A stretch of 64,000 bases of DNA, taken from contig NZ_CP035494.1 of NCBI RefSeq assembly GCF_004135285.1, positions 1,922,001-1,986,000 of the forward strand. The letters run 5' to 3'. Positions 1 through 64,000 of the stretch are shown piece after piece. The stretch comes from Microbacterium protaetiae. GTDB lineage: Bacteria > Actinomycetota > Actinomycetes > Actinomycetales > Microbacteriaceae. Position 1 is the stretch's first letter; the number at the start of each line of letters is the position of its first letter. Under the pieces are notes generated by a model. The model was not told where the DNA came from, did no database searches, and saw only the letters and a program-made list of their open reading frames with translations. A program made the translations under genes and the position numbers.

Positions 1-98
1 AACCTACCCTCGAACCGCGCCGCAGAACAGGGGCCGCAGAACAGGGGATGAGACAATGGTGGGACCGGGGCATCCCGCCCCGCGGAGTGAGGGCGAAC

Positions 99-395
99 AT
101 GGTCGAGCTGCTGTCGCAGGGCATGATCGCTCTATCGACCTGGGCGTGGCTCGAAGTGCATTCGACGTCGTTCGCGATGATGGTGGCTGCGCTGCTGGCT
201 CTCGCGGTGGTCGCGATCGTGGCCGCGGCGATGTTGACCGTGGTGCTGCGGCTCTGGGCTGCGGCACTGCCCGCGGGCCGGCGCGAGCGCGCATTCCCGG
301 CCAACGCGGCGAGACCGCCGACCCTGCATCGGCCCGTCGGAGGCCGTGGGCCTCGCGCGCCGGGCGCGGCATTTCGCCGCCTCGCGCTGGTCTGA
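99..395 (+). CDS. Small putative membrane protein
   Basis: Product of about 98 residues. A hydrophobic stretch near residues 24-52 (LLALAVVAIVAAAMLTVVL core) suggests one transmembrane segment, followed by a basic Arg/Pro-rich tail. I chose the internal ATG at 99 because the upstream ATG at 48 adds a Pro/Arg-rich leader with no clear ribosome site. The family was not recognised. The next ORF at 652 is also a short membrane protein, so the two may be a pair. Codon use is plausible for this genome but the tail could be read-through of GC-rich DNA. A chance ORF cannot be excluded. Confidence 0.35.
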   Translation: MVELLSQGMIALSTWAWLEVHSTSFAMMVAALLALAVVAIVAAAMLTVVLRLWAAALPAGRRERAFPANAARPPTLHRPVGGRGPRAPGAAFRRLALV

Positions 396-413
396 CGCAC
401 GCTCGCATCCCTC

Positions 414-537
414 GTGATCCGATGTGGGATGCCGCATCCCTTCCGTGATCCGATGTGGGATGCCACATCCCTTCCGTGATCCGATCTGGGATGCCACATC
501 CCTTCCGTGATCCGATCTGGGATGCCGCATCCCGGCG
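414..537. repeat. Four 31-bp tandem repeats, each a hairpin
   Basis: Units begin with GTGATCCGAT at 414, 445, 476 and 507. Each contains the palindrome GGGATGCCGCATCCC or its variant GGGATGCCACATCCC. The loop base and one base of the leader vary in step, so the copies have diverged. The array lies between two small ORFs and could act as a multi-hairpin terminator or a protein-binding array. The short ORFs that run through it look like by-products of the repeat. Confidence 0.8.
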
Positions 538-651
538 CATGACGAGGCGGCACGCGAACCGTGTCCGTTCTCTTACGAAAGCTCTGTCACGTCTTCTCGT
601 TGGTTCCGTCTTTTTCGCCTGTGGTGCCTGCGCCCCCGGCGTCGTCTGCAA

Positions 652-891
652 TTGTGGGTCGCGCCGCTGTGGCGCCTTAACACCTGGATGATTCTGGGTG
701 CCGCCGCCGTGATCGGCTTCGAAGGCCTTGAGGCGCTGTTGGGCACGTTTCTGCTGGCGCCCGAGCTCTTGCCGTTCGTGTTGCTGGCCATCGCGGTGTT
801 CTGGCTCGTGCGCGAGCGTGCTGGGCGCGGCATCCATCGCCTGCGGGTGCGGTGGCGCGCCTACCGGCGGCTGCGCCGACTGCGCGGCTGA
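652..891 (+). CDS. Short hypothetical membrane protein
   Basis: 79 residues from a TTG start. It has two hydrophobic segments, about residues 12-30 and 34-52, and a strongly basic C-terminus (repeated RRLRRL), a topology suggesting both ends face the cytosol. The open frame continues upstream without an in-frame ATG, with basic and aromatic residues, so the true start may be further 5'. It ends 2 bp before the convergent dehydrogenase stop at 894. No family was recognised. Confidence 0.35.
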   Translation: MWVAPLWRLNTWMILGAAAVIGFEGLEALLGTFLLAPELLPFVLLAIAVFWLVRERAGRGIHRLRVRWRAYRRLRRLRG

Positions 892-893
892 GG

Positions 894-1925
894 TCAGCGC
901 TGGGGTGCGACCACCGACTTGATCGTGCCCGGGGTCGTCGTCGATTCGAGTGCGGCCTCGGTCTCGGAGAGCGGAAATGTGCCGGTGATCATTGCATCAA
1001 GATCGACGTGTCCGCTCGCCGCCATGGCCACGGCGGCCGGCCAGGTGTTCGCGTAGCGAAAGACGCCCGTCACGATGAGTTCGTTGTTCTGGATGTGTGT
1101 CACCGGGAATGGCAACTCGGCCAGACCCATGCCCACCAGCACTGCGCGCCCGGCCGGACGCAGTGCCTCGAGCCCTGCCCGCACGGCGGCACCGGCACCT
1201 GAGGCGTCGATGAAGGCGTCCACGTGCGATGCGGCCACGGCGGTGGCATCGGCGACGGGATCGAGTGCTGTGGTCGCTCCGAACCGCAGGGCTGCGGCGC
1301 GCCGCTCGGCGCTGATGTCGGTGATCAGCACGTCGGTGGCACCGGATGCGCGCGCCACCTGCGCGATCGCCAGCCCGACCGGGCCGGCCCCGGTGATCAG
1401 CACCCGGCTTCCTGGACGCAGCTCGGCTTTTCGGCCCGCGGCGATGGCGACCGACAGGGGCTCAAGCAGCGCGGCGGCACCGTCGCTGACACTGTCGGGC
1501 ACGTGGTGCGCGAAATGGCTCTGGATCGTGACGTACTCGCAGAATGCGCCGTCGGTGCCCGGCACCGCATAGAACTTCATGTGTGGATCGAGGTTGTAGT
1601 CGCCGCGTAGCGTCTCGGCCGAGGAAGGTGAAGGATGCTGCGGCTCGATCGAAACACGCTCGCCCAGGCGCTCGGGTGCGACGGCCGCTCCCACAGCGAC
1701 GATCTCGCCGCCGGATTCGTGTCCAAGGATGAGTGGCTCATCCAGCACCCAGTCGCCGAGGCGGCCCTCCCGATAGAAGTGCACGTCTGAGCCGCACACG
1801 CCGACGGCGGTCACCCGCACGAGCACCTCATCGGGCGCGGGCTTCGGCACCGTGCGCTCTTCGAGCCGGACCTCGTGGGGGCGCACGAGTACCGCCGCTC
1901 GCATGGTTTGGGGTAGGGACATCAT
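894..1925 (-). CDS. Zinc-dependent polyol dehydrogenase (MDR family)
   Basis: 343-residue medium-chain dehydrogenase/reductase of the sorbitol/threitol dehydrogenase type. The catalytic zinc motif GVCGSDVHFY and the GHESGGEIV segment are in the N-terminal half. The NAD(P) Rossmann motif ITGAGPVGLAIA follows near residue 170. Such enzymes oxidise a secondary hydroxyl of a sugar alcohol to a ketose. The start is set by an AAGGAG site 3-6 bases before the paired ATG codons at 1925/1922; the open frame upstream lacks such a site. It is divergent from the polyol operon beginning at 2090 and shares its operator region, so it probably acts in the same pathway, for example converting a tetritol to erythrulose. 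The exact substrate is inferred from context. Confidence 0.85.
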   Translation of the reverse strand: MMSLPQTMRAAVLVRPHEVRLEERTVPKPAPDEVLVRVTAVGVCGSDVHFYREGRLGDWVLDEPLILGHESGGEIVAVGAAVAPERLGERVSIEPQHPSPSSAETLRGDYNLDPHMKFYAVPGTDGAFCEYVTIQSHFAHHVPDSVSDGAAALLEPLSVAIAAGRKAELRPGSRVLITGAGPVGLAIAQVARASGATDVLITDISAERRAAALRFGATTALDPVADATAVAASHVDAFIDASGAGAAVRAGLEALRPAGRAVLVGMGLAELPFPVTHIQNNELIVTGVFRYANTWPAAVAMAASGHVDLDAMITGTFPLSETEAALESTTTPGTIKSVVAPQR

Positions 1926-1962
1926 CGGCTCCTTGGCTGAGGTCACGACTCGGACACACGTG

Positions 1963-1991
1963 TTGACATCTGGACTCACCATTCTTATGGT
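1963..1991 (+). promoter_or_regulatory. Sigma-70-like promoter of the polyol operon
   Basis: TTGACA at 1963-1968, a 17-bp spacer, then TATGGT at 1986-1991. The -35 box is perfect. Transcription would start near 1998, giving a leader of about 90 nt before the ATG at 2090. Confidence 0.65.
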
Positions 1992-2035
1992 GTATCTAAC
2001 GTGATCATGTGACAAGATCACAGGAAAGATAACAC
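1990..2035. promoter_or_regulatory. Nested inverted-repeat operator between the divergent dehydrogenases
   Basis: The inner arms GTGATC (2001-2006) and GATCAC (2016-2021) form a perfect inverted repeat with a 9-bp spacer. Outer arms GTGTATCT (1990-1997) and AGATAACAC (2027-2035) are an imperfect inverted repeat around nearly the same centre. The site lies just downstream of the -10 box, where a repressor would block the operon. The DeoR-type regulator at 10645 is the natural candidate; that link is inference. Confidence 0.6.
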
Positions 2036-2089
2036 GAGGTGAATGGCCACCGCATCGTCGTCGGTGACCCGCCGCGAACGGGAGCAAAG

Positions 2090-3124
2090 ATGCGCGCAGT
2101 AGTTTTCACCGCCGAGGGCGAGATGAGCCTTCAAGAGCGGCCCACACCAGAACCGGGGTTCAAAGAGATCCTGATCGAGACCGCTGCCGTGGGTATCTGC
2201 GGCACCGACACCCATGTGTTCGACGGCGAATTCGAGGGGACTGTGTTCCCGCTGGTCCCCGGCCACGAGGCCACTGGCACCATCGTCGCTCTCGGCGAAG
2301 GAGTCAACGACGGGGTCTTCGACTTTGCCGTCGGCGACCACGTCGCGATCAACCCCAGCACGACCTGCGGCGAGTGCGAGTTCTGCCTGAACGGCCATCA
2401 GAACCTCTGCCCGCAGTGGAACGGGCTGGGTGTGGTCGCATCCGACGGTGCTTCGCAGCAGTTCTTCGTCGCTCCGTCACGCAACGTCTACAAGCTCAAG
2501 CCTGACACCGACCTCTACCAGGCCGCACTCATCGAGCCACTGGCCTGCGCGATTCGCGGCTGGGACGTGCTGCCCCGCCGGCTCGGCGACCACGTGCTCG
2601 TCTATGGCGCCGGCACCATGGGGCTGCTGATGGCCCAATTGGCTGGTCGCGCTGGTGCCGCAACGGTGAGCATCGTCGACCTCAACGAGTCACGACTCGA
2701 CGTCGCGGCTGAGTGCGGCATTCAGAACCGTTTCACGAGCGCCGACGACGCCGAACGCGCGAAGTGGGATGTCGTGATCGACTGCACCGGCAACATCCGC
2801 GCTATCGAAGACGCACTCACGCGGGTGAAGCCGGCCGGCTTCTTCCAGGACTTCGGGGTCGCTCCCGCCGACCGCACCGCGCAGTATTCGCCGTTCCGTG
2901 TCTACCGTGACGAAATCTCGATCGTCGGCACCATGGCCGTGCTCAACTCCTTCGGCCGCGCGGTCGAGCTGTTCGAGGCCGGTGCGATCAATGCCACGGC
3001 CATGATCAGCCACTCGTTCACGCTCGACGACTACGCCGACGCGCTGGCGATGTTCCGTGCCGGAACCGGGCGAAAGCTGCAGATCCGGCCCAACGACACT
3101 CAGTCGCGGGTGCTGATCGCATGA
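2090..3124 (+). CDS. Zinc-dependent polyol dehydrogenase, first gene of the operon
   Basis: 344-residue MDR-family dehydrogenase, a distant paralogue of the gene at 894-1925. It has the catalytic zinc motif GICGTDTHVF, GHEATGTIV, and a structural zinc loop with four cysteines (CGECEFCLNGHQNLC). The Rossmann motif is VYGAGTMGLLMAQL. The start is fixed by GGAG five bases before the ATG at 2090; a GTG at 2039 lies in the operator region and is unlikely. It overlaps the DUF2291 gene by four bases (ATGA). Two dehydrogenases of the same family suggest oxidation of two stereoisomers, or two steps, of a polyol; the downstream kinase and isomerases point to a four-carbon substrate. Predicted cytosolic. 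Confidence 0.88.
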   Translation: MRAVVFTAEGEMSLQERPTPEPGFKEILIETAAVGICGTDTHVFDGEFEGTVFPLVPGHEATGTIVALGEGVNDGVFDFAVGDHVAINPSTTCGECEFCLNGHQNLCPQWNGLGVVASDGASQQFFVAPSRNVYKLKPDTDLYQAALIEPLACAIRGWDVLPRRLGDHVLVYGAGTMGLLMAQLAGRAGAATVSIVDLNESRLDVAAECGIQNRFTSADDAERAKWDVVIDCTGNIRAIEDALTRVKPAGFFQDFGVAPADRTAQYSPFRVYRDEISIVGTMAVLNSFGRAVELFEAGAINATAMISHSFTLDDYADALAMFRAGTGRKLQIRPNDTQSRVLIA

Positions 3125-3789
3125 GTGCCGTCACCACCAGCGTGGCAGTCAAGCCCAAGGGACTGCGCCCGGGCGTCAAGCGCCTCATCTGGATCGGGCT
3201 CGTTGTCATTCTTGTCGCAGCGATGGCACTGTCCACCAAGGTCGTGTCGAAAGACTCCGAGGCGGCCGCGGGCACGCAGAAGTTCGACGCCGCCGAATAC
3301 GGCGCCACGCAGTTCCCCAAGATCCAAGACTTCATCTCGAAGAACGCCGTTGACGTCGCCACTCTCGCGACGGCCGTCGCGAAGGATGCCACGGCGGCTG
3401 CGAAACAGTTCGGCAAATCGGCCGACGGGGCGACCTACGTCATCCCGGTGACCTTCACCGGCGTGGTCGGCGAGGTTCCGGCGTCGGGCTACACGCCCAT
3501 CACCGTGCAGGCATTGCCCGACGACATCAAGATCGGACTGCAGCTGGGCCCCGCTATCAACGGCACCGACCTGCGCGACGTGACCGGAGAAGTCACGCTG
3601 AACGACTTCGAAAACCAGATCCAGTTCCAGGATGCCGGGGCTGCTATCAATGACGTGCTCAAGCAGAACCTCGACAAGCTGAACGCTGCCGAACTCGAGG
3701 GCAAGACGATCGATGTCGAGGGTGCCTTCACCCTGGTGAACCCCCAGCAATGGAACATCACGCCATCGCAGATCACGGTGGAGAAGTGA
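3121..3789 (+). CDS. DUF2291 membrane-anchored protein associated with a sugar ABC transporter
   Basis: 222 residues. One N-terminal transmembrane helix (about 20-38) is followed by an extracytoplasmic domain. The pattern LQLGPAINGTDLRDV and the NDFENQIQFQ segment match DUF2291, a family usually encoded beside ribose-type ABC transporters; its exact role is unknown. It sits between the dehydrogenase (ATGA overlap) and the ATPase gene (4-bp gap), so it is translated as part of the transporter unit. A role as an accessory to substrate capture or permease assembly is inference. Confidence 0.85.
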   Translation: MSAVTTSVAVKPKGLRPGVKRLIWIGLVVILVAAMALSTKVVSKDSEAAAGTQKFDAAEYGATQFPKIQDFISKNAVDVATLATAVAKDATAAAKQFGKSADGATYVIPVTFTGVVGEVPASGYTPITVQALPDDIKIGLQLGPAINGTDLRDVTGEVTLNDFENQIQFQDAGAAINDVLKQNLDKLNAAELEGKTIDVEGAFTLVNPQQWNITPSQITVEK

Positions 3790-3793
3790 TCGC

Positions 3794-5326
3794 ATGAACG
3801 CGGCACTGCAGTTGGGCGCACCGGTCTTGTCAGCACGGCACATCGTCAAGAACTACGGCGGTGTGCGGGCGTTGAAGGGTGTCGACTTCGATGTGTACCC
3901 CGGAACGGTGACGACCCTGTTCGGTGAGAACGGCGCCGGCAAATCCACGCTGATGAAGATCCTCTCCGGGGTCGAGCAGCCCTCCGACGGCACCATTCTG
4001 CTCGATGGGTCGGAGGTGACGTTCGCCGATACCAACGACGCTCGCGACCACGGGATCTCGATCATCCACCAAGAACTGAGCCTGTCTCCCAACCTTTCGG
4101 TGCGCGACAACCTCTACATGGGACGCGAACTGCGGCGTGGACTGGCCGTCGACTACCGCACGCAGGAGAAGCGCAGCCGGGAGGTTCTCGGCGAACTCGG
4201 CCTCAAGATCGACCCGCACGCCAAGGTCTCTGAGCTGCGGCTGGGTGAGCAGCAGCTCATCGAGATCGCCCGCGCGCTGCTGGCAGACTCACGCATCCTC
4301 ATCATGGATGAGCCGACGTCGGCGTTGTCGGCGAACGAGGTCGAGATTCTCTTCAACGTGATTGAGGATCTCACGTCGAAGGGTGTGGCCATCGTCTACA
4401 TCTCGCACCATCTTGAGGAGGCGCTACAGGTCACAGACCAGGCCGTTGTCTTACGCGACGGGTCGATGACCGCGAAGGCCCCCGCCGACGAGATCGACCT
4501 GGAGTGGATAGTCCGGCACATGGTTGGCGAGAATTTCGATCTCGGCGCCCCGCCGTCCGGGTACGAGTTCGGTCCGATGGCCCTTGACATCGAGGGAGTG
4601 AGCGTTGCCGACCCGAAAGAGCCCGACCGGATGCTCGTAGACCAGCTTTCGCTGAAGGTGCAGGAGGGCGAGATCGTCTGCATCTACGGGCTGATGGGGG
4701 CCGGACGCACCGAGTTGCTCGAGGCGGTTGCGGGCCGACGGCCCCTGGCAGCTGGCACGATTCGCATGCGCAAGGGCGAGATCACCCACCTGAGTCTGCG
4801 CGACCGACTCGCTTCGGGGCTAGGGCTGGTGCCCGAGGACCGGCAACGCGACGGCCTGGTGCCCACCTTGAGCGTCGGGCGCAACATCTCGCTCGCGTCG
4901 GTGAGCACCTTCGTGAAGGGACTGTTCGTCTCACGCGCGAAGGAACGCACGCACTCTGACGAGGCCATCTCCGACGTGCGCGTGAAGACCGATGGCCGTG
5001 GCGCACCGATCGGGTCGCTCTCGGGAGGCAATCAGCAGAAGGTCGTCATCGGAAAGATCGTCTCGACCGGACCCAAGGTGCTGCTGCTGGACGAACCGAC
5101 TCGCGGCATCGACGTCGGCGCCAAGGCCGAAGTCTTCAAACTCGTCGCCCAGCGCGCCCGCACGGGGCTTGCCGTTGTGTACTCAACCAGTGAGGTCGGT
5201 GAATGCCTGAGCATCGCACACCGCATCATCGTCATGTCGCGTGGCCGCATCGTCGCCGAATTCGACCCCTCCGTCACCAAGGAAGAGATCATGGCCGCCT
5301 CCGGCGAAGCCGTGGTCGAGGCCTAG
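3794..5326 (+). CDS. Sugar ABC transporter ATPase with two nucleotide-binding domains (RbsA type)
   Basis: 510 residues, the usual length of RbsA/AraG/XylG-type ATPases with two tandem ABC domains. Domain 1 has the Walker A motif GENGAGKST at residues 44-52, the signature LRLGEQQ and Walker B ILIMDEPTSAL. Domain 2 has a degenerate Walker A (GLMGAGRTE), signature LSGGNQQK and VLLLDEPTRGIDVG. This asymmetry is normal for the family, where the second site is often weak. It would energise uptake through the permease at 5349 with the binding protein at 6520. Operon context suggests a polyol cargo rather than ribose. Confidence 0.95.
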   Translation: MNAALQLGAPVLSARHIVKNYGGVRALKGVDFDVYPGTVTTLFGENGAGKSTLMKILSGVEQPSDGTILLDGSEVTFADTNDARDHGISIIHQELSLSPNLSVRDNLYMGRELRRGLAVDYRTQEKRSREVLGELGLKIDPHAKVSELRLGEQQLIEIARALLADSRILIMDEPTSALSANEVEILFNVIEDLTSKGVAIVYISHHLEEALQVTDQAVVLRDGSMTAKAPADEIDLEWIVRHMVGENFDLGAPPSGYEFGPMALDIEGVSVADPKEPDRMLVDQLSLKVQEGEIVCIYGLMGAGRTELLEAVAGRRPLAAGTIRMRKGEITHLSLRDRLASGLGLVPEDRQRDGLVPTLSVGRNISLASVSTFVKGLFVSRAKERTHSDEAISDVRVKTDGRGAPIGSLSGGNQQKVVIGKIVSTGPKVLLLDEPTRGIDVGAKAEVFKLVAQRARTGLAVVYSTSEVGECLSIAHRIIVMSRGRIVAEFDPSVTKEEIMAASGEAVVEA

Positions 5327-5348
5327 CGCCCGTCCCGAAGGAATTCTC

Positions 5349-6479
5349 ATGACTGAAGCAACACTTCCCGGCCGGCGCCGGCCCTTTCAGGGGCTGACGC
5401 TGGGAGCCATCCTCCTCGAGGCCCGCGCCTTTCTGGCGCTCTTGGTCATCTTCATCATCTTCTCGGCCCTGGCACCCACGGCGTTCCCGACGCTGTCGAA
5501 CATCATCGTGATGTGTCAGCAGGTCTCGGTGTACGCGATTCTCGCGATCGGGATGCTGGTGGTCATCATGGACGGCGGCATCGACCTCTCCGTCGGATCG
5601 ACCTTGGGTCTGTCGGGCATGGTCGCCGGGCTTGCCCTGCAGGGATTCCCCGTCGGGGGAGTCATCTTCTACCCGCCGGTGTGGGTGGTGGTCATCCTCG
5701 CGGTGGCTACCGGAGCGCTGGTCGGATTGATCAACGGTGTTCTGGTCGCGCGATTGAACGTCGCACCGTTCGTTGCCACGCTCGGCATGATGTATGTGGT
5801 CCGCGGCCTCGCGCAGCTGACCACGAACGGACTCACCGTCAACAACCTGGGCGGCAAACCTGAACTGGGCAACACAGGCTTCGCCTGGCTGGGCTTCAAT
5901 TCGATTCTGGGCATCCCCGTCGGGGTGTGGATCATGGTGATCGTCAGCCTCGCCGCAAGCCTGCTGCTCAGTCGCACCGTGTTCGGCCGTTGGTTGTACG
6001 CGCAGGGCGGCAACCGACGGGCCGCAGAACTCTCTGGTGTACCGGTGCGCAAGGTCAGCGTGCGCGCGTACGTCATCGCCGGGGTGTGCGCAGCGGTCGC
6101 GGGCGTCATCCTGACCAGCGAGCTGACCAGCGCCGGACCCACTCAGGGCACCTCATACGAGCTGACGGCGATCGCCGCGGTCGTCATCGGCGGTGCGTCG
6201 CTCATGGGTGGCACCGGCAACGTACGCGGCACTTTGCTGGGCGCGTTCGTCATCGGATTCCTGGCCGCTGGCCTGACCATCGTCGGCATATCGGCCTATG
6301 TGCAAACAGTCTTCACCGGCGCGGTGATCGTGCTCGCCGTGCTTCTGAACGGCATCCAGCTGCGTTCTCGCCGCGCGCGCAAGCCTGGCGCTCCCGCCAC
6401 CCCCGGAGCGTCGGCTCCGCCGCCGGACGGCTCGGATGCGGCGCCCACTGATCCTGTCATCACCTCGAACGCCCACTGA
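5349..6479 (+). CDS. Sugar ABC transporter permease (RbsC type)
   Basis: 376-residue polytopic membrane protein with about eight to ten hydrophobic segments. It contains the family signature IDLSVGSTLGLSGM and the coupling region AAELSGVPV. The C-terminus is a low-complexity Ala/Pro tail. I chose the ATG at 5349 because AAGGA lies just upstream and the protein then begins with a short basic leader; the frame is open further 5' only because it overlaps the ATPase gene in another register. It forms the membrane channel for the importer. Confidence 0.93.
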   Translation: MTEATLPGRRRPFQGLTLGAILLEARAFLALLVIFIIFSALAPTAFPTLSNIIVMCQQVSVYAILAIGMLVVIMDGGIDLSVGSTLGLSGMVAGLALQGFPVGGVIFYPPVWVVVILAVATGALVGLINGVLVARLNVAPFVATLGMMYVVRGLAQLTTNGLTVNNLGGKPELGNTGFAWLGFNSILGIPVGVWIMVIVSLAASLLLSRTVFGRWLYAQGGNRRAAELSGVPVRKVSVRAYVIAGVCAAVAGVILTSELTSAGPTQGTSYELTAIAAVVIGGASLMGGTGNVRGTLLGAFVIGFLAAGLTIVGISAYVQTVFTGAVIVLAVLLNGIQLRSRRARKPGAPATPGASAPPPDGSDAAPTDPVITSNAH

Positions 6480-6519
6480 AAACGGGCTCCTGCTCACCGA
6501 AGAGAAGAAAGGGAAACAC

Positions 6520-7533
6520 ATGTCCCGCAAGAAACTCGCTGCACTGGCCGCCCTCGGCCTGTCCGCAGCCCTCGCACTGTCCGGCTGCGCCGGTCAGAGT
6601 GGGTCGAACCCGTCGGCGACCGAGAAGACCGGCGGCGAGGCCGGCGGCTTCATCCAGATCGTCGTGAACGACCCATCGAATCCGTATTGGCTGACGGAGG
6701 GGAACGTCGCCCAGGCCGAGGCAGAGAAGCTCGGCTACACCGCATCAGTGGCGGCATCCAAGGGCGACGTGAACACAGAGTCGACGATCATCGACACCGC
6801 CATCGCGAAGAAGGCCGCTGGGATCATCCTCGACCCGGCCAACGCCGACGGCTCCATCGGCAACATCAAGCGCGCCATGGCCAAGAACATCCCGGTGTTC
6901 CTGGTCAACGCCGAGATCAACGAGCAGGGCGTCGCACTGGGGCAGCTCGTCTCGAACAATGCGCAGGGCGCTGCCCTGGGTGCACAGCAGTGGATCAAAG
7001 CCGCAGGCACGAAGGGCGACTATGCCGAGCTGTTCGGGCTGCCTTCTGATAACAACGCCGCGACCCGGTCCAACGGTTACAAGACCGTGATCTCGCAGTA
7101 CCCCGATTGGAAGAAGGTCGCGCAGCAGACCGCCAACTGGGACCGCGCGCAGGGCCAGCAGAAGATGCAGTCGATCCTGCAGGCACACCCCGACATCAAC
7201 GCCGTCATCTCGGGCAACGACGAGATGGCACTCGGCGCGATTGCGGCGATCAAGCAGGCAGGCAAGAAGGTGTCGGCCACGGCTGACGAAGGCGGCATCG
7301 TCGTCGGCGGCTTCGACGGGTCGCCCGATGCGGTCGACGCTGTGAAGTCGGGCGAGCTAGCCTACACGGTGCTGCAGCCGGTGGCGACGTTCGCCGCCAA
7401 GGCGGTGCAGCAGCTCGACGAGTACATCCGCACCGGCACCAAGCCGGCGCAGGAGAAGCAGTCCTTCGACTGCATCCTCATCACGAAAGACAACGTCGAC
7501 AAGATGACCGGTCCGTTCACCTACAGCGGCTGA
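6520..7533 (+). CDS. Sugar-binding lipoprotein of the ABC importer (RbsB type)
   Basis: 337 residues. A lipoprotein signal peptide ends at the lipobox LSGC with Cys23. The mature part is a type 1 periplasmic-binding fold: an N-terminal lobe (VVNDPSNPYW), a middle ILDPANADGS segment, and a hinge with DNNAATRSNGY and ISGNDEMALGA. It captures the imported substrate outside the membrane. The start at 6520 is preceded by AAAGGG; the ATG at 6436 overlaps the permease gene and would bury the signal peptide. Its binding pocket should discriminate a tetritol from ribose, but that cannot be judged here. Confidence 0.93.
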   Translation: MSRKKLAALAALGLSAALALSGCAGQSGSNPSATEKTGGEAGGFIQIVVNDPSNPYWLTEGNVAQAEAEKLGYTASVAASKGDVNTESTIIDTAIAKKAAGIILDPANADGSIGNIKRAMAKNIPVFLVNAEINEQGVALGQLVSNNAQGAALGAQQWIKAAGTKGDYAELFGLPSDNNAATRSNGYKTVISQYPDWKKVAQQTANWDRAQGQQKMQSILQAHPDINAVISGNDEMALGAIAAIKQAGKKVSATADEGGIVVGGFDGSPDAVDAVKSGELAYTVLQPVATFAAKAVQQLDEYIRTGTKPAQEKQSFDCILITKDNVDKMTGPFTYSG

Positions 7534-7570
7534 CCGGTCCACGAACGGCCGTGCGCTCCCGTGCGGCCCT

Positions 7571-7601
7571 CGGGGGTGGGTGCCCCGCGCATCCGCCCCC
7601 G
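7571..7601 (+). terminator. Hairpin between binding-protein gene and kinase gene
   Basis: GGGGGTGG (7572-7579) can pair with CCGCCCCC (7593-7600) with one G-T pair. There is no uridine tract. It may be a partial terminator or mRNA stabiliser that gives more binding protein than downstream enzymes, a common arrangement for ABC operons. Confidence 0.4.
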
Positions 7602-7633
7602 GCTCTTTCACACGCCGAATTGACGAGGACACC

Positions 7634-9373
7634 ATGAGCTACGTACTCAACGACGCTGCCGACTTCGCCGACGAATCCGCCGACGGCTTCGTCGCCGCTC
7701 ATCGCGACCTGGTGCGGCGCGTGCGTGGCGGAGTCGCCCGCGCTGCTGCGACGCCGGCCGGGCAGGTTGCGGTCGTCATCGGCGGTGGATCAGGACACTA
7801 TCCCGCCTTCGCCGGCCTCGTCGGACCCGGGCTGGCCCACGCGGCGGCGATGGGCAATGTGTTCGCGTCGCCCAGCGCGCAGCAGGTGCATGCCGTGGCG
7901 AAAGCCGTGGCCACAGATGCAGGAGTCCTGCTCACGTACGGCAATTACGCCGGTGACGCCCTCAACTTCGATCAGGCGCAGGAGCAACTGCGCGCCGAGG
8001 GCATCCACTGCGAGACCGTCCGGGTCACCGATGACATCTTCAGCGCGGGCAGTGATGAGCGTGAGAAGCGCCGCGGCATCGCCGGCGACCTGGCGGTGTT
8101 CCGCGTCGCCGGATGGGCAGCCGAACAGGGACGCAGCCTCGACGACGTGGCCGCGCTCGCCGCCCGCGCCAACGAGCGCACCCGCTCGATCGGCGTCGCC
8201 TTCTCGGGCTGTACGCTTCCCGGCGCCGATGCGCCACTGTTCACCGTGCCCGAAGGGCAGATGGCGGTGGGCATGGGCATCCACGGCGAGCCGGGCATCG
8301 AGACGGTCCCGCTGCCGAAGGCTTCCGAGCTGGCCGCGATGCTCGTCGAACGGCTGCTCGCCGAGCGACCCGACGGTGCCGCCGACCGAGTCGCGGTGAT
8401 CGTCAATGGCCTGGGCTCGGTCAAGAGTGAAGAGCTGTTCGTTCTGTACGGCAGCATCGCCGCCGGGCTTGAGGCCGCAGGCCTTGTCATCGTCGACCCT
8501 GAGGTCGGCGAATACGCGACCAGTTTCGAGATGGCCGGTGTGTCGCTCACCCTGCTCTGGCTCGATGTCGAGCTTGAGAAGGCATGGCGTGCACCCGCAT
8601 ATACGCCTGCGTATCGCAAGGGCGTCATCGAGGTGGCGATCGCCGATGCCACATCCGAAGATGCGCCATCCGACGACGAGACGATCACCGCGGCGACGAC
8701 GGAAGAGGCCGCCGCGGCCGGCCGGGTTGCGGCATCCGCCCTCTCGGCGATACATGCCGCGATCGATAGCGACGTCGACGAACTCGGCCGGCTCGACGCT
8801 GTCGCGGGCGACGGCGACCATGGCATCGGCATGCAGCGGGGAGTGCGCGCGGCCGATGCCGCGGCCGCCGCCGCGGTGCGTGCTGGAGCCGGCGCCGGCA
8901 CGGTGCTGACGCGGGCGGGTGACGCCTGGGCCGACAAGGCAGGCGGCACCTCGGGGGCCCTCTGGGGGAGAGGGCTGCGCGCGATCGGTGAGCGGCTGGG
9001 GAATGCCGCCGCTCCCGATCCGCGTGCAGTCGCCGAGGCGATCGCCGCGGCACGCGACGCCGTACAAGCATTCGGCAAGGCGAAGCCGGGTGATAAGACC
9101 CTCGTCGACGCCCTCGTACCGTTCGCCCAGACACTCGTGGAACGTGTCGACGCCGGCGTCGACCTGGTGACCGCGTGGAAGGATGCCGCGGCGGCGGCCA
9201 CTACGGCGGCGCGGGCGACCGCCGACCTGCTGCCGCAGATGGGTCGGGCCCGTCCGCATAGCCAGAAGAGCCTGGGCACCCCTGATCCGGGTGCTGTCTC
9301 GCTCGCGCTCGCGGTGACGGCTGTCGCGGCCGCTCTCGCCGAACACGATGCGCTCGAAGAGAAGGAGAACTGA
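7634..9373 (+). CDS. Dihydroxyacetone-kinase family protein (DhaK-DhaL fusion), probable erythrulose kinase
   Basis: 579 residues, the usual size of ATP-dependent DAK proteins. The N-terminal DhaK domain has [12 protein letters not shown] and [11 protein letters not shown], whose His217 corresponds to the histidine that binds the ketose covalently in this family. After an Ala/Glu-rich linker, the C-terminal DhaL domain has the Mg-ATP motif [10 protein letters not shown] and [12 protein letters not shown]. The start at 7634 has GAGG upstream. In mycobacterial threitol/erythritol pathways DAK-type kinases phosphorylate D- or L-erythrulose. The neighbouring RpiB-like and TIM-like isomerases favour that role over plain dihydroxyacetone. 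Substrate assignment is inference from context. Confidence 0.88.
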
Positions 9374-9374
9374 G

Positions 9375-9854
9375 ATGACCCGCACATGGCGAGTGATCGT
9401 CGGATCCGACGATGCCGGCTTCCAGTACAAAGAAGCGTTGAAGGCCGATCTCGAGAAGGATCCGCGGGTGAGCGAGGTGATCGACGTCGGCGTGGACGCG
9501 AGTGCGCACACGCCCTACCCGACGGTGGCTATCGCCGCCGCAGAGAAGGTCGCCGCCGGTGAGGCAGACCGGGCGCTGCTGGTGTGCGGTACCGGTCTCG
9601 GGGTGGCGATCGCGGCGAACAAGGTCCCCGGCATCCGCGCCGTCACCGCGCACGACAGCTTCAGCGTGGAGCGCAGCGTGCTCAGCAACAACGCGCAGAT
9701 TCTCACCTTCGGGCAGCGCGTGGTCGGTCTCGAACTCGCCCGCCGCCTGGCCAAGGAGTGGCTCGGCTACGAGTTCGATGAGTCGTCTGCCTCGGCCGAG
9801 AAGGTCGCGGTGCTCGAGGACTACGAGCACAGCAAGCCGGACGCCACCCGATGA
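9375..9854 (+). CDS. RpiB/LacAB-family isomerase, tetrulose-4-phosphate isomerase (EryI/DerI) type
   Basis: 159 residues of the RpiB sugar-phosphate isomerase family. The catalytic cysteine is Cys71 in CGTGLG. The segment [16 protein letters not shown] (about 93-108) resembles the EryI/DerI branch, which converts D-erythrulose 4-phosphate to D-erythrose 4-phosphate, rather than canonical ribose-5-phosphate isomerase B. AAGGAG lies 7 bases before the start, 1 bp after the kinase stop. It overlaps the next isomerase gene by four bases. The product would enter the pentose phosphate pathway. A simple RpiB role is the alternative. Confidence 0.85.
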
Positions 9855-10618
9855 GCGAGGCGCCCGCGGTCACTCTCGGCGTGAGCCTGAAGCTGTACCT
9901 CGACATTCCGCGCACTGTCCGGTGGGCGCAGCAGATCGCCGAGATCGCGCGACGGCACAGCGCCGTGCGATCTGGAGCTGTGCGACTGATCGCGCTGCCG
10001 TCGTTGCCCGCACTCGAAGCCACCCGCGTGGCGCTCGAGGGGAGCGGTGTGCAGCTGGGCGCGCAGGATCTGTTCTGGGAAGACCGCGGGGCATACACCG
10101 GCGGCGTGAGTGGCGCCGATCTGCGCCAGGCAGGCTGCGCGTATGTCGAGATCGGCCACGCGGAGCGCAGGACGGTGTTCGGTGAGGACGACGCGATCAT
10201 CGGCCGCAAACTGTCCGCCGCCGTGCGCAACGGACTCATTCCGATCCTCTGCGTCGGTGAGGCGACGCCGGAAGAGGACGCAGCCGAGGCATGCCTCGCA
10301 CAACTCGCAGCGGCGCTCGATGGGCTGCCGGGCGGGACGACCGCCGATGACGTCATCGTCGCGTACGAGCCGGTCTGGGCGATCGGCGCGACGGACCCCG
10401 CATCCGCCGATCGTGTGACGGACGTGACAAACGCGTTGCGCGGGGCATTGGAGGCCGACGAACGGGTGGGCGCAGCATCCCTCATCTACGGCGGCAGTGC
10501 GCAGGCCGGTCTGCTGCGTCGCCTCGGTCGGGGTGTCGACGGGCTCTTCCTCGGGCGGTTCGCGCATGACCCGGAGCGGCTCGAGGAAGTCGTCGCTGAA
10601 GCGGCGGCGATACTCTGA
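9851..10618 (+). CDS. Triose-phosphate-isomerase family protein, probable erythrulose-phosphate isomerase (EryH/LerI type)
   Basis: 255-residue TIM barrel. The three catalytic positions are visible: Lys14 in SLKLY, His103 in IGHAERR and Glu173 in YEPVWAIG, and the phosphate loop YGGSAQ is near the end. The first motif differs from the canonical NxK of glycolytic TIM, fitting a specialised paralogue. In erythritol and L-threitol catabolism such paralogues isomerise L-erythrulose 1-phosphate to D-erythrulose 4-phosphate, the substrate of the RpiB-like enzyme encoded just upstream with an ATGA overlap. The pairing of these two isomerases is the strongest sign of a tetritol pathway here. Confidence 0.85.
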
Positions 10619-10644
10619 TTCCAGTCGACACTCCGGGAGGGGAC

Positions 10645-11469
10645 GTGAGCGCACCGGCGATGGACCGACCGCTGTCGCGGCAGAGCCGGCAGCAGGCGCG
10701 GCAGCGCGCTATCACCGAGGCCGTCATGGCCGAGGGAGCGATTCGCATCGAACAGCTCGCCGACCGGTTCGGCATCAGCGTGATGACGGTGCATCGCGAC
10801 CTTGATGAGCTCGAAGGTCGCGGCCTGCTGCGCAAGGACCGCGGCGTGGCCACAGCCATGTCGACGGCGCTGGTCGAGTCCAGCGATGTGTATCGGTCGT
10901 CGCGTCAGCTGGCCGAGAAGGAGGCCCTGGCCCGCGCCGCCCTCGAGCTCATCGAGCCGGGGCAGGCCATCATCCTCGACGACTCGACGACGACCTTGCA
11001 CCTGGTGCCGCTGCTGCACACGAAGACGCCGCTGACGGTCATCACCAACACGCTGCCGATCATGGAGCAGCTCAAGGGCACCCGCGGCATCACGCTGTTG
11101 TCGGTGGGCGGACAGTTCTACAACTGGTGCTCGGCTTTCATGGGACGCATGGCCGTCGAGGCGTTCGCATCGCTGCGCGCCGACGTGTTGGTGATGTCGA
11201 CCTCGGCGATCACCGACGACATCGCATTTCACCAGACGCTCGAGACCGTCGACGTCAAGAGGGCCATGTTCGAGTCGGCAAGCACCCGGATTCTGCTCGC
11301 CGACCACACCAAGTTCGACAAGCGCGCGCTGCACGCCATGCTCCCGTTGAGCGAGTTCGACGCCGTCGTCGTGGATGCCGACACCGACCGCGCGCACGTC
11401 GACCGGCTGCGCAAGCGCGGGGTGAAGGTCCTGGTCGCCCGCAAGGCCCCGCGCGAGGCGCGGTCATGA
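10645..11469 (+). CDS. DeoR-family transcriptional regulator
   Basis: 274 residues. The N-terminal winged helix (about 20-75) includes ITEAVMAEGAIRIEQLADRF, ISVMTVHRDLDELE and LLRKDRGVA. The C-terminal sugar-phosphate-sensing domain has DDSTTTLHLV, TNTLPIMEQL and LLADHTKFDKRALH. Such regulators usually repress a catabolic operon until a phosphorylated intermediate binds. A GTG start at 10645 follows a strong GGGAGGGG. It overlaps the PfkB kinase by four bases. The nested palindrome at 1990-2035 is the likely target, making it the local repressor; this is inferred from position. Confidence 0.9.
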   Translation: MSAPAMDRPLSRQSRQQARQRAITEAVMAEGAIRIEQLADRFGISVMTVHRDLDELEGRGLLRKDRGVATAMSTALVESSDVYRSSRQLAEKEALARAALELIEPGQAIILDDSTTTLHLVPLLHTKTPLTVITNTLPIMEQLKGTRGITLLSVGGQFYNWCSAFMGRMAVEAFASLRADVLVMSTSAITDDIAFHQTLETVDVKRAMFESASTRILLADHTKFDKRALHAMLPLSEFDAVVVDADTDRAHVDRLRKRGVKVLVARKAPREARS

Positions 11470-12293
11470 CCCGACTCGACGTGCTCGGCGCGATCAACCA
11501 AGACGTCGTGGCGCGGGTGCACCGCGCCCCCGCGCTCGGCGAGACCGTGGCCGACGGCGTGCTGACGCATCAGCCCGGCGGCAAGGGGGCGAACCAGGCT
11601 GCGGCCGCCGCGCGCCTGGGTGCCGACGTGCGCATGCTGGGCGCCGTGGGGCGGGATGCCGCGGCCGACCAGATGCTGGCTGCGCTGTCGTCGGCGGGGG
11701 TGGATGCCTCGGCCGTGCAGACCGCGGATGAGGCCACCGGTACGGCCCTGATCGTCGTCGATGAGGCAGGCGAGAACTCGATTGTGGTGTGCCCCGGGGC
11801 CAACGCGCGCATCGATCCGGGTGCGTGGGACCGTGACCCGGCCGTGCCGGTGCTCGCCCAGCTCGAGGTGGCGCCTGACACCGTTGACCACCTTGCGCGC
11901 ACGAGCACCGGGCTGTTCGCTTTGAACGTGTCGCCGGCGCGCGAGCTGGGGTCGGTGCTGTGGAACCGCGTCGGTCTGTTCATCGTGAACGAAGGCGAGT
12001 ACGCGGCGCTGCCGCGACTGGCGACGGCAGCGCTGGTGGCGCTGACGCTCGGAGCCGAGGGCGCGGTGCTGCTGCGGCGTGGAGTCGAGGTGGCCTCGGC
12101 CCCGTCGGTGCCGACCTCGGTCGTGAACACCGTGGGTGCGGGCGACGCGTTCGCCGCCGCACTCACGGTGGGACTGCTGCGCGGGCTCGACGAAGAGGTG
12201 GCGTTGCGCGCCGCGTGCGCGGTCGGCGCGGCCGCGGTCGCCGACGAGCGCAGCCAGCCCTTGCTGCAACCGCTGGACGCCTACCTGGGGTAG
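11466..12293 (+). CDS. PfkB-family carbohydrate kinase (ribokinase-like)
   Basis: 275 residues, slightly short for a ribokinase. It has the PfkB signature 1 GGKGANQAAAAA near residues 39-50 and signature 2 NTVGAGDAFAAAL, with the catalytic aspartate in the GAGDAF loop. It starts inside the DeoR stop codon (ATGA), so it is co-translated as the last gene of the polyol operon. It could phosphorylate an additional sugar, or a side product such as ribose. The substrate is unknown. Confidence 0.87.
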   Translation: MTRLDVLGAINQDVVARVHRAPALGETVADGVLTHQPGGKGANQAAAAARLGADVRMLGAVGRDAAADQMLAALSSAGVDASAVQTADEATGTALIVVDEAGENSIVVCPGANARIDPGAWDRDPAVPVLAQLEVAPDTVDHLARTSTGLFALNVSPARELGSVLWNRVGLFIVNEGEYAALPRLATAALVALTLGAEGAVLLRRGVEVASAPSVPTSVVNTVGAGDAFAAALTVGLLRGLDEEVALRAACAVGAAAVADERSQPLLQPLDAYLG

Positions 12294-12423
12294 GGCGTCG
12301 AGGTGGCTCTTGTTCTCTCGTCGCATGTGACCGGGGTTTCGCTGTATGGCCGGCTACGTGCGATGACCGAATTCCCGCGTCCGGCTCGCCGCGCCTACGC
12401 TGGAGGCGACCCGAAAGGACCCG

Positions 12424-13569
12424 ATGGCCGCTCTCATCCCGCTGACGAACACTCCCCGTGACTATGCGTGGGGCGCAATCGACGGCGTCGCCCGCACGCT
12501 CGGCTGGGCGCCCACCGGCGCGCCCGAGGCAGAGCTGTGGTTGGGGTCGCATCCGCTGTCGCCGAGCCGCAGCAGCGGCGACGCATCCTGGCCCGACCTC
12601 GCGGCGTGGGAGACACAGTCGGGTACGGCGCTGCCGTATCTGCTGAAGCTGTTATCTGCGGCATCCCCCCTGTCCCTTCAGGCGCACCCCACCCCCGCTC
12701 AGGCGGCCGAAGGATTCGCCCGCGAACAGGCCGCCGGCATCCCCCTGACCGCCCGCGAGCGCAATTACAAGGATCCCAACGCCAAGCCCGAGCTCATCGT
12801 CGCTGTCGATGACGGATTCGAGGCGCTGTGCGGGTTCCGTCCGGTCGATGAGACCGTGGCGTTGATCGATGCGCTGGCGGCGGCATCCGATTCGCCCGCG
12901 GCCTTGCAGCCGTGGCGGGATGCCGCCTCCGCCGGCGTGCGCGAGGGTTTTGTGTGGCTGCTCTCCGGTGCGCCCGAGGTCGATGCTGCTGTGGCCGCCG
13001 CGACCGCCGCCGCGCACGCGCACCCGGCCGAGTTCGAGCTGATCGACCGCCTGGCGCGCGAGTATCCCGCCGACCCCGGCATCCTCGTCGCGCAGACGCT
13101 GAATCACGTGACGCTCGCTGCCGGCGAGTCGCTGTGGCTGCCGGCCGGCAACATCCACGCGTACCTGCGCGGCACCGGCGTCGAGCTGATGGGCCCGAGT
13201 GACAACGTGTTGCGCGGCGGGCTGACCCCCAAGCACATCGACCGTGACGAACTGCAGAAGGTGCTCGACTTCACTCCCGGGCCCGCGTCGCGCTTGGCGC
13301 CGGTCACCGTGTCGCCGCACGTCGTGTCGTACCGGCCCACCTCGGTGCCGACGGGGGCCGGAGTCGGGTTCGAACTGCTGCTGGCGACCGGCGACGCGAC
13401 TCTGACCACGGGCTCGGCGGCCATCGTGCTGGCCGTCGAGGGATCGTTCACCCTGTCGAGCGGTGGGGCGGATGCCGCAGCCGACCGCGGCGCCATCGTC
13501 TTCGTCGATGCACCCGGCCAGGTGCGCGTGACCGGCGCCGGCCGGCTGTTCGTCGCGACCGGGGTTTGA
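12424..13569 (+). CDS. manA: Mannose-6-phosphate isomerase, class I
   Basis: 381 residues, typical of type I phosphomannose isomerases. It interconverts fructose 6-phosphate and mannose 6-phosphate using zinc. Zinc-ligand regions are visible: SLQAHPTPAQA near residue 82, the glutamate in NAKPELIVAVD, and the C-terminal half with LPAGNIHAYLRG. GAAAGGA precedes the ATG by a few bases. It has its own promoter region (a TACGCT-like -10 near 12398) and is probably not part of the polyol operon. Nothing unusual was seen in the catalytic motifs. Confidence 0.95.
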   Translation: MAALIPLTNTPRDYAWGAIDGVARTLGWAPTGAPEAELWLGSHPLSPSRSSGDASWPDLAAWETQSGTALPYLLKLLSAASPLSLQAHPTPAQAAEGFAREQAAGIPLTARERNYKDPNAKPELIVAVDDGFEALCGFRPVDETVALIDALAAASDSPAALQPWRDAASAGVREGFVWLLSGAPEVDAAVAAATAAAHAHPAEFELIDRLAREYPADPGILVAQTLNHVTLAAGESLWLPAGNIHAYLRGTGVELMGPSDNVLRGGLTPKHIDRDELQKVLDFTPGPASRLAPVTVSPHVVSYRPTSVPTGAGVGFELLLATGDATLTTGSAAIVLAVEGSFTLSSGGADAAADRGAIVFVDAPGQVRVTGAGRLFVATGV

Positions 13570-13580
13570 CCCGGCGCGTG

Positions 13581-13670
13581 GCGCTCAGAACTCAGCTCAT
13601 CTGCGCGCGCGGGGCGCCTGAGTCGGCCGATTCGCCCGTTCGGCGTCGATATCGACGGAGTTTTGAACGC
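13581..13670. repeat. Palindromic repeat element, copy 1
   Basis: Left arm CTCAGAACTCAGCTCATCTG and right arm GACGGAGTTTTGAACG are imperfect inverted repeats about 50 bp apart. This is one of six related copies in the window. It lies between the manA stop and the IS110 element, and about 40 bp beyond its right arm are also duplicated after copy 2. Confidence 0.85.
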
Positions 13671-13742
13671 CGAGCGCCCGGCACCCGCCGGTGTGGCGCA
13701 CGCGGGGTTCGACAGGCAGCCTCCGCGGGCGCCGCCGCGGGG

Positions 13743-13758
13743 CGTTCAAAACTCAGCT
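13743..13758. repeat. Left half of palindromic repeat copy 2, cut by the IS element
   Basis: The arm GTTCAAAACTCAGCT stops abruptly at 13758. The missing remainder of the repeat resumes at 15281 with CAGCTCATCTGC, after the IS110-family element. Joining the two halves gives a complete element closely similar to copy 1. Confidence 0.85.
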
Positions 13759-14014
13759 ATGCGCGGCGGGGTGGGCCGTGGTGGATGGGAAATGTGGTGA
13801 GGTGGTCGCCTCTTGTGGTGCGGTCGCGAGGCGCGGATGCTGTTGGTAGCTGGTGGCTGATGCCGATTCAACTGTGGTGCGGAAAGTCCGTGACTCAGCT
13901 TGGTACGGGAAGCCGCCACGGGACCCGTGGATTGTCGCCTTAGAGCACGCGCGTCAGACTCCTGACCTTTCTGGCTCCCCGCCACCAGTAGTGAACAGGT
14001 GAGAGGAGATTGGG
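13759..14014 (+). ncRNA. Putative bridge-RNA region of the IS110 element
   Basis: IS110-group elements such as IS621 encode a bridge RNA in the non-coding left end, with one loop matching the target and a later loop matching the element ends. Here ACTCAGCT at 13893-13900 is identical to the last eight bases of the left target flank. Further 3', CGTCAG at 13952-13957 is identical to bases across the right end and core (ACACGT|CAGCT). The order target-match then donor-match is as expected. A perfect hairpin CCACGGGACCCGTGG lies at 13916-13930. The exact RNA ends and the right-hand guides were not identified. Confidence 0.55.
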
Positions 14015-15241
14015 ATGGATCTGTTGCATCCTCGAGCGGCGGGGATCGATATCTCAAAGAGGGATGCCAAGGTAGCCATTCGGGTGCAGTCCGAGGGTGG
14101 GAAGGTGTCCACGCAGGTCACGACGTGGGGCTCGATGACGGGTCAGGTCCTCGAACTCGCCGATTTCCTGCGCTCGCAGGGGGTGACCACGGTGGTGATG
14201 GAAGCGACCAGTGATTACTGGAAGCCGTTCTACTATCCGATGGAAGCGACCGGGCTGCCAGTGATGCTCGTCAACGCCCGGCAGGCCAGGAACATCCCGG
14301 GCCGGAAGTCGGACGTGTCTGATGCGGCATGGCTGGCGGATCTGGGTGCGCACGGGCTGTTGCGGGCCTCGTTCGTGCCCGCGCCGGATATCCGCCGGTT
14401 GCGGGACCTGACCCGGGCCCGTCAGATGCTCGTCCATGACCGCACCCGGGTCAAGCAGCGGTTGGAGAAGTCGCTGGAATCGTCCGGCACGAAACTGTCC
14501 GTCGTGGTGGCCGATTTGAATGGTGTCTCCGCGCGCCGGATGCTGGACGCGCTCGTGGCCGGGGAACGGGACCCCCGCTCGCTTGCCGCGCTCGCGCACC
14601 CGCGCATGAGAGCGACCCAGGACGAGTTGGCCGCCGCGCTTACCGGCAGGTTCACGGAACATGACGCGTTCATGGTCGGCCAGCACCTGACGCACTACGA
14701 CTTGCTCACCGGTCAGATCGATGCGCTCACGGCGCGTATCGAGGAGGAGATCGCGCCCTTTCGTCTCGCCCGGGAGCTGTTGACCACGATCCCGGGAATC
14801 GCGGAACCGACCGCTGATGTGATCATCGCCGAGACCGGCGGGGACATGTCGATCTTCCCGACCGCGGCCCACCTCGCGTCCTGGGCGGGTGTATCGCCCG
14901 GGATGCACGAGTCCGCCGGGAAACGGAAATCGAGCACCACCCGGCCCGGGAACCGTTACCTCAAAGAAGCGCTCGGCAACGCAGCCAGCAGCAACGCGAA
15001 GAAGGGCTCCAACACGTACCTCGCTCGCCGTCAACGCCGCATCTCCGCGCGCCGCGGGAAAATGCGAGCCCTCGTAGCCACCGAACACGCGATCCTTACC
15101 GCGGTATGGAACATGCTCTCCCGCGGCGAAGCATTCACCGATCTGACACCCCCGCCAGCGAATACCGAACGCCAGAAGAAATCGCACCTCCGAGCACTCG
15201 AACACCTCGGCTACAAAGTCACCCTCGCACCCGCCGCCTGA
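14015..15241 (+). CDS. IS110-family DEDD recombinase (transposase)
   Basis: 408 residues, a full-length IS110 recombinase. The N-terminal RuvC-like DEDD domain has Asp12 (AGIDIS), Glu63 (VMEATSDYWKP), Asp100 and Asp103 (KSDVSDA). A helical middle region follows. The C-terminal transposase domain has TIPGIAEPTADVIIAE, LASWAGVSPG and TTRPGNRYLKEAL, where family members carry the catalytic serine. GGAG lies upstream of the ATG. These enzymes excise a circular form and reinsert it by RNA-guided recognition of a short core. No frameshift or stop was seen. Confidence 0.95.
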   Translation: MDLLHPRAAGIDISKRDAKVAIRVQSEGGKVSTQVTTWGSMTGQVLELADFLRSQGVTTVVMEATSDYWKPFYYPMEATGLPVMLVNARQARNIPGRKSDVSDAAWLADLGAHGLLRASFVPAPDIRRLRDLTRARQMLVHDRTRVKQRLEKSLESSGTKLSVVVADLNGVSARRMLDALVAGERDPRSLAALAHPRMRATQDELAAALTGRFTEHDAFMVGQHLTHYDLLTGQIDALTARIEEEIAPFRLARELLTTIPGIAEPTADVIIAETGGDMSIFPTAAHLASWAGVSPGMHESAGKRKSSTTRPGNRYLKEALGNAASSNAKKGSNTYLARRQRRISARRGKMRALVATEHAILTAVWNMLSRGEAFTDLTPPPANTERQKKSHLRALEHLGYKVTLAPAA

Positions 15242-15280
15242 CCCAACCAGGAGCAGCCCGCACGTTCCCCATTTACACGT

Positions 15281-15357
15281 CAGCTCATCTGCGCGCCCGG
15301 AGCGCCCGAGCCGGCCGATTCGCCCGTTTGGCGTCGATATCGACGGAGTTTTGAACG
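15281..15357. repeat. Right half of palindromic repeat copy 2
   Basis: It begins CAGCTCATCTGCGCG and ends GAGTTTTGAACG. It is nearly identical to positions 13592-13670 of copy 1, and the next 40 bp (CCGAGCGCCCGGCACC...) are also duplicated, so a unit of about 130 bp was tandemly duplicated before the IS110 insertion. Confidence 0.85.
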
Positions 15358-15388
15358 CCGAGCGCCCGGCACCCGCCGCTGTGGCGCC

Positions 15389-16750
15389 CTATGCGACGCG
15401 TGCGGGTACACCGGCCACAGCCGATGCGCCCGCCCCGAGCGCAAGCTCGCCGACCCGAATCGCGGCGCCCTCAGCGAGCGAGCGGTTGCCCGCCAGGCCC
15501 ACGACGACGGCGCGCACACCGTCTTCCCATCCCGCCGCTCGGTGCAGCGGGTCGGGAATCTCGCCGACGAAGACATCGGCGAGCAGCTGGTCGTCGCCGC
15601 CGCCGTGCCCGCCCTCGACGACCGGGATCGGCACCTCGCGCGCCGGGGCGAAGTGATTCTGCACGACCAGTCGCTCGCCCACCGGGCGGGCGTCTTCTGA
15701 CACGACGCCGTCGGGTCGGGCGCTCGGGTCGACCACGGCGCGGCCATCCGCGTCGAGCAGCACGGCGCCGCGTTCGACGACGGTGAGCTCGGCGCGGCCG
15801 GCGGTGCCGTTGACGGCGACCGTGTAGCCCTCCCACGGAGAGTGCGCGTTCAGCGAATACGACATGCTCGGGCCGCCGGCGTAGTCGACGACGAGCGAGA
15901 GATTGTCTTCGATCGTGATGCCCGGGTCGAAGACGTCGCGGTCGCGCAGGTATCCGTCGAAGCCCTCTTGGTCGAGGTAGAGCCCGCGCAGCGTCGGATC
16001 TTCGCGCAGGTCGAGGCTGAAGGCGTCGCGCAACGGAGAGTCGGTGGTGCCGCGCTCGGGCCGCGGGCCGAGGTGTCGCGCTGCGGCGTTGTCGGCGCCG
16101 TAGAACCGCAGTCCTCCGCTTGCGAAAACGCGCGACGGCACGTCGCCGATCCACCAGTTGACGAGGTCGAAATGATGCGACGACTTGTGGATGAGCAGTC
16201 CACCCGAGGTGCCCTTGTCACGATGCCAGCGGCGGAAATAGTCGGCGCCGTGCGCGGTGTCGAGCACCCACTCGAAGTGCACTGAGGTGACCTGGCCGAT
16301 CTCTCCCGAGGCGATCACCTCACGCAGGGCGCTGTTGCGCGGGGCGTAGCGGTAGTTGAAGGTGATCCGCACGTCGCGTCCGGTGCGCTCCACAGCCTCG
16401 GCGATTCGCCGCACGCCGTCTTCGGTCGTGGTGAGGGGCTTTTCCACGACCACATCGGCCCCCGCATCCAATGCCGTGACGATGTAGTCGGCGTGTGTGG
16501 CATCCGGTGTCGTCACTATCACCCGGTCGACCCGGTGCGCGCGCACGACGTCGGCGAGGTCTTCGGGCGAGAAGCGGGCGGCGCCGGCCAGCTGCGGGTG
16601 CGCCCGCAGTGACCACTCCACGCGCCCCGGATTGCTGTCGCCGACAGCGACGAGCTCGGCGCGGTCGGCGTGGGCGCCGGCGATGGCACCGAGGTACATC
16701 TGCGCGCGGGATCCGGTGCCGATGAGGGCGTAGCGAAGTCGGGTCGTCAT
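15389..16750 (-). CDS. Gfo/Idh/MocA-family oxidoreductase
   Basis: 453 residues. The N-terminal Rossmann domain begins RYALIGTGSRAQMY, with VVEKPLTTTEDG near residue 95 carrying the conserved EKP lysine. The C-terminal domain has the HFEWVLDTAHGADYFRRWH and HKSSHHFDLVNWW segments. Such enzymes use NAD(P) to oxidise or reduce sugars, inositols or glycosides. It is the last gene of a three-gene minus-strand operon after two permeases. I prefer the ATG at 16750; a GTG at 16768 that overlaps the permease stop (GTGA) is possible. The substrate presumably is a sugar released by the adjacent glycosidases. Confidence 0.88.
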   Translation of the reverse strand: MTTRLRYALIGTGSRAQMYLGAIAGAHADRAELVAVGDSNPGRVEWSLRAHPQLAGAARFSPEDLADVVRAHRVDRVIVTTPDATHADYIVTALDAGADVVVEKPLTTTEDGVRRIAEAVERTGRDVRITFNYRYAPRNSALREVIASGEIGQVTSVHFEWVLDTAHGADYFRRWHRDKGTSGGLLIHKSSHHFDLVNWWIGDVPSRVFASGGLRFYGADNAAARHLGPRPERGTTDSPLRDAFSLDLREDPTLRGLYLDQEGFDGYLRDRDVFDPGITIEDNLSLVVDYAGGPSMSYSLNAHSPWEGYTVAVNGTAGRAELTVVERGAVLLDADGRAVVDPSARPDGVVSEDARPVGERLVVQNHFAPAREVPIPVVEGGHGGGDDQLLADVFVGEIPDPLHRAAGWEDGVRAVVVGLAGNRSLAEGAAIRVGELALGAGASAVAGVPARVA

Positions 16751-16764
16751 GGGGGTGTTTCCGA

Positions 16765-17685
16765 TCACTTGATGCCGGTCGTGGCGAACCCCTTGATGAG
16801 GTAGCGCTGCCCGACCAGGAAGGCGATGAACAGGGGGATGAGTGAGACCACCGACATGGCGAACATCGAGCCGTAGTCCGAACTCGATTGCGCGTCGAGG
16901 AATCCCTTCAACGCGACGGAGACGGGGAACGTCTCGGGCAGTCGCAGGTACAGCAGCGGGCCGAAGAAGTCACCCCACGTCCAGATGAAGGTGAAGATCG
17001 TCGTGGTCGCCAGCGCCGGCACCATGAGCGGCAGGGCGACCTGGAGGAACATGCGCGGATGCCCCGCCCCGTCGATGCGCGCGGCCTCGAAGATCTCGCC
17101 GGGCAGTGCACGGATGAACTGCACCATGAGAAAGACGAAGAACGCGTCGGTTGCGGCGAATTTCGGCACGATCAGGGGCAGGAAGGTGTTCAGCCAGCCG
17201 AGTTCTTTGAAGATCGTGAACTGCGGGATCAGCACGACCTGGAACGGCAGCATGATCGTCATCAGCATGATCGCAAAGAAGATGTTGCGCCCGTGGAACT
17301 TCAAGCGCCCGAACGCATAGGCCGCCAGCGAACACGAGATGAGGTTGCCGAGGATCGCACCGACCGAGATGAGGGTGGAGTTCAGTAGGAACACCCCGAA
17401 CGGATAGGCCAGATCGTTCCACCCGTTCACGTAGTTGTCGAACGTGATGTCGGTGGGGAAGATCGTGAGGTTGCGGAAGATCTCGCTGTTGGGCTTGAGG
17501 CTGGATGCCACCAGCCACAGCAGCGGATAGATCATCACGAGCGACACCAGGATGAGCGAGATGTGCTTGACGACGGATGAGACCGCACCGCGTCCGCGGT
17601 AGTAGGACGATCCGCGCTGGCGACGCCGCGCCTTGCCGGTCGTGAGGACTTCTGTGGCGTTGGCCACGGTCGTTTCAGTCGTCAT
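16765..17685 (-). CDS. Carbohydrate ABC transporter permease (MalG/CUT1 type)
   Basis: 306 residues with six predicted membrane helices. A basic cytosolic leader (RRRQRGSSYYRGRG) precedes helix 1 (ISLILVSLVMIYPLLWLV). The EAA coupling loop is EIFEAARIDGAGHPRMFLQV. It pairs with the permease encoded upstream (overlap of about 11 bp) and the binding protein at 20204. No ATPase is encoded in this locus; CUT1 systems in actinobacteria often share a distant MsiK-type ATPase. Confidence 0.93.
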   Translation of the reverse strand: MTTETTVANATEVLTTGKARRRQRGSSYYRGRGAVSSVVKHISLILVSLVMIYPLLWLVASSLKPNSEIFRNLTIFPTDITFDNYVNGWNDLAYPFGVFLLNSTLISVGAILGNLISCSLAAYAFGRLKFHGRNIFFAIMLMTIMLPFQVVLIPQFTIFKELGWLNTFLPLIVPKFAATDAFFVFLMVQFIRALPGEIFEAARIDGAGHPRMFLQVALPLMVPALATTTIFTFIWTWGDFFGPLLYLRLPETFPVSVALKGFLDAQSSSDYGSMFAMSVVSLIPLFIAFLVGQRYLIKGFATTGIK

Positions 17686-18637
17686 AGAACACCCAGAACT
17701 TGGAGAGCCAGAAGTTGAAAGCGGTGAACGCTCCGATCACCACAAGCAGGAACCAGGCCATCGCCGAGGCGTAGCCCATGTGGTACTGCAAGAAGCCGAC
17801 CCGGTAGAGGTAGAGCGTGTAGAACATCGTCGATTCCGCGGGGCCGCCGGTGCCGCCTGAGACGACGTAGGCCTGCGTGAACGACTGAAAGGCGAAGATG
17901 ATCTGCAGCACGAGGTTGAAGAAGATGATCGGCGTGAGCAGCGGCAGCGTGATCGAGAAGAATCGGCGCATGCGTCCGGCGCCGTCGACCGAAGCCGCCT
18001 CGTAGTACATGTCGGGGATCTGCCGGAGCCCTGCCAAGAAGATCACCATCGGCGATCCGAACGTCCACACGTGCAGGATCACCAGGGTCCACAGTGCAAA
18101 GTCGGGATGCCCGATCCACCCGGGTGCGTCAATGCCGAAGATCGCGAGAAAGCTGTTGACCAGACCGTCCTTGCCGAAGACCTGGCGCCACAGGATCGCG
18201 ACGGCGACCGATCCGCCGAGCAGACTGGGCAGGTAGAACACCGACCGGTAGAACGACAGCCCTCGCATGCCGCGGTCCAGCAGCAAGGCCAGCAGCAGAG
18301 CCAGCAGAAGCTGCAGCGGCACGCCGGTCGCGACGTACACGACGGTCACCCGGAATGAGTTCCAGAACGAGGCATCCTGGAACATCTTCACGTAGTTGCC
18401 GAAACCGATGAAGTCGGGCGGGTTCTCCAGCGGCGACTTCAGCAGGTTGTAGTCGGTCAGCGACAGATAGAGCGACGCGAGCAGCGGACCGAGGGTGAAC
18501 ACCGCGAGCCCGATGAGCCAGGGCAGCAGGAACATGTAGCCGGCGAAGTTGTCACGTTTCTTCTCTTTGACGCGCACCTGGCCGGGTTTCAGGCGGCTGC
18601 TGCGCGCCAGAGTGCGCAGCTCACCGAGACTGCTCAT
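17675..18637 (-). CDS. Carbohydrate ABC transporter permease (MalF/CUT1 type)
   Basis: 320 residues with six predicted helices. It includes LPWLIGLAVFTLGPLLASLY near the N-terminus and the EAA loop MYYEAASVDGAGRMRRFFSI. The start at 18637 is chosen because AAGGAGG lies five bases upstream; the longer frame from 18727 would cover the promoter and operator. It is the first gene of the minus-strand operon and has a LacI-type operator in its leader. It forms a heterodimeric channel with the 16765-17685 product. Confidence 0.93.
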   Translation of the reverse strand: MSSLGELRTLARSSRLKPGQVRVKEKKRDNFAGYMFLLPWLIGLAVFTLGPLLASLYLSLTDYNLLKSPLENPPDFIGFGNYVKMFQDASFWNSFRVTVVYVATGVPLQLLLALLLALLLDRGMRGLSFYRSVFYLPSLLGGSVAVAILWRQVFGKDGLVNSFLAIFGIDAPGWIGHPDFALWTLVILHVWTFGSPMVIFLAGLRQIPDMYYEAASVDGAGRMRRFFSITLPLLTPIIFFNLVLQIIFAFQSFTQAYVVSGGTGGPAESTMFYTLYLYRVGFLQYHMGYASAMAWFLLVVIGAFTAFNFWLSKFWVFYDD

Positions 18638-18677
18638 GTCGACCTCCTTGTCGGCCGTGGGCCGGGTATCGCTAGGA

Positions 18678-18732
18678 GAAACCGCTTTCTCACAAGCGGT
18701 TCGATTATGACCCGCGTGCGGCGGCACGTCAA
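18678..18732 (-). promoter_or_regulatory. Promoter and LacI-type operator of the permease operon
   Basis: On the minus strand, TTGACG (18732-18727) and CATAAT (18709-18704) are separated by 17 bp. Just downstream is GAAACCGCTTTC (plus-strand 18678-18689), within a wider inverted repeat AACCGCTT/AAGCGGTT (18680-18687 and 18694-18701). The GAAASCGSTTTC form is typical of LacI-family operators and recurs at 20100 and 25076. Confidence 0.75.
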
Positions 18733-18740
18733 ACCCGAAT

Positions 18741-20021
18741 CGTCTCGCGCTGTCGAAATCCGCGTTCGCGCATGCGATTTACATGCGCGGGTGCGGGATG
18801 GGGTGGCGCGGGGCTCGGGGGCTGCGCGCGAGTGCGGATTCGGGGCGCGTGTGCGGTGGGGCCGCGCGGAATTGGGGCGCGTGTGCGGATTGGGGTAGCG
18901 CGGGGCGTGGATGCTGCCGCCTGGACGGTTCGCGCTGTCGGATTCTGCGTTCGCGTCTGCGATTTACGTGCGCGAATGCGGATTCGGGTAGCGCGGGGCT
19001 CGGGCGCGGCGGGGCCGTGCGGAATTGGGGCGCGTGTGCGGATTGGGGTAGCGCGGGGCTCGGGCGCGGCGGGGCGCGGGCGCGGATTTGGGGCGCGTGT
19101 GCGGATTGGGGTAGCGCGGGGATGTGGATGCTGCGGCCTGGGCGGTTCGCGCTGTCGGATTCTGCGTTCGCGCATGCGATTTACGTGCGCGAATGCGGAT
19201 TCGGGTAGCGCGGGGCTCGGGCGCGGCCGGGCCGTGCGGAATCGGGGCGCGTGTGCGGATTGGGGTAGCGCGGGGCTCGGGCGCGGCGGGGCGCGGGCGC
19301 GGATTCCGGGGCGCGTGTGCGGATTCGGGTAGCGCGGGGGCGTGGATGCTGCGGCCTGGGCGGTTCGCGCTGTCGGATTCTGCGTTCGCGTCTGCGATTT
19401 ACGTGCGCGAATGCGGATTGGGGTAGCGCGGGGCTCGGGCGCGGCCGGGCCGTGCGGAATTGGGGCGCGTGTGCGGATTCGGGTAGCGCGGGTGCGTGGA
19501 TGCTGCGGCCTGGGCGGTTCGCGCTGTCGGATTCTGCGTTCGCGTCTGCGATTTACGTGCGCGAATGCGGATTGGGGTAGCGCGGGGCTCGGGCGCGGCC
19601 GGGCCGTGCGGAATTGGGGCGCGTGTGCGGATTGGGGTAGCGCGGGGCGTGGGGAGTCGGCCGGGTCGTGCGGAATTGACGCGCGTGTGCGGATTGGGGT
19701 AGCGCGGGGGCGTGGATGCTGCGGCCTGGGCGGTTCGCGCTGTCGGATTCTGCGTTCGCGTCTGCGATTTACGTGCGCGAATGCGGATTGGGGTAGCGCG
19801 GGGCTCGGGCGCGGCGGGGCCGTGCGGAATTGGGGCGCGTGTGCGGATTCGGGTAGCGCGGGGCGTGGGGAGTCGGCCGGGTCGTGCGGAATTGAGGCGC
19901 GTGTGCGGATTGGGGTAGCGCGGGGGCGCGGGTGCTGCGGCCTGGGCGGTTCGCGCTGTCGGATTCTGCGTTCGCGTATGCGATTTACATGCGCGGGTGC
20001 GGAACCGAGCAGCGCGAGCAC
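18741..20021. repeat. 1.3-kb composite tandem-repeat array
   Basis: No credible gene lies here. Modules of about 60 to 100 bp each end in GGATTGGGGTAGCGCGGG or a close variant. The longest module (six good copies, around 18909, 19124, 19343, 19498, 19713 and 19930) contains CTGCGTTCGCG and GTGCGCGAATGCGG around GCGATTTAC, an inverted repeat. A 60-bp module with CCGTGCGGAATT is interspersed. Both array ends carry GCGATTTACATGCGCGGG. Long ORFs on both strands arise because the modules lack stops in some frames. The array separates the divergent permease and binding-protein promoters. Confidence 0.9.
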
Positions 20022-20065
20022 AGGCCCGCGAGCCGGCAGCGACGCCGCGAATTCCCGATCTGGCG

Positions 20066-20111
20066 TTGACTTTGTTGTCGCCCCATGCTAATTTCCCGTG
20101 AAAGCGGTTTC
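20066..20111 (+). promoter_or_regulatory. Promoter and LacI-type operator of the binding-protein gene
   Basis: TTGACT (20066-20071), a 17-bp spacer, TAATTT (20089-20094). The operator GAAAGCGGTTTC at 20100-20111 overlaps the expected transcription start. It is the same operator word as at 18678 and 25076 in reverse complement. Confidence 0.8.
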
Positions 20112-20203
20112 TCGCACCTTGCGGGCGATCGCGGCCGCCGACCCGTTCCTGCGGCGGCACAGCACCATCGAGGTGGCATCCCACCCTGAAGAGAAGAGGC
20201 GCG

Positions 20204-21547
20204 ATGAGGCGTATCACCGGTTCACTCCCGGGCAAGGCGGCGATCGGCGTCGCCCTGATCGGGACGCTGGCCCTGGCAGGCTGTGCGGGCGGATCGAAGG
20301 GCGGCGGCGGAGGTTCCGATTCCGCGCCGACGTTCGACCCGAACGAGAAGATCACGTTGGAGATGTCGTGGTGGGGTGACGATGCCCGTGCCGCGCTGTT
20401 CGGCCAGGTCATCGACAAGTTCGAGGCCAAATACCCGAACATCACCGTCAAGCAGACGCCGGTGGGCAGCCCCGACGACCTGTTCAACCGTCTCGCGACC
20501 GACTTCGGTGGCGGCGGCACGACGGCGCCCGATGTGTTCGCGCTCGGTGGCGCGAAGCCTCAGGAGTACGGCTCGGCGGGGGCACTGCTCGACCTGTCGA
20601 GCGTCAAAGACATTGTCCAGACGGCCAAGTATCCCGACTTCTCGCTGACGAACGCGACGGTCAACGACACTCTCTACGGCCTGCCCACCGGCGGCAACGC
20701 CACGGCCGCGTTCGTCAACAAGGACATCTTCGAGAAGGCCGGCGTGCCCGTTCCCGACGACAGCTGGACGTGGCAGGACCTCATCGACGACGCGAACAAG
20801 ATCGGGGCGAAGGGCCTGAAGACCGACGACGGCAAGCCCATCTACGGTCTCGACCTGCGCATTGCCGACATCCTGGGCACGTACGTCGGCCAGGAGACCG
20901 AATACGGCATGTACGACTGGGACGGCAAGCTCGCCACCGATGCCAGCACCATCGCCGACTGGTACCAGAACGAGGTCGAGCTGCGCGACGGCAAGGGCCT
21001 GCCCGACCCGTCGGTCGTGACGGCCGGATGGTCGCTCACCCCCGACCAGCAGCTGTACACGCTAGGACAGGCCGCCATCACGTTCGGATACAGCAACCTG
21101 ATCGGCTCGTACGAGGCGGGTGGCGACACGCTGATGCTCACTCCGCCCACCGACACCGACAAGACCGGCGTCGCACTGCTGCCCTCGGCGTTCTGGGCGA
21201 TCAACGCGCAGACGAAGCACCCGGCGGCGGCCGCGATGCTCATGAACTGGTTCCTGAACGAGCCCGACGCGCTCACGCTCATCAAGGACACCCGTGGCGT
21301 GCCGTTCAACCCCGATGCCGCAGCCGTCGTGACGCCTCTTCTCGAGGGCGCGAGCAAGACCGCGGCCGAATATGTGCAGAAGACGCTCGATTCCGGCACC
21401 GTCGCGCCGCCGCAGCCCAACGGCGGTGCGAACATGAACCAGTACGCGCAAGACGGCGAAGCCAACGTCTTGTTCAACAAGAAGACGCCGAAGGAAGCCG
21501 CTGATGAGTTCGTGAGCAAGCTCACTGCCGACCTCGCGCAGGGCTGA
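20204..21547 (+). CDS. Sugar-binding lipoprotein of a CUT1 ABC importer
   Basis: 447 residues. A lipoprotein signal peptide ends LALAGC with Cys27, followed by a Gly/Ser-rich linker. The mature protein is a cluster B/D solute-binding fold (TLEMSWWGDDARAALFGQVI, YGLPTGGNATAAFVNKDIFE, FWAINAQTKHPAAAAMLMNW). It captures an oligosaccharide for the permeases encoded divergently at 16765-18637. GAAGAG lies before the ATG. It is followed by a strong hairpin terminator, so it appears to be transcribed alone. Confidence 0.93.
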   Translation: MRRITGSLPGKAAIGVALIGTLALAGCAGGSKGGGGGSDSAPTFDPNEKITLEMSWWGDDARAALFGQVIDKFEAKYPNITVKQTPVGSPDDLFNRLATDFGGGGTTAPDVFALGGAKPQEYGSAGALLDLSSVKDIVQTAKYPDFSLTNATVNDTLYGLPTGGNATAAFVNKDIFEKAGVPVPDDSWTWQDLIDDANKIGAKGLKTDDGKPIYGLDLRIADILGTYVGQETEYGMYDWDGKLATDASTIADWYQNEVELRDGKGLPDPSVVTAGWSLTPDQQLYTLGQAAITFGYSNLIGSYEAGGDTLMLTPPTDTDKTGVALLPSAFWAINAQTKHPAAAAMLMNWFLNEPDALTLIKDTRGVPFNPDAAAVVTPLLEGASKTAAEYVQKTLDSGTVAPPQPNGGANMNQYAQDGEANVLFNKKTPKEAADEFVSKLTADLAQG

Positions 21548-21563
21548 GTCCGGTCTCAGAACA

Positions 21564-21593
21564 GGTGGGCGGGCCGGCGACGGTCCGCCCACC
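21564..21593 (+). terminator. Hairpin terminator after the binding-protein gene
   Basis: GGTGGGCGG (21564-21572) pairs perfectly with CCGCCCACC (21585-21593) across a 12-nt loop, 17 bp after the stop; the sequence CGTTTGTG follows. Confidence 0.75.
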
Positions 21594-21602
21594 CGTTTGT
21601 GT

Positions 21603-21755
21603 CCGGCAGGACACGGCAGACGCACGGCAGAGGCACGGCAGGATGCGGCAGGACACGGCAGCGACGCGGTAGAGACACGGCAGCGACGCGGTAGAGACAC
21701 GGCAGCACACGGCAGAGCCACCGCAGAGACATGGCAGAGACACGGCAGAGACAGG
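21603..21755. repeat. Short tandem repeats rich in GACACGGCAG
   Basis: A run of related 10-25 bp units (GACACGGCAG, GACGCGGTAGAG, CACGGCAGAG) fills the gap between the terminator and the next start. It belongs to the set of locus-specific arrays seen at many operon ends here. No gene is seen in it. Confidence 0.8.
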
Positions 21756-21762
21756 ACTGGCG

Positions 21763-23382
21763 ATGACCGCACGCGATGAGGCGCTGCGCCGGCTGCGCGG
21801 CATCCACCACCCGCACACCCCTGTCGCCCGTGCGCTCGCGCAACAGGGAGTCGCTTTCGCCGCCGTCGGCGGTCCGCTGCACGAACGCTGGCAGACAGCG
21901 GTCGCCGAACTGGAGCAGTGCGTCTGGCGAGTGGATGCCGCGCCTCCGGCGGTGCTCAGCGAGGGTGGGGTGTACGCGGGCAGCTGGCTGGAGAGCACCG
22001 GCACCATCAGCGCCGAGGTGCTCACGCGCTTTGCGCCCGCCCTGGCCCGCGAGACGCTTGTGCAGTTCGCCCGACACCAGCGCGCCGATGGTCTGCTGCC
22101 CTACAAGGTGACCGCCGACGGGCCGGCGTTCACGCAGATCCAGACCGTGACTCCGCTCGCGCGCAGCGTGTGGAACCACTATCTGTTGACCGGGCGCGAC
22201 GAGGCGTTTCTCGGCGAGATGTCTGCGGCGATGAGCCGCAACGACGCCTGGCTGGCCGCGCACCGCGACACCCGTGGCGCCGGCGCGGTCGAGGCCTTCT
22301 GCACCTTCGACACCGGTCACGACCTCTCGCCGCGGTTCTGGTTCGTGCCCGACCGCTGCTATCACGGCGATGCCGCCCGGTACGATCCGGCTGCGCCGCT
22401 GCTGCCCTACATCGCGCCGGATCTGACCGCCAACGTCGCCTGCCAGCGCCGCTATCTCGCTCACATCGCGCGCGAATCGGGCGAGCCTGGCGAACTCTGG
22501 GAGCAGAGGGCGGATGCCGCAGAAGCGGCCCTGTGGCGCGAGTGCCATGACGAGCCGACCGGCCTGTTCTTCGACCGCGACGGCGCCGGTGGCCAGGTGC
22601 GCATCGCCTCAGACGTGCTGTTGCGCGTGCTGGCCTGCGAGATCGGTGACGACGCGTTCTTCACGGCGGCGCTCGAGCGCCACCTCATGAACACGCGCGC
22701 GTTCCTCTCGCACTACGGGTTCACCTCGCTGGCGATGGACGATCCGCGATTCGACCACGATTTCCGCCGCAATTCGTGGGGTGGGCCGGTGAACATGCTC
22801 ACGATGATCCGCGCGCCGCACGCGTTCGAGCACCACGGCCGGGTGGCCGAACTCGCTCTGGCGACGCAGCCGGTGCTGGCAGCGCTCGCAGTGGCCGATC
22901 GCTTTGCGCAGTGCCTTGATCCGTGGAGTGGCGAGGCCGGGTTCACCGAGGCGTACTCTCCGGCGCTGCTGTTCTTCCTCGATGCGATCGAGCGGTCGTG
23001 CGGCATCCTTCCCCGCCCCGACGGCGCGGTGTGGTTCACCGGGCTCGCGCCGACCAGGCTCGCCCACGGCGCCGCCGAGGCGAGCGCTTATGCGCGGAGC
23101 ATCGACGACGCGCACTGGGAGCTGGCCGCCGACGACGAGAGCGTGCAGGTGCTGCGTGCGGGCGCCGAGGTGCTGCGTTTTCCGCGCGGATGGCGCGTAG
23201 AGACCGACCGCGTCGGCACTGTTCGCGGGGTTGTGTGCGTGGATGCCGCGCCCGTGGCCGGCGCGCTCATCACGCCCGACGGCGAGGTGGCCTTGACGCT
23301 CGAGCCGAACGAGCGCGTGGCGATCGAGGGCGCCCGGCCCGGCACGCGCACCCGCATCGGCTTCGTGCCGCCGCAGTTCTGA
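21763..23382 (+). CDS. Six-hairpin glycoside hydrolase, MGH1/GH63-like
   Basis: 539 residues with an (alpha/alpha)6-toroid pattern. Aromatic and acidic motifs include YAGSWLESTGTIS, FARHQRADGLLPYKV, FCTFDTGHDLSPRFW, DFRRNSWGGPVNMLT and the late FTEAYSPALLFF, which resemble MGH1-like/GH63-type glycosidases. There is no signal peptide, so it acts on imported oligosaccharide in the cytosol. It follows the binding-protein gene but is separated by a terminator and repeat array. Gene context links it to the GAAASCGSTTTC regulon. The exact family and bond specificity are not certain. Confidence 0.78.
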   Translation: MTARDEALRRLRGIHHPHTPVARALAQQGVAFAAVGGPLHERWQTAVAELEQCVWRVDAAPPAVLSEGGVYAGSWLESTGTISAEVLTRFAPALARETLVQFARHQRADGLLPYKVTADGPAFTQIQTVTPLARSVWNHYLLTGRDEAFLGEMSAAMSRNDAWLAAHRDTRGAGAVEAFCTFDTGHDLSPRFWFVPDRCYHGDAARYDPAAPLLPYIAPDLTANVACQRRYLAHIARESGEPGELWEQRADAAEAALWRECHDEPTGLFFDRDGAGGQVRIASDVLLRVLACEIGDDAFFTAALERHLMNTRAFLSHYGFTSLAMDDPRFDHDFRRNSWGGPVNMLTMIRAPHAFEHHGRVAELALATQPVLAALAVADRFAQCLDPWSGEAGFTEAYSPALLFFLDAIERSCGILPRPDGAVWFTGLAPTRLAHGAAEASAYARSIDDAHWELAADDESVQVLRAGAEVLRFPRGWRVETDRVGTVRGVVCVDAAPVAGALITPDGEVALTLEPNERVAIEGARPGTRTRIGFVPPQF

Positions 23383-23404
23383 GCGGGTCGATCGCCGCGA
23401 CGGC

Positions 23405-23632
23405 CCGCCGAGGGTATTCGGCTCGGTCACGACGCGTCGCGTCCCGCCTCAGCCGTGAGTCGTGAGGTTCCGCCTCGGCCGTGAGCCGTGGCGTCCTGGC
23501 TCGGCCGTGGGTCGTGGGGTTCCGCCTCGGCCGTGAGCCGCGGCGTTCCGCCTCGGCCGTCAGCCGCAGCATCCCGCCTCGGCCGTGAGCGCTGGGGGTT
23601 CCGTCTCGGCCGTGAGCCGCGGCATCCCGCTC
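23405..23632. repeat. 26-28 bp tandem repeat between convergent genes
   Basis: About seven units of the type CCTCGGCCGTGAGCCGYGGCG followed by TTCCG. The last unit runs into the stop codon of the GH5 gene at 23631. No separate terminator is visible; the array may serve that purpose. Confidence 0.85.
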
Positions 23633-25031
23633 ACTCCCGTGCGAGGTGGTCCTTCAACAGCGCGGTCAGCCCCGTGCGCTCGGCGCATGCGTCGAAGCGA
23701 AAGGCGCGGGCGAGTTCGCGTGCTCGCTCGGGTGAGACGCCGCGGAAGCGCTCGGCGAAGCGCTGCGCCAGCGGCTCGGCCAGCAGGATGTGGCGCACCA
23801 GCACGGCGATGTGCGGCTGTCGACCCCATGGCCACGGTGCGTAGCCGGGAAACTCGCGGTCGAACACGGCATCGATCGGGTCGAGGATGTCGCGGACTCC
23901 GGCATCCGATCCGCCCCACGAGTCGATGCCCAGCTGCCGCTTCGTCTCGCGGTCGGTCGCGGTCAGCGTCAGGTAGTCGCTGGCCGGGTCCGCGCATACC
24001 AGCCCCTGCAAGCCGATGTCTTTGTAAGTCCAGAGAGCCCAGCTCGCGCCGTGGTCACGGTAGATCTCGAGCTGGTCCTGCAGCAGGCGGTAGCGCCAGG
24101 CGTCCTGCGAGCGGTCGTCGGAGTAGACCGGGCCGAACTCGCCGATCCAGATCGGGGTTCCCGTGCGACGCATGAACTCGGTGCGGCGCAGAAAGGTCTG
24201 CTCGACGACGCCACGGTCGAAGTACTCGCCGCGGGTCGTGCCCGGATACTCGGTGGCGCTGGTGATGCCCGGCAGGGCGTAGTCATGTGCGGTGTAGACA
24301 GCATTCGGCAGCGGTTCGGCGCGGCCCTCGAGAAAGCTGAAGTCGGTCGAGTACTTGTTGCCGTCGAGGAAGAGGATGTGGCGTGGATCGACAGCGCGGA
24401 TCGCCGCTTCGAGCCGATCATAGAAGACCGGCAGCACCTCACCGGTCGGGTCAGCCGGTTCGTTGATGGGGTTGTAGCCGGCGACTTCGGGGCGGTCCCT
24501 GTATCGGTCGGCCAGGGCCTCCCACAGGTGCACGACGCGATCCTGGAAGTGCGGATGGTTCCAGAATTCGGCAAGGTGGGTCGGGTTGTCGCTGTGCCAG
24601 TGCTGGTTCTGCCGACCGGGAAGGGCGTGCAGGTCGATGATGGAGTACACGCCGTGCGCGGCCAGCAGCGAGATGACGCGGTCGAGCCGGGCGAAGCCCT
24701 CTTCCTTGAGCTCGAAGGGCCGGGCATCGTCTTCGAAGTGACGGTAGTTCACCGGGATGCGCACCGAGTTCATGCCGAGTGAGGCAAGGAATGCGGCATC
24801 CGCCTCATCGAAGAACACGGTGAGGAACTCGTCGAAGAACGCCTCGTACGATTGCTCGCCCATCGTTTCGCGCAGCGCGCGACGGATGCCCGACTCGTTG
24901 CCGGGGTAGCCGGTGATGAAGTTCTCCATGTTCATCCAGCCGCCCAGACCCACGCCGGCCAGGCGCACGGGTGTGTCGTGCTCGTCGACGATGTCGGTGC
25001 CGTTCACGCGCAGCCAGGGAAGCGAGGTCAT
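23631..25031 (-). CDS. Glycoside hydrolase family 5 (endo/exo-beta-glucanase-like)
   Basis: 466 residues. GH5 features: GVGLGGWMNMENF, the MNSVRIPVNYRHF strand, the acid/base Glu191 in GYNPINEP and the nucleophile Glu298 in PIWIGEFGPVYSDD. There is no signal peptide, so hydrolysis is intracellular after uptake. A 160-residue C-terminal extension with acidic and basic helices is longer than the core needs. The ATG at 25031 has AAGGAC upstream; the longer frame would start inside the operator. It shares the GAAASCGSTTTC operator with the permease and binding-protein genes, so all three probably form one regulon for a beta-glucoside. Confidence 0.9.
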   Translation of the reverse strand: MTSLPWLRVNGTDIVDEHDTPVRLAGVGLGGWMNMENFITGYPGNESGIRRALRETMGEQSYEAFFDEFLTVFFDEADAAFLASLGMNSVRIPVNYRHFEDDARPFELKEEGFARLDRVISLLAAHGVYSIIDLHALPGRQNQHWHSDNPTHLAEFWNHPHFQDRVVHLWEALADRYRDRPEVAGYNPINEPADPTGEVLPVFYDRLEAAIRAVDPRHILFLDGNKYSTDFSFLEGRAEPLPNAVYTAHDYALPGITSATEYPGTTRGEYFDRGVVEQTFLRRTEFMRRTGTPIWIGEFGPVYSDDRSQDAWRYRLLQDQLEIYRDHGASWALWTYKDIGLQGLVCADPASDYLTLTATDRETKRQLGIDSWGGSDAGVRDILDPIDAVFDREFPGYAPWPWGRQPHIAVLVRHILLAEPLAQRFAERFRGVSPERARELARAFRFDACAERTGLTALLKDHLARE

Positions 25032-25065
25032 CGTTGTCCTTCGAAATCGAGAATCCGGTGCGCCC

Positions 25066-25095
25066 ACCCTATCGAGAAACCGCTTTCACGGGCAA
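25066..25095 (-). promoter_or_regulatory. Promoter and LacI-type operator of the GH5 gene
   Basis: On the minus strand TTGCCC (25095-25090) and TAGGGT (25071-25066) are 18 bp apart. GAAACCGCTTTC (plus-strand 25076-25087) occupies the spacer, the classic position for repressor blocking of polymerase. Confidence 0.7.
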
Positions 25096-25151
25096 CCAGG
25101 CCGACCCGTGCCGCGTCGGCACCCGGCCCGGCGCGGGTGTAGGCACCGCGG

Positions 25152-25239
25152 GCGTTCAAAACTCAGCCCATTCGAGTCGCCGGGCGCCGAAACCGGCGCA
25201 TTCGGGGGTTCAACGTCGAGATTGACTGAGTTCTGAACG
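25152..25239. repeat. Palindromic repeat element, copy 3
   Basis: Left arm GCGTTCAAAACTCAGCCCAT, right arm GACTGAGTTCTGAACG. The centre has GCCGAAACCGGC. It lies between the divergent GH5 and monooxygenase genes, directly followed by copy 4. Confidence 0.88.
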
Positions 25240-25280
25240 GGCCGCGGCTGGCGGCGTGGTGCACGCCGCGCGCGGTGCCG

Positions 25281-25369
25281 GCGTTCAAAACTCAGCCTAT
25301 TCGTGCGTTCGGACGCCGAAACCGGCGTATTCCGGGGGTTCGGCGTGGAGATGGACTGAGTTCTGAACG
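25281..25369. repeat. Palindromic repeat element, copy 4
   Basis: Left arm GCGTTCAAAACTCAGCCTAT, right arm GACTGAGTTCTGAACG; close to copy 3 with several centre changes. Copies 3 and 4 are direct repeats about 129 bp apart, the same period as copies 1 and 2 before IS insertion. Confidence 0.88.
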
Positions 25370-25412
25370 GCCGCGGCCTGCGCCCGGCGTGCGCCGCGGG
25401 TATTCTGCGAGC

Positions 25413-26705
25413 GTGAGCACGAGCGAGAGCGCGACCACAAGCGACAGCGCGAGCATGAGCACGCGCACCGACGTGTGCATCGCCGGCGGGGGACCGGCGG
25501 GGGTCTTCCTCGGCCTCTTGCTCGCGCGCGCCGGCGTCGACGTGGTCGTGTGCGAGAAGCACGACGACTTCTTCCGCGACTTCCGCGGCGACACCGTGCA
25601 CCCCTCGACCCTGAACCTGCTCGACGCGCTCGGGCTGCGCGCCCGCTTCGAGGCCGTGCCGCACGCGCCGCTGCCGCAGCTGGATGTCGTGCTCAACGGC
25701 ATCCGCATCCACGCAGTCGACTTCACCACGCTGCCGCCGCCGAACCGGTTCGTGACCCTGATGCCGCAGTGGGATCTTCTGGACCTGCTGGCGGATGCCG
25801 CGGCGCAGCATCCGTCGTTCCATCTGCGTATGGGCGATGAGGTCACCGACGTCATCGAACGCGACGGGCGCATCGCCGGGGTCACCACCGCGAGTGGCGA
25901 GAGCATCGAGTCGCGGCTCGTCGTCGCCGCCGACGGACGCTCGTCGACCGTGCGTCGCGCGCTCGGGCTGGCGCCGCGCGATATCCCGGTCGACACCGAC
26001 GTGCTGTGGTTCCGCGTGCCGCGCCCCGAGCAGCCGCTGCCCGACACTCTTGCGTGGGCGAACGCCGCGGGCGTGTGCATCACGATTCCGCGGCCGGAGT
26101 ACCTGCAGTGCGCGCTTCTCGTGCCGAAGGGGTCGCTCGAGGGCATCCGTGCCGACGGACTCGAGGCGTTCCGCGACCGGGTGGCGCGCGTGGTGCCGCG
26201 GCTGGCCGACGTCGTCGGCGATATCGCATCGCTCGACGACATCAAACACCTCGATGTGCAGATCGACCGACTGGAGAAATGGTGGCGCCCCGGGGCGCTG
26301 TGCATCGGGGATGCCGCGCACGCCATGTCGCCGATGTTCGGGGTGGGCATCAACTATGCCGTACAAGACGCGGTGGCCGCGGCGCACGTGCTGATCCCGG
26401 TGCTGCGCCCGCGCGGGTCGGTCAAGGGGGTCGGCGACGATGCCCTCGATGAGGCGTGCGCCGCCGTGCAGCGGCGCCGAACGTGGCCGACCGCCGCGAT
26501 GCAGGCGATTCAGCGCCGTGCGCACGGCCTCATCTCGGCGGGCGTACCCTCGCGCATCATCGACAATCCGCCGACGCGCCGTCAGCGCACCGTCATGCGC
26601 CTCGTGCTGCCGGCGATCAGGCCGCTGGTCGCACGGATGGTCGGGTACGGGTTCAGGCCCGAGCGGCTCTTACCCCTCAACCGTCCCGCCGCCGAGGTCA
26701 TGTGA
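25413..26705 (+). CDS. FAD-dependent monooxygenase/oxidoreductase (group A flavoprotein)
   Basis: About 430 residues from the GTG at 25413, or 416 from the ATG at 25455; neither has a clear ribosome site. The FAD-binding motifs are present: CIAGGGPAGVFLG (GxGxxG), the DG motif VVAADGRSSTVRR and the GD motif LCIGDAAHAMSPMFGVGINY. This pattern is that of aromatic hydroxylase-type flavoproteins that use NAD(P)H and oxygen. The substrate cannot be told. It stands alone between two operons and converges on the TNT locus. No partner reductase or substrate gene is nearby. Confidence 0.87.
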   Translation: MSTSESATTSDSASMSTRTDVCIAGGGPAGVFLGLLLARAGVDVVVCEKHDDFFRDFRGDTVHPSTLNLLDALGLRARFEAVPHAPLPQLDVVLNGIRIHAVDFTTLPPPNRFVTLMPQWDLLDLLADAAAQHPSFHLRMGDEVTDVIERDGRIAGVTTASGESIESRLVVAADGRSSTVRRALGLAPRDIPVDTDVLWFRVPRPEQPLPDTLAWANAAGVCITIPRPEYLQCALLVPKGSLEGIRADGLEAFRDRVARVVPRLADVVGDIASLDDIKHLDVQIDRLEKWWRPGALCIGDAAHAMSPMFGVGINYAVQDAVAAAHVLIPVLRPRGSVKGVGDDALDEACAAVQRRRTWPTAAMQAIQRRAHGLISAGVPSRIIDNPPTRRQRTVMRLVLPAIRPLVARMVGYGFRPERLLPLNRPAAEVM

Positions 26706-26776
26706 TGTTGTCGAGGGAACATCAGATTTCCGGCGGAATGATGTTCTCTCGGCAGATTGATGTGCCGTCGGGGGCG

Positions 26777-27028
26777 TCAGCGCACGCTGGTGAGGCGGTT
26801 CCAGACCTCGACCCGGTGGACGAAGTCGGCCAGCGCGTCGTCTTCACCGGCGAACTCGCGCACCGACGGCGTCAGCAGCTGTGCACGTTCGTCCTGAATG
26901 TAGGTGACCCAACCGTTGCGGCTCTGCGCAAGCACGACCACATTGGTCTGCGATCGGGGGTCTCCGAGCAGCACGAACCCGGTGTACCCGCGGGCGGTGA
27001 GGTCGCTTGCGACGGCGTCTCGATTCAT
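26777..27028 (-). CDS. Probable immunity protein for the second TNT cassette
   Basis: 83 residues, soluble. The segment NGWVTYIQDERAQLLTP followed by EDDALADFVHRV resembles the domain duplicated in the 27482-28372 product (GDAWVAWP, ESSALAALIAY). The ATG at 27028 overlaps the stop of the TNT-domain gene by four bases (ATGA), the usual arrangement for toxin-immunity pairs. It would bind and block the cognate NAD+ glycohydrolase in the cytosol. The function is inferred from gene order and the shared domain, not from a recognised family. Confidence 0.6.
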   Translation of the reverse strand: MNRDAVASDLTARGYTGFVLLGDPRSQTNVVVLAQSRNGWVTYIQDERAQLLTPSVREFAGEDDALADFVHRVEVWNRLTSVR

Positions 27029-27465
27029 CGGGCATCCCCCAGATCCAACTCGCGGACCAGGCCCAGCCGCAGGTAGAACTCCAACGGCAGTGGGAGGGTG
27101 AGCTGTGTGGCCCCGCCGGGGTCACCGAAGGCGGGTGCGACGGTGCCGGCGTAGATCGGTGAGTCCCACGCGTAGTATCCGATCTCCACGAGGGCCTCGA
27201 GATCTTGCCGCAACGCGGCGTCGGTCGAACGCAGGTAGGCGTCGTGGATGCGCTGGCAGTCACCCGTCACGAGAATCTGGTGATAGGCCGAGGGGTTCTC
27301 CTGCCAGGGCAGGGATCGGGTCTGGTATGCCGCGGGCACACCGTTCTCGACGAGGTACACGTAGCGCGTGCGCAGGGTGCCGTACAGGTCCCACACCTCC
27401 GCACCGGCAGGAACCGGCTCGCGGGACAGCCGTCGTCCCGACTCATCCATCCAAAAACGTGCCAT
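27025..27465 (-). CDS. Stand-alone TNT-domain protein (second toxin cassette)
   Basis: 146 residues made almost only of a TNT-like domain. It aligns with the C-terminus of the 28369-29784 toxin: VWDLYGTLRTRYVYL against VVDRYGPSDGRYTSP, YQTRSLPWQENPSAYHQIL against YDQRSLPYVENPNHYHQYE, and a final LPLPLEFYLRLGL against LPLPVDVLIDLGI. The proline-glycine-glutamine signature before the end is altered (DPGGATQ instead of VPGQGVQ). It lacks the trafficking domain, so it looks like a displaced or orphan toxin tip downstream of the main toxin-immunity pair. It may be a recombination donor, or degraded. Confidence 0.75.
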   Translation of the reverse strand: MARFWMDESGRRLSREPVPAGAEVWDLYGTLRTRYVYLVENGVPAAYQTRSLPWQENPSAYHQILVTGDCQRIHDAYLRSTDAALRQDLEALVEIGYYAWDSPIYAGTVAPAFGDPGGATQLTLPLPLEFYLRLGLVRELDLGDAR

Positions 27466-27481
27466 GGCTTCGGTTGCTCTC

Positions 27482-28372
27482 TCAGCGTTCTGTGTAGGCG
27501 ATGAGGGCGGCGAGTGCGCTGCTTTCGGTTGCATGCACCGTCACAGAGGGAGCAGACGAGGCGGGCCAGGCCACCCAGGCGTCACCCTGGCGAGCGATGC
27601 CCGCGCGATCGTCGGTGCGCATCACGCCGGTGCGTGGGAACCAGTCGAGTCCCTGTCGGGTGGGCAGCGTGCGCATGGCGGCGGTCCGCTCATCACGCGA
27701 GCCTTGCGTGCCCACGTGAGCGGGCCCGAACGAGAGGACCGATCCCTGGTCGCTCGCGTGTGCGCGCAGGCGGGCGAGTGAGGAGGAATCGACCTCGATC
27801 TCGCCATGGCGGGTGAACACGCGGATGCCGTAGACGTCGCCGGCCGAAACCAGTGCGCTCAACGGCAGGATCGTGCGGGGTACGTCGGCTCGTCCGGCAC
27901 GTTCCAGGCCCTGCCAGCCGGTTGCCACGGTGACTCTGCGGTCGTCGTCCAGGTGGATCGTGAAAGCGGTTGGGTCGTCGTAAGGGACGAGGACGGGCAG
28001 ATCGAGGACCACCTGCGGCTGCTCGATCGCGAGGGCCGGCACATCGGCGGATTGCATGAAGCGATCGGTCTCGGCCGACGTGGGGGCGTCCGACTCGGCC
28101 ATGCGTCGCCTGGCCAGAAGGCCCAGGAGCGCGAGCGACTCATCAGCGAACCAGGTCGTCGATTTCGGGTACTCGGCGCCGCGCTCGTCGGTGTCGACGA
28201 GTTCGACGAGACCTGTGTCGCTCTGCCGGATCGTCGTCGACGACGCGTCGGCATTGCGCGTGACCGGGAACCATTGGGCGCCGGTGAGGCGCTCTGCGGC
28301 ATACGCCCGGAAGGCATCGTCGACGCTCACCGCGCCGGTATGGGCACGGTCAATGCCGGTCGCGGGCGTCAT
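27482..28372 (-). CDS. Probable two-domain immunity protein for the TNT toxin
   Basis: 296 residues, no signal or membrane segment. The start overlaps the toxin stop (ATGA). Two internal repeats are visible: residues about 30-90 (TGAQWFPVTRNAD, IRQSDTGLVELV, DESLALLGLLARR) and about 230-296 (GLDWFPRTGV, IARQGDAWVAWP, TESSALAALIAYTER). The centre is a different beta-rich segment (VVLDLPVLVPYDDPTAF, IHLDDDRRVTVATGW). Position and architecture suggest it neutralises the NAD+ glycohydrolase encoded just upstream. It is longer than the mycobacterial IFT and not recognisably related. Confidence 0.65.
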   Translation of the reverse strand: MTPATGIDRAHTGAVSVDDAFRAYAAERLTGAQWFPVTRNADASSTTIRQSDTGLVELVDTDERGAEYPKSTTWFADESLALLGLLARRRMAESDAPTSAETDRFMQSADVPALAIEQPQVVLDLPVLVPYDDPTAFTIHLDDDRRVTVATGWQGLERAGRADVPRTILPLSALVSAGDVYGIRVFTRHGEIEVDSSSLARLRAHASDQGSVLSFGPAHVGTQGSRDERTAAMRTLPTRQGLDWFPRTGVMRTDDRAGIARQGDAWVAWPASSAPSVTVHATESSALAALIAYTER

Positions 28373-29784
28373 GGGGTCCTCTCCGAGAGGATGCCGAGAT
28401 CGATCAACACATCAACGGGCAGCGGCAGCTCGTCCTGCACGCCCTGTCCTGGAACGCCGAATCCATCCGCGATGGGGCCCCGCGATGCCTGCTGGCCGAA
28501 GGAGTAGTAGCCCTTGTCGATCAGGTCGTCCACACGTGCCTGCACGTCCGGAGGGGCCTGATCGTATCGTGCCTTCACCGAGTTGAGGTCGTCGTTGAAC
28601 TCGTACTGGTGATAGTGATTCGGGTTCTCAACGTAAGGCAGCGATCGTTGGTCATATGTGTAGGGACCGTTCTCGGGTACGGGTGACGTGTACCGGCCAT
28701 CTGATGGGCCATATCTGTCAACCACCTCGCCGGGTTGCGGATTGTGGGGTTGCTTGATCGGATCGCCATCGCCATCGAGTTTGTAGCCGCCCTTCGGCAC
28801 CTGTGACCAATCAATCTTTCCGTCGGGGGTCAGGACGGACGGGTCCTTGGGAATCTGCACGTCGTCGGGAATCGTGCCGTCTTTGGCGAAGGCATCGGCG
28901 ACGTCATCGCCGTAGTTCGTCCGGAGGAAGCTCTCCAAGTCGGCGTCCGACAGCGAACTGCGGTTTCGGACGTCGTGGATCGACGGCTTCTTCGGCTCGT
29001 CGGGGATGTCACGTCCTCCGGGGCCTTTGCCGTGCAGGAGTTTGCCGAAAAGTTCGCTGGCTTTGTCGAGGAGGGGTTTGAGTTGGTCGAGCAGGCCGCG
29101 CAGGGCTTTGAGGGATTCGAGGAGGCGGGTGATGAATTTGCCGACTTTGCTGACCCAGGAGGCGACCCGGGTGCTGACTTGTTCGATGATCCAGGGGGTG
29201 GCAAGACCGAGGGTGAAGACGGCTTCGGAGGCCCAGGAGATCGCGGAGCCGACCAGTTGGGAGAGCACGTCGCGGACCAGGTCGTGGACGGCTTGGACGA
29301 TCATGGAGGCGATGTTCAGCCCGGTGGAGAATGCTCCGGCCCAGGTGCCGGCTGCGGTCAGGTGTTTCGCGGTGTCTTGTTGGAACCGCCGGTAGGCGTC
29401 GATGGCTTGTCCGGCGAGGTCGTCCACGTCGCCGAGCACGCGGTGCAGTTCGGTGCCGGCCGCTTCCATCTGGGTGTGGATGTTGGCCCAGGTCTGCGCG
29501 AACGCCTGCACTTCGGCGGCGTTGCCGGTCAGGTCGTTGAACCAGCCTTTGAGGGGTTCGACGTGGTCGATCAGCCAGCCCAGGCCCGCGGCGATCAGAG
29601 AGCCGAGCGGGTCGGAGACGGCCGCTGCGGTGTCGAGAAGTCCGGAGAAGGCGGCCATCCCTCCCGAGACCCAGTCGCCGGAGTTCACCGCCTGGACCAG
29701 TTGTTCCCCGTCTTCGACCAGCAGGGTGCCCGCGAACGGGGACGTGTGATCGACCGCGGCGGCCACCAGCGGGTTGCCGGTCAT
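28369..29784 (-). CDS. Polymorphic toxin with C-terminal TNT (NAD+ glycohydrolase) domain
   Basis: 471 residues. The N-terminal 270 residues are helical and glycine/alanine-rich (FAGTLLVEDGEQLVQAV, WINIHTQ-like WANIHTQMEAAGTELHRVL), as in type VII secretion substrates. A charged linker (GPGGRDIPDEPKKPS) follows. The TNT domain spans about 354-471: VVDRYGPSDGRYTSP, YDQRSLP, NHYHQYE, FGVPGQGVQDELPLP. The arginine, histidine and glutamine positions typical of tuberculosis necrotizing toxin are visible, so NAD+ cleavage is predicted. It starts at 29784 inside the stop of the EspC-like gene. No signal peptide; export is expected through a T7SS encoded elsewhere. Confidence 0.85.
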   Translation of the reverse strand: MTGNPLVAAAVDHTSPFAGTLLVEDGEQLVQAVNSGDWVSGGMAAFSGLLDTAAAVSDPLGSLIAAGLGWLIDHVEPLKGWFNDLTGNAAEVQAFAQTWANIHTQMEAAGTELHRVLGDVDDLAGQAIDAYRRFQQDTAKHLTAAGTWAGAFSTGLNIASMIVQAVHDLVRDVLSQLVGSAISWASEAVFTLGLATPWIIEQVSTRVASWVSKVGKFITRLLESLKALRGLLDQLKPLLDKASELFGKLLHGKGPGGRDIPDEPKKPSIHDVRNRSSLSDADLESFLRTNYGDDVADAFAKDGTIPDDVQIPKDPSVLTPDGKIDWSQVPKGGYKLDGDGDPIKQPHNPQPGEVVDRYGPSDGRYTSPVPENGPYTYDQRSLPYVENPNHYHQYEFNDDLNSVKARYDQAPPDVQARVDDLIDKGYYSFGQQASRGPIADGFGVPGQGVQDELPLPVDVLIDLGILSERTP

Positions 29785-30101
29785 TTGCCCAGCGCGCTTT
29801 CGATCTGCCGGATCGAGGCGGCCAGGTCGTCCTCGAACGCGGCCATGTCGTCGGCGACCCCTCGGATCTCGGTCGCGGACCGGTCCACAAGCCCCTGCGC
29901 TGCAGTGATCGTCGCCTGCGCGGCGGTGGCGACCAGGGTGGCCGGGGGGATCAGGAATGCGCACATCACCCCGAACGCGCCCCCGGACATATTCGTCGCC
30001 GACGCGGCATCCCGCGCCACCTGCACGTCGGCGGATACCTGCCGCACCCGGGCGGCGTGCGCGACGATCAGGTCATGGTCGAGCGCTATCTGATCGGCCA
30101 C
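29781..30101 (-). CDS. EspC/WXG100-like type VII secretion partner protein
   Basis: 106 residues, mostly helical. An N-terminal helix (HDLIVAHAARVRQVSADVQV) is joined by a glycine-containing centre (NMSGGAFGVMCAFLIPP) to a second helix (DDMAAFEDDLAASIRQIESAL), the helix-turn-helix hairpin of ESX substrates. It overlaps the toxin gene by four bases, so it is likely its secretion partner or chaperone. The central GGxFG turn replaces a WxG motif. The family assignment is by pattern. Confidence 0.75.
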   Translation of the reverse strand: MADQIALDHDLIVAHAARVRQVSADVQVARDAASATNMSGGAFGVMCAFLIPPATLVATAAQATITAAQGLVDRSATEIRGVADDMAAFEDDLAASIRQIESALGK

Positions 30102-30104
30102 CGG

Positions 30105-30494
30105 TCACTCCTCGTGCTCTGCGCCGGTGCGTGCCTGTACCTCGTCACGCAGCCGCGAAACGACGGGGGAGTCGTCCCCGAACGCGGCCGCGGCCAGCCC
30201 CATCGCCTGCGCCCCGGCGTCGCGGGCCGCTTCCTGCGCGGTGACGACGATCAGCCGGGACAGGTCCCGCGCCCGCAGCTCAAGCGCGGCATCCGACAAT
30301 TCCACATCCACCAGCCGGCCCGACGCGTCCACCGTCACCGACAGCTCCCGTCGCTGCGAGTACGCCTTCCCGCGCACCGCTTCGACCTGCGCACGCATCT
30401 GCTGCGCCGCCCGCGCACGTTCCTGCGCCTGCTCGACCTGCAACCGCACCCGCTCGATCAACAGGTCCGGATCATCGGCACCGAAATCACTCAT
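30105..30494 (-). CDS. YbaB/EbfC-like protein of the type VII toxin locus
   Basis: 129 residues. An N-terminal coiled coil (LLIERVRLQVEQAQERARAA) is followed by a YbaB-like beta-sheet (RELSVTVDASGRLVDVELSD) and a long helix (ARDLSRLIVVTAQEAARDAG). YbaB-like proteins are commonly encoded next to WXG100 genes in actinobacteria, where their role is unclear. It is the first gene of the operon. The ATG at 30494 follows a GATCGGG sequence; upstream ORFs in the same frame are Arg/Pro-rich and not convincing. Confidence 0.75.
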   Translation of the reverse strand: MSDFGADDPDLLIERVRLQVEQAQERARAAQQMRAQVEAVRGKAYSQRRELSVTVDASGRLVDVELSDAALELRARDLSRLIVVTAQEAARDAGAQAMGLAAAAFGDDSPVVSRLRDEVQARTGAEHEE

Positions 30495-30770
30495 CCCGAT
30501 CGATGATACGAGACTGCACGCCCCCTCGCGCGAGCGGTTCATCGTGCGCGGCCCTCGCTCAGACATCCCGAGCCTCGGGGTATTCGACGGGAATCGCATG
30601 GATGTCGTGCGCGGTCGCCGAGGGCAGCGTGCCCACACCCGGGTCGCCGTCGACGTCGCCCGGCTGAACGCCGCTCTGCCCGAGCGCGGCCGGTGACGGG
30701 CGCGCTCGGGCCGCGGGATCCCGTACTGCGTCGCCATTCGTCTGCGGCGCCGCGGTTTGAATCGCCGACC

Positions 30771-31181
30771 TCACAGGTCTGCGGGATACACGATGTCGAT
30801 CTCAGAGATCGTGGGCGAGAAGTCCTTGCGATTGTTGGTGAGGAACACATCCGCGCCCGCGGCGACGGCGGTGGCGAGGTGTGCGGCATCGGCGGCACGC
30901 AGCGCATACGCCACCGAGAGCGCAACGGCCAGGCGAGCCGTCTGCTCGTCGAATGGGCGCAGGTCCAGGCGGCTCAGCACGCCTGCGAGGGCGGCGACCT
31001 CTTCGGAATGCGGGTCGGCGCGCAGCGGCTTGGCCAGCATCTCCGGCAGCAGCAGCACGGAACCGATGCCGGCGGGCGTACCGGACTGTTCGAACAATCG
31101 CACGACCTTGGTGCCCAGGGGATGCGCACGGTCGGCGGCATAGATCAGTACATCGGCGTCGAAGGCGATGAGCTCCGTCAT
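30771..31181 (-). CDS. PIN-domain toxin (VapC-like ribonuclease)
   Basis: 136 residues. The first acidic motif is IAFDADVLIYA, and the later ADAAHLATAVA and LTNNRKDF supply the remaining metal-binding acids of PIN nucleases. It starts inside the stop of the antitoxin gene (ATGA overlap), as toxins of type II modules do. VapC enzymes cut specific tRNAs or rRNA when freed from antitoxin. It lies beside the T7 toxin operon but is transcribed as its own unit. Confidence 0.9.
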   Translation of the reverse strand: MTELIAFDADVLIYAADRAHPLGTKVVRLFEQSGTPAGIGSVLLLPEMLAKPLRADPHSEEVAALAGVLSRLDLRPFDEQTARLAVALSVAYALRAADAAHLATAVAAGADVFLTNNRKDFSPTISEIDIVYPADL

Positions 31182-31465
31182 CGCGCGGCGCGTCCACGTC
31201 GCACGTCGGCGACGAGTTGGTCGGCACGCCCCGCGCTCAGCACGGCACGCCGCACAGGACGGGCGCGTGCGGCTTCGAGCAGCTCGCCGATCTCGTCGGC
31301 GGATTCCCATGCGCGGCGGGCTCGACGGGCCGCCAGTGCGGTCGGATTGACGATGACGGCAACGACATGCCCGTGTCGGGTGATCTCGATCTCTTCGCCC
31401 TCGCCCACGCGATCGAGCAGGTGGGGAAGCGTCTGCCGGGCGGTGCTTGCGCTGACAACGGCCAT
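31178..31465 (-). CDS. Phd/YefM-type antitoxin
   Basis: 95 residues. The N-terminal Phd/YefM DNA-binding fold is visible (VVSASTARQTLPHLLDRVGEG, EIEITRHGHVVAVIV). A basic C-terminal helix wraps the toxin. The ATG at 31465 lies at the edge of an operator of evenly spaced GTAC half-sites, giving tight autoregulation. The longer frame upstream reads through that operator and is unlikely. It pairs with the downstream PIN toxin. Confidence 0.88.
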   Translation of the reverse strand: MAVVSASTARQTLPHLLDRVGEGEEIEITRHGHVVAVIVNPTALAARRARRAWESADEIGELLEAARARPVRRAVLSAGRADQLVADVRRGRAAR

Positions 31466-31501
31466 GTACCTAATTGTACAATAGTGTACATATACGTACA
31501 A
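31466..31501 (-). promoter_or_regulatory. Antitoxin operator: four GTAC half-sites on a 10-bp pitch
   Basis: GTAC occurs at 31466, 31476, 31486 and 31496, exactly one helical turn apart in an AT-rich island of otherwise GC-rich DNA. The outer three are within a long near-palindrome TTGTAC...GTACAA (31474-31501). The island also supplies likely promoter boxes for the toxin-antitoxin pair. Confidence 0.75.
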
Positions 31502-31525
31502 GGCGGCTGGGCGTCGGCGAGAGTG

Positions 31526-31589
31526 CATCTGACGGAAGAAGGGTAGGAAAAGTCCGCTCCCTCATCCGTCAGATGAACCCTCAGCGGAC
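31526..31589. other. Interleaved inverted repeats with pseudoknot potential
   Basis: CATCTGACGGA (31526-31536) is perfectly complementary to TCCGTCAGATG (31565-31575). GTCCGCT (31552-31558), inside that loop, is complementary to AGCGGAC (31583-31589), beyond it. The two pairings interleave and would form an H-type pseudoknot in RNA. It lies upstream of the antitoxin gene in a gap with no protein-coding support. Confidence 0.5.
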
Positions 31590-31725
31590 GAGTGCGGCGA
31601 CGGGGGTGGATGCCGGGTCCGCCGGCCCCGCAGCGGCTGGCGTCGAGCCGGCCGGGGCTGACCATGCGTGGATTGTGTCAGCCGTCGCAGGGCGAGTCCC
31701 CCCAGGCGGGTTGGTACGCGTCCCA

Positions 31726-32379
31726 TCAGGACCGGCGCGCGTACGCGCGCATGAAGGCGTGAACACCTGCCGTCATGGTCCGGCGCACGTCGGCGGGGTC
31801 GACACCGGCCGGGTCTGGCTGGTTGTTGTACGCCAGAAGCAAGGTGAGTGCGCTGAAGTGGTCGGCCGCCGTGCGCGCATCCGGTGCATCCAGAATTCCC
31901 ACCTCGTGGAAGTGTGCGAGGCGCTCGGCGACGGCGTCCTCGGGCGCGGTGGAGAGCTGTCGGCTCATGAGCTCGGGCTGTTCGGCACGCTGCTTGCCTG
32001 AGAGAGCGAAGACAGTCGCGTAGTCGGTCGACCCGATGATGGTCGTACCGATCTCCAACGAGAAGGCGAGCAGCGCCTGCTCCAGCACATCGGCGGTACT
32101 GATCGGTGCCTCATCGGACAGATGTTTGGCCAGCGCCCTTTTCAGCGACCGCAGGAGAGACTCGCCCGCGTCATCGATCACTTCGACACGCAGACGTTCC
32201 TTATCGCCGTAGTAGTCGTAGACCGTGCGCTTGGAGACCTTCGCCTGCGCGGCGACGGCATCCATGCTGGTGCGCTCGAACCCGTCGCGCAGAAAGAGCT
32301 CGCGGGCGGCGGTGAGGATCGCGGCACGTTTGCCCGGCTGACCCTCTCGAACCGTCTTCTCGCGCGCCGTCACGGCCAT
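31726..32379 (-). CDS. TetR-family repressor of the adjacent exporter
   Basis: 217 residues. The N-terminal HTH reads ILTAARELFLRDGFERTSMD, AAQAKVSKRTVYDYYGDKE. The C-terminal ligand-binding half is helical. GGGAGG lies six bases before the ATG at 32379, which I prefer to 32400. It is divergent from a DHA2 exporter across a perfect ACTACAC/GTGTAGT inverted repeat. It should repress the exporter and itself until a toxic ligand binds. Confidence 0.9.
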   Translation of the reverse strand: MAVTAREKTVREGQPGKRAAILTAARELFLRDGFERTSMDAVAAQAKVSKRTVYDYYGDKERLRVEVIDDAGESLLRSLKRALAKHLSDEAPISTADVLEQALLAFSLEIGTTIIGSTDYATVFALSGKQRAEQPELMSRQLSTAPEDAVAERLAHFHEVGILDAPDARTAADHFSALTLLLAYNNQPDPAGVDPADVRRTMTAGVHAFMRAYARRS

Positions 32380-32401
32380 CCGATGCCTCCCTCGAAGCAT
32401 C

Positions 32402-32443
32402 CTACACCGATGGGTTTACTAACTACACTGCACGGTGTAGTGT
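32402..32443 (+). promoter_or_regulatory. Exporter promoter overlapped by TetR operator
   Basis: TTTACT (32415-32420), a 17-bp spacer and TAGTGT (32438-32443) form a promoter whose start would coincide with the ATG at 32451, implying a leaderless mRNA. ACTACAC (32422-32428) and GTGTAGT (32435-32441) form a perfect 7-bp inverted repeat with a 6-bp spacer covering the spacer and -10. A second, wider pair CTACACCG/CGGTGTAG (32402-32409, 32433-32440) shares the right arm. Confidence 0.65.
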
Positions 32444-32450
32444 GAGCGGC

Positions 32451-34001
32451 ATGACCACAACCACTCCGATTCCGGTCGGCACCGCGCACCCGGTGTCCCA
32501 GCGCCGGTTGAACCTGATCACGCTGGTGCTGGTGCTCGGTGCGATCACCACGATCCTCGACACCACGATCGTCAACATCGCGCTCGACCATCTGCACATG
32601 TCGTTCCACGCCACGGTCGCCGACACCCAATGGGTGGTGACCGGCTATTTGCTCGCCTACGTCGCGGTCATCCCGGTGACCGGCTGGGCGTGCGAGCGCT
32701 TCGGGACGCGCCGCGTCTGGATGTCCGCCGTCGCGGTTTTCATGGTCGGCTCGCTGCTGTGCGGCTTCGCGTGGTCGTTGCCGTCGCTGATCGTCTTCCG
32801 CGTGCTGCAGGGCATCGGCGGCGGAATGGTGCTTCCCGTCACAATCACGCTGATCACTCGGGCGGCGGGCAAGGAAAGGATCGGGCGTGCGATCGCGACA
32901 ATCGGGTTCATCGCGCAGCTCGGCCCCATCCTCGGGCCGCTCATCGGCGGCTCGATCCTCAATTCCGTCGGCTGGAACTGGCTGTTCTTCGTGAACATCC
33001 CGATCTGCCTCGTGGCGCTCGTGCTAGCGTCGATCTTCCTGCCTGTGGGGATGAAGGACAGTGCTCGGTCGCTGGACATCGCGGGGCTCGTACTGCTCAC
33101 GCCCGGCGTCGTCGCGCTCGCCTACGGCATCAGCCAGGCGGCGGGCACAAACGGATTCGCCGCCCCAGGCGCCTGGCTCCCCATGGTCTTCGGCGTCGTG
33201 TTCATCGCCGCCTTCGTGCTGCGCTCCCTGCGTGCGAAGAACGGCGCGTTGATCGATGTGCGCCTCTTCGCGCGGCGCAGCTTCGCGTTCAGCAGCGTGA
33301 TCACGTTCGTCGCCGGATTCTCGCTCTACGCGCTGATGTTCCTACTGCCGCTGTTCTACCAGCAGATCCGCGGTGAGTCGGTCTTCACGACCGGACTGCT
33401 GCTCATTCCGCAAGGGCTCGGCACGATGTGCTTCATCCTCGTCAACCGTCACGTTGCCGGACGCGTCGACACCCGGTTCGTCATCGCCGGCGGCGTGCTC
33501 GTCTCGATGATCGGCATCCTTCCGTTCGCCCTCGCCGGAGTCAGCGGCGGAGACGTCATCCTCCTCGGCGGCCAGTTCCTGCAGGGCTTCGGGATGGCCG
33601 CGGTCTCGCTCCCGCTCATGACGCTCGCCTTCGCAAGCCTCAGCCACGAGGAGACGCCGCGCGGCAGTGCCGCGTTCAGCATCGTCAAGCAGGTGGGCGC
33701 GCCGTTCGGGGTCACCGTGATCGCGGTCATCCTTCAGCACTTCCTCACCGGCGCGGCCACGACACCGCAGGCGCTGTCGGCGTTCAACGCGACGTTCTGG
33801 TGGGTGCTCGCGCTCAGCGTCGTGCCCCTGCTGTTCACGTTCCTCATGCGCGGACGGAAGAAGGCGGATGCCTCGTCCATGACGACCCCGCGCGCCGGCG
33901 ACCTTGAGGAAGAGGCGATGACGGCGGGCCACGTCGATCCGGCTTCACAGTCCGCCGGGGAACTGACCGACAAAGCGACCGCCTCCGCAAGACGGGTCTG
34001 A
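32451..34001 (+). CDS. MFS multidrug exporter, DHA2 (EmrB/QacA) family
   Basis: 516 residues with about 14 hydrophobic segments. Family motifs: LDTTIVNIALDHLH in helix 1, TDTQWV-like DTQWVVTGYLLAYV, and motif C in GFIAQLGPILGPLIGG. It exports drugs by proton antiport across the cytoplasmic membrane. A GTG at 32442 is in frame, but the ATG at 32451 coincides with the predicted transcription start. It is controlled by the divergent TetR gene. A strong hairpin follows the stop. Confidence 0.92.
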   Translation: MTTTTPIPVGTAHPVSQRRLNLITLVLVLGAITTILDTTIVNIALDHLHMSFHATVADTQWVVTGYLLAYVAVIPVTGWACERFGTRRVWMSAVAVFMVGSLLCGFAWSLPSLIVFRVLQGIGGGMVLPVTITLITRAAGKERIGRAIATIGFIAQLGPILGPLIGGSILNSVGWNWLFFVNIPICLVALVLASIFLPVGMKDSARSLDIAGLVLLTPGVVALAYGISQAAGTNGFAAPGAWLPMVFGVVFIAAFVLRSLRAKNGALIDVRLFARRSFAFSSVITFVAGFSLYALMFLLPLFYQQIRGESVFTTGLLLIPQGLGTMCFILVNRHVAGRVDTRFVIAGGVLVSMIGILPFALAGVSGGDVILLGGQFLQGFGMAAVSLPLMTLAFASLSHEETPRGSAAFSIVKQVGAPFGVTVIAVILQHFLTGAATTPQALSAFNATFWWVLALSVVPLLFTFLMRGRKKADASSMTTPRAGDLEEEAMTAGHVDPASQSAGELTDKATASARRV

Positions 34002-34004
34002 GTC

Positions 34005-34041
34005 GACGGCGCGAGGGCCGTACCGCCGCCCTCGCGCCGTC
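34005..34041. terminator. Bidirectional terminator between convergent genes
   Basis: GACGGCGCGAGGGC (34005-34018) pairs perfectly with GCCCTCGCGCCGTC (34028-34041), a 14-bp stem with a 9-nt loop, starting 3 bp after the exporter stop and ending at the stop of the convergent gene. Confidence 0.9.
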
Positions 34042-35040
34042 TCAGCCGAAGACCGTGTTCGAGCCTTCCGCACGCACGCGGCGCACCCCCACCACCGCCA
34101 GCACCGCAAGTGCGATCGCCACGAGCACCACCTGCTCGATCACGGCCGGCGTGCCCGCCCGCGCCCCGTTGACCAGGCCCACCCAGCCGTAGGTGAGGAT
34201 CGCGCCGGAGGCGAAGCCCACGGCATCCGGACGCAGGCGCACGGCGAACGTGATGCCGATCCCGAGCACGACGAGCAGCGCGAGGGTGGCGATCCAGGCG
34301 GAGTATTCGTGGGGCAGTTGGTCGAGCAACTGGAACGCCGAGCTGAGCACGATGCCGACAAGCAACGCCCAGCCGTAGCCCACGTGCCGGCGGTTCCGGG
34401 TGCCCGCGCCGGTACCCTGCACGCGCTCGCGTCGCCGCTGCACCCGTGGCACCACCACGAACGCCCCGACGACGAGCGCGGCGACGATGAGCAGGCTCAC
34501 GATCAGCTCAGCCGCAGTCTCCCAGTAACCCGACGTCAGCCCGGAGAACGCGAGGATCGCCGTGGCGCCGAAGACGAAGAGGGCGGCGGGAACGGCCAGC
34601 CAGCCGGCGTGCCGGATCCACGGCCGGTCGCCGTAGGCACCCTCCATCACGGCGATCGGCGACCCGATGCTCCACACAACGTGCAGGGTCAGCACGAACA
34701 CGAGCCACGGGCCGGCGGTCCCGAGCCACGGCACGAACCCGTACGAGAGCAGGTGCGCGCCGACGTAATCGGGGTTGAACAGGGATTGGGTGAGCACGCC
34801 CTCCTCGAGCACGCCGAACGCGAGTGCGAGCAGGAGGATGCCGGGCCATCCGATCCGTGCCCGGCGCGCGAGCTCGCGGATCAGCACCGCGGCGGAGCCG
34901 TAAAAGGCAGTGAACAGGATGAGCTCGGCGATCTGCTGCCCGGCGGGCGCCGTGCCGCCGAGGTACTGGTCGCCGAGGAGGAACTCGGCCGTGACGGCGG
35001 AGGCCACAGCCAACGACAGGGTCTGCAAGAACGTCTTCAT
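34042..35040 (-). CDS. Polytopic membrane protein of unknown function
   Basis: 332 residues with about nine to ten predicted helices. A conserved-looking acidic pair lies in LLLALAFGVLEEGVLTQSLF near residue 80, reminiscent of but not convincingly a CPBP glutamate motif. Other polar intramembrane points are HVVWSIGSPIAVMEGAYGD. A basic cytosolic loop VPRVQRRRERV splits two membrane halves. No family was recognised. It stands alone, facing the terminator at 34005. A transport or intramembrane-protease role would be guesswork. Confidence 0.75.
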   Translation of the reverse strand: MKTFLQTLSLAVASAVTAEFLLGDQYLGGTAPAGQQIAELILFTAFYGSAAVLIRELARRARIGWPGILLLALAFGVLEEGVLTQSLFNPDYVGAHLLSYGFVPWLGTAGPWLVFVLTLHVVWSIGSPIAVMEGAYGDRPWIRHAGWLAVPAALFVFGATAILAFSGLTSGYWETAAELIVSLLIVAALVVGAFVVVPRVQRRRERVQGTGAGTRNRRHVGYGWALLVGIVLSSAFQLLDQLPHEYSAWIATLALLVVLGIGITFAVRLRPDAVGFASGAILTYGWVGLVNGARAGTPAVIEQVVLVAIALAVLAVVGVRRVRAEGSNTVFG

Positions 35041-35204
35041 ACCGTCAGGCTCCCGCTATGAGGCGAGGTCGGCATGCGGCATCCGTCACCACCGCACCGT
35101 GACATTCGTCATGGGGCACACCGTATGGTGATGATGCCGATCCCGTCGTTTTCGCGGGGCGTCCGGCGAGCGCGGCCCGGCGAGAAGAGGAGATGGAGCT
35201 ACCG

Positions 35205-36236
35205 ATGAGTATCCAGCAGCAGGCGTTCGACGGTTCCGAGCTCACGCGGCCAGCCAGCGACTCGGAGGTTCGACGGTACATCCGTCAGCTTCGGTCCGAG
35301 GGACGGTACCCTTCGTCTGCGGCCAATGCGCCGCTGGGGTTCGGCGTCCTCATCGGCGTGCAGGCGGCGATCGGCGCCGGACTTCTCATCGCCGGCCTGG
35401 TCGTCGTCGCGGGCGGCCCGACGGTGACCGCCGGCATGCTCCTGGGCTTCGGCGTGCTCCTGCTGATATGGGCCGTGACGAACATGTTCAAGTTCTTGCG
35501 TACGAGCAAGGATCCGTCACGGTGGATCCGTCTGGAGCGATTCGCCACGGCACACGGCATGACGTTCCTACCAAAGGTGTCGAACCCGGCGCTGCCCGGC
35601 GTGATCTTCCAGACCGGCTGGGCCCGCGCGTCGACCGAGGTGCTGCGCCGCACGTCTGTACGTTTCGCGGAGTATGCGAATTTCCAGTACCGCACGGGGG
35701 ACAAGAACAATTACATCGTTCATCGGTGGGGATACGTTGCCGTCAGACTCGATCGTCCACTGCCCAATATCGTGCTCGACGCGAAGAGCAACAACGGGTT
35801 GTACGGCACCGACCTGCCGGAGGCGTTCCGATCGCACCAGCGGCTGAGCCTCGAGGGCGACTTCGACCAGTACTTCACGCTGTACTGCCCGACAGGCTAC
35901 GAGGCGGATGCGCTTTACCTGTTCACTCCCGACATCATGGCGAGGTTCATCGACAGCGTCGCGGCGCTGGATGTCGAGATCGTCGACGACTGGCTGCTCC
36001 TGTACGCGCCCAGGGACCTGTCCACACTCGATCCGCAGATTTGGCAGTGGTTGCTGTCGGTGGTCGCGGCGCTGGAGGACAAGTTCGCGCAGTGGGGTCG
36101 CTGGCACGACGACCGAGCGGATGCCCGCACCGCGTCGGCCGCGGCTGCGTCGTCGTCTCTGCCGGCGGACATCCCGTCGACCGCTGAGCAGCCGGTCGTC
36201 GCGCCGCAGGGCCAGCGGCTCAAGCGTCGTCGCTGA
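35205..36236 (+). CDS. Conserved hypothetical protein with two membrane helices
   Basis: 343 residues. Residues about 44-90 form two hydrophobic helices (GVLIGVQAAIGAGLLIAGLVVV and MLLGFGVLLLIWAVTNMF). The rest is a soluble domain with LRRTSVRFAEYANFQYRTG, LEGDFDQYFTLYCPTGYEAD and IVDDWLLLYAPRDL. The C-terminus is Ala/Ser-rich then basic. I chose the ATG at 35205, which has GGAG six bases upstream; the ATG at 35193 sits directly on its own GAGGAG. No function was recognised, but the motif-rich soluble domain looks like a conserved family. Confidence 0.8.
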   Translation: MSIQQQAFDGSELTRPASDSEVRRYIRQLRSEGRYPSSAANAPLGFGVLIGVQAAIGAGLLIAGLVVVAGGPTVTAGMLLGFGVLLLIWAVTNMFKFLRTSKDPSRWIRLERFATAHGMTFLPKVSNPALPGVIFQTGWARASTEVLRRTSVRFAEYANFQYRTGDKNNYIVHRWGYVAVRLDRPLPNIVLDAKSNNGLYGTDLPEAFRSHQRLSLEGDFDQYFTLYCPTGYEADALYLFTPDIMARFIDSVAALDVEIVDDWLLLYAPRDLSTLDPQIWQWLLSVVAALEDKFAQWGRWHDDRADARTASAAAASSSLPADIPSTAEQPVVAPQGQRLKRRR

Positions 36237-36563
36237 CGTCTACGGTGCTCAGCCCGAGTGCCGCCCGACTCGCGTCTCGCGCCGAGAACCCGGCGATCGG
36301 TCCGTCGACCGCCGCGCGATCACCGACGTGACGTCCTGAGGGCGTTGATACTGCGGGTTTGAGCCGTCGCGGGGCCCGGTGGCGGCGTGCAGCCGTTCAG
36401 AACTCCGCTCATTCGTCGCTGAGGCGGCTCGATTCGCGCGTTTCGCCGGTGATTCCGGCCGGATTGGCTGAGTTTTGAACGGCGCCGCGCGTGCAGCTGG
36501 GCGCTGAGGGGCGCATCCGGGCGCGGTTCGCGCGCGCATCCCGGCCCGTCGTGGCGATCGGTC
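36237..36563. other. Gap between convergent genes, containing a palindromic repeat only
   Basis: No credible coding potential. It contains palindromic repeat copy 5 at 36393-36482 and GC-rich unique sequence on both sides. Confidence 0.7.
36393..36482. repeat. Palindromic repeat element, copy 5
   Basis: Left arm CCGTTCAGAACTCCGCTCAT, right arm TTGGCTGAGTTTTGAACGG. The centre differs strongly from copies 1-4 but the arms and overall length of 90 bp are kept. Confidence 0.85.
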
Positions 36564-37772
36564 TCAGCGGGTGGCACTCCGTGCGGCGAGCACGGCGTCC
36601 CACACCGCGTCGGCGACCTCGCGTTTGGTTCCGGATGCCTCAGCTGCGACACCCCCGCCGCGCCCGAGAATGACCACCTCGTTCGAGGCTTGCTCGAAAC
36701 CGACCTCCCAGCCCACCTCGTTGACGACGAGCAGGTCGGCGCCCTTGCGCTCGAGCTTGCGCCGGCCGCGCGCGAGCAACTCGTCGCCGCGCGAGGTCTC
36801 GGCGGCGAAGCCGACCAGGGTCTGCCCGGGCCGGCGCTCGCCCGCCAGGGCCTTGAGCACGTCTTCGGTCTCGACCAGCTCGAGCTTTCGGCCCCGGCCG
36901 CGCGACCCCTCTTTCGTGAGTTTCGCGTCCGACGCAGCGGCCGGACGATAATCGGCCACCGCGGCGGCCATGACGACGACATCGGCCATGGCCGCGGCAT
37001 CCCTCATCGCCGTCAGCATGTCGGCGGCGGCCATCGCGCGCACAACGGCCAGGCCTGTGGCCTCGGCGAGCACGCCGTCGTCGGTGTGAGCGGCGACCAG
37101 CGTCACCTCGGCGCCGCGCTCGGCGGCCGCGCGGGCCAGCGCCACCCCCTGCCGTCCGCTCGAGCGGTTGCCGATGAACCGCACCGGGTCGATGGGCTCG
37201 CGCGTGCCGCCGGTTGAGACCACCACGCGCAGGCCCGCGAGGTCGCGCGGACGCAGCACGGCCAGCGCGCGGTCGACGATCTCTTCGGGCTCGAGCATGC
37301 GCCCGGGGCCAGAGTCGCCGCCGGTGAGCTCGCCGTCGGCGGGCCCGACGATGTGCACACCGCGCGCGGCGAGGGTGGCAACGTTGGCCTGGGTCGCGGG
37401 ATGCCGCCACATCTCGGTGTGCATCGCCGGGGCTACGACGACCGGTGCCGTCGTGGCAAGTAGGGTGGTGCCCAGCAGGTCGCCGGCCAAGCCCGCGGCC
37501 ATCTTCGCAAGGGAGTCAGCGGTGGCGGGAGCGACGATGACCAGGTCTGCCGCTTGTCCGAGCGCGACGTGGCGCACCTGCGGCACGTCGTCGTGCACGC
37601 TCGTGGTGACCGGGTGCCGGCTGAGAGCCTCCCACGTGGGCAGACCCACGAAGCGCAGCGCGTCGTCGGTCGGAATGACGTGCACCTCATGACCGGCCTT
37701 CACCAGCAGTCGCACCAGATGCACGGTCTTATACGCGGCGATACCGCCGGTCACGCCCACGACCACGAACAT
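36564..37772 (-). CDS. coaBC: Bifunctional phosphopantothenoylcysteine decarboxylase/synthetase
   Basis: 402 residues, the usual CoaBC length. The N-terminal CoaC half starts VVVGVTGGIAAYKTVHLVR, with the catalytic histidine in VRHVALGQAADL, the PATADSLAKM flavin motif and PAMHTEMWRHPA, the usual actinobacterial form of PxMNxxMW. The C-terminal CoaB half has VVSTGGTREPIDPVRFIGNR and the KLTKEG lysine motif. It catalyses two steps of coenzyme A synthesis in the cytosol and is probably essential. It is transcribed away from the divergent NRDE gene. Nothing abnormal was seen. Confidence 0.95.
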   Translation of the reverse strand: MFVVVGVTGGIAAYKTVHLVRLLVKAGHEVHVIPTDDALRFVGLPTWEALSRHPVTTSVHDDVPQVRHVALGQAADLVIVAPATADSLAKMAAGLAGDLLGTTLLATTAPVVVAPAMHTEMWRHPATQANVATLAARGVHIVGPADGELTGGDSGPGRMLEPEEIVDRALAVLRPRDLAGLRVVVSTGGTREPIDPVRFIGNRSSGRQGVALARAAAERGAEVTLVAAHTDDGVLAEATGLAVVRAMAAADMLTAMRDAAAMADVVVMAAAVADYRPAAASDAKLTKEGSRGRGRKLELVETEDVLKALAGERRPGQTLVGFAAETSRGDELLARGRRKLERKGADLLVVNEVGWEVGFEQASNEVVILGRGGGVAAEASGTKREVADAVWDAVLAARSATR

Positions 37773-37801
37773 GGCTCGATCCTCCCATGGGGAGGTGCCG
37801 C

Positions 37802-38512
37802 ATGTGCACGGTCATAGTGCGGGTGCCTGCGGCAGCGGACGAACCGGTGCGCATGCTCGCGGTGCGCGACGAAGACCCGGCCCGGCCCTGGCAGCCGCTC
37901 GGCGAGTGGTGGCCCGAGCAGCCTGAAGTCATCGGCGTGCGTGATGTGCGCGCGGGCGGCGCGTGGCTGGCGGCGGATGCCGCGGACGGCACTCTCGCGG
38001 TGCTTCTCAATCGCGAGAGCCCGCCGGTTCCAGAGGGGATGACACAGATCTCCCGCGGAGGGATAGTGCTGGATGCCGTGGCCGGGCGGCTGCCGCATCC
38101 CACCCCCGCGGTGCTGGGGTTCAACCTCGTCACCGTCGATGAGGCCGGTGTGCGTGTGATGATGTGGGACGGCGCGTCGGTGCGCACGGTGCCAGTGCCG
38201 CCCGGCACGCACATGATCGCGCACCACGATCTGGACGATGTGCGCTCGCCGCGCATCGTCGCGTGGCGAGACGCTTTTGCCGCCGCCGACGCGGACGAGT
38301 GGATGTCGGTGCTCGAGCGCTCGGCACAGCTGGAGCCTTCCGACGACCGCGCCATCATCCGCGACAACAACGCGCACGGATACCCGACCCAGTCGCTGCT
38401 GCTGTGCACCGCGTTGGTCGGCCCTTCGGGGGTCGATGTGCGCTACGCCGAGCTCGCCCGCCCCGGCCAGTGGAACCCGGTGCGGCTCGCCGGCCCCGTC
38501 GCCCCGGCCTGA
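37802..38512 (+). CDS. NRDE-family protein (Ntn-hydrolase-like)
   Basis: 236 residues. The N-terminus MCTVIVRVP provides the Cys2 typical of this T10-like Ntn-hydrolase family, and LAVRDEDPARPWQPLGEWW holds the NRDE-type motif (here RDE). The later segment GTLAVLLNRE is also typical. GGGAGG lies six bases before the ATG at 37802. The family is conserved from bacteria to humans (TANGO2) and its biochemical role is not settled. It is divergent from coaBC. Confidence 0.85.
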   Translation: MCTVIVRVPAAADEPVRMLAVRDEDPARPWQPLGEWWPEQPEVIGVRDVRAGGAWLAADAADGTLAVLLNRESPPVPEGMTQISRGGIVLDAVAGRLPHPTPAVLGFNLVTVDEAGVRVMMWDGASVRTVPVPPGTHMIAHHDLDDVRSPRIVAWRDAFAAADADEWMSVLERSAQLEPSDDRAIIRDNNAHGYPTQSLLLCTALVGPSGVDVRYAELARPGQWNPVRLAGPVAPA

Positions 38513-38524
38513 CCCCGCCCTACG

Positions 38525-38945
38525 CCGAGTTGTCCTCGGGTTGCCCGGGTTGTCCTCGGGTTGCGCGACTTGTCCTCGGGTTGCCCGAGTTGTCCTCGGG
38601 TTGCTCGGGTTGTCCTCGGGTTGCTCGAGTTGTCCTCGGGTTGCCCGAGTTGTCCTCGGGTTGCTCGGCTTGCGCGAGTTGTCCTCGGGTTGCTCGAGTT
38701 GTCCTCGGGTTGCCCGAGTTGTCCTCGGGTTGCTCGGCTTGCGCGAGTTGTCCTCGGGTTACGCGAGTTGTCCTCGGGTTACGCGACTTGTCCTCGGGTT
38801 ACGCGACTTGTCCTCGGGTTACGCGACTTGTCCTCGGTTTGCCCGGGTTGTCCCCGGGTTGCTCGAGTTGTCCCCGGGTTGCGCGACTTGTCCCCGGGTT
38901 CCTCGTGTTGCGCGAGTTGTCCCCGGGTTGCCCGACGTGCTCCCT
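38525..38945. repeat. 20-bp satellite, about 19 units
   Basis: The unit is TTGCCCGAGTTGTCCTCGGG with variants (TTACGCGACTTGTCCTCGGG, TTGTCCCCGGG late in the array). The 20-bp period shifts frame each unit, so all three frames stay open and create long spurious ORFs. It directly abuts the hsdR remnant at 38970. The same unit recurs at 49139-49480. Confidence 0.92.
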
Positions 38946-38969
38946 CAGTGTGGGGCTCTTCGCCGGGTC

Positions 38970-39155
38970 CGCGACGTGCGCACCGACTGGACCGTGCGCG
39001 ACGATGTGCGCGCCAAGCTGCGTTCGTCGATCAAGCGACTGCTCGTGAAGTACAAGTACCCGCCCGACCGGCAGCCCGGCGCCATCAAGCTTGTGATGGA
39101 CCAGATGGAAGTGCTCGCGCCGCAGTACGCGCAGGAGCGGGGCGCCCTTTCGTAG
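38970..39155 (+). pseudogene. hsdR: 3' remnant of a type I restriction enzyme HsdR gene
   Basis: The reading frame ends DVRTDWTVRDDVRAKLRSSI, KRLLVKYKYPPDRQPGAIKL, VMDQMEVLAPQYAQ before a TAG at 39153. This is the characteristic C-terminal end of HsdR restriction subunits (DUF3387 type). Everything upstream of about 38970 is the 20-bp satellite, so the rest of the gene, and any hsdM or hsdS, is missing. It is a relic of a type I restriction-modification locus. Confidence 0.8.
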
Positions 39156-39256
39156 CGCGGGTTCACGCGCAGGGTGTGGTCGGCAGCCGTCGACGGCGCG
39201 CGGTCATGCACGAGTCGGCGGCACCTGTGTCGGCGGGCACGGATACGATCGAGCGG

Positions 39257-39919
39257 ATGCCGAACAAGCCCGCGCTCGCAGCCCCGTCCATCGCTCCGCT
39301 TGAACTGCGCGATCTCGACGACGGCGACGTCGCGCGTCTTGAGGCCCACGGCATGGTCGACGCGACCCGGTTCGAGGGCGGCGATGTCTCGGGCGACGAC
39401 CTCTCGGGGCTGGCGTTCAGCGAGTGCGAGCTGATCAGTGTGACCGCGCACGAGACGCAGTTCCGCGCGGCGCGGTTCGTGTCCACGCGGCTCGAGCGCA
39501 TGAACGCTCCGGTGTTCCTGGCGGCACGATCAACGTTCCGGGATGCCGAGATCGTGCGATCTCGCATGGGATCGATGGAGCTCTACGAGAGCGACGTGCA
39601 AGAAGTCACCATCTCGGGCAGCAAGCTCGGCTGGGTGAATCTGCGCGCAGCGCGGCTGCGCGACGTGCGGTTCACGGGATGCACGATCGACGAGCTCGAC
39701 CTGTCGGGCGCCCAACTGGCGCGGGTCGCTTTCGAGGACTGCGTGGTCGAGACGCTGCGGCTCGACGGCGCACGATTGACGCACGTCGACCTGCGCGGCC
39801 TCGACATGCATGTCATCGCCGGTGTCGAGGGGATGCGCGGCGCCACCCTCAGCCACACGCAGGCCACGCTCATGGCGCCGCTGTTCGCCGAGCATCTCGG
39901 GATAAAGGTCGACGGATAG
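39257..39919 (+). CDS. Pentapeptide-repeat-like protein
   Basis: 220 residues. From about residue 30 the chain shows a five-residue periodicity with hydrophobic centres (VSGDDLSGLAFSECELISV, AARFVSTRLERMN, LDLSGAQLARVAFEDCVV, LRLDGARLTHVDLRG), as in quadrilateral beta-helix pentapeptide proteins. Some members mimic DNA and protect gyrase, but most have no known role. The ATG at 39257 is chosen; an in-frame ATG at 39206 is possible and neither has a strong ribosome site. Confidence 0.78.
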   Translation: MPNKPALAAPSIAPLELRDLDDGDVARLEAHGMVDATRFEGGDVSGDDLSGLAFSECELISVTAHETQFRAARFVSTRLERMNAPVFLAARSTFRDAEIVRSRMGSMELYESDVQEVTISGSKLGWVNLRAARLRDVRFTGCTIDELDLSGAQLARVAFEDCVVETLRLDGARLTHVDLRGLDMHVIAGVEGMRGATLSHTQATLMAPLFAEHLGIKVDG

Positions 39920-39925
39920 GGAGGC

Positions 39926-40050
39926 GTTTCGACTCGCTGCGCTCGCTCAACGGGCGGGCGCGCACTCAACGGGCGGGCGCGCACTCAACGGGCGGGGCGG
40001 GCGCGTTTCGACTCGCTGCGCTGCGCGCCATCGCTCGACGAGCGGGGGCT
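39926..40050. repeat. TTTCGACTCGCTGCGCTCGC-type repeats
   Basis: A common dispersed intergenic word of Microbacteriaceae, TTTCGACTCGCTGCGCTCGC followed by TCAACGGGCGGG, with CACTCAACGGGCGGGCGCG repeated three times. A second TTTCGACTCGCTGCGCTGCG lies at about 40007. It sits between convergent genes and may include a terminator. Confidence 0.75.
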
Positions 40051-40067
40051 GCTCTACGGGTGGCGCG

Positions 40068-40682
40068 TCAGAGACGTCCCGTGCGCACGCGGGACGCGGC
40101 ATCCACCCGCCCGGCCGCCTCGAAGCCGGCGATCACGCCGGCGCGATCGGCCTCGGAGCGGTTCTGGCTCCACTTCGCCTTCGCGTCGACGTGCTCGACG
40201 GTCATCTCCACTCCCACGATTGCGCGCAGTTGCCCGGTGACGAACTTGTCCGGGGCATCGGTCACGGCCCACGGCTCGGCGCGCGGCGTCTCGTGTCGCG
40301 CGGTCAGCTGGGTCACGGCATCCCGCAGCCAATCGACGTCGTCGTGCACCGTGACCGCGCCCCGCAGGTGCACGGCCGAGTAGTTCCACGTGGGCACGAC
40401 CTTGCCGTGCTCGGCCTTGGCGGCGTACCACGACGGCGTCACATACGCGTCAGGCCCGTAGACGATGAACAGGCCGGATGCGCCGTCGGCGACGCGCTTC
40501 CAGTGCTCGTTCGCGCGCGCGAAGTGCGCGATGACTCGGTCGCCGTCCCACAGAATCGGCAGCAGTGTCGCGTCGGGAACGCCGTCTTCTCCCGCGGTGA
40601 CCAGAGTCGCAACGGATGCCGCAGCCACGAACCGACGCGTCTGGTCGAGGTCGTCGACGCGGTTGAAGTGAGGGACGTACAT
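40068..40682 (-). CDS. PaiB-family FMN-binding protein
   Basis: 204 residues, the normal PaiB length. It starts MYVPHFNRVDDLDQTRRFV and contains PILWDGDRVIAHFARANEHW, VYGPDAYVTPSWYAAK and VPTWNYSAVHLRGAV, all standard for the split-barrel flavin-binding fold. PaiB was described as a negative regulator in Bacillus, but the enzymatic role is unclear. The start at 40682 is 48 bp from the divergent lipoprotein gene, so the two share a control region. Confidence 0.9.
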   Translation of the reverse strand: MYVPHFNRVDDLDQTRRFVAAASVATLVTAGEDGVPDATLLPILWDGDRVIAHFARANEHWKRVADGASGLFIVYGPDAYVTPSWYAAKAEHGKVVPTWNYSAVHLRGAVTVHDDVDWLRDAVTQLTARHETPRAEPWAVTDAPDKFVTGQLRAIVGVEMTVEHVDAKAKWSQNRSEADRAGVIAGFEAAGRVDAASRVRTGRL

Positions 40683-40730
40683 GTTCTGAGCGTACGCGGC
40701 TACCGTGGGTACCAGATTGAGGAGGCGGCC

Positions 40731-41138
40731 ATGCGCCATCGCGTCAGTGTCATCGTTGCGGCGCTCGCGCTTGCCGTGGGGCTGGCGGGATGCTCCGGCC
40801 CGGGCGTGACCGCGCAGCAGATCAAGGGGTTGCCCACGGAGATTCCCGGGGCGAGCCTCGGGCCGGACTCTGCGGGGATGCCGCTCGCCGTCGCGCGGGG
40901 GAGCGACCACCTCGTGGTCGTCGTCTGGGACAGTTTATCTTGCCGTCCTGAGCCCCGGTCGATTGCGACCGAGGGCGCGGTGCCGGTCATCACGTTCACC
41001 TCGCGCGGTTCCACCTGTACCGCCGACCTGGCCGCCACGAGCTACGTGATTCCCGCGGAGGAGTTCGGGGGCAGCATCCCGACTCAGCTCGCGGTGGTCG
41101 TCGACGGTGATCGCGCCGACGTCACCGTGAGCCGGTAA
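40731..41138 (+). CDS. Small secreted lipoprotein of unknown function
   Basis: 135 residues. The signal peptide MRHRVSVIVAALALAVGLAG ends at Cys21, a good lipobox (LAGC). The mature part has two further cysteines (SCRPEPRS, STCTADL) likely forming a disulfide outside the membrane. GAGGAGG lies five bases before the ATG. It is divergent from the PaiB-like gene. No family was recognised. Confidence 0.85.
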   Translation: MRHRVSVIVAALALAVGLAGCSGPGVTAQQIKGLPTEIPGASLGPDSAGMPLAVARGSDHLVVVVWDSLSCRPEPRSIATEGAVPVITFTSRGSTCTADLAATSYVIPAEEFGGSIPTQLAVVVDGDRADVTVSR

Positions 41139-41159
41139 GCGCGCGTCGCGGGAGTGCGG

Positions 41160-41488
41160 GGCGCGGTGTCTCGCCGCGTGGGGCGTCTCGCCGCGCGGGC
41201 GTGTGCTGGGTGTGGTGTCCCGCCCGCGGGGGTGTGTGCTGGGTGCAGCATCCCGTCGCGCGGGGGTGTGTGCTGGGGTGCCCCATCCCGTCGCGCGGGG
41301 GTGTGTGCTGGTGGTGTCCCGCCCGCGGGGGTGTGTGCTGGGTGTGGTGTCCCGCCCGCGGGGTGTGTTGGGTGCAGCATCCCGTCGCGCGCGAGGTGTG
41401 CGCTGGAGTGCAGCGCCCCGCCCCGCCCCGCGGGGCATTCCGCAGCGGGGGTGTGCTGGGATGCCCCATCCCGTCGCGCGCCCCGAAT
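41160..41488. repeat. About 33-bp tandem repeats of GTGTGCTGGGTG type
   Basis: Roughly eight units alternate two versions, GTGTGCTGGGTGTGGTGTCC plus CGCCCGCGGG, and GTGTGCTGGGTGCAGCATCC plus CGTCGCGCGGG. No gene is seen. It lies just after the lipoprotein stop. Confidence 0.88.
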
Positions 41489-41760
41489 CTGCGTACGCGC
41501 ACGTTATTTGCAGGCGCGTACGCAGAAACCGGTAGCGCGAGCTCCGGCACGCTGCGAAACGGGGTAGCGCGCGAAGAACGGGGTAGCGCGGGCGTGATCG
41601 GCATGTTGCGGAATGGGGCAGCGTGCGCAGAGAGGGGTAGCGCGCGCAGAACGGGGTAGCGCGGGCGTGATCGGCATGTTGCGGAATGGGGCAGCGTGCG
41701 CAGAGAGGGGTAGCGCGCGCAGAACGGGGTAGCGCGCGCAGAGAGCGACGACCGTGCGGG
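41489..41760. repeat. Hairpin plus GGTAGCGCG repeats, related to the 18.7-20.0 kb array
   Basis: CTGCGTACGCGC (41489-41500) and GCGCGTACGCAG (41514-41525) are a perfect 12-bp inverted repeat around ACGTTATTTGCAG. It is followed by several GGGGTAGCGCG units and a tandem duplication of about 72 bp containing GATCGGCATGTTGCGGAATG. The same order, hairpin then GGGGTAGCGCG, occurs in the 18.7-20.0 kb array. Confidence 0.85.
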
Positions 41761-41784
41761 AGGCCGCGACCGTGCGGGAGGCCG

Positions 41785-41935
41785 CGACCGTCGCTCGCGC
41801 TGGCGACCAACACGACCAACACGCCCAACGCGCCCCGCGCGCCCCACGCGACCAACGCGACCAACACGCCCAACGCCCCCACGCGCCCAACGCGCCCAAC
41901 GCGCCCAACGCGACGACGCACCCCGGCCACCGCGC
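41785..41935. repeat. CAACACGACCAACACGCCCAACGCGCC-like short repeats
   Basis: A 9-18 bp low-complexity run of CCAACACG and CCCAACGCG units between the GGTAGCGCG array and the promoter of the third sugar operon. No gene is seen. Confidence 0.8.
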
Positions 41936-41991
41936 GCGCCCGATCCGGCCTGAGAGCGTTCCCGGCGTTACCGGAACGATATTTGTTTGCC

Positions 41992-42066
41992 TTGACCACG
42001 AATGCGTCGTGACATACTCTGGTGCCTGTCCAGATCACTTTCGACGACAACGTCGAAAACTTTCGA
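41992..42066 (+). promoter_or_regulatory. Promoter with paired LacI operators for the GH3 transport operon
   Basis: TTGACC (41992-41997) and TACTCT (42015-42020) are 17 bp apart. TTTCGACG (42039-42046) and CGTCGAAA (42051-42058) form a perfect inverted repeat. A second site, TCGAAA (42053-42058) and TTTCGA (42061-42066), overlaps it. A related site, TTTCGA-N9-TCGAAA, precedes the LacI gene at 49088-49108. Confidence 0.75.
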
Positions 42067-42077
42067 GAGGTTCGAAG

Positions 42078-43376
42078 ATGAACAGACGCAGCATCACGCG
42101 CGTCGCGGCGGCCCTGGTGACCGCCGGTGTCGCCGCAGGATTGCTCGCCGGATGTGCGGGTGGTTCCGGCGACGACGACGCCAACGGCAAGGTCACGATC
42201 ACGTGGTGGCACAACGCGACGTCGGGTCCGCTTCCGGCTGTGTGGGAGCAGGTGGCGAAGGACTTCACGAAGGAGCACCCCAACGTCATCGTCAAGCAGA
42301 CCGGGTACCAGAACGAAGACCTGCAGCGCACGCTGATCCCGAACGCGCTGGCAGCGGGCGACCCGCCGGACCTCTTCCAGACCTGGGGTGGCGGCGAGAC
42401 GCGCGATCAGGTGAAGAACGACTACCTGATGCCGCTGGACGACCTGATTCCCGACACGATCAAGAGCGTCGGGGCCACTGTCAACGGCTGGCAGGTCGAC
42501 GGCAAGACGTACGGCATCCCCTACCGCTTCGGCATCGAGGGCTTCTGGTACAACAAGGACCTCTTCGCCCAGGCAGGCATCACTTCGACCCCGACCACGC
42601 TCGATGAGCTCAAGGCCGATGTGACGAAGCTGAAGGATGCCGGAATCACGCCGATCGCGGTGGGCGCCGGTGACAAGTGGCCGGCCGCGCACTGGTGGTA
42701 CCAGTTCGCGCTGCACTCCTGCTCGCCCGACACCCTGAAGGCGGGCACCGGCAGCTTCGACTTCAGCGACCCGTGCTGGGTCGACGCCGGCAACCAGCTG
42801 AAGGACTTCATCGGCATCAACCCGTTCCAGGACGGCTTCCTCGGCACCCCCGCACAGACCGGTGCCGGATCGTCGGCGGGCCTGGTGGCCAACGGCCAGG
42901 CGGCCATGGAGCTCATGGGCGACTGGAACGCCGGCGTCATGGGCGGTCTGACCCCCGACCAGAAGGTGCCGTCGTTCCTCAGCTGGTTCCCGTTCCCGGG
43001 CATCGAGGGCGCCGCGGGTGACGCGAACGCTCAGCTCGGTAACGGCGACGCGTTCGCGTGCGCGAAGAACGCTCCGAAGGAGTGCGCCGACCTGCTCGCG
43101 TACATCATGAGCCCCGAGATCCAGAAGAAGTACGCAGAGAGCGGCTCGGGTATCCCGACGGTTCCCGAGGCACAGTCGGCACTGACCGACGACAACCTCA
43201 AGATCATCGCCGACACCACCTCCAAGGCGTCGTTCGTACAGCTGTACTTCGACACCGCATTCGGCACCGAGGTGGGCAACGCCATGAACGAGGGCATCGT
43301 CAATCTCTTCGCCGGCAAGGGCAGCGCACAGGACATCGTCGACAAGATGACCGCCGCCGCCAAGAACGTTCAGTAG
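42078..43376 (+). CDS. Sugar-binding lipoprotein of a CUT1 ABC importer
   Basis: 432 residues. A lipoprotein signal ends LLAGC with Cys26. The mature part is a solute-binding fold (ITWWHNATSGPLPAVWEQVA, YGIPYRFGIEGFWYNKDLFA, GQAAMELMGDWNAGVMGGL). It delivers an oligosaccharide to the two downstream permeases. The ATG at 42078 is in the RBS-like context GGTTCGAAG; the longer open frame covers the promoter and is rejected. It is the first gene of a four-gene operon ending in GH3. The substrate is probably a beta-glucoside or xylo-oligosaccharide. Confidence 0.93.
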   Translation: MNRRSITRVAAALVTAGVAAGLLAGCAGGSGDDDANGKVTITWWHNATSGPLPAVWEQVAKDFTKEHPNVIVKQTGYQNEDLQRTLIPNALAAGDPPDLFQTWGGGETRDQVKNDYLMPLDDLIPDTIKSVGATVNGWQVDGKTYGIPYRFGIEGFWYNKDLFAQAGITSTPTTLDELKADVTKLKDAGITPIAVGAGDKWPAAHWWYQFALHSCSPDTLKAGTGSFDFSDPCWVDAGNQLKDFIGINPFQDGFLGTPAQTGAGSSAGLVANGQAAMELMGDWNAGVMGGLTPDQKVPSFLSWFPFPGIEGAAGDANAQLGNGDAFACAKNAPKECADLLAYIMSPEIQKKYAESGSGIPTVPEAQSALTDDNLKIIADTTSKASFVQLYFDTAFGTEVGNAMNEGIVNLFAGKGSAQDIVDKMTAAAKNVQ

Positions 43377-43389
43377 TAGAAGAGAGCGT

Positions 43390-44382
43390 ATGTCCACTCT
43401 CACCACCCCCGGGTCCGCGGTCGCCGCGGGCCCGGGGGCCTCCCCGAAACCACGCCGAAAGAACCGTAGCGACATCCGCAAGCGGGTGGAGATCGTCATC
43501 TTCGTCGGCCCGGCGCTGATCATCTTCCTCGGCTTCGTCGTCCTGCCGGTCGTCCTGGCCGCGGTCTACAGCTTCTTCAACCTGCCCGCCGCATTCCAAT
43601 GGGACATGCTCAACGGGGATCGCTTCGTCGGCATCGACAACTACATCCGGGCGTTCACCACGCCGGAATTCATTAAGTCGATCGGCAACACGTTCATCAT
43701 CGTGATCCTGTCGTTGGTCATCCAGGGTCCCCTCTCGATCGCCATCGCCCTACTGTTGAACCGCAAGATGAAGGGCCGCAGCATCTTCCGGCTGCTGATC
43801 TTCGTTCCGTATGTGCTGGCCGAAGTCATCGCCGGTATCGCCTGGAGGCTGCTGCTGCAGCCCAATGGCGGCGTGAACGCCATGCTCGAGGCGTTCGGTC
43901 TGGGTTTCTTGAAGCAGAACTGGCTCGCCGATCCGAGCATCGCACTCTGGACCATCTTCCTCATCATGACGTGGAAGTACATCGGCTTTGCCATCCTGCT
44001 CATGCTCGCAGGACTCCAGGGTGTTCCCGAAGAGCTGTCCGAGGCCGCCGCGATCGACGGCGCCTCGTGGTGGCAGATCCAGCGTTACATCACGCTGCCG
44101 CTGCTGGGACCGACCATCCGCATCTGGGCCTTCCTCTCGATCATCGGGTCGCTGCAGGTCTTCGACATCGTGTGGGTGACAGTGGCCCCCACCATCCGCC
44201 AGATGGCGACCGACACCATGGCCACGTACATGGTTCAGCAGGGTCAGTTCGCCGGTCAGCCGGGCTACGGCAGCGCCATCGCCGTCATCCTGTTTGTCAT
44301 CTCCTTGGTCATCGCGCTCATCTACCAGCGCTTCGCGCTGCGCCGCGACCTGTCGGGAGCCATCACGAGAGGGGTGCGCTGA
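43390..44382 (+). CDS. Carbohydrate ABC permease (MalF/CUT1 type)
   Basis: 330 residues, six predicted helices. A basic leader (KPRRKNRSDIRKR) precedes helix 1. The EAA loop is EELSEAAAIDGASWWQIQRY. AGAGCG-type spacing puts the ATG 13 bp after the binding-protein stop. It pairs with the 44384-45283 permease; as in the 15-20 kb locus, no ATPase gene is present. Confidence 0.93.
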   Translation: MSTLTTPGSAVAAGPGASPKPRRKNRSDIRKRVEIVIFVGPALIIFLGFVVLPVVLAAVYSFFNLPAAFQWDMLNGDRFVGIDNYIRAFTTPEFIKSIGNTFIIVILSLVIQGPLSIAIALLLNRKMKGRSIFRLLIFVPYVLAEVIAGIAWRLLLQPNGGVNAMLEAFGLGFLKQNWLADPSIALWTIFLIMTWKYIGFAILLMLAGLQGVPEELSEAAAIDGASWWQIQRYITLPLLGPTIRIWAFLSIIGSLQVFDIVWVTVAPTIRQMATDTMATYMVQQGQFAGQPGYGSAIAVILFVISLVIALIYQRFALRRDLSGAITRGVR

Positions 44383-44383
44383 G

Positions 44384-45283
44384 ATGTCCGCCACCACTGC
44401 CATCGTCACCGGAACGGACCACGCGCCCGCCCCCGCGCGGGCCGGTCGTCGCCGGTTCGACTGGGGAGCGCCGTTCGTCTACTTCATCGCCCTCCTGGTC
44501 GCCGCCGTGGCCGTCGGCCCCGTGCTGTATGTGATCATCGGCGGGTTCCGCACCACGGCCGACATCAACGCCAACCCCGGAGGATTCCCTTCGCCGTGGG
44601 TGCTGGACAACTGGATCCGTGTGCTGGCCAGCCCCCGGTTCTGGGGCAACGTGATGGCCAGCGTCATCCTTGCCGTCTCGACCACCGCCGGCGTGGTCGT
44701 GACCGGGATCATGGCCGCGTACGTGATCGCCCGGTACAACTTCCGTGGACGCCAGGGGCTGTACACGCTGTTCACCGCGGGACTCATGTTCCCGCTCACG
44801 GTCGCCGCGCTGCCGCTGACGCTGCTGCTGCGCACGCTGGGACTGCACGGCGGCTATCTCGGTGTGATCATTCCCGGCATCGCGTTCGCGCTGCCGACGA
44901 CGATCATCATCCTCGTCCCATTCCTGCGCGCGATCCCCGAAGAGATGGAAGAGGCAGCCGTCATCGACGGAGCCAGCCGTATGCAATTCTTCTGGCGCAT
45001 CATGCTGCCGCTGTCCATGCCCGGGCTGATCACCGTCGGCATCCTGGCGTTCGTGGCCAGCTGGAACGGGTATCTGCTGCCGTTGCTGGTGATCAGCACC
45101 GGAACACTGCCGCAGGAACTCTGGCCTCTGCCCCTGGGCGTGACCCAGTTCTCGACGCAGTTCTCGCAGGACACCGGCGCGGTGCTGGCCTACACGTCGC
45201 TGGCCATGATCCCGGCCTTGGCGTTCTTCCTCTCCGCCCAGAAGCGCATCGTGGGCGGTCTGACAGGCGCGGTGAAGGGATGA
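44384..45283 (+). CDS. Carbohydrate ABC permease (MalG/CUT1 type)
   Basis: 299 residues, six predicted helices. It has the EAA loop EEMEEAAVIDGASRMQFFWR. The start at 44384 is 1 bp after the previous stop; the longer frame overlaps the first permease. It ends in an ATGA overlap with the GH3 gene, so transporter and hydrolase are co-translated. Confidence 0.93.
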   Translation: MSATTAIVTGTDHAPAPARAGRRRFDWGAPFVYFIALLVAAVAVGPVLYVIIGGFRTTADINANPGGFPSPWVLDNWIRVLASPRFWGNVMASVILAVSTTAGVVVTGIMAAYVIARYNFRGRQGLYTLFTAGLMFPLTVAALPLTLLLRTLGLHGGYLGVIIPGIAFALPTTIIILVPFLRAIPEEMEEAAVIDGASRMQFFWRIMLPLSMPGLITVGILAFVASWNGYLLPLLVISTGTLPQELWPLPLGVTQFSTQFSQDTGAVLAYTSLAMIPALAFFLSAQKRIVGGLTGAVKG

Positions 45284-47631
45284 CCCGGGTGGAAGTATCG
45301 CGTCGCGTCGAAGAGCTGATCGAGGCCATGAGCCTCGAAGAGAAGATCGCGCAGCTGTATGGCGTGTGGGTCGGTGCTGACGAGAGCGGCGGTGACGTCG
45401 CGCCGCACCAGCACGACATGGACAACGAGATCGACCTCGACGCGCTGCTGCCGTCAGGGCTCGGCCAGCTGACCCGGCCGTTCGGCACCAAGCCGATCGA
45501 TGCGGCGCTGGGCGCCCTGTCGCTGGCGCGCACTCAGGAGCGCATCCGCACGGCCTCGCGCTTCGGTGTTCCCGCCGTCGCGCACGAGGAGTGCCTCGCG
45601 GGCTTTGCCGCGTGGGGCGCCACCGCCTATCCGGTGCCGCTGTCGTGGGGCGCCTCGTTCGACCCCGAGCTGATCGAGCAGGTCGGCCGCCGCATCGGTG
45701 ACGACCTGCGCTCGGTCGGCGTGCACCAGGGGCTCGCACCGGTGCTCGACGTGGTGCGCGATGCGCGCTGGGGCCGCGTCGAAGAGACGATCGGCGAAGA
45801 CCCACACCTGGTCGCCACCACCGCCAGCGCGTATGTGCGCGGGGTTGAGGCATCCGGTGTCGTGGCCACTCTCAAGCACTTCGTGGGCTATTCGGCGTCG
45901 AAGGCCGGGCGCAACCTCGCTCCGGTCTCGATCGGTCCGCGCGAGGTCGCCGACGTGTTGCTGCCCCCGTTCGAGATGGCCGTGCGTGAGACCGGCGTGC
46001 GCAGCGTCATGAACGCGTACACCGACCTCGACGGCGTGCCCTCGGCCGCCGACCGGGCATTGCTGACCGACCTGCTGCGCGAAGAGTGGGGCTTCACGGG
46101 AACCGTGGTCGCCGACTACTTCTCGATCGCGTTCCTCAAGCTTCTGCACGGATCGGCAGAGTCGTGGGCGGATGCCGCGGCCGCAGCACTGAACGCGGGC
46201 ATCGATGTCGAGCTTCCCACCGTGAAGACCTTCGGCGAGCCGTTGCGTCGCGCGGTCGAAGAGGGTGTCGTGGACGGCGCCCTCATCGACACCGCGCTGC
46301 GGCGCGTGCTTCGGCAGAAAGAAGACCTCGGCCTGCTCGATCCCGAGTGGTCGCCGATTCCGCCGGCGCTGGCCGGTCGCGATCTGTCCGATCCCGAGGC
46401 GCTGCGCGGCACGATCGACCTCGACCCCGCCGAGAACCGCGCGCTGGCGGCGCGTCTGGCCGAAGAGGCCGTGGTGCTGGTGCGCAATGACGGCACGCTG
46501 CCGCTGACGCGGCCGGCGCGCATCGCGGTGATCGGCCCGAACGCCGACGACCCCTACGCCATGCTCGGGTGCTACTCGTTCCCGACGCATGTGGTCTCGC
46601 AGCACCCGGGCGTCGAGATCGGCATCCGCATCCCGACTCTGCTCGAGGCGGTGCGCGCCGAGTTCCCCGAGGCCGAGATCACGCACGTGCGCGGCACGAG
46701 CGTTGATGGCGGTGAGCGCGACGGCATACCCGAAGCCGTCGCGCTCGCCGCGGCATCCGATGTCGTGATTCTCGCCCTCGGCGACCGGGCCGGTCTGTTC
46801 GGCCGCGGCACCAGTGGCGAGGGCTGCGATGCCGAGTCGCTGGCCCTGCCGGGTGCGCAGCAGCAGCTGGTCGATGCGGTGCTGGACGCGACGGTGGATG
46901 CCGGAACTCCGGCGGCCCTCGTGCTGCTGGCCGGTCGCCCCTATGCGCTGGGTCGTGCCACGACCGAGTCGGCCGCGATCGTCGAGGCGTTCTTCCTCGG
47001 CGAAGAGGGCGCGACGGCGATCGCCGGCGTGCTCAGCGGACGGGTGAACCCGAGCGGTCGGCTGCCGGTGAGCATTCCGGCGACGATCGGTGCGCAGCCG
47101 TCGACGTATCTGGCGGCGCCGCTGGCGCGCGCCAACGACGTGTCGAACATCGACCCGACCGCGGCGTACCCGTTCGGACACGGGCTCTCGTACAGCGCGT
47201 TCACCTGGTCGGACCTGGCGGGTGACGTCGATGCCATCGGCACCGACGGAACCGTCGAGGTGTCGCTCGACGTCGCGAACACCGGCGCCCGTGCAGGTGC
47301 TGAGATCGTGCAGCTGTATCTGCACGATCCGGTGGCATCGGTGGTGCGGCCCGTGCAGCGACTGATCGGCTACGCGCGCGTCGTGCTCGAGGCTGGGCAA
47401 TCGGCGCGGGTGCGGTTCCGCGTGTCGGCTGATCTGGCCTCGTTCACCGGACGCGAACTGCGACGCATCGTCGAGCCCGGCGAGATCGTGCTCAGCGCCG
47501 GACGTTCCAGTGGCGACCTGGCATCGTCGTGGACCGTGCAACTGACCGGCCCCGTACGCGAAGTCGGACACGACCGGACCCTCGCGCCCGACGTCGCTGT
47601 GGAGACCGTGGCTGCGGTGGTTGCGCGCTGA
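45280..47631 (+). CDS. Glycoside hydrolase family 3 (beta-glucosidase/beta-xylosidase)
   Basis: 783 residues: GH3 N-terminal barrel, C-terminal domain and a fibronectin III-like domain. The nucleophile region is VVADYFSIAFL with Asp279; the acid/base is Glu514 in TSGEGCDAE. Other conserved segments are LAPVLDVVRDARWGRVEET and the KHFVGYSASKAG loop. No signal peptide, so it cuts sugars after import. It is the last gene of the operon and overlaps the permease by four bases. The GEGCD acid/base sequence is common in beta-xylosidase- and beta-glucosidase-type members; the choice between them is open. The tandem 25-bp repeat begins within its last codons. Confidence 0.93.
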   Translation: MTRVEVSRRVEELIEAMSLEEKIAQLYGVWVGADESGGDVAPHQHDMDNEIDLDALLPSGLGQLTRPFGTKPIDAALGALSLARTQERIRTASRFGVPAVAHEECLAGFAAWGATAYPVPLSWGASFDPELIEQVGRRIGDDLRSVGVHQGLAPVLDVVRDARWGRVEETIGEDPHLVATTASAYVRGVEASGVVATLKHFVGYSASKAGRNLAPVSIGPREVADVLLPPFEMAVRETGVRSVMNAYTDLDGVPSAADRALLTDLLREEWGFTGTVVADYFSIAFLKLLHGSAESWADAAAAALNAGIDVELPTVKTFGEPLRRAVEEGVVDGALIDTALRRVLRQKEDLGLLDPEWSPIPPALAGRDLSDPEALRGTIDLDPAENRALAARLAEEAVVLVRNDGTLPLTRPARIAVIGPNADDPYAMLGCYSFPTHVVSQHPGVEIGIRIPTLLEAVRAEFPEAEITHVRGTSVDGGERDGIPEAVALAAASDVVILALGDRAGLFGRGTSGEGCDAESLALPGAQQQLVDAVLDATVDAGTPAALVLLAGRPYALGRATTESAAIVEAFFLGEEGATAIAGVLSGRVNPSGRLPVSIPATIGAQPSTYLAAPLARANDVSNIDPTAAYPFGHGLSYSAFTWSDLAGDVDAIGTDGTVEVSLDVANTGARAGAEIVQLYLHDPVASVVRPVQRLIGYARVVLEAGQSARVRFRVSADLASFTGRELRRIVEPGEIVLSAGRSSGDLASSWTVQLTGPVREVGHDRTLAPDVAVETVAAVVAR

Positions 47632-47820
47632 CGGCGGTGCGGTGCCCGCGCGCTGACGGCCGTGCGGTGCCCGCGCGCTGACGGCGGTGCGGTGCCCGCG
47701 CGCTGACGGCGGTGCGGTGAGCATCGGCTGTCGCCACGGTTGACGGCCTGCCCGGCTGCCGCGACGGTTGACGGCTCGCCCGGCTGTCGCGACGGTTGAC
47801 GGCTCGCCCGGCTGCTGTGG
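47632..47820. repeat. Two adjacent tandem arrays (25-bp and 28-bp units)
   Basis: Four units of GCGCTGACGGCGGTGCGGTG plus CCCGC run to about 47720; the first overlaps the GH3 stop codon. Three units of GCGACGGTTGACGGCTCGCC plus CGGCT follow at about 47735-47815. No gene is seen. Confidence 0.88.
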
Positions 47821-47862
47821 GCTGGTCCGGCTGTCGCTGGCCCGGCCCGGGGCATCCCTCTT

Positions 47863-47909
47863 GCGACGCTCACCATCTGAACCGCCAGGCGGTTCAGATG
47901 GTGAGTCGC
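47863..47909. terminator. Perfect 18-bp hairpin downstream of the GH3 operon
   Basis: CTCACCATCTGAACCGCC (47869-47886) and GGCGGTTCAGATGGTGAG (47888-47905) are perfectly complementary around a single A. Flanking GCGA (47863-47866) and TCGC (47906-47909) extend it with a 2-bp bulge. It lies between convergent genes and may be a bidirectional terminator, although it lacks a T-run and is unusually long. Confidence 0.65.
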
Positions 47910-48063
47910 CACGGACAGTACGTGCCGGGTGCCGGTGAGTCGCGCCATCCGGCCGAGATTAACCGCGCGAGGGACAGGACGACAGGGTGCGCCGTCGGCT
48001 GAGGTGCCGTGGACTGAGGCGCCGTCGGCTGAGGTGCCGCGCGGTTCCGAGCCGCAGCCCGGA

Positions 48064-49086
48064 CTACGACGCGACCGCGACGGCCGCCGGGGCAGCGGTG
48101 CTGCCGCGCACGACCAGGCGGGTGGCGAGGTCCATGCGCAGTGTGTCGGGCTCGTGCCCCTCGGCCATGCGCAGCACCAGGCGGGTCGCCGACTCACCCA
48201 TCTTTCGCAACGGCTGGTGCACAGTGGTCAGCTGCGGGCTGATCCAGCGGGCCAGCTCGATGTCGTCATAGCCGACGACGGAGAGATCGTCGGGCACCGA
48301 GAGTCCGACCTTGCGCGCCGCGGCGATGGCACCCAGTGCCTGCAGATCGCTGCCGGCGAAGATCGCCGTGGGCGGTTCGTCGAGTGCGAGCAGTTCGGCG
48401 GCCCGTGACTCGCCGCCCGAGGTGTGGAAGTCGCCGAACCTGATCCAGCGCGGGTCGATGTTCAGCCCCGCACTGTTCATCGCGCTGCGATAACCGTCCA
48501 CCCGCGCGAGCGAGCACATCATGTCTTCGGGGCCGGTGATCGCCGCAATGCGGCGATGGCCCAGCTCGATCAGGTGGCGGGTGGCCATGAGGCCGCCCGA
48601 CCAGTTCGCCGACCCGACCGACGGCACATCGGGTGAGGGGTCGCCGGCCGGATCCACGATGACGAACGGAATGCGCCGCGAGCGCAACTTCTCGCGATAC
48701 GGCGCCGAGATGTCGGAGAACACGAGCACGACGCCCACTGGCCGCCGGCGCAGCACGCCATCGATCCAGTCCGGGGCGGGGGAGTGCCGGTCGCCGCTGA
48801 CGGTGAGAACAACCGAGTATCCGGCTTCCTTCGCGATGCGCTCGACGCCCTCGATGACCTCCATCGACCAGCTGCTCTCGAGCTCGTGGAAGACGAGCTC
48901 GACGTACGGCGCACCCTGGGCGGAGGCGCGCCGCTGATAGCCGTGGCGCGACAATTCCTCTTCGACCCGCGCACGGGTGGCGGCTGCGACATCGGTGCGC
49001 CCGTTGAGTACCTTCGAGATCGTCGCCAGAGACACGCCCGTCTCGGCGGCGATGTCAGCCAGGGTCACCCGTGAGGTCTTCGCCAT
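48064..49086 (-). CDS. LacI-family repressor of the GH3 transport operon
   Basis: 340 residues. The HTH is VTLADIAAETGVSLATISKV followed by the hinge helix LNGRTDVAAATRARVEEELS. The sugar-binding core includes VVLTVSGDRHSPAPDWIDGV, LVFSDISAPYREKLR and VVGYDDIELARWISPQLTTV. It sits at the 3' side of the GH3 operon on the opposite strand. A TTTCGA-N9-TCGAAA site directly before its start suggests autoregulation, and a matching site controls the operon at 42039. Induction by the imported sugar is inferred. Confidence 0.93.
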   Translation of the reverse strand: MAKTSRVTLADIAAETGVSLATISKVLNGRTDVAAATRARVEEELSRHGYQRRASAQGAPYVELVFHELESSWSMEVIEGVERIAKEAGYSVVLTVSGDRHSPAPDWIDGVLRRRPVGVVLVFSDISAPYREKLRSRRIPFVIVDPAGDPSPDVPSVGSANWSGGLMATRHLIELGHRRIAAITGPEDMMCSLARVDGYRSAMNSAGLNIDPRWIRFGDFHTSGGESRAAELLALDEPPTAIFAGSDLQALGAIAAARKVGLSVPDDLSVVGYDDIELARWISPQLTTVHQPLRKMGESATRLVLRMAEGHEPDTLRMDLATRLVVRGSTAAPAAVAVAS

Positions 49087-49087
49087 G

Positions 49088-49108
49088 TTTCGATCATAAA
49101 GGTCGAAA
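49088..49108 (-). promoter_or_regulatory. LacI-type site before the LacI gene
   Basis: TTTCGA (49088-49093) and TCGAAA (49103-49108) flank a 9-bp spacer within the leader of the repressor gene. The half-site is the same as in the operators at 42039-42066. Confidence 0.55.
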
Positions 49109-49138
49109 GTCTCGGCACCGGTCCGGCATCCCGTCTCC

Positions 49139-49480
49139 TCACGCGAGTTGTCCCCGCGTTGCGCGACCTGTCCTCGCGTTGCCCGAGTTGTCCCGCGTTG
49201 CCCGACTTGTCCTCGGGTTGCCCGAGTTGTCCCCGCGTTGCCTGAGTTGTCCTCGGGTTGCCCGAGTTGTCCCCGCGTTGCCCGACTTGTCCTCGGGTTG
49301 CGCGACCTGTCCCCGCGTTGCGCGACCTGCCCTCGCGTTGCCCGAGTTGCCCCCGCGTTGCCCCCGCGCTGTCCTCGCGTTGCCCGACTTGTCCTCGCGT
49401 TGCCCGAGTTGTCCTCGGGTTGCCCGAGTTGTCCTCGGGTTGCGCGACTTGCCCGCGTTGCCCGAGTTACCCCCGTGCCA
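49139..49480. repeat. 20-bp satellite, second locus
   Basis: About 15 units of TTGCCCGAGTTGTCCTCGGG and its variant with TTGTCCCCGCG, the same family as 38525-38945. It fills the gap between the LacI start and the exporter stop. No gene is seen. Confidence 0.9.
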
Positions 49481-49531
49481 CGGCATCCCGCCCTCGACCG
49501 AGAACGGGATGCCGGCCGACGAGCGCGTGCG

Positions 49532-52634
<3,103 letters not shown>

Positions 52635-52682
52635 CGCGCGACGACCGGCCGGGCCTCGGTTCCGGGCTGTTCGCGTCGCGGC

Positions 52683-52782
52683 CGTTCAAAACTCACCTCA
52701 TTTGGCACACACCGCGCACCCGGGCCGCGGAATTCCGCGGCCCAGCCGCCCTCGGGCGCGCAGATTGACGGAGTTCTGCACG
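52683..52782. repeat. Palindromic repeat element, copy 6
   Basis: Left arm CCGTTCAAAACTCACCTCAT, right arm GATTGACGGAGTTCTGCACG. The centre holds a perfect 22-bp palindrome, GGGCCGCGGAA and its complement, not seen in the other copies. It lies between the alarmone synthetase and the next gene. Confidence 0.85.
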
Positions 52783-52818
52783 CCTCGGCGGCGGCACCGG
52801 CGCTATTACGCTGTCTCA

Positions 52819-53307
52819 GTGGACGTTGCACAGCTGTTGGATGCCGCCCGGCGGCGTCTTGCCGGCGTCGGCCAGGAGCGGCTCGGCGAGTTCGTGCAGC
52901 CGCGTCGCGTGCTCGGCATCACGCGGGCGCCACGCATCGTGCCACGACAGAGCATCTGGCACGTGGGCGCGCTGCTGCTGGGTGCCGATGCGGTGTACGC
53001 CACGGGCGAGATAGTGCGGGCCCGCGAAGAGGTGCGCCGCGGCTTCACGGCCGAGTCGCAGCGTGAGCGCGCGGCCCTGGCCGGCGCCGCTTTTCGCGGC
53101 GGATTCGCCGAGGGCGAGGTCGTGCACCTCGGGTGGGAGCCGATCGATCTCGATGCGCTGGCGCGGGGAGAGGCATCCGGTCCGCTGCGGGTGGTGGGCG
53201 GCGTGCCGATGATCCGCTGGAGCATCGCCGGCGCAGAGGCCGAGCTACATCGATATCTCGATGAGCGGGTCGAGCTGCTGCGGCATCCGCCCGCCGGCAC
53301 CACCTGA
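52819..53307 (+). CDS. Conserved hypothetical protein
   Basis: 162 residues from a GTG start. It contains FVQPRRVLGITRAPRIVPRQ, IWHVGALLLGADAVYATGEI and RRGFTAESQRERAALAGAAF, a pattern that looks like a conserved cytosolic family; I could not link it to an activity. It lies 49 bp upstream of glgX in the same direction and may share transcription. The start is set by the open frame and the GTG at 52819; no strong ribosome site is seen. Confidence 0.65.
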   Translation: MDVAQLLDAARRRLAGVGQERLGEFVQPRRVLGITRAPRIVPRQSIWHVGALLLGADAVYATGEIVRAREEVRRGFTAESQRERAALAGAAFRGGFAEGEVVHLGWEPIDLDALARGEASGPLRVVGGVPMIRWSIAGAEAELHRYLDERVELLRHPPAGTT

Positions 53308-53356
53308 CTCCGCCGCGAGAGGCGGCCGGGGTACTCTGGAGCGGACCAGGGAGGGG

Positions 53357-55561
<2,205 letters not shown>

Positions 55562-55564
55562 CCC

Positions 55565-57994
55565 GTGACGCGACATCCCTCGTCGACGTACCGCCTGCAG
55601 ATCCGGCAGACGTTCGACCTGGATGCCGCAGCCGAGCTGACCGGCTACCTGTGCGATCTCGGGGTCGGGTGGGCGTATCTGTCGCCGCTGCTTCAGGCCA
55701 CGAGCGGGTCGGACCACGGGTACGACGTGGTCGATGTGTCGCGCGTGGATCCCGCGCGCGGCGGCGCCGCAGGTCTGGCGCGGTTCGCCGCGGCCGCGCA
55801 CGAGGCGGGGCTCGGCATTCTCGTCGACATCGTGCCGAACCACCTGGGGGTGGCAAGGCCCACGCAGAACCCGTGGTGGTGGGACGTCTTGCGTCGCGGG
55901 CGAGCCTCGCGCTATGCCGAGGCGTTCGACATCGACGCGGAGTTCGGCGGCGGACGGGTGCGGTTGCCCGTGCTCGGCGACCCGCACGACGCCGCTGCCG
56001 TGCGAGTGGATGCCGCGGCCGGCGTTGCGCGGTACGGCGATCATGTACTGCCCTTGGCCGACGGCTCGGCCGATGACGGTGCCGATGTCGCGACGGTGCT
56101 GGGCCGTCAGCACTGGGAACTCGTGTTCTGGCGCGACGAGGCCACGGCGCTGAATTATCGCCGCTTCTTCACGATCTCCAGCCTCGCGGCCGTGCGCGTC
56201 GAGGTGCCGTGGGTGTTCGATGCGCTGCACGCCAAGGTGCTGCGCTGGGTGCGCGAAGGCATGGTCGACGGTGTGCGCGTCGACCATCCCGACGGCCTGG
56301 CCGACCCCGGCGCCTACCTCGCGCGGTTGGCGCGGGCGCTGCGCGAGGCGCGTGCCGGCTCGGCACGTGCCGGCGCCGCTGACGCTGACGCTGACGCTGA
56401 CGCTGACGCCGACGCTGACGCTGACGCCGACGCCGACGCCGACGCCGACGCGTACATCGTCGTCGAGAAGATCCTCGAACACGACGAGACCCTGCCCGAC
56501 TGGTGGCAGACCGACGGCACCACCGGCTACGACGCGCTCGCCGAGATCGATCGGGTGCTCGTCGATCCTGCCGGCGAAGCACCGCTCACCGACCTCGATG
56601 CCCGGCTGCGCGCCGAGACCGGTCTTCGTGCGGTGTCATGGCCACAGCTGGTGCACGATGCGAAACGGTCGGCAGCTGACACCGTGCTGCGCGCCGAGGT
56701 GCGCCGGCTCGTGCGATGCCTGCCCGAGCCGATGCGCACGCCCGATGCCGACGACGCGCTCGCCGAACTGCTCGCGTGCTTTCCGGTGTACCGTACCTAT
56801 CTGCCCGCCGGGCGGCGGATTCTCGCTGAGGCGGTGGCTGCGGCATCCCTTCGTCGTCCCGATCTCGCGACCACTCTCGCCCTTATCGAGCCGCTGCTCG
56901 CCGACAGGGCGAACGAGCTCGCTCGTCGGTTCGAGCAGACGACCGGGGCGGTGATGGCCAAGGGCGTCGAAGACGCGGCGTTCTACCGCTTCACGCGTCT
57001 GAGTTCGCTGACCGAGGTGGGCGGTGATCCCTCGGTGTTCGCACTGTCGGTGCCGGCTTTCCATCGCGCGCAGCAGCGGCGCCAGGCCTCGTGGCCGCAC
57101 ACGATGACGGCGCTGTCGACCCACGACACCAAACGCAGCGAGGATGTGCGGGCGCGGCTGGCTGTGTTGGCCGAGCTGCCCGGGGAGTGGTCCGCGACGC
57201 TCGATCGGCTGCGTGCGACGGCCTCGACCGGGCATGGACCGTTCGACGCGCTGCTCTGGCAGGCGATCGTCGGCAGCTGGCCGGCGACGGCCGAGCGGCT
57301 GCACGCCTATGCCGAAAAGGCCGCGCGCGAAGCGGGCGAGCGCACGAGTTGGAGCCAGGTGGATGCCGCGTTTGAAGCCCGTGTGCACGCGGTGGTCGAC
57401 GCAGCCTTCGACGATGCTCCCGCGGGTGCGCGGGCGATCGTCGAGGCGTTCGTGGCGCGCATCGCCGGTCCTGGGTGGTCGAATGCGTTGGCGGCGAAGC
57501 TGCTGCAGCTGGCTGGCCCCGGCATCCCCGACCTCTATCAAGGCTCCGAGCTGTGGGACCTCTCGCTGGTTGACCCCGACAACCGTCGACCGGTCGATTT
57601 CGGAGCGCGTCGCAGGCTGCTCGCCCGGATCGACGACGGGTGGATGCCGCCGGTCGACGCGTCGGGAGCAGCAAAGCTGCTCGTCGTCTCACGCGCCCTG
57701 CGGGCGCGGCGTGATCGCCCCGATCTGTTCACGCAGTATCGGCCGGCGACGGTGGTGGGCCGGGCAGCCGAGCACGCCGTCGCCTTCGATCGCGGGGGTG
57801 CTGTTGCGGTGACGACCCGGCTGCCGGTGGGCCTTGCCGCGCGCGGCGGGTGGGCAGACACGGCGCTGCTGCGCCGGGGCGGGGCGGCCGTCGATGTCTT
57901 CACGGGCCGCAGGTTCGAGCCGGGCGAGGTGCCGCTGGGTGTGCTGCTGGCCGACTATCCGGTCGCGCTTCTGCTGCCGGACGCCCGTGAATGA
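55565..57994 (+). CDS. treY: Malto-oligosyltrehalose synthase TreY
   Basis: 809 residues, at the upper end for TreY. It starts RHPSSTYRLQIRQTFDLDAA, with VPNHLGVARPTQNPWWWDVL, the catalytic VDGVRVDHPDGLADP and VVEKIL, then STHDTKRSEDVRARLAVL and GIPDLYQGSELWDLSLVDPD. It rearranges the reducing end of maltodextrin to an alpha,alpha-1,1 bond; TreZ then releases trehalose. A 12-unit Asp-Ala microsatellite is inserted just before the VVEKIL motif. No treZ follows, although it is usually adjacent; the sigma factor comes next. It has a GTG start 3 bp after glgX. Confidence 0.93.
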   Translation: MTRHPSSTYRLQIRQTFDLDAAAELTGYLCDLGVGWAYLSPLLQATSGSDHGYDVVDVSRVDPARGGAAGLARFAAAAHEAGLGILVDIVPNHLGVARPTQNPWWWDVLRRGRASRYAEAFDIDAEFGGGRVRLPVLGDPHDAAAVRVDAAAGVARYGDHVLPLADGSADDGADVATVLGRQHWELVFWRDEATALNYRRFFTISSLAAVRVEVPWVFDALHAKVLRWVREGMVDGVRVDHPDGLADPGAYLARLARALREARAGSARAGAADADADADADADADADADADADADAYIVVEKILEHDETLPDWWQTDGTTGYDALAEIDRVLVDPAGEAPLTDLDARLRAETGLRAVSWPQLVHDAKRSAADTVLRAEVRRLVRCLPEPMRTPDADDALAELLACFPVYRTYLPAGRRILAEAVAAASLRRPDLATTLALIEPLLADRANELARRFEQTTGAVMAKGVEDAAFYRFTRLSSLTEVGGDPSVFALSVPAFHRAQQRRQASWPHTMTALSTHDTKRSEDVRARLAVLAELPGEWSATLDRLRATASTGHGPFDALLWQAIVGSWPATAERLHAYAEKAAREAGERTSWSQVDAAFEARVHAVVDAAFDDAPAGARAIVEAFVARIAGPGWSNALAAKLLQLAGPGIPDLYQGSELWDLSLVDPDNRRPVDFGARRRLLARIDDGWMPPVDASGAAKLLVVSRALRARRDRPDLFTQYRPATVVGRAAEHAVAFDRGGAVAVTTRLPVGLAARGGWADTALLRRGGAAVDVFTGRRFEPGEVPLGVLLADYPVALLLPDARE
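56381..56452 (+). repeat. treY: 6-bp microsatellite inside treY encoding 12 Asp-Ala pairs
   Basis: Twelve GACGCT/GACGCC/GACGCG units, with mixed third bases, encode a run of alternating Asp and Ala directly before YIVVEKIL. The 6-bp unit keeps frame, so length changes would not break the enzyme. Confidence 0.95.
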
Positions 57995-58071
57995 CCTGCA
58001 GAAACTCGTCGATTGTCATGTATCAGGCCGACGGGTACCGTCCTCTCGCAGATGTGGAGACAATTGTCTAT

Positions 58072-58692
58072 GTGACATCCCTTGATGAGCCGGCCGCTGC
58101 CGCCGCGCCCGCCGACGGCGAGCCGACGCGCTGGGAGCGCGCGGGCGCGCTGTTCGCTGCCTGGCGCGACGGCGACACCCGTGCGATGGACGAGTTGGTG
58201 CGGCTCATGACCCCGACGCTCTGGCACGTCGTGCGGGCGTACGGGGTCGATGCCGCACTGGCCGAAGACGTCGTGCAGACCACCTGGCTCACCCTGGTGC
58301 GCCGGCACGAGACCATCACCGAACCGCGGGCGGTGTCGGGGTGGCTGACCACGACCGCGCGACGCGAGGCCTGGCGCGCGGGCAAGTCGCAGCGGCGGGC
58401 CGACGTCACCGAGACCGAGGAGCTCGAACCCAAGCTGCCGACGGCCGAGTCGGCCGAGGCATCCGCCGCCCGCAACGATGAGGCGCAGCGCCTGTGGAGC
58501 GCTGTCGCACAGCTGGCCGAGCGGTGCCGGCGCCTGCTGCGGGTCGTCGCGTTCGATGACCGCCCCGACTACGCCCGCATCGCGAAGGACCTGTCGATGC
58601 CGGTCGGTTCGATCGGCCCGACCCGACAGCGCTGCCTGGCCAAGCTTCGGTCGCTGCTCGGCGACGAGGGGGCGATGGCTCATGGCGCCTGA
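58072..58692 (+). CDS. ECF-like RNA polymerase sigma factor
   Basis: About 206 residues from the GTG at 58072 (the ATG at 58018 would add 18). Region 2: ALFAAWRDGDTRAMDELVRL, VRAYGVDAALAEDVVQTTWL and PRAVSGWLTTTARREAWRAG. Region 4: LAERCRRLLRVVAFDDRPDY, ARIAKDLSMPVGSIGPTRQR. It would direct polymerase to a small regulon, probably the CHAT and protease genes downstream. The palindrome AGACAATTGTCT (58058-58069) lies directly before the GTG and may be a control site. The start is uncertain. It overlaps the next gene by 11 bp. Confidence 0.88.
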   Translation: MTSLDEPAAAAAPADGEPTRWERAGALFAAWRDGDTRAMDELVRLMTPTLWHVVRAYGVDAALAEDVVQTTWLTLVRRHETITEPRAVSGWLTTTARREAWRAGKSQRRADVTETEELEPKLPTAESAEASAARNDEAQRLWSAVAQLAERCRRLLRVVAFDDRPDYARIAKDLSMPVGSIGPTRQRCLAKLRSLLGDEGAMAHGA

Positions 58693-59146
58693 GGATGTCG
58701 CCGCCGACGCGGCGCTGTTCGCACGATTGCGCGCGGCGTGGGAAGAGCGCGACCCCGTGCCGGCCGGCCTCATCGATCGGATGGTGGCCGCCGTGGCCGT
58801 CGAGGACCTCACCCGCGAGTACGCGCTGCTCACGCTGGTCGAGGGCCAGTACGCCGAGGTGCGCGGCGAAAGCGACACGGCGACGCTGCAGTTCAGCGAC
58901 GGCGAGACGAGCGTGCTGCTGCACATCGCCGCCACCGAGGGCGGCGATCACCGCATCGACGGGTGGGTGGATGCCGCGGTCAGCGAGGTTCGCCTCGTGC
59001 AGGGTGAGCGCGAGAAGAAGACTGAGGTCGGTGAGCACGGCCGATTCGCGTTCGACGGGGTGCGCGCGGGGCTGGCGCGGGTGCGGCTGACGGTCACCCG
59101 CGAGGGCGAGTCGACCGAGTTCCAGACGCCGCAGTTCGAAGTCTGA
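58682..59146 (+). CDS. Partner protein of the sigma factor, unknown function
   Basis: 154 residues, soluble. An N-terminal helical part (LFARLRAAWEERDPVPAGLI, DRMVAAVAVEDLTREYALLT) is followed by a beta-rich part (TATLQFSDGETSVLLHIAAT, VRAGLARVRLTVTREGESTE). The translational overlap with the sigma gene suggests it acts with it, possibly as an anti-sigma or substrate-sensing factor; it has no membrane segment. A perfect 12-bp hairpin terminator follows. No family was recognised with confidence. Confidence 0.7.
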   Translation: MAPEDVAADAALFARLRAAWEERDPVPAGLIDRMVAAVAVEDLTREYALLTLVEGQYAEVRGESDTATLQFSDGETSVLLHIAATEGGDHRIDGWVDAAVSEVRLVQGEREKKTEVGEHGRFAFDGVRAGLARVRLTVTREGESTEFQTPQFEV

Positions 59147-59147
59147 G

Positions 59148-59177
59148 CGGTCGGGGCGGTGCGGGCCGCCCCGACCG
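59148..59177. terminator. Strong bidirectional terminator
   Basis: CGGTCGGGGCGG (59148-59159) pairs perfectly with CCGCCCCGACCG (59166-59177) around a 6-nt loop. It separates the sigma operon from the opposite-strand peptide gene. Confidence 0.88.
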
Positions 59178-59179
59178 GG

Positions 59180-59287
59180 TCATTCTTCGTCTTCGACGGT
59201 GAGGGCGTTGACGGCGAGTTGCGGTGACAGTGCGGCCAAGACGGCAGTGACTGCCGGTGGGACGCCGTTTGTGCTTGTGAAGGGCAT
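59180..59287 (-). CDS. Small 35-residue peptide gene between sigma and CHAT genes
   Basis: The frame is shorter than most gene finders accept. The start ATG at 59287 is preceded by AAGGAA with a 5-base spacing, a good ribosome site. The peptide starts MPFTSTNGVPPAV, continues as a hydrophobic helix-like middle (LAALSPQLAVNAL) and ends TVEDEE. It ends beside the 59148 terminator and is divergent from the CHAT gene, leaving a 107-bp shared control region. The first residues PFTSTN resemble the PFMSTN and NPYTST repeats in the S8 protease of this cassette. It could be a signal, regulator or protease substrate. Confidence 0.5.
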   Translation of the reverse strand: MPFTSTNGVPPAVTAVLAALSPQLAVNALTVEDEE

Positions 59288-59394
59288 GATGGTTCCTTCG
59301 TTTTTGGAGAGTGGACTCCATAACAGTTCCACCACAATGGCCGCCGCGCAATGCCTACCAAGCGAGGTGACAGCGGTTGCGCGAAGATGGGTGA

Positions 59395-61866
59395 GTGACC
59401 CCGACCGCCGCCGAGTTGCACCGTCATGCTGTGGATCAGAGCATCCGCGGGCGTTTCGCTGGTGCGGAGCGCACTCTTCAGCGCGCTGAGAAGCTGTCGG
59501 ACGACGCCGATGTACGGGCTCGCATCAGCGGCACGCGAGCGTTCATCTTGCTGCGCACGGGAAAGCCCGCGCAAGCGGAGGCACTCTGTCGGGCAGCGCT
59601 GGACGGCACCGGGGTAAGCGACACGACGCGCGCGGTATTGCTCGGGCAGCTAGGGGCAATCGCTCATGGCTCGGGTCGACTCCGCGAGGCGGAACGCCAC
59701 CTCACGGCGGCTATCAACAGTCTCGCTACTGACCGTGTTGCGGAGGGCCGGGTTCGGATGAATCGCAGTCTCCACAGGCTTCAACTGCGCAACGCAGATG
59801 GTGCTGCGGAAGATCTGGAACGAGCGATCCGAATCTTCCACGATGTCGGGCTGGCGGTAGATGAAGCACAAGCGAAACATAACTGGGCCTACGTCGCCCT
59901 CCTGCGTGGTGACCTCGTCGCCGCTCTCCGCGGAATGCAAGAGGCTCGACCGCTTGCTGCCGCGTCCCCGGCGGCTCGCGCTGTGGGCGATGTGGACCGG
60001 GCTGAGGTCATGCGCGATGCCGGGCTTACGAGGGAGGCCGAGCGAATACTGGCGTCTGCCGCGGCGTTGTTCGGTTCACAGCGGATGCCGCAGTTTCGTG
60101 CTGAGGCGGAACTGCAGCTGGCGAATTCTCAACTGCTGCATGACCCTCCCCGAGCCGCACGCACGGCCTCCGCTGCCGAACGTCGATTCACCACGCTGGA
60201 AAGCACAGTGTGGGCGACGCGGGCAGCGGCAGTTCGTATGCAGGCAGAACTTGCGGGCGGTGGAGTGCAACGCGGTGGTGGCCGGCGGCCTGATCCGAAG
60301 TACGTGCCTTCCGGCGACGACGTCGAGAAGACGGCGGCCACTCTCGTTCGCGCGGGTCTAACCAGCGACGCGGCGGCGTTGCGTCTGAGCCTCGCGATCT
60401 GGCGCGCGCGGCACGCGCAGGTACCGAGCAGCGGCACCACGCGAGTGCCGAGGTCAGCACCGATCCGTGTTCAGCTGCTCGCTCATGAGGCACGCGTGGC
60501 TCGTGCCCTTGCGCGTGGGCAGCAGGCTCAGGCCCGGCGGGCGGCTGCGGCCGGCCTTGATCTGCTCGCGAACTGGTGTGAGTCGTTCGGAAGTCTTGAC
60601 CTGCAGACATCTGTCGCCATGCATGGCAGCGACTTGGTGTTCGCCGGGCTTGCCAGCGCCGTGGAGTCGGGCAAGCCGACGCTGGTCTTCGAATGGTCCG
60701 AGCGAGCGCGACAGCTCAGCCAGCAGGTCGTGCCGCTGCGGCCACCACCAGATCCGGGCTTGGCCGCCGAGCTCGCTGAGCTCAGGATGTTGCGCGCTGA
60801 CGACCCGAACTGGGCGACCAGCACTCGGGGGATCGCGTTGCAGGAAAGTGTTCGTGCACGGCAGTGGACGCAGACAGCTGCGGGGTCTGTCCGTCGGCGG
60901 CTGAGCCTGGATGAGCTTGCAGACGAGCTCGATGGGCACACCGCGCTCGTCTCCTACGTGTACTCCGGTGACGCGCTCGTCTGTCTCGTTGTCACCCGCG
61001 ATTTTCGTCGAATCGTTCCACTTCCGGAAGCCGCCGACGCCCGCGCGCTACTACCGGGATTGCGTGCGGATCTTGACATGGTCGCCACCGTGCGCACGGG
61101 CCCGCTCGCCCAGGTCGTGCTGCGCTCGCTGGAAGCCCGACTCGCGGACCTGTCTGCTCTGCTGCTGGATGCTCCGCTGCGCTATGCCGGCGATAGACGT
61201 GTCGTGGTCACGGCGCCGGGCATGCTTGCCGGGATTCCGTGGGGGATGCTGCCTGGCATGCGCCGGCGTGCCTTCACTCTGGCGCCGTCGGCCACACGGT
61301 GGGCTGATGTGCGACGTGGCGCCTCCTCGCTGCGCACCGCGGGATTCGCCGTGGGTCCACGTGTCATGCGGGGCCGTGAGGAGGTCCAGACGGCCGCATC
61401 CGCGTGGTCCACGCCGACAGTCCTCGAGCGGGATGCCGCATCCGTCGACGCGGTCACCTCCCTTGCCGCGCACGTTGACGTGCTGCACATCGCCGCACAC
61501 GGTCAGCATGCGACCGATAACGCGCTATTCTCCGGTCTGGAACTGGCCGATGGCACACTGTTCGGGTACGACATCGACCGCATTCCCGATGTGCCGGCGG
61601 TTGTCGTGCTCTCTGCGTGCGAGGGTGGCCGCTCCTCCGTGCGGTGGGGCGAGGAGGCGATCGGGATGGCCCGCATCTGGTTGTCTGCCGGTGCGAGGTG
61701 CGTAGTCGCGACACCGGTGGTCGTCGCAGACGACGATGCCTGCGAGTTGCTCGGTGCTCTGCACGGCGAGCTGACCGCCGGCAGCGATCCAGCAGAGGCG
61801 CTCGCTGCGGCATCCACCCGAACGGGGCTTGTGACACCGTTCCAAGTGCACGGGGCAGGATTCTGA
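59395..61866 (+). CDS. TPR-CHAT domain protein (caspase-like cysteine protease)
   Basis: 823 residues. The N-terminal 330 or so residues are TPR-like helical repeats (RFAGAERTLQRAEKL, GKPAQAEALCRAAL, GSGRLREAERHLTAAI). The C-terminal CHAT domain carries the catalytic dyad: His702 in HIAAHGQ and Cys742 in VVLSACEGG; LFSGLELADG is a further conserved segment. CHAT proteases in other systems, such as the Csx29 subunit of type III-E CRISPR, cut partner proteins when activated. The GTG at 59395 is used. The S8 protease gene follows, so it may activate or be activated by that enzyme. Cytosolic; no signal. Confidence 0.9.
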   Translation: MTPTAAELHRHAVDQSIRGRFAGAERTLQRAEKLSDDADVRARISGTRAFILLRTGKPAQAEALCRAALDGTGVSDTTRAVLLGQLGAIAHGSGRLREAERHLTAAINSLATDRVAEGRVRMNRSLHRLQLRNADGAAEDLERAIRIFHDVGLAVDEAQAKHNWAYVALLRGDLVAALRGMQEARPLAAASPAARAVGDVDRAEVMRDAGLTREAERILASAAALFGSQRMPQFRAEAELQLANSQLLHDPPRAARTASAAERRFTTLESTVWATRAAAVRMQAELAGGGVQRGGGRRPDPKYVPSGDDVEKTAATLVRAGLTSDAAALRLSLAIWRARHAQVPSSGTTRVPRSAPIRVQLLAHEARVARALARGQQAQARRAAAAGLDLLANWCESFGSLDLQTSVAMHGSDLVFAGLASAVESGKPTLVFEWSERARQLSQQVVPLRPPPDPGLAAELAELRMLRADDPNWATSTRGIALQESVRARQWTQTAAGSVRRRLSLDELADELDGHTALVSYVYSGDALVCLVVTRDFRRIVPLPEAADARALLPGLRADLDMVATVRTGPLAQVVLRSLEARLADLSALLLDAPLRYAGDRRVVVTAPGMLAGIPWGMLPGMRRRAFTLAPSATRWADVRRGASSLRTAGFAVGPRVMRGREEVQTAASAWSTPTVLERDAASVDAVTSLAAHVDVLHIAAHGQHATDNALFSGLELADGTLFGYDIDRIPDVPAVVVLSACEGGRSSVRWGEEAIGMARIWLSAGARCVVATPVVVADDDACELLGALHGELTAGSDPAEALAAASTRTGLVTPFQVHGAGF

Positions 61867-62014
61867 AGAAGGACGTATCACCGCCGGATGAGACGGCTCT
61901 CACACTGTGGGACGTTCGCAGCGTCGGGAGATCATAAGACTGGGGAGTCGATCTCGATGCCGGTGCGCTGCGGCGGAGATGTACGGACTGGGGACGCCAT
62001 CGCCGAGCCCAGCG

Positions 62015-62047
62015 GGAAGGATGTCGGGAGAGCCGACGTCCTTCCCG
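62015..62047 (+). terminator. Hairpin between CHAT and S8 protease genes
   Basis: GGGAAGGATGTCGG (62015-62028) pairs with CCGACGTCCTTCCC (62034-62047) with one G-T pair and a 5-nt loop. Without a T-run, it may be a partial terminator, so the protease may also have its own promoter after it. Confidence 0.65.
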
Positions 62048-62108
62048 TGTGCTCGGAGCGATAAAGTTCGAGATCACAGTGCACAAGCGCAAAGGCAAGG
62101 AGGCCACC

Positions 62109-63680
62109 ATGGCGGTGCAGGGAAGCGGCGACGAACCGGTTGAGCGGGCGTCGGGCGGAGCGAGCTGGCAGGAGCGCGAGAACAACATCCGCCCGCTTGG
62201 GGCGGTTCTGCAGCCGCCCGCGGGGGAGGGAGACGATCACTTCTACCCGACGGTGTACATTCCCGATCGCCTTCTTGTGGCTGCAGACCGGGATGCCGCA
62301 GAGGTGGCGCGATCGCTCAACGCTGCATTCGAGCGTGCGGGGTGGAGATTCGAACCTATTCCTGTCGTGACGATCGATCGCCGCGCGTCGCACAGCGACG
62401 TCGACCTGGCTTCTGCCACACGCCTGCAGATCATGGGTGAAGGCGCCGCGGCGGGTTCGAACCCCGACGGGTGGGCCATCCTAGACGCCGCACGTCGCGC
62501 CGGCGTCGATCTCGAGGGCGTGGGTCTCGACCACCTGCTAACAGTGGCGCCGGTCGGAATGAACCCGTTCATGTCCACCAACCCATACGGGTCGACAAAT
62601 CCGTATGGGTCGACCAATCCCTACACCTCAACGAATCCGTACACATCGACGAGCCCGTATGGATCGACTAATCCCGCGGCCGCCGGTCTCGGTGGGTACG
62701 CCCTGCCCGGCTTCGGCGGTCGACAGGTCATCTCGTGGATCGGCGAGGCGCCGGCGCGCGACCGTGAACGCACGAGGCGTCGTCCCGTGGTGATGATCGT
62801 CGACACGGGCTGTGCACCGCACCCATGGTTCGACGGCGGTGTGGTCGACACACACGTGACGCTCGACGGAGAGCCGATCGGCATCGCCGACCCGGCCACG
62901 ACGCCCGATCTGCACCCCGACCTCGTGGGACCTCTCGACGGCGAGATCGACCCGGTCTCGGGCCACGGCACCTTCCTGGCAGGCATCGTGCACCAGGTGT
63001 GCCCGGATGCCGACATCCTCTCCGTGCGTATCGCCGACAGTCTGGGACGGGTCATCGAGTCCGACCTGATGAAGGTGGTCGAGCAGATCGCGGAGCTGGT
63101 GCGCCGTCACGCCCGTGGTGAACAGGGCGGCCGTCGCATCGACGTGCTCAACCTGTCGCTGGGTTATTACCACGAGAAGCCCGAGGACGAGATCTACAGC
63201 AACGGGCTGCGTAAGGCGCTGCTGAAGATCGCGCGGTACGGCACGACGATCGTGTGCAGTGCCGGCAACGATGCGACCGATCGGCCGATGTTCCCGGCCG
63301 CATTCCCGAAGGGAGAGCACGGCGCGCCGCTTCTCGCAGTGGGGGCGAAGAACCCGAGCGGCAAGAGTGTTGCGCTGTTCAGCAATACCGCGCCGTGGGT
63401 CGACGTGTATGCGTGTGGGGTTTCGGTGCTTTCGACATTCCCGAGCTTCGACGGGGGAGCGCAGGCGGTCACGCGCCGTGATGCGCACGGCGAGCGTCGC
63501 GAGTCACTCGACCCCGACGATTTCACGGGGGGCTTCGCCGTGTGGAGCGGAACCTCGTTCGCCGCCCCGCTGATCTCCGGGAGGATCGCGGCGCACTTCA
63601 ACGGATGGGACGACGACGCGGATGCCGCGGCCCGCATCGCCCGCGCGGCCGAGGTGGTCGAGAAGCTGCAGGCCGAGTAG
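62109..63680 (+). CDS. Cytosolic S8 (subtilisin-like) serine protease with NPYGST repeats
   Basis: 523 residues, no signal peptide. AAGGAGG five bases before the ATG at 62109 sets the start. After an N-terminal domain of about 150 residues, a linker has hexapeptide repeats (NPFMST, NPYGST twice, NPYTST twice, SPYGST). The S8 triad is Asp232 (VMIVDTGC), His286 (VSGHGTFLAG) and Ser483 (SGTSFAAPLISG). Most S8 enzymes are secreted; this one is predicted to stay inside and could be activated by the CHAT protein or by loss of the linker. A perfect 12-bp hairpin follows its stop. Confidence 0.9.
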   Translation: MAVQGSGDEPVERASGGASWQERENNIRPLGAVLQPPAGEGDDHFYPTVYIPDRLLVAADRDAAEVARSLNAAFERAGWRFEPIPVVTIDRRASHSDVDLASATRLQIMGEGAAAGSNPDGWAILDAARRAGVDLEGVGLDHLLTVAPVGMNPFMSTNPYGSTNPYGSTNPYTSTNPYTSTSPYGSTNPAAAGLGGYALPGFGGRQVISWIGEAPARDRERTRRRPVVMIVDTGCAPHPWFDGGVVDTHVTLDGEPIGIADPATTPDLHPDLVGPLDGEIDPVSGHGTFLAGIVHQVCPDADILSVRIADSLGRVIESDLMKVVEQIAELVRRHARGEQGGRRIDVLNLSLGYYHEKPEDEIYSNGLRKALLKIARYGTTIVCSAGNDATDRPMFPAAFPKGEHGAPLLAVGAKNPSGKSVALFSNTAPWVDVYACGVSVLSTFPSFDGGAQAVTRRDAHGERRESLDPDDFTGGFAVWSGTSFAAPLISGRIAAHFNGWDDDADAAARIARAAEVVEKLQAE

Positions 63681-63706
63681 CGGGGCCGGGCGTGCCCGGC
63701 CCCGCC
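63681..63706 (+). terminator. Terminator after the S8 protease gene
   Basis: GCGGGGCCGGGC (63681-63692) and GCCCGGCCCCGC (63695-63706) are perfectly complementary around GT, starting directly after the stop. Confidence 0.85.
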
Positions 63707-64000
63707 ACTGCGGCGGCCAGCCACGCGGCCTCTTCAGGTGCGTGCCCGGCCACCGTGGCGGCTTCATGTGAATTTGTCGGATGCACAGCACACCGTCGCC
63801 GGTTTGGTGTGCATCCGACGGTTTGATGTGGGCGCGCGCGCCGTGGCATCCCGAATCGCAGCCGCGCGGCGTTCGGTCGTCGCATATGGCCCCTGTATTG
63901 CGGTGGAGGGGGCCGTTTGTGACGACTGAGTGTGTGCTCACTCGAGGTGTCGGCATCGGGGAGTGCGACGCGACGCGAAACAAGGGTGCGAGGCCGTTTC
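63707..64000. other. Tail of window, no gene seen; one palindrome
   Basis: GTCGGATGCACA (63776-63787) and TGTGCATCCGAC (63808-63819) form a perfect 12-bp inverted repeat with a 20-nt loop. Short ORFs on both strands across this stretch lack ribosome sites and are not called. The unit at the end may continue beyond the window. Confidence 0.6.

Follow-up and report, generated by a model that had tools for sequence, protein, structure and literature searches.

The window, by which we mean the whole stretch of 64,000 nucleotides of Microbacterium protaetiae DNA that was analysed, contains a sigma factor gene followed by a partner gene and the genes of two proteases, and the locus raises the question of whether these genes form a unit and, if so, what the proteases have to do with the sigma factor. 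An initial annotation had taken them for an undescribed system. Judging from sequence comparison, the ECF sigma factor, the 154-residue partner, the TPR-CHAT protease and the S8 protease are a conserved actinobacterial cassette, but a neighbourhood of this kind has already been published, as that of the ECF54 sigma factors (PMC8999054, section 3.3), so the cassette can no longer be called undescribed. What is new here is a promoter-like signature, a candidate RNA that follows the CHAT gene, and an S8 protease read as a pro-subtilisin with a repeat linker; in the literature searched, we met no description of the first two, unlike the gene neighbourhood. Our tentative reading, to which we give somewhat less than an even chance, is that of an ECF54-type cassette for regulated proteolysis, with a self-amplifying circuit in which the sigma factor is released from its partner. 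The likeness to ECF54 is one of gene neighbourhood.

Table 1. Features of the locus, with positions in the window.
Feature	Position	Strand	Remarks
Promoter-like signature TGTATCA-N17-CTC, 5′ of sigma gene	58019..58046	+	motif match
ECF-type sigma factor gene	58072..58692	+	GTG start; longest frame from 57991
Partner gene, 154 aa, candidate anti-sigma	58682..59146	+	overlaps sigma gene
Strong hairpin, terminator-like on + strand	59148..59177	.	folding and terminator pattern
35-codon frame, once proposed as peptide gene	59183..59287	-	excluded from the system
TPR-CHAT protease gene	59395..61866	+	His702, Cys742
Second promoter-like signature, CGTATCA-N16-CTC	61874..61900	+	begins 8 nt beyond last base of CHAT stop
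Predicted non-coding RNA	61902..62046	+	GGGG loops 61938-61949 and 61985-61998; terminal hairpin 62014-62046
S8 protease gene	62109..63680	+	ATG preceded by a Shine-Dalgarno; longest frame begins at 62049; N-domain resembles a propeptide and is followed by the catalytic domain
S8 linker, NPF/NPY-x-STN repeats	62562..62675	+	from pro-domain to catalytic domain; predicted disordered

That the two proteases belong together, as first proposed, is borne out by their distribution. Among 149 congeneric genomes, CHAT was found in 80, S8 in 80 and both in 79, so that 79 of the 81 genomes with either protease have both. The suggested survey of co-occurrence also covered 246 genomes of the class, in which each of the 24 genomes with an S8 match has it no more than 6 kb from CHAT. 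The partner directly follows the sigma gene in 72 of 73 loci, S8 was found in 80 of 82, and sequence comparison places the association of the four genes beyond chance. Some loci count against our preferred reading: S8 is absent beside CHAT in two (L033 and L093), and in the fetched stretches of the 40 class loci, the partner is missing from 7 and the sigma factor from 8, with L058 and L069 lying near contig ends. These 40 loci were hand-picked from the CHAT match list (85 genomes), mainly among the stronger matches, and the family and class searches scored 4 to 9 first-look candidates per genome. The reference lists contain neither L047 (G239, a broken copy that is 68% complete) nor L058, which lies at the end of a contig; L047 was excluded from the gene-order count but is present as single frames in the catalytic-residue alignment. 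The sets A1, A2 and A3 contain 62 of 74, 39 of 80 and 39 of 78 of the listed sequences, respectively.

The sigma protein matches Sigma70_r2 in Pfam (1.3e-10) and sigma70-ECF in NCBIfam (2.1e-19; 69.7 bits against a cut-off of 42.9), and the overlap of its gene with that of the partner was correctly annotated. Its GTG start is also present in the nearest relative, L014, while an earlier start at 58018 was rejected, as it sits on the promoter-like TGTATCA at 58019. A signature of the form GTATCA-N15-17-CTC stands 5′ of the sigma or S8 gene in 54 of the 82 loci, compared with an average of less than one in shuffled sequences; it occurs in 37 of the 41 loci of the family and in 17 of the 41 others, and the absence of the strict signature from the remaining 24 loci outside the family counts against our reading. 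The shared signature suggests that the sigma factor regulates itself, and it makes it probable that this factor is what drives the cassette, as had been supposed. A wider regulon gained no support: TGTATCA-N15-17-CTC occurred at 89 sites in 20 genomes, around 31 of them inside cassettes, against 62 for the reversed pattern, and in 18 further genomes the numbers were 49 and 60.

The annotation of both proteases stood up well. The CHAT domain is recognised as PF12770 (7.2e-24), and the columns of its His/Cys dyad, for which we keep the earlier numbering, are invariant in all 82 aligned rows. The S8 protein matches the subtilase family PF00082 (1.9e-19), shows no signal peptide by eye and has the triad Asp252/His306/Ser503, counted from the GTG at 62049 that opens the longest frame, with each residue found in 79 of 80 rows. 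It is predicted to be a pro-subtilisin with a disordered repeat linker, and differs from pro-subtilisin E and pro-Tk-subtilisin in having no visible signal peptide and in the roughly 60 disordered residues with repeats at its processing junction. Given that this architecture is zymogen-like, the proposed activation cascade from CHAT to S8 is plausible.

Anti-sigma genes often adjoin their sigma genes, and the partner is a candidate for such a protein. Its predicted structure consists of two helices (3-23 and 30-48), a low-confidence linker and an eight-stranded beta sandwich (66-148). No anti-sigma domain of Pfam or NCBIfam matched the window protein at E up to 1, none of Pfam matched any of its 62 relatives (E up to 0.01), and the 9 rows obtained with the partner profile against PDB sequences at E up to 10 included none named as a Csx30-like sigma inhibitor. 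CarboxypepD_reg, a non-catalytic domain, matches the window protein below the cut-off (E 0.051) and 14 of the 62 relatives at E up to 0.01, and because of these 14 matches the "carboxypeptidase" of the ECF54 neighbourhood is most likely the partner described here.

A precedent for such an arrangement is Craspase/CASP of type III-E CRISPR (Csx29, Csx30 and CASP-sigma), in which a protease has been shown to cut a sigma inhibitor and where, according to PMC10028731, a TPR-CHAT protease likewise lies beside an ECF sigma factor and a further protein. The cassette here differs in its partner of two helices and a sandwich, in its additional S8 protease and in having no CRISPR gene, such as that of a Cas7-11 effector, among its genes; its CHAT protein falls outside the Csx29 family, scoring 11.4 bits with model NF041237 against a cut-off of 300. 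By analogy, the best model is that the proteases relieve the inhibition of the sigma factor by the partner, in a Craspase-like but CRISPR-free manner. The partner, produced as the coupled neighbour of the sigma factor, would hold it through the two N-terminal helices until a signal sensed by the TPR part activates the CHAT protease, which may then cleave the floppy linker of the partner, the linker with repeats in the S8 zymogen, or both. The released S8 catalytic domain would complete the destruction of the partner, and the freed sigma factor would transcribe its own cassette and the RNA, resulting in a self-amplifying response.

Other roles for the two proteases have to be weighed against this model. 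For ECF54, it has been proposed from the carboxypeptidase, subtilase and CHAT neighbours that no anti-sigma factor is involved, that degradation by the proteases holds down the level of the sigma factor and that a signal halts this degradation (PMC8999054, section 3.3, where the proposal is made without experiment). That section and our model share the ECF sigma factor with subtilase and CHAT, as well as proteolytic control, while an anti-sigma factor, a promoter, an RNA and a zymogen linker, all proposed here, are not named in it, and its carboxypeptidase-type gene most likely corresponds to the partner, which has the sub-threshold match given above. It is possible that the sigma factor produces its own destroyer as a form of negative feedback, but the supposed peptidase next to it is most likely the non-catalytic partner, and we regard degradation of the sigma factor as doubtful. 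The anti-phage abortive role first suggested, in which infection would activate CHAT and S8 and kill the cell, is less probable still and found no support. The patchy presence of the cassette (80 of 149 genomes in one genus) would suit a defence system, as would the PADLOC matches of S8 to a subtilase model (4.2e-08) and of CHAT residues 694-760 to BovA, the closest model, which we take to be that of the Borvo defence system; the latter, however, reaches an E of only 8.7e-05, and Borvo is a single-gene system, whereas here there are four genes, including a sigma factor. Moreover, the flanking proteins have ordinary-looking sequences and tend to recur within clades (clusters of 23, 22, 17 and 14 among 162), the 21 PADLOC families matched by 50 flank representatives are scattered (20 with one member and one with two), and a sigma circuit that regulates itself points to a graded response.

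The stretch between the two protease genes is apparently non-coding and allows two readings, of which one, that the CHAT transcript simply ends there with a terminator and no functional RNA is involved, seems rather unlikely to us. The signature lies just 3′ of CHAT in 33 of 37 Microbacterium loci by the strict pattern and in 2 of 45 elsewhere, compared with 5 of 403 other gene ends, and strand-biased G runs follow it in 35 of 35 loci (counted with a looser pattern). In another family, 5 of 8 genomes likewise have G-run stretches behind this signature, a count made without control sites. On the other hand, the minimum free energy has z < -2 in only 20 of 34 RNAs, and the consensus fold retains the covarying end hairpin as its only helix. 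The folding set of 34 excludes L033, L054, L056 and L058 and represents L031 by its second signature; aligning all 34 gives a poor alignment and a weak helix (-4.6 kcal/mol, 9 pairs), which still covaries in 7 of the 9 pairs, while A4 comprises 27 of the 34, the exclusion of the divergent L015, L020, L022, L025, L026, L034 and L048 favouring the helix. Rfam gave no matches at E up to 1 for positions 57900-63999 or at the gathering score for 8 of the loci. The window copy is among the least G-rich (with just two G4 runs over the 150 nt that were counted) and the RNA is limited to one genus in the sample examined, both of which count against our reading. The hairpin after the partner gene had been called a strong bidirectional terminator; it folds strongly on both strands (-32.6 kcal/mol on the plus and -29.2 on the minus strand), but only the plus strand fits the terminator pattern. 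A fair ribosome-binding sequence (GAAGGAACCATCATG) precedes the divergent 35-codon frame beyond it, yet the search for its peptide by tblastn in 81 other loci gave no relative (best E 0.19), and where 269 nt separate partner and CHAT here, L014 has 72 nt and L015 has 101 nt (starts chosen by script). We therefore dropped the peptide from the system, and with it the supposed signal, inhibitor or substrate. That S8 matures such a peptide into a signal or inhibitor is very improbable: its MPFTSTNG is similar to NPFTSTN, a unit of the linker in L014, and a small frame in L070 ends in PKYKGG, matching the S8 linker of that locus, but the number of loci whose linker words recur in another of their frames, 25 of 79, compares with 12-25 in 20 shuffles, and the top tail scores (38, 36 and 34) compare with best scores of 35-37 in six shuffles.

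Returning to the partner-release model, its most novel form is a circuit that follows the logic of Craspase without CRISPR, comprising the sigma factor, a two-helix inhibitor, release by CHAT and subtilisin, and a G-run-rich RNA within the circuit, for instance as a decoy for ribosomes or C-rich RNA or as a ligand that switches TPR-CHAT on or off; this version we put forward as a possibility more likely to be wrong than right. The constant partner, the zymogen-like second protease, the recognisable promoter and the linked RNA candidate make ECF54 control directly testable. If the model is true, the control of sigma factors by CHAT proteases extends beyond CRISPR, and the RNA would be a first candidate output of the circuit.

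The five features of the initial annotation of the window (bases 1922001-1986000 of a one-contig genome of 3.79 Mb) were read directly in the sequence and compared with the Pfam, NCBIfam, and PADLOC models, and the sigma factor, partner, CHAT, and S8 genes all proved real. We prefer the GTG at 58072 as the sigma start: the start first chosen coincides with a promoter-like element, and the window and its nearest relative have GTG-ACA-TCC in common at that position. The S8 start was revised to ATG 62109, preceded by AAGGAGG. The CHAT gene (59395-61866) escaped a simple gene caller trained on long frames, rich in GC3, from the fetched loci, hinting at a foreign or relaxed composition.

The two proteases had been proposed to form one system, an idea that would have failed had their homologues lain apart in related genomes. 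A search of 150 family genomes placed the CHAT and S8 matches in the same 6, and among 149 genomes of the genus each is found in 80 and both in 79, the exceptions being G181 (CHAT without S8) and G256, a 79% complete genome with S8 and no CHAT. Of the 246 genomes in the class sample, 85 have a CHAT match (E up to 1e-15) and 24 an S8 match (E up to 1e-20); the coordinates place CHAT on the same contig, at most 6 kb away, in all 24. The proposal therefore withstands this check. We then considered 80 fetched neighbourhoods, 40 of them from the class and hand-picked from the CHAT match list. With the Tessaracoccus locus (L013) and the window, the set comes to 82 loci; in profile searches, all of them had CHAT, 80 had S8, 75 the partner, and 74 sigma. 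For the 40 class loci, the counts were 39 for S8, 33 for the partner, and 32 for sigma. The protease pair alone was found in five loci of family f25 (L074, L075, L081, L084, and L086). In L047, from a 68% complete genome, the cassette copy is broken into several frames.

Most Microbacterium loci read have the order sigma-partner-S8-CHAT, while the window, L014, and L015 have sigma-partner-CHAT-S8, Tessaracoccus has S8-sigma-partner-CHAT, and other loci have S8-sigma-partner with a divergent CHAT. The partner lies directly 3' of sigma in 72 of 73 loci, L044 being the exception; at these junctions, the two genes overlap in 40 cases, and the gap is 50 nt or less in 68. Fewer than 600 nt separate CHAT from S8 in 67 of 80 loci. 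Membership is constant while order is scrambled, which argues for a functional unit rather than a merely inherited neighbourhood.

The CHAT dyad is invariant in all 82 aligned rows, every residue of the S8 triad is kept in 79 of 80, and Asp24, Pro25, and Pro27 of the partner are each present in 72 of 75. The partner profile matched 905 database proteins (E up to 1e-5), and the 120 matches listed are named "hypothetical" or "uncharacterized". Its predicted model (mean pLDDT 87.5, pTM 0.62; low confidence at 47-50 and 54-60) has two helices and a beta sandwich that resembles many unrelated sandwiches. In the S8 model (mean pLDDT 77.2, pTM 0.83; numbering from 62115), residues 46-143 form a beta-alpha-beta-beta-alpha-beta N-domain, residues 146-205 are a disordered linker, and the catalytic domain follows; unprocessed pro-subtilisins align across both domains. 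Short repeats (for instance, NPYGST, NPFKG, NPFTRT, GMPYYA, or SPYDSSH) build the linker in Microbacterium and several further genera and are alike within a species but not between species; among the more distant loci, many linkers are short and repeat-free. Such drift is as expected of a bait or cleavage region, a role that we infer. Small frames ending in a motif like the S8 linker of their own locus were seen at L070:10152-10253 (-), with PKYKGG, and L049:3832-4047 (+), with NPYDRTN, and such ends are not above chance overall.

A promoter-like signature, GTATCA-N15-17-CTC, was sought in the 300 nt preceding sigma or S8 and in the initial 30 nt of either gene. It was found in 37 of 41 family loci (34/37 in Microbacterium, 3/4 in other genera) and in 17 of 41 outside the family, with Markov shuffle means of 0.08 and 0.02 and 3 of 82 on the antisense strand. 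A 16-nt spacer follows TGTATCA in 31 cases, a 17-nt one in 9, and a 14-nt one in 3; in 17 loci, the signature sits 53 nt 5' of the chosen sigma start. Since ECF factors commonly autoregulate, it is most simply the sigma factor's own promoter. In L079, L080, L083, L088, and L092, it also lies 5' of an ATPase-like gene (GxxGxGKT by eye) about 2 kb past CHAT.

The signature recurs at most 130 nt after the CHAT stop in 33 of 37 Microbacterium loci, compared with 0 of 4 in other family genera, 2 of 41 in the class (L054 and L056, where a protein gene seemingly comes next), and 5 of 403 other gene ends. It heads a candidate RNA.

Signature-linked features
Feature	Position	Strand	Remark
Post-CHAT signature CGTATCA-N16-CTC	window 61874		after the CHAT stop
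Signature with G-run-biased, apparently non-coding stretch and end hairpin	window 61874-62046; most of L014-L048 and L053		3' of CHAT
182-aa gene with G-run leader	L099:4671-5219	(-)	motif at G000:C1:2248340

In the roughly 150 nt that follow on the sense strand, 35 loci hold 143 G4 runs versus 25 C4 runs. G runs outnumber C runs in all 35. An excess of at least 3 marks 71% of these stretches, whereas random windows reach it in 1.6% of cases and the regions 3' of other genes in 5.8%; having 2 G4 runs, the copy in the window ranks among the poorest. In folding, the G runs are unpaired more than in shuffles (mean 0.41 vs 0.28). In 27 sequences, 8 of the 12 pairs of the end hairpin have changed on both sides; when all 34 are included, the hairpin is weak (7 of 9 pairs), because some loci have a different one. 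No common reading frame was seen by eye in the post-CHAT stretches, and Rfam gave no match in the window (E up to 1) or in 8 of the loci (gathering score). A 6C pairing idea for this RNA failed when tried.

The window's genome has a second G-run leader behind the signature, 5' of a 182-aa gene at 2248340 (minus strand), and by eye the leader and gene recur together in the nearest relative (L122). In the f24 family (genomes of 6-11 Mb), where signature sites alone were read, 5 of 8 genomes (L118, L119, L162, L184, and L201) have the signature ahead of stretches that contain 5-12 G runs, often CACGGGGGA. These stretches, tandem CACGGGGGA-like units with a hairpin, could form G-quadruplexes and lie away from the cassette.

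The system was initially put forward as a candidate new one, but its novelty is limited, since the cassette is a known neighbourhood: section 3.3 of PMC8999054, on the sigma-factor group ECF54, lists a carboxypeptidase, a subtilase, and CHAT as neighbours. That "carboxypeptidase" is probably our partner, an identification of our own, as 14 of 62 partner members weakly match CarboxypepD_reg. Among the matches listed from the open-access literature, we found no paper on the signature, the RNA, or a test of mechanism. Several observations count against a wiring in which the partner would hold sigma until the proteases relieve the inhibition: no anti-sigma match was found in Pfam or NCBIfam, some loci lack S8 or sigma, the RNA with its post-CHAT signature is limited to one genus within our sample, and the same section proposes the opposite for ECF54, namely control by proteolysis without an anti-sigma factor. 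The Csx29-Csx30-sigma arrangement, as outlined in PMC10028731, supplies an analogy, and our best guess, held with somewhat less than even confidence, is that the cassette may be wired similarly, with the released sigma factor transcribing its own cassette and the RNA.
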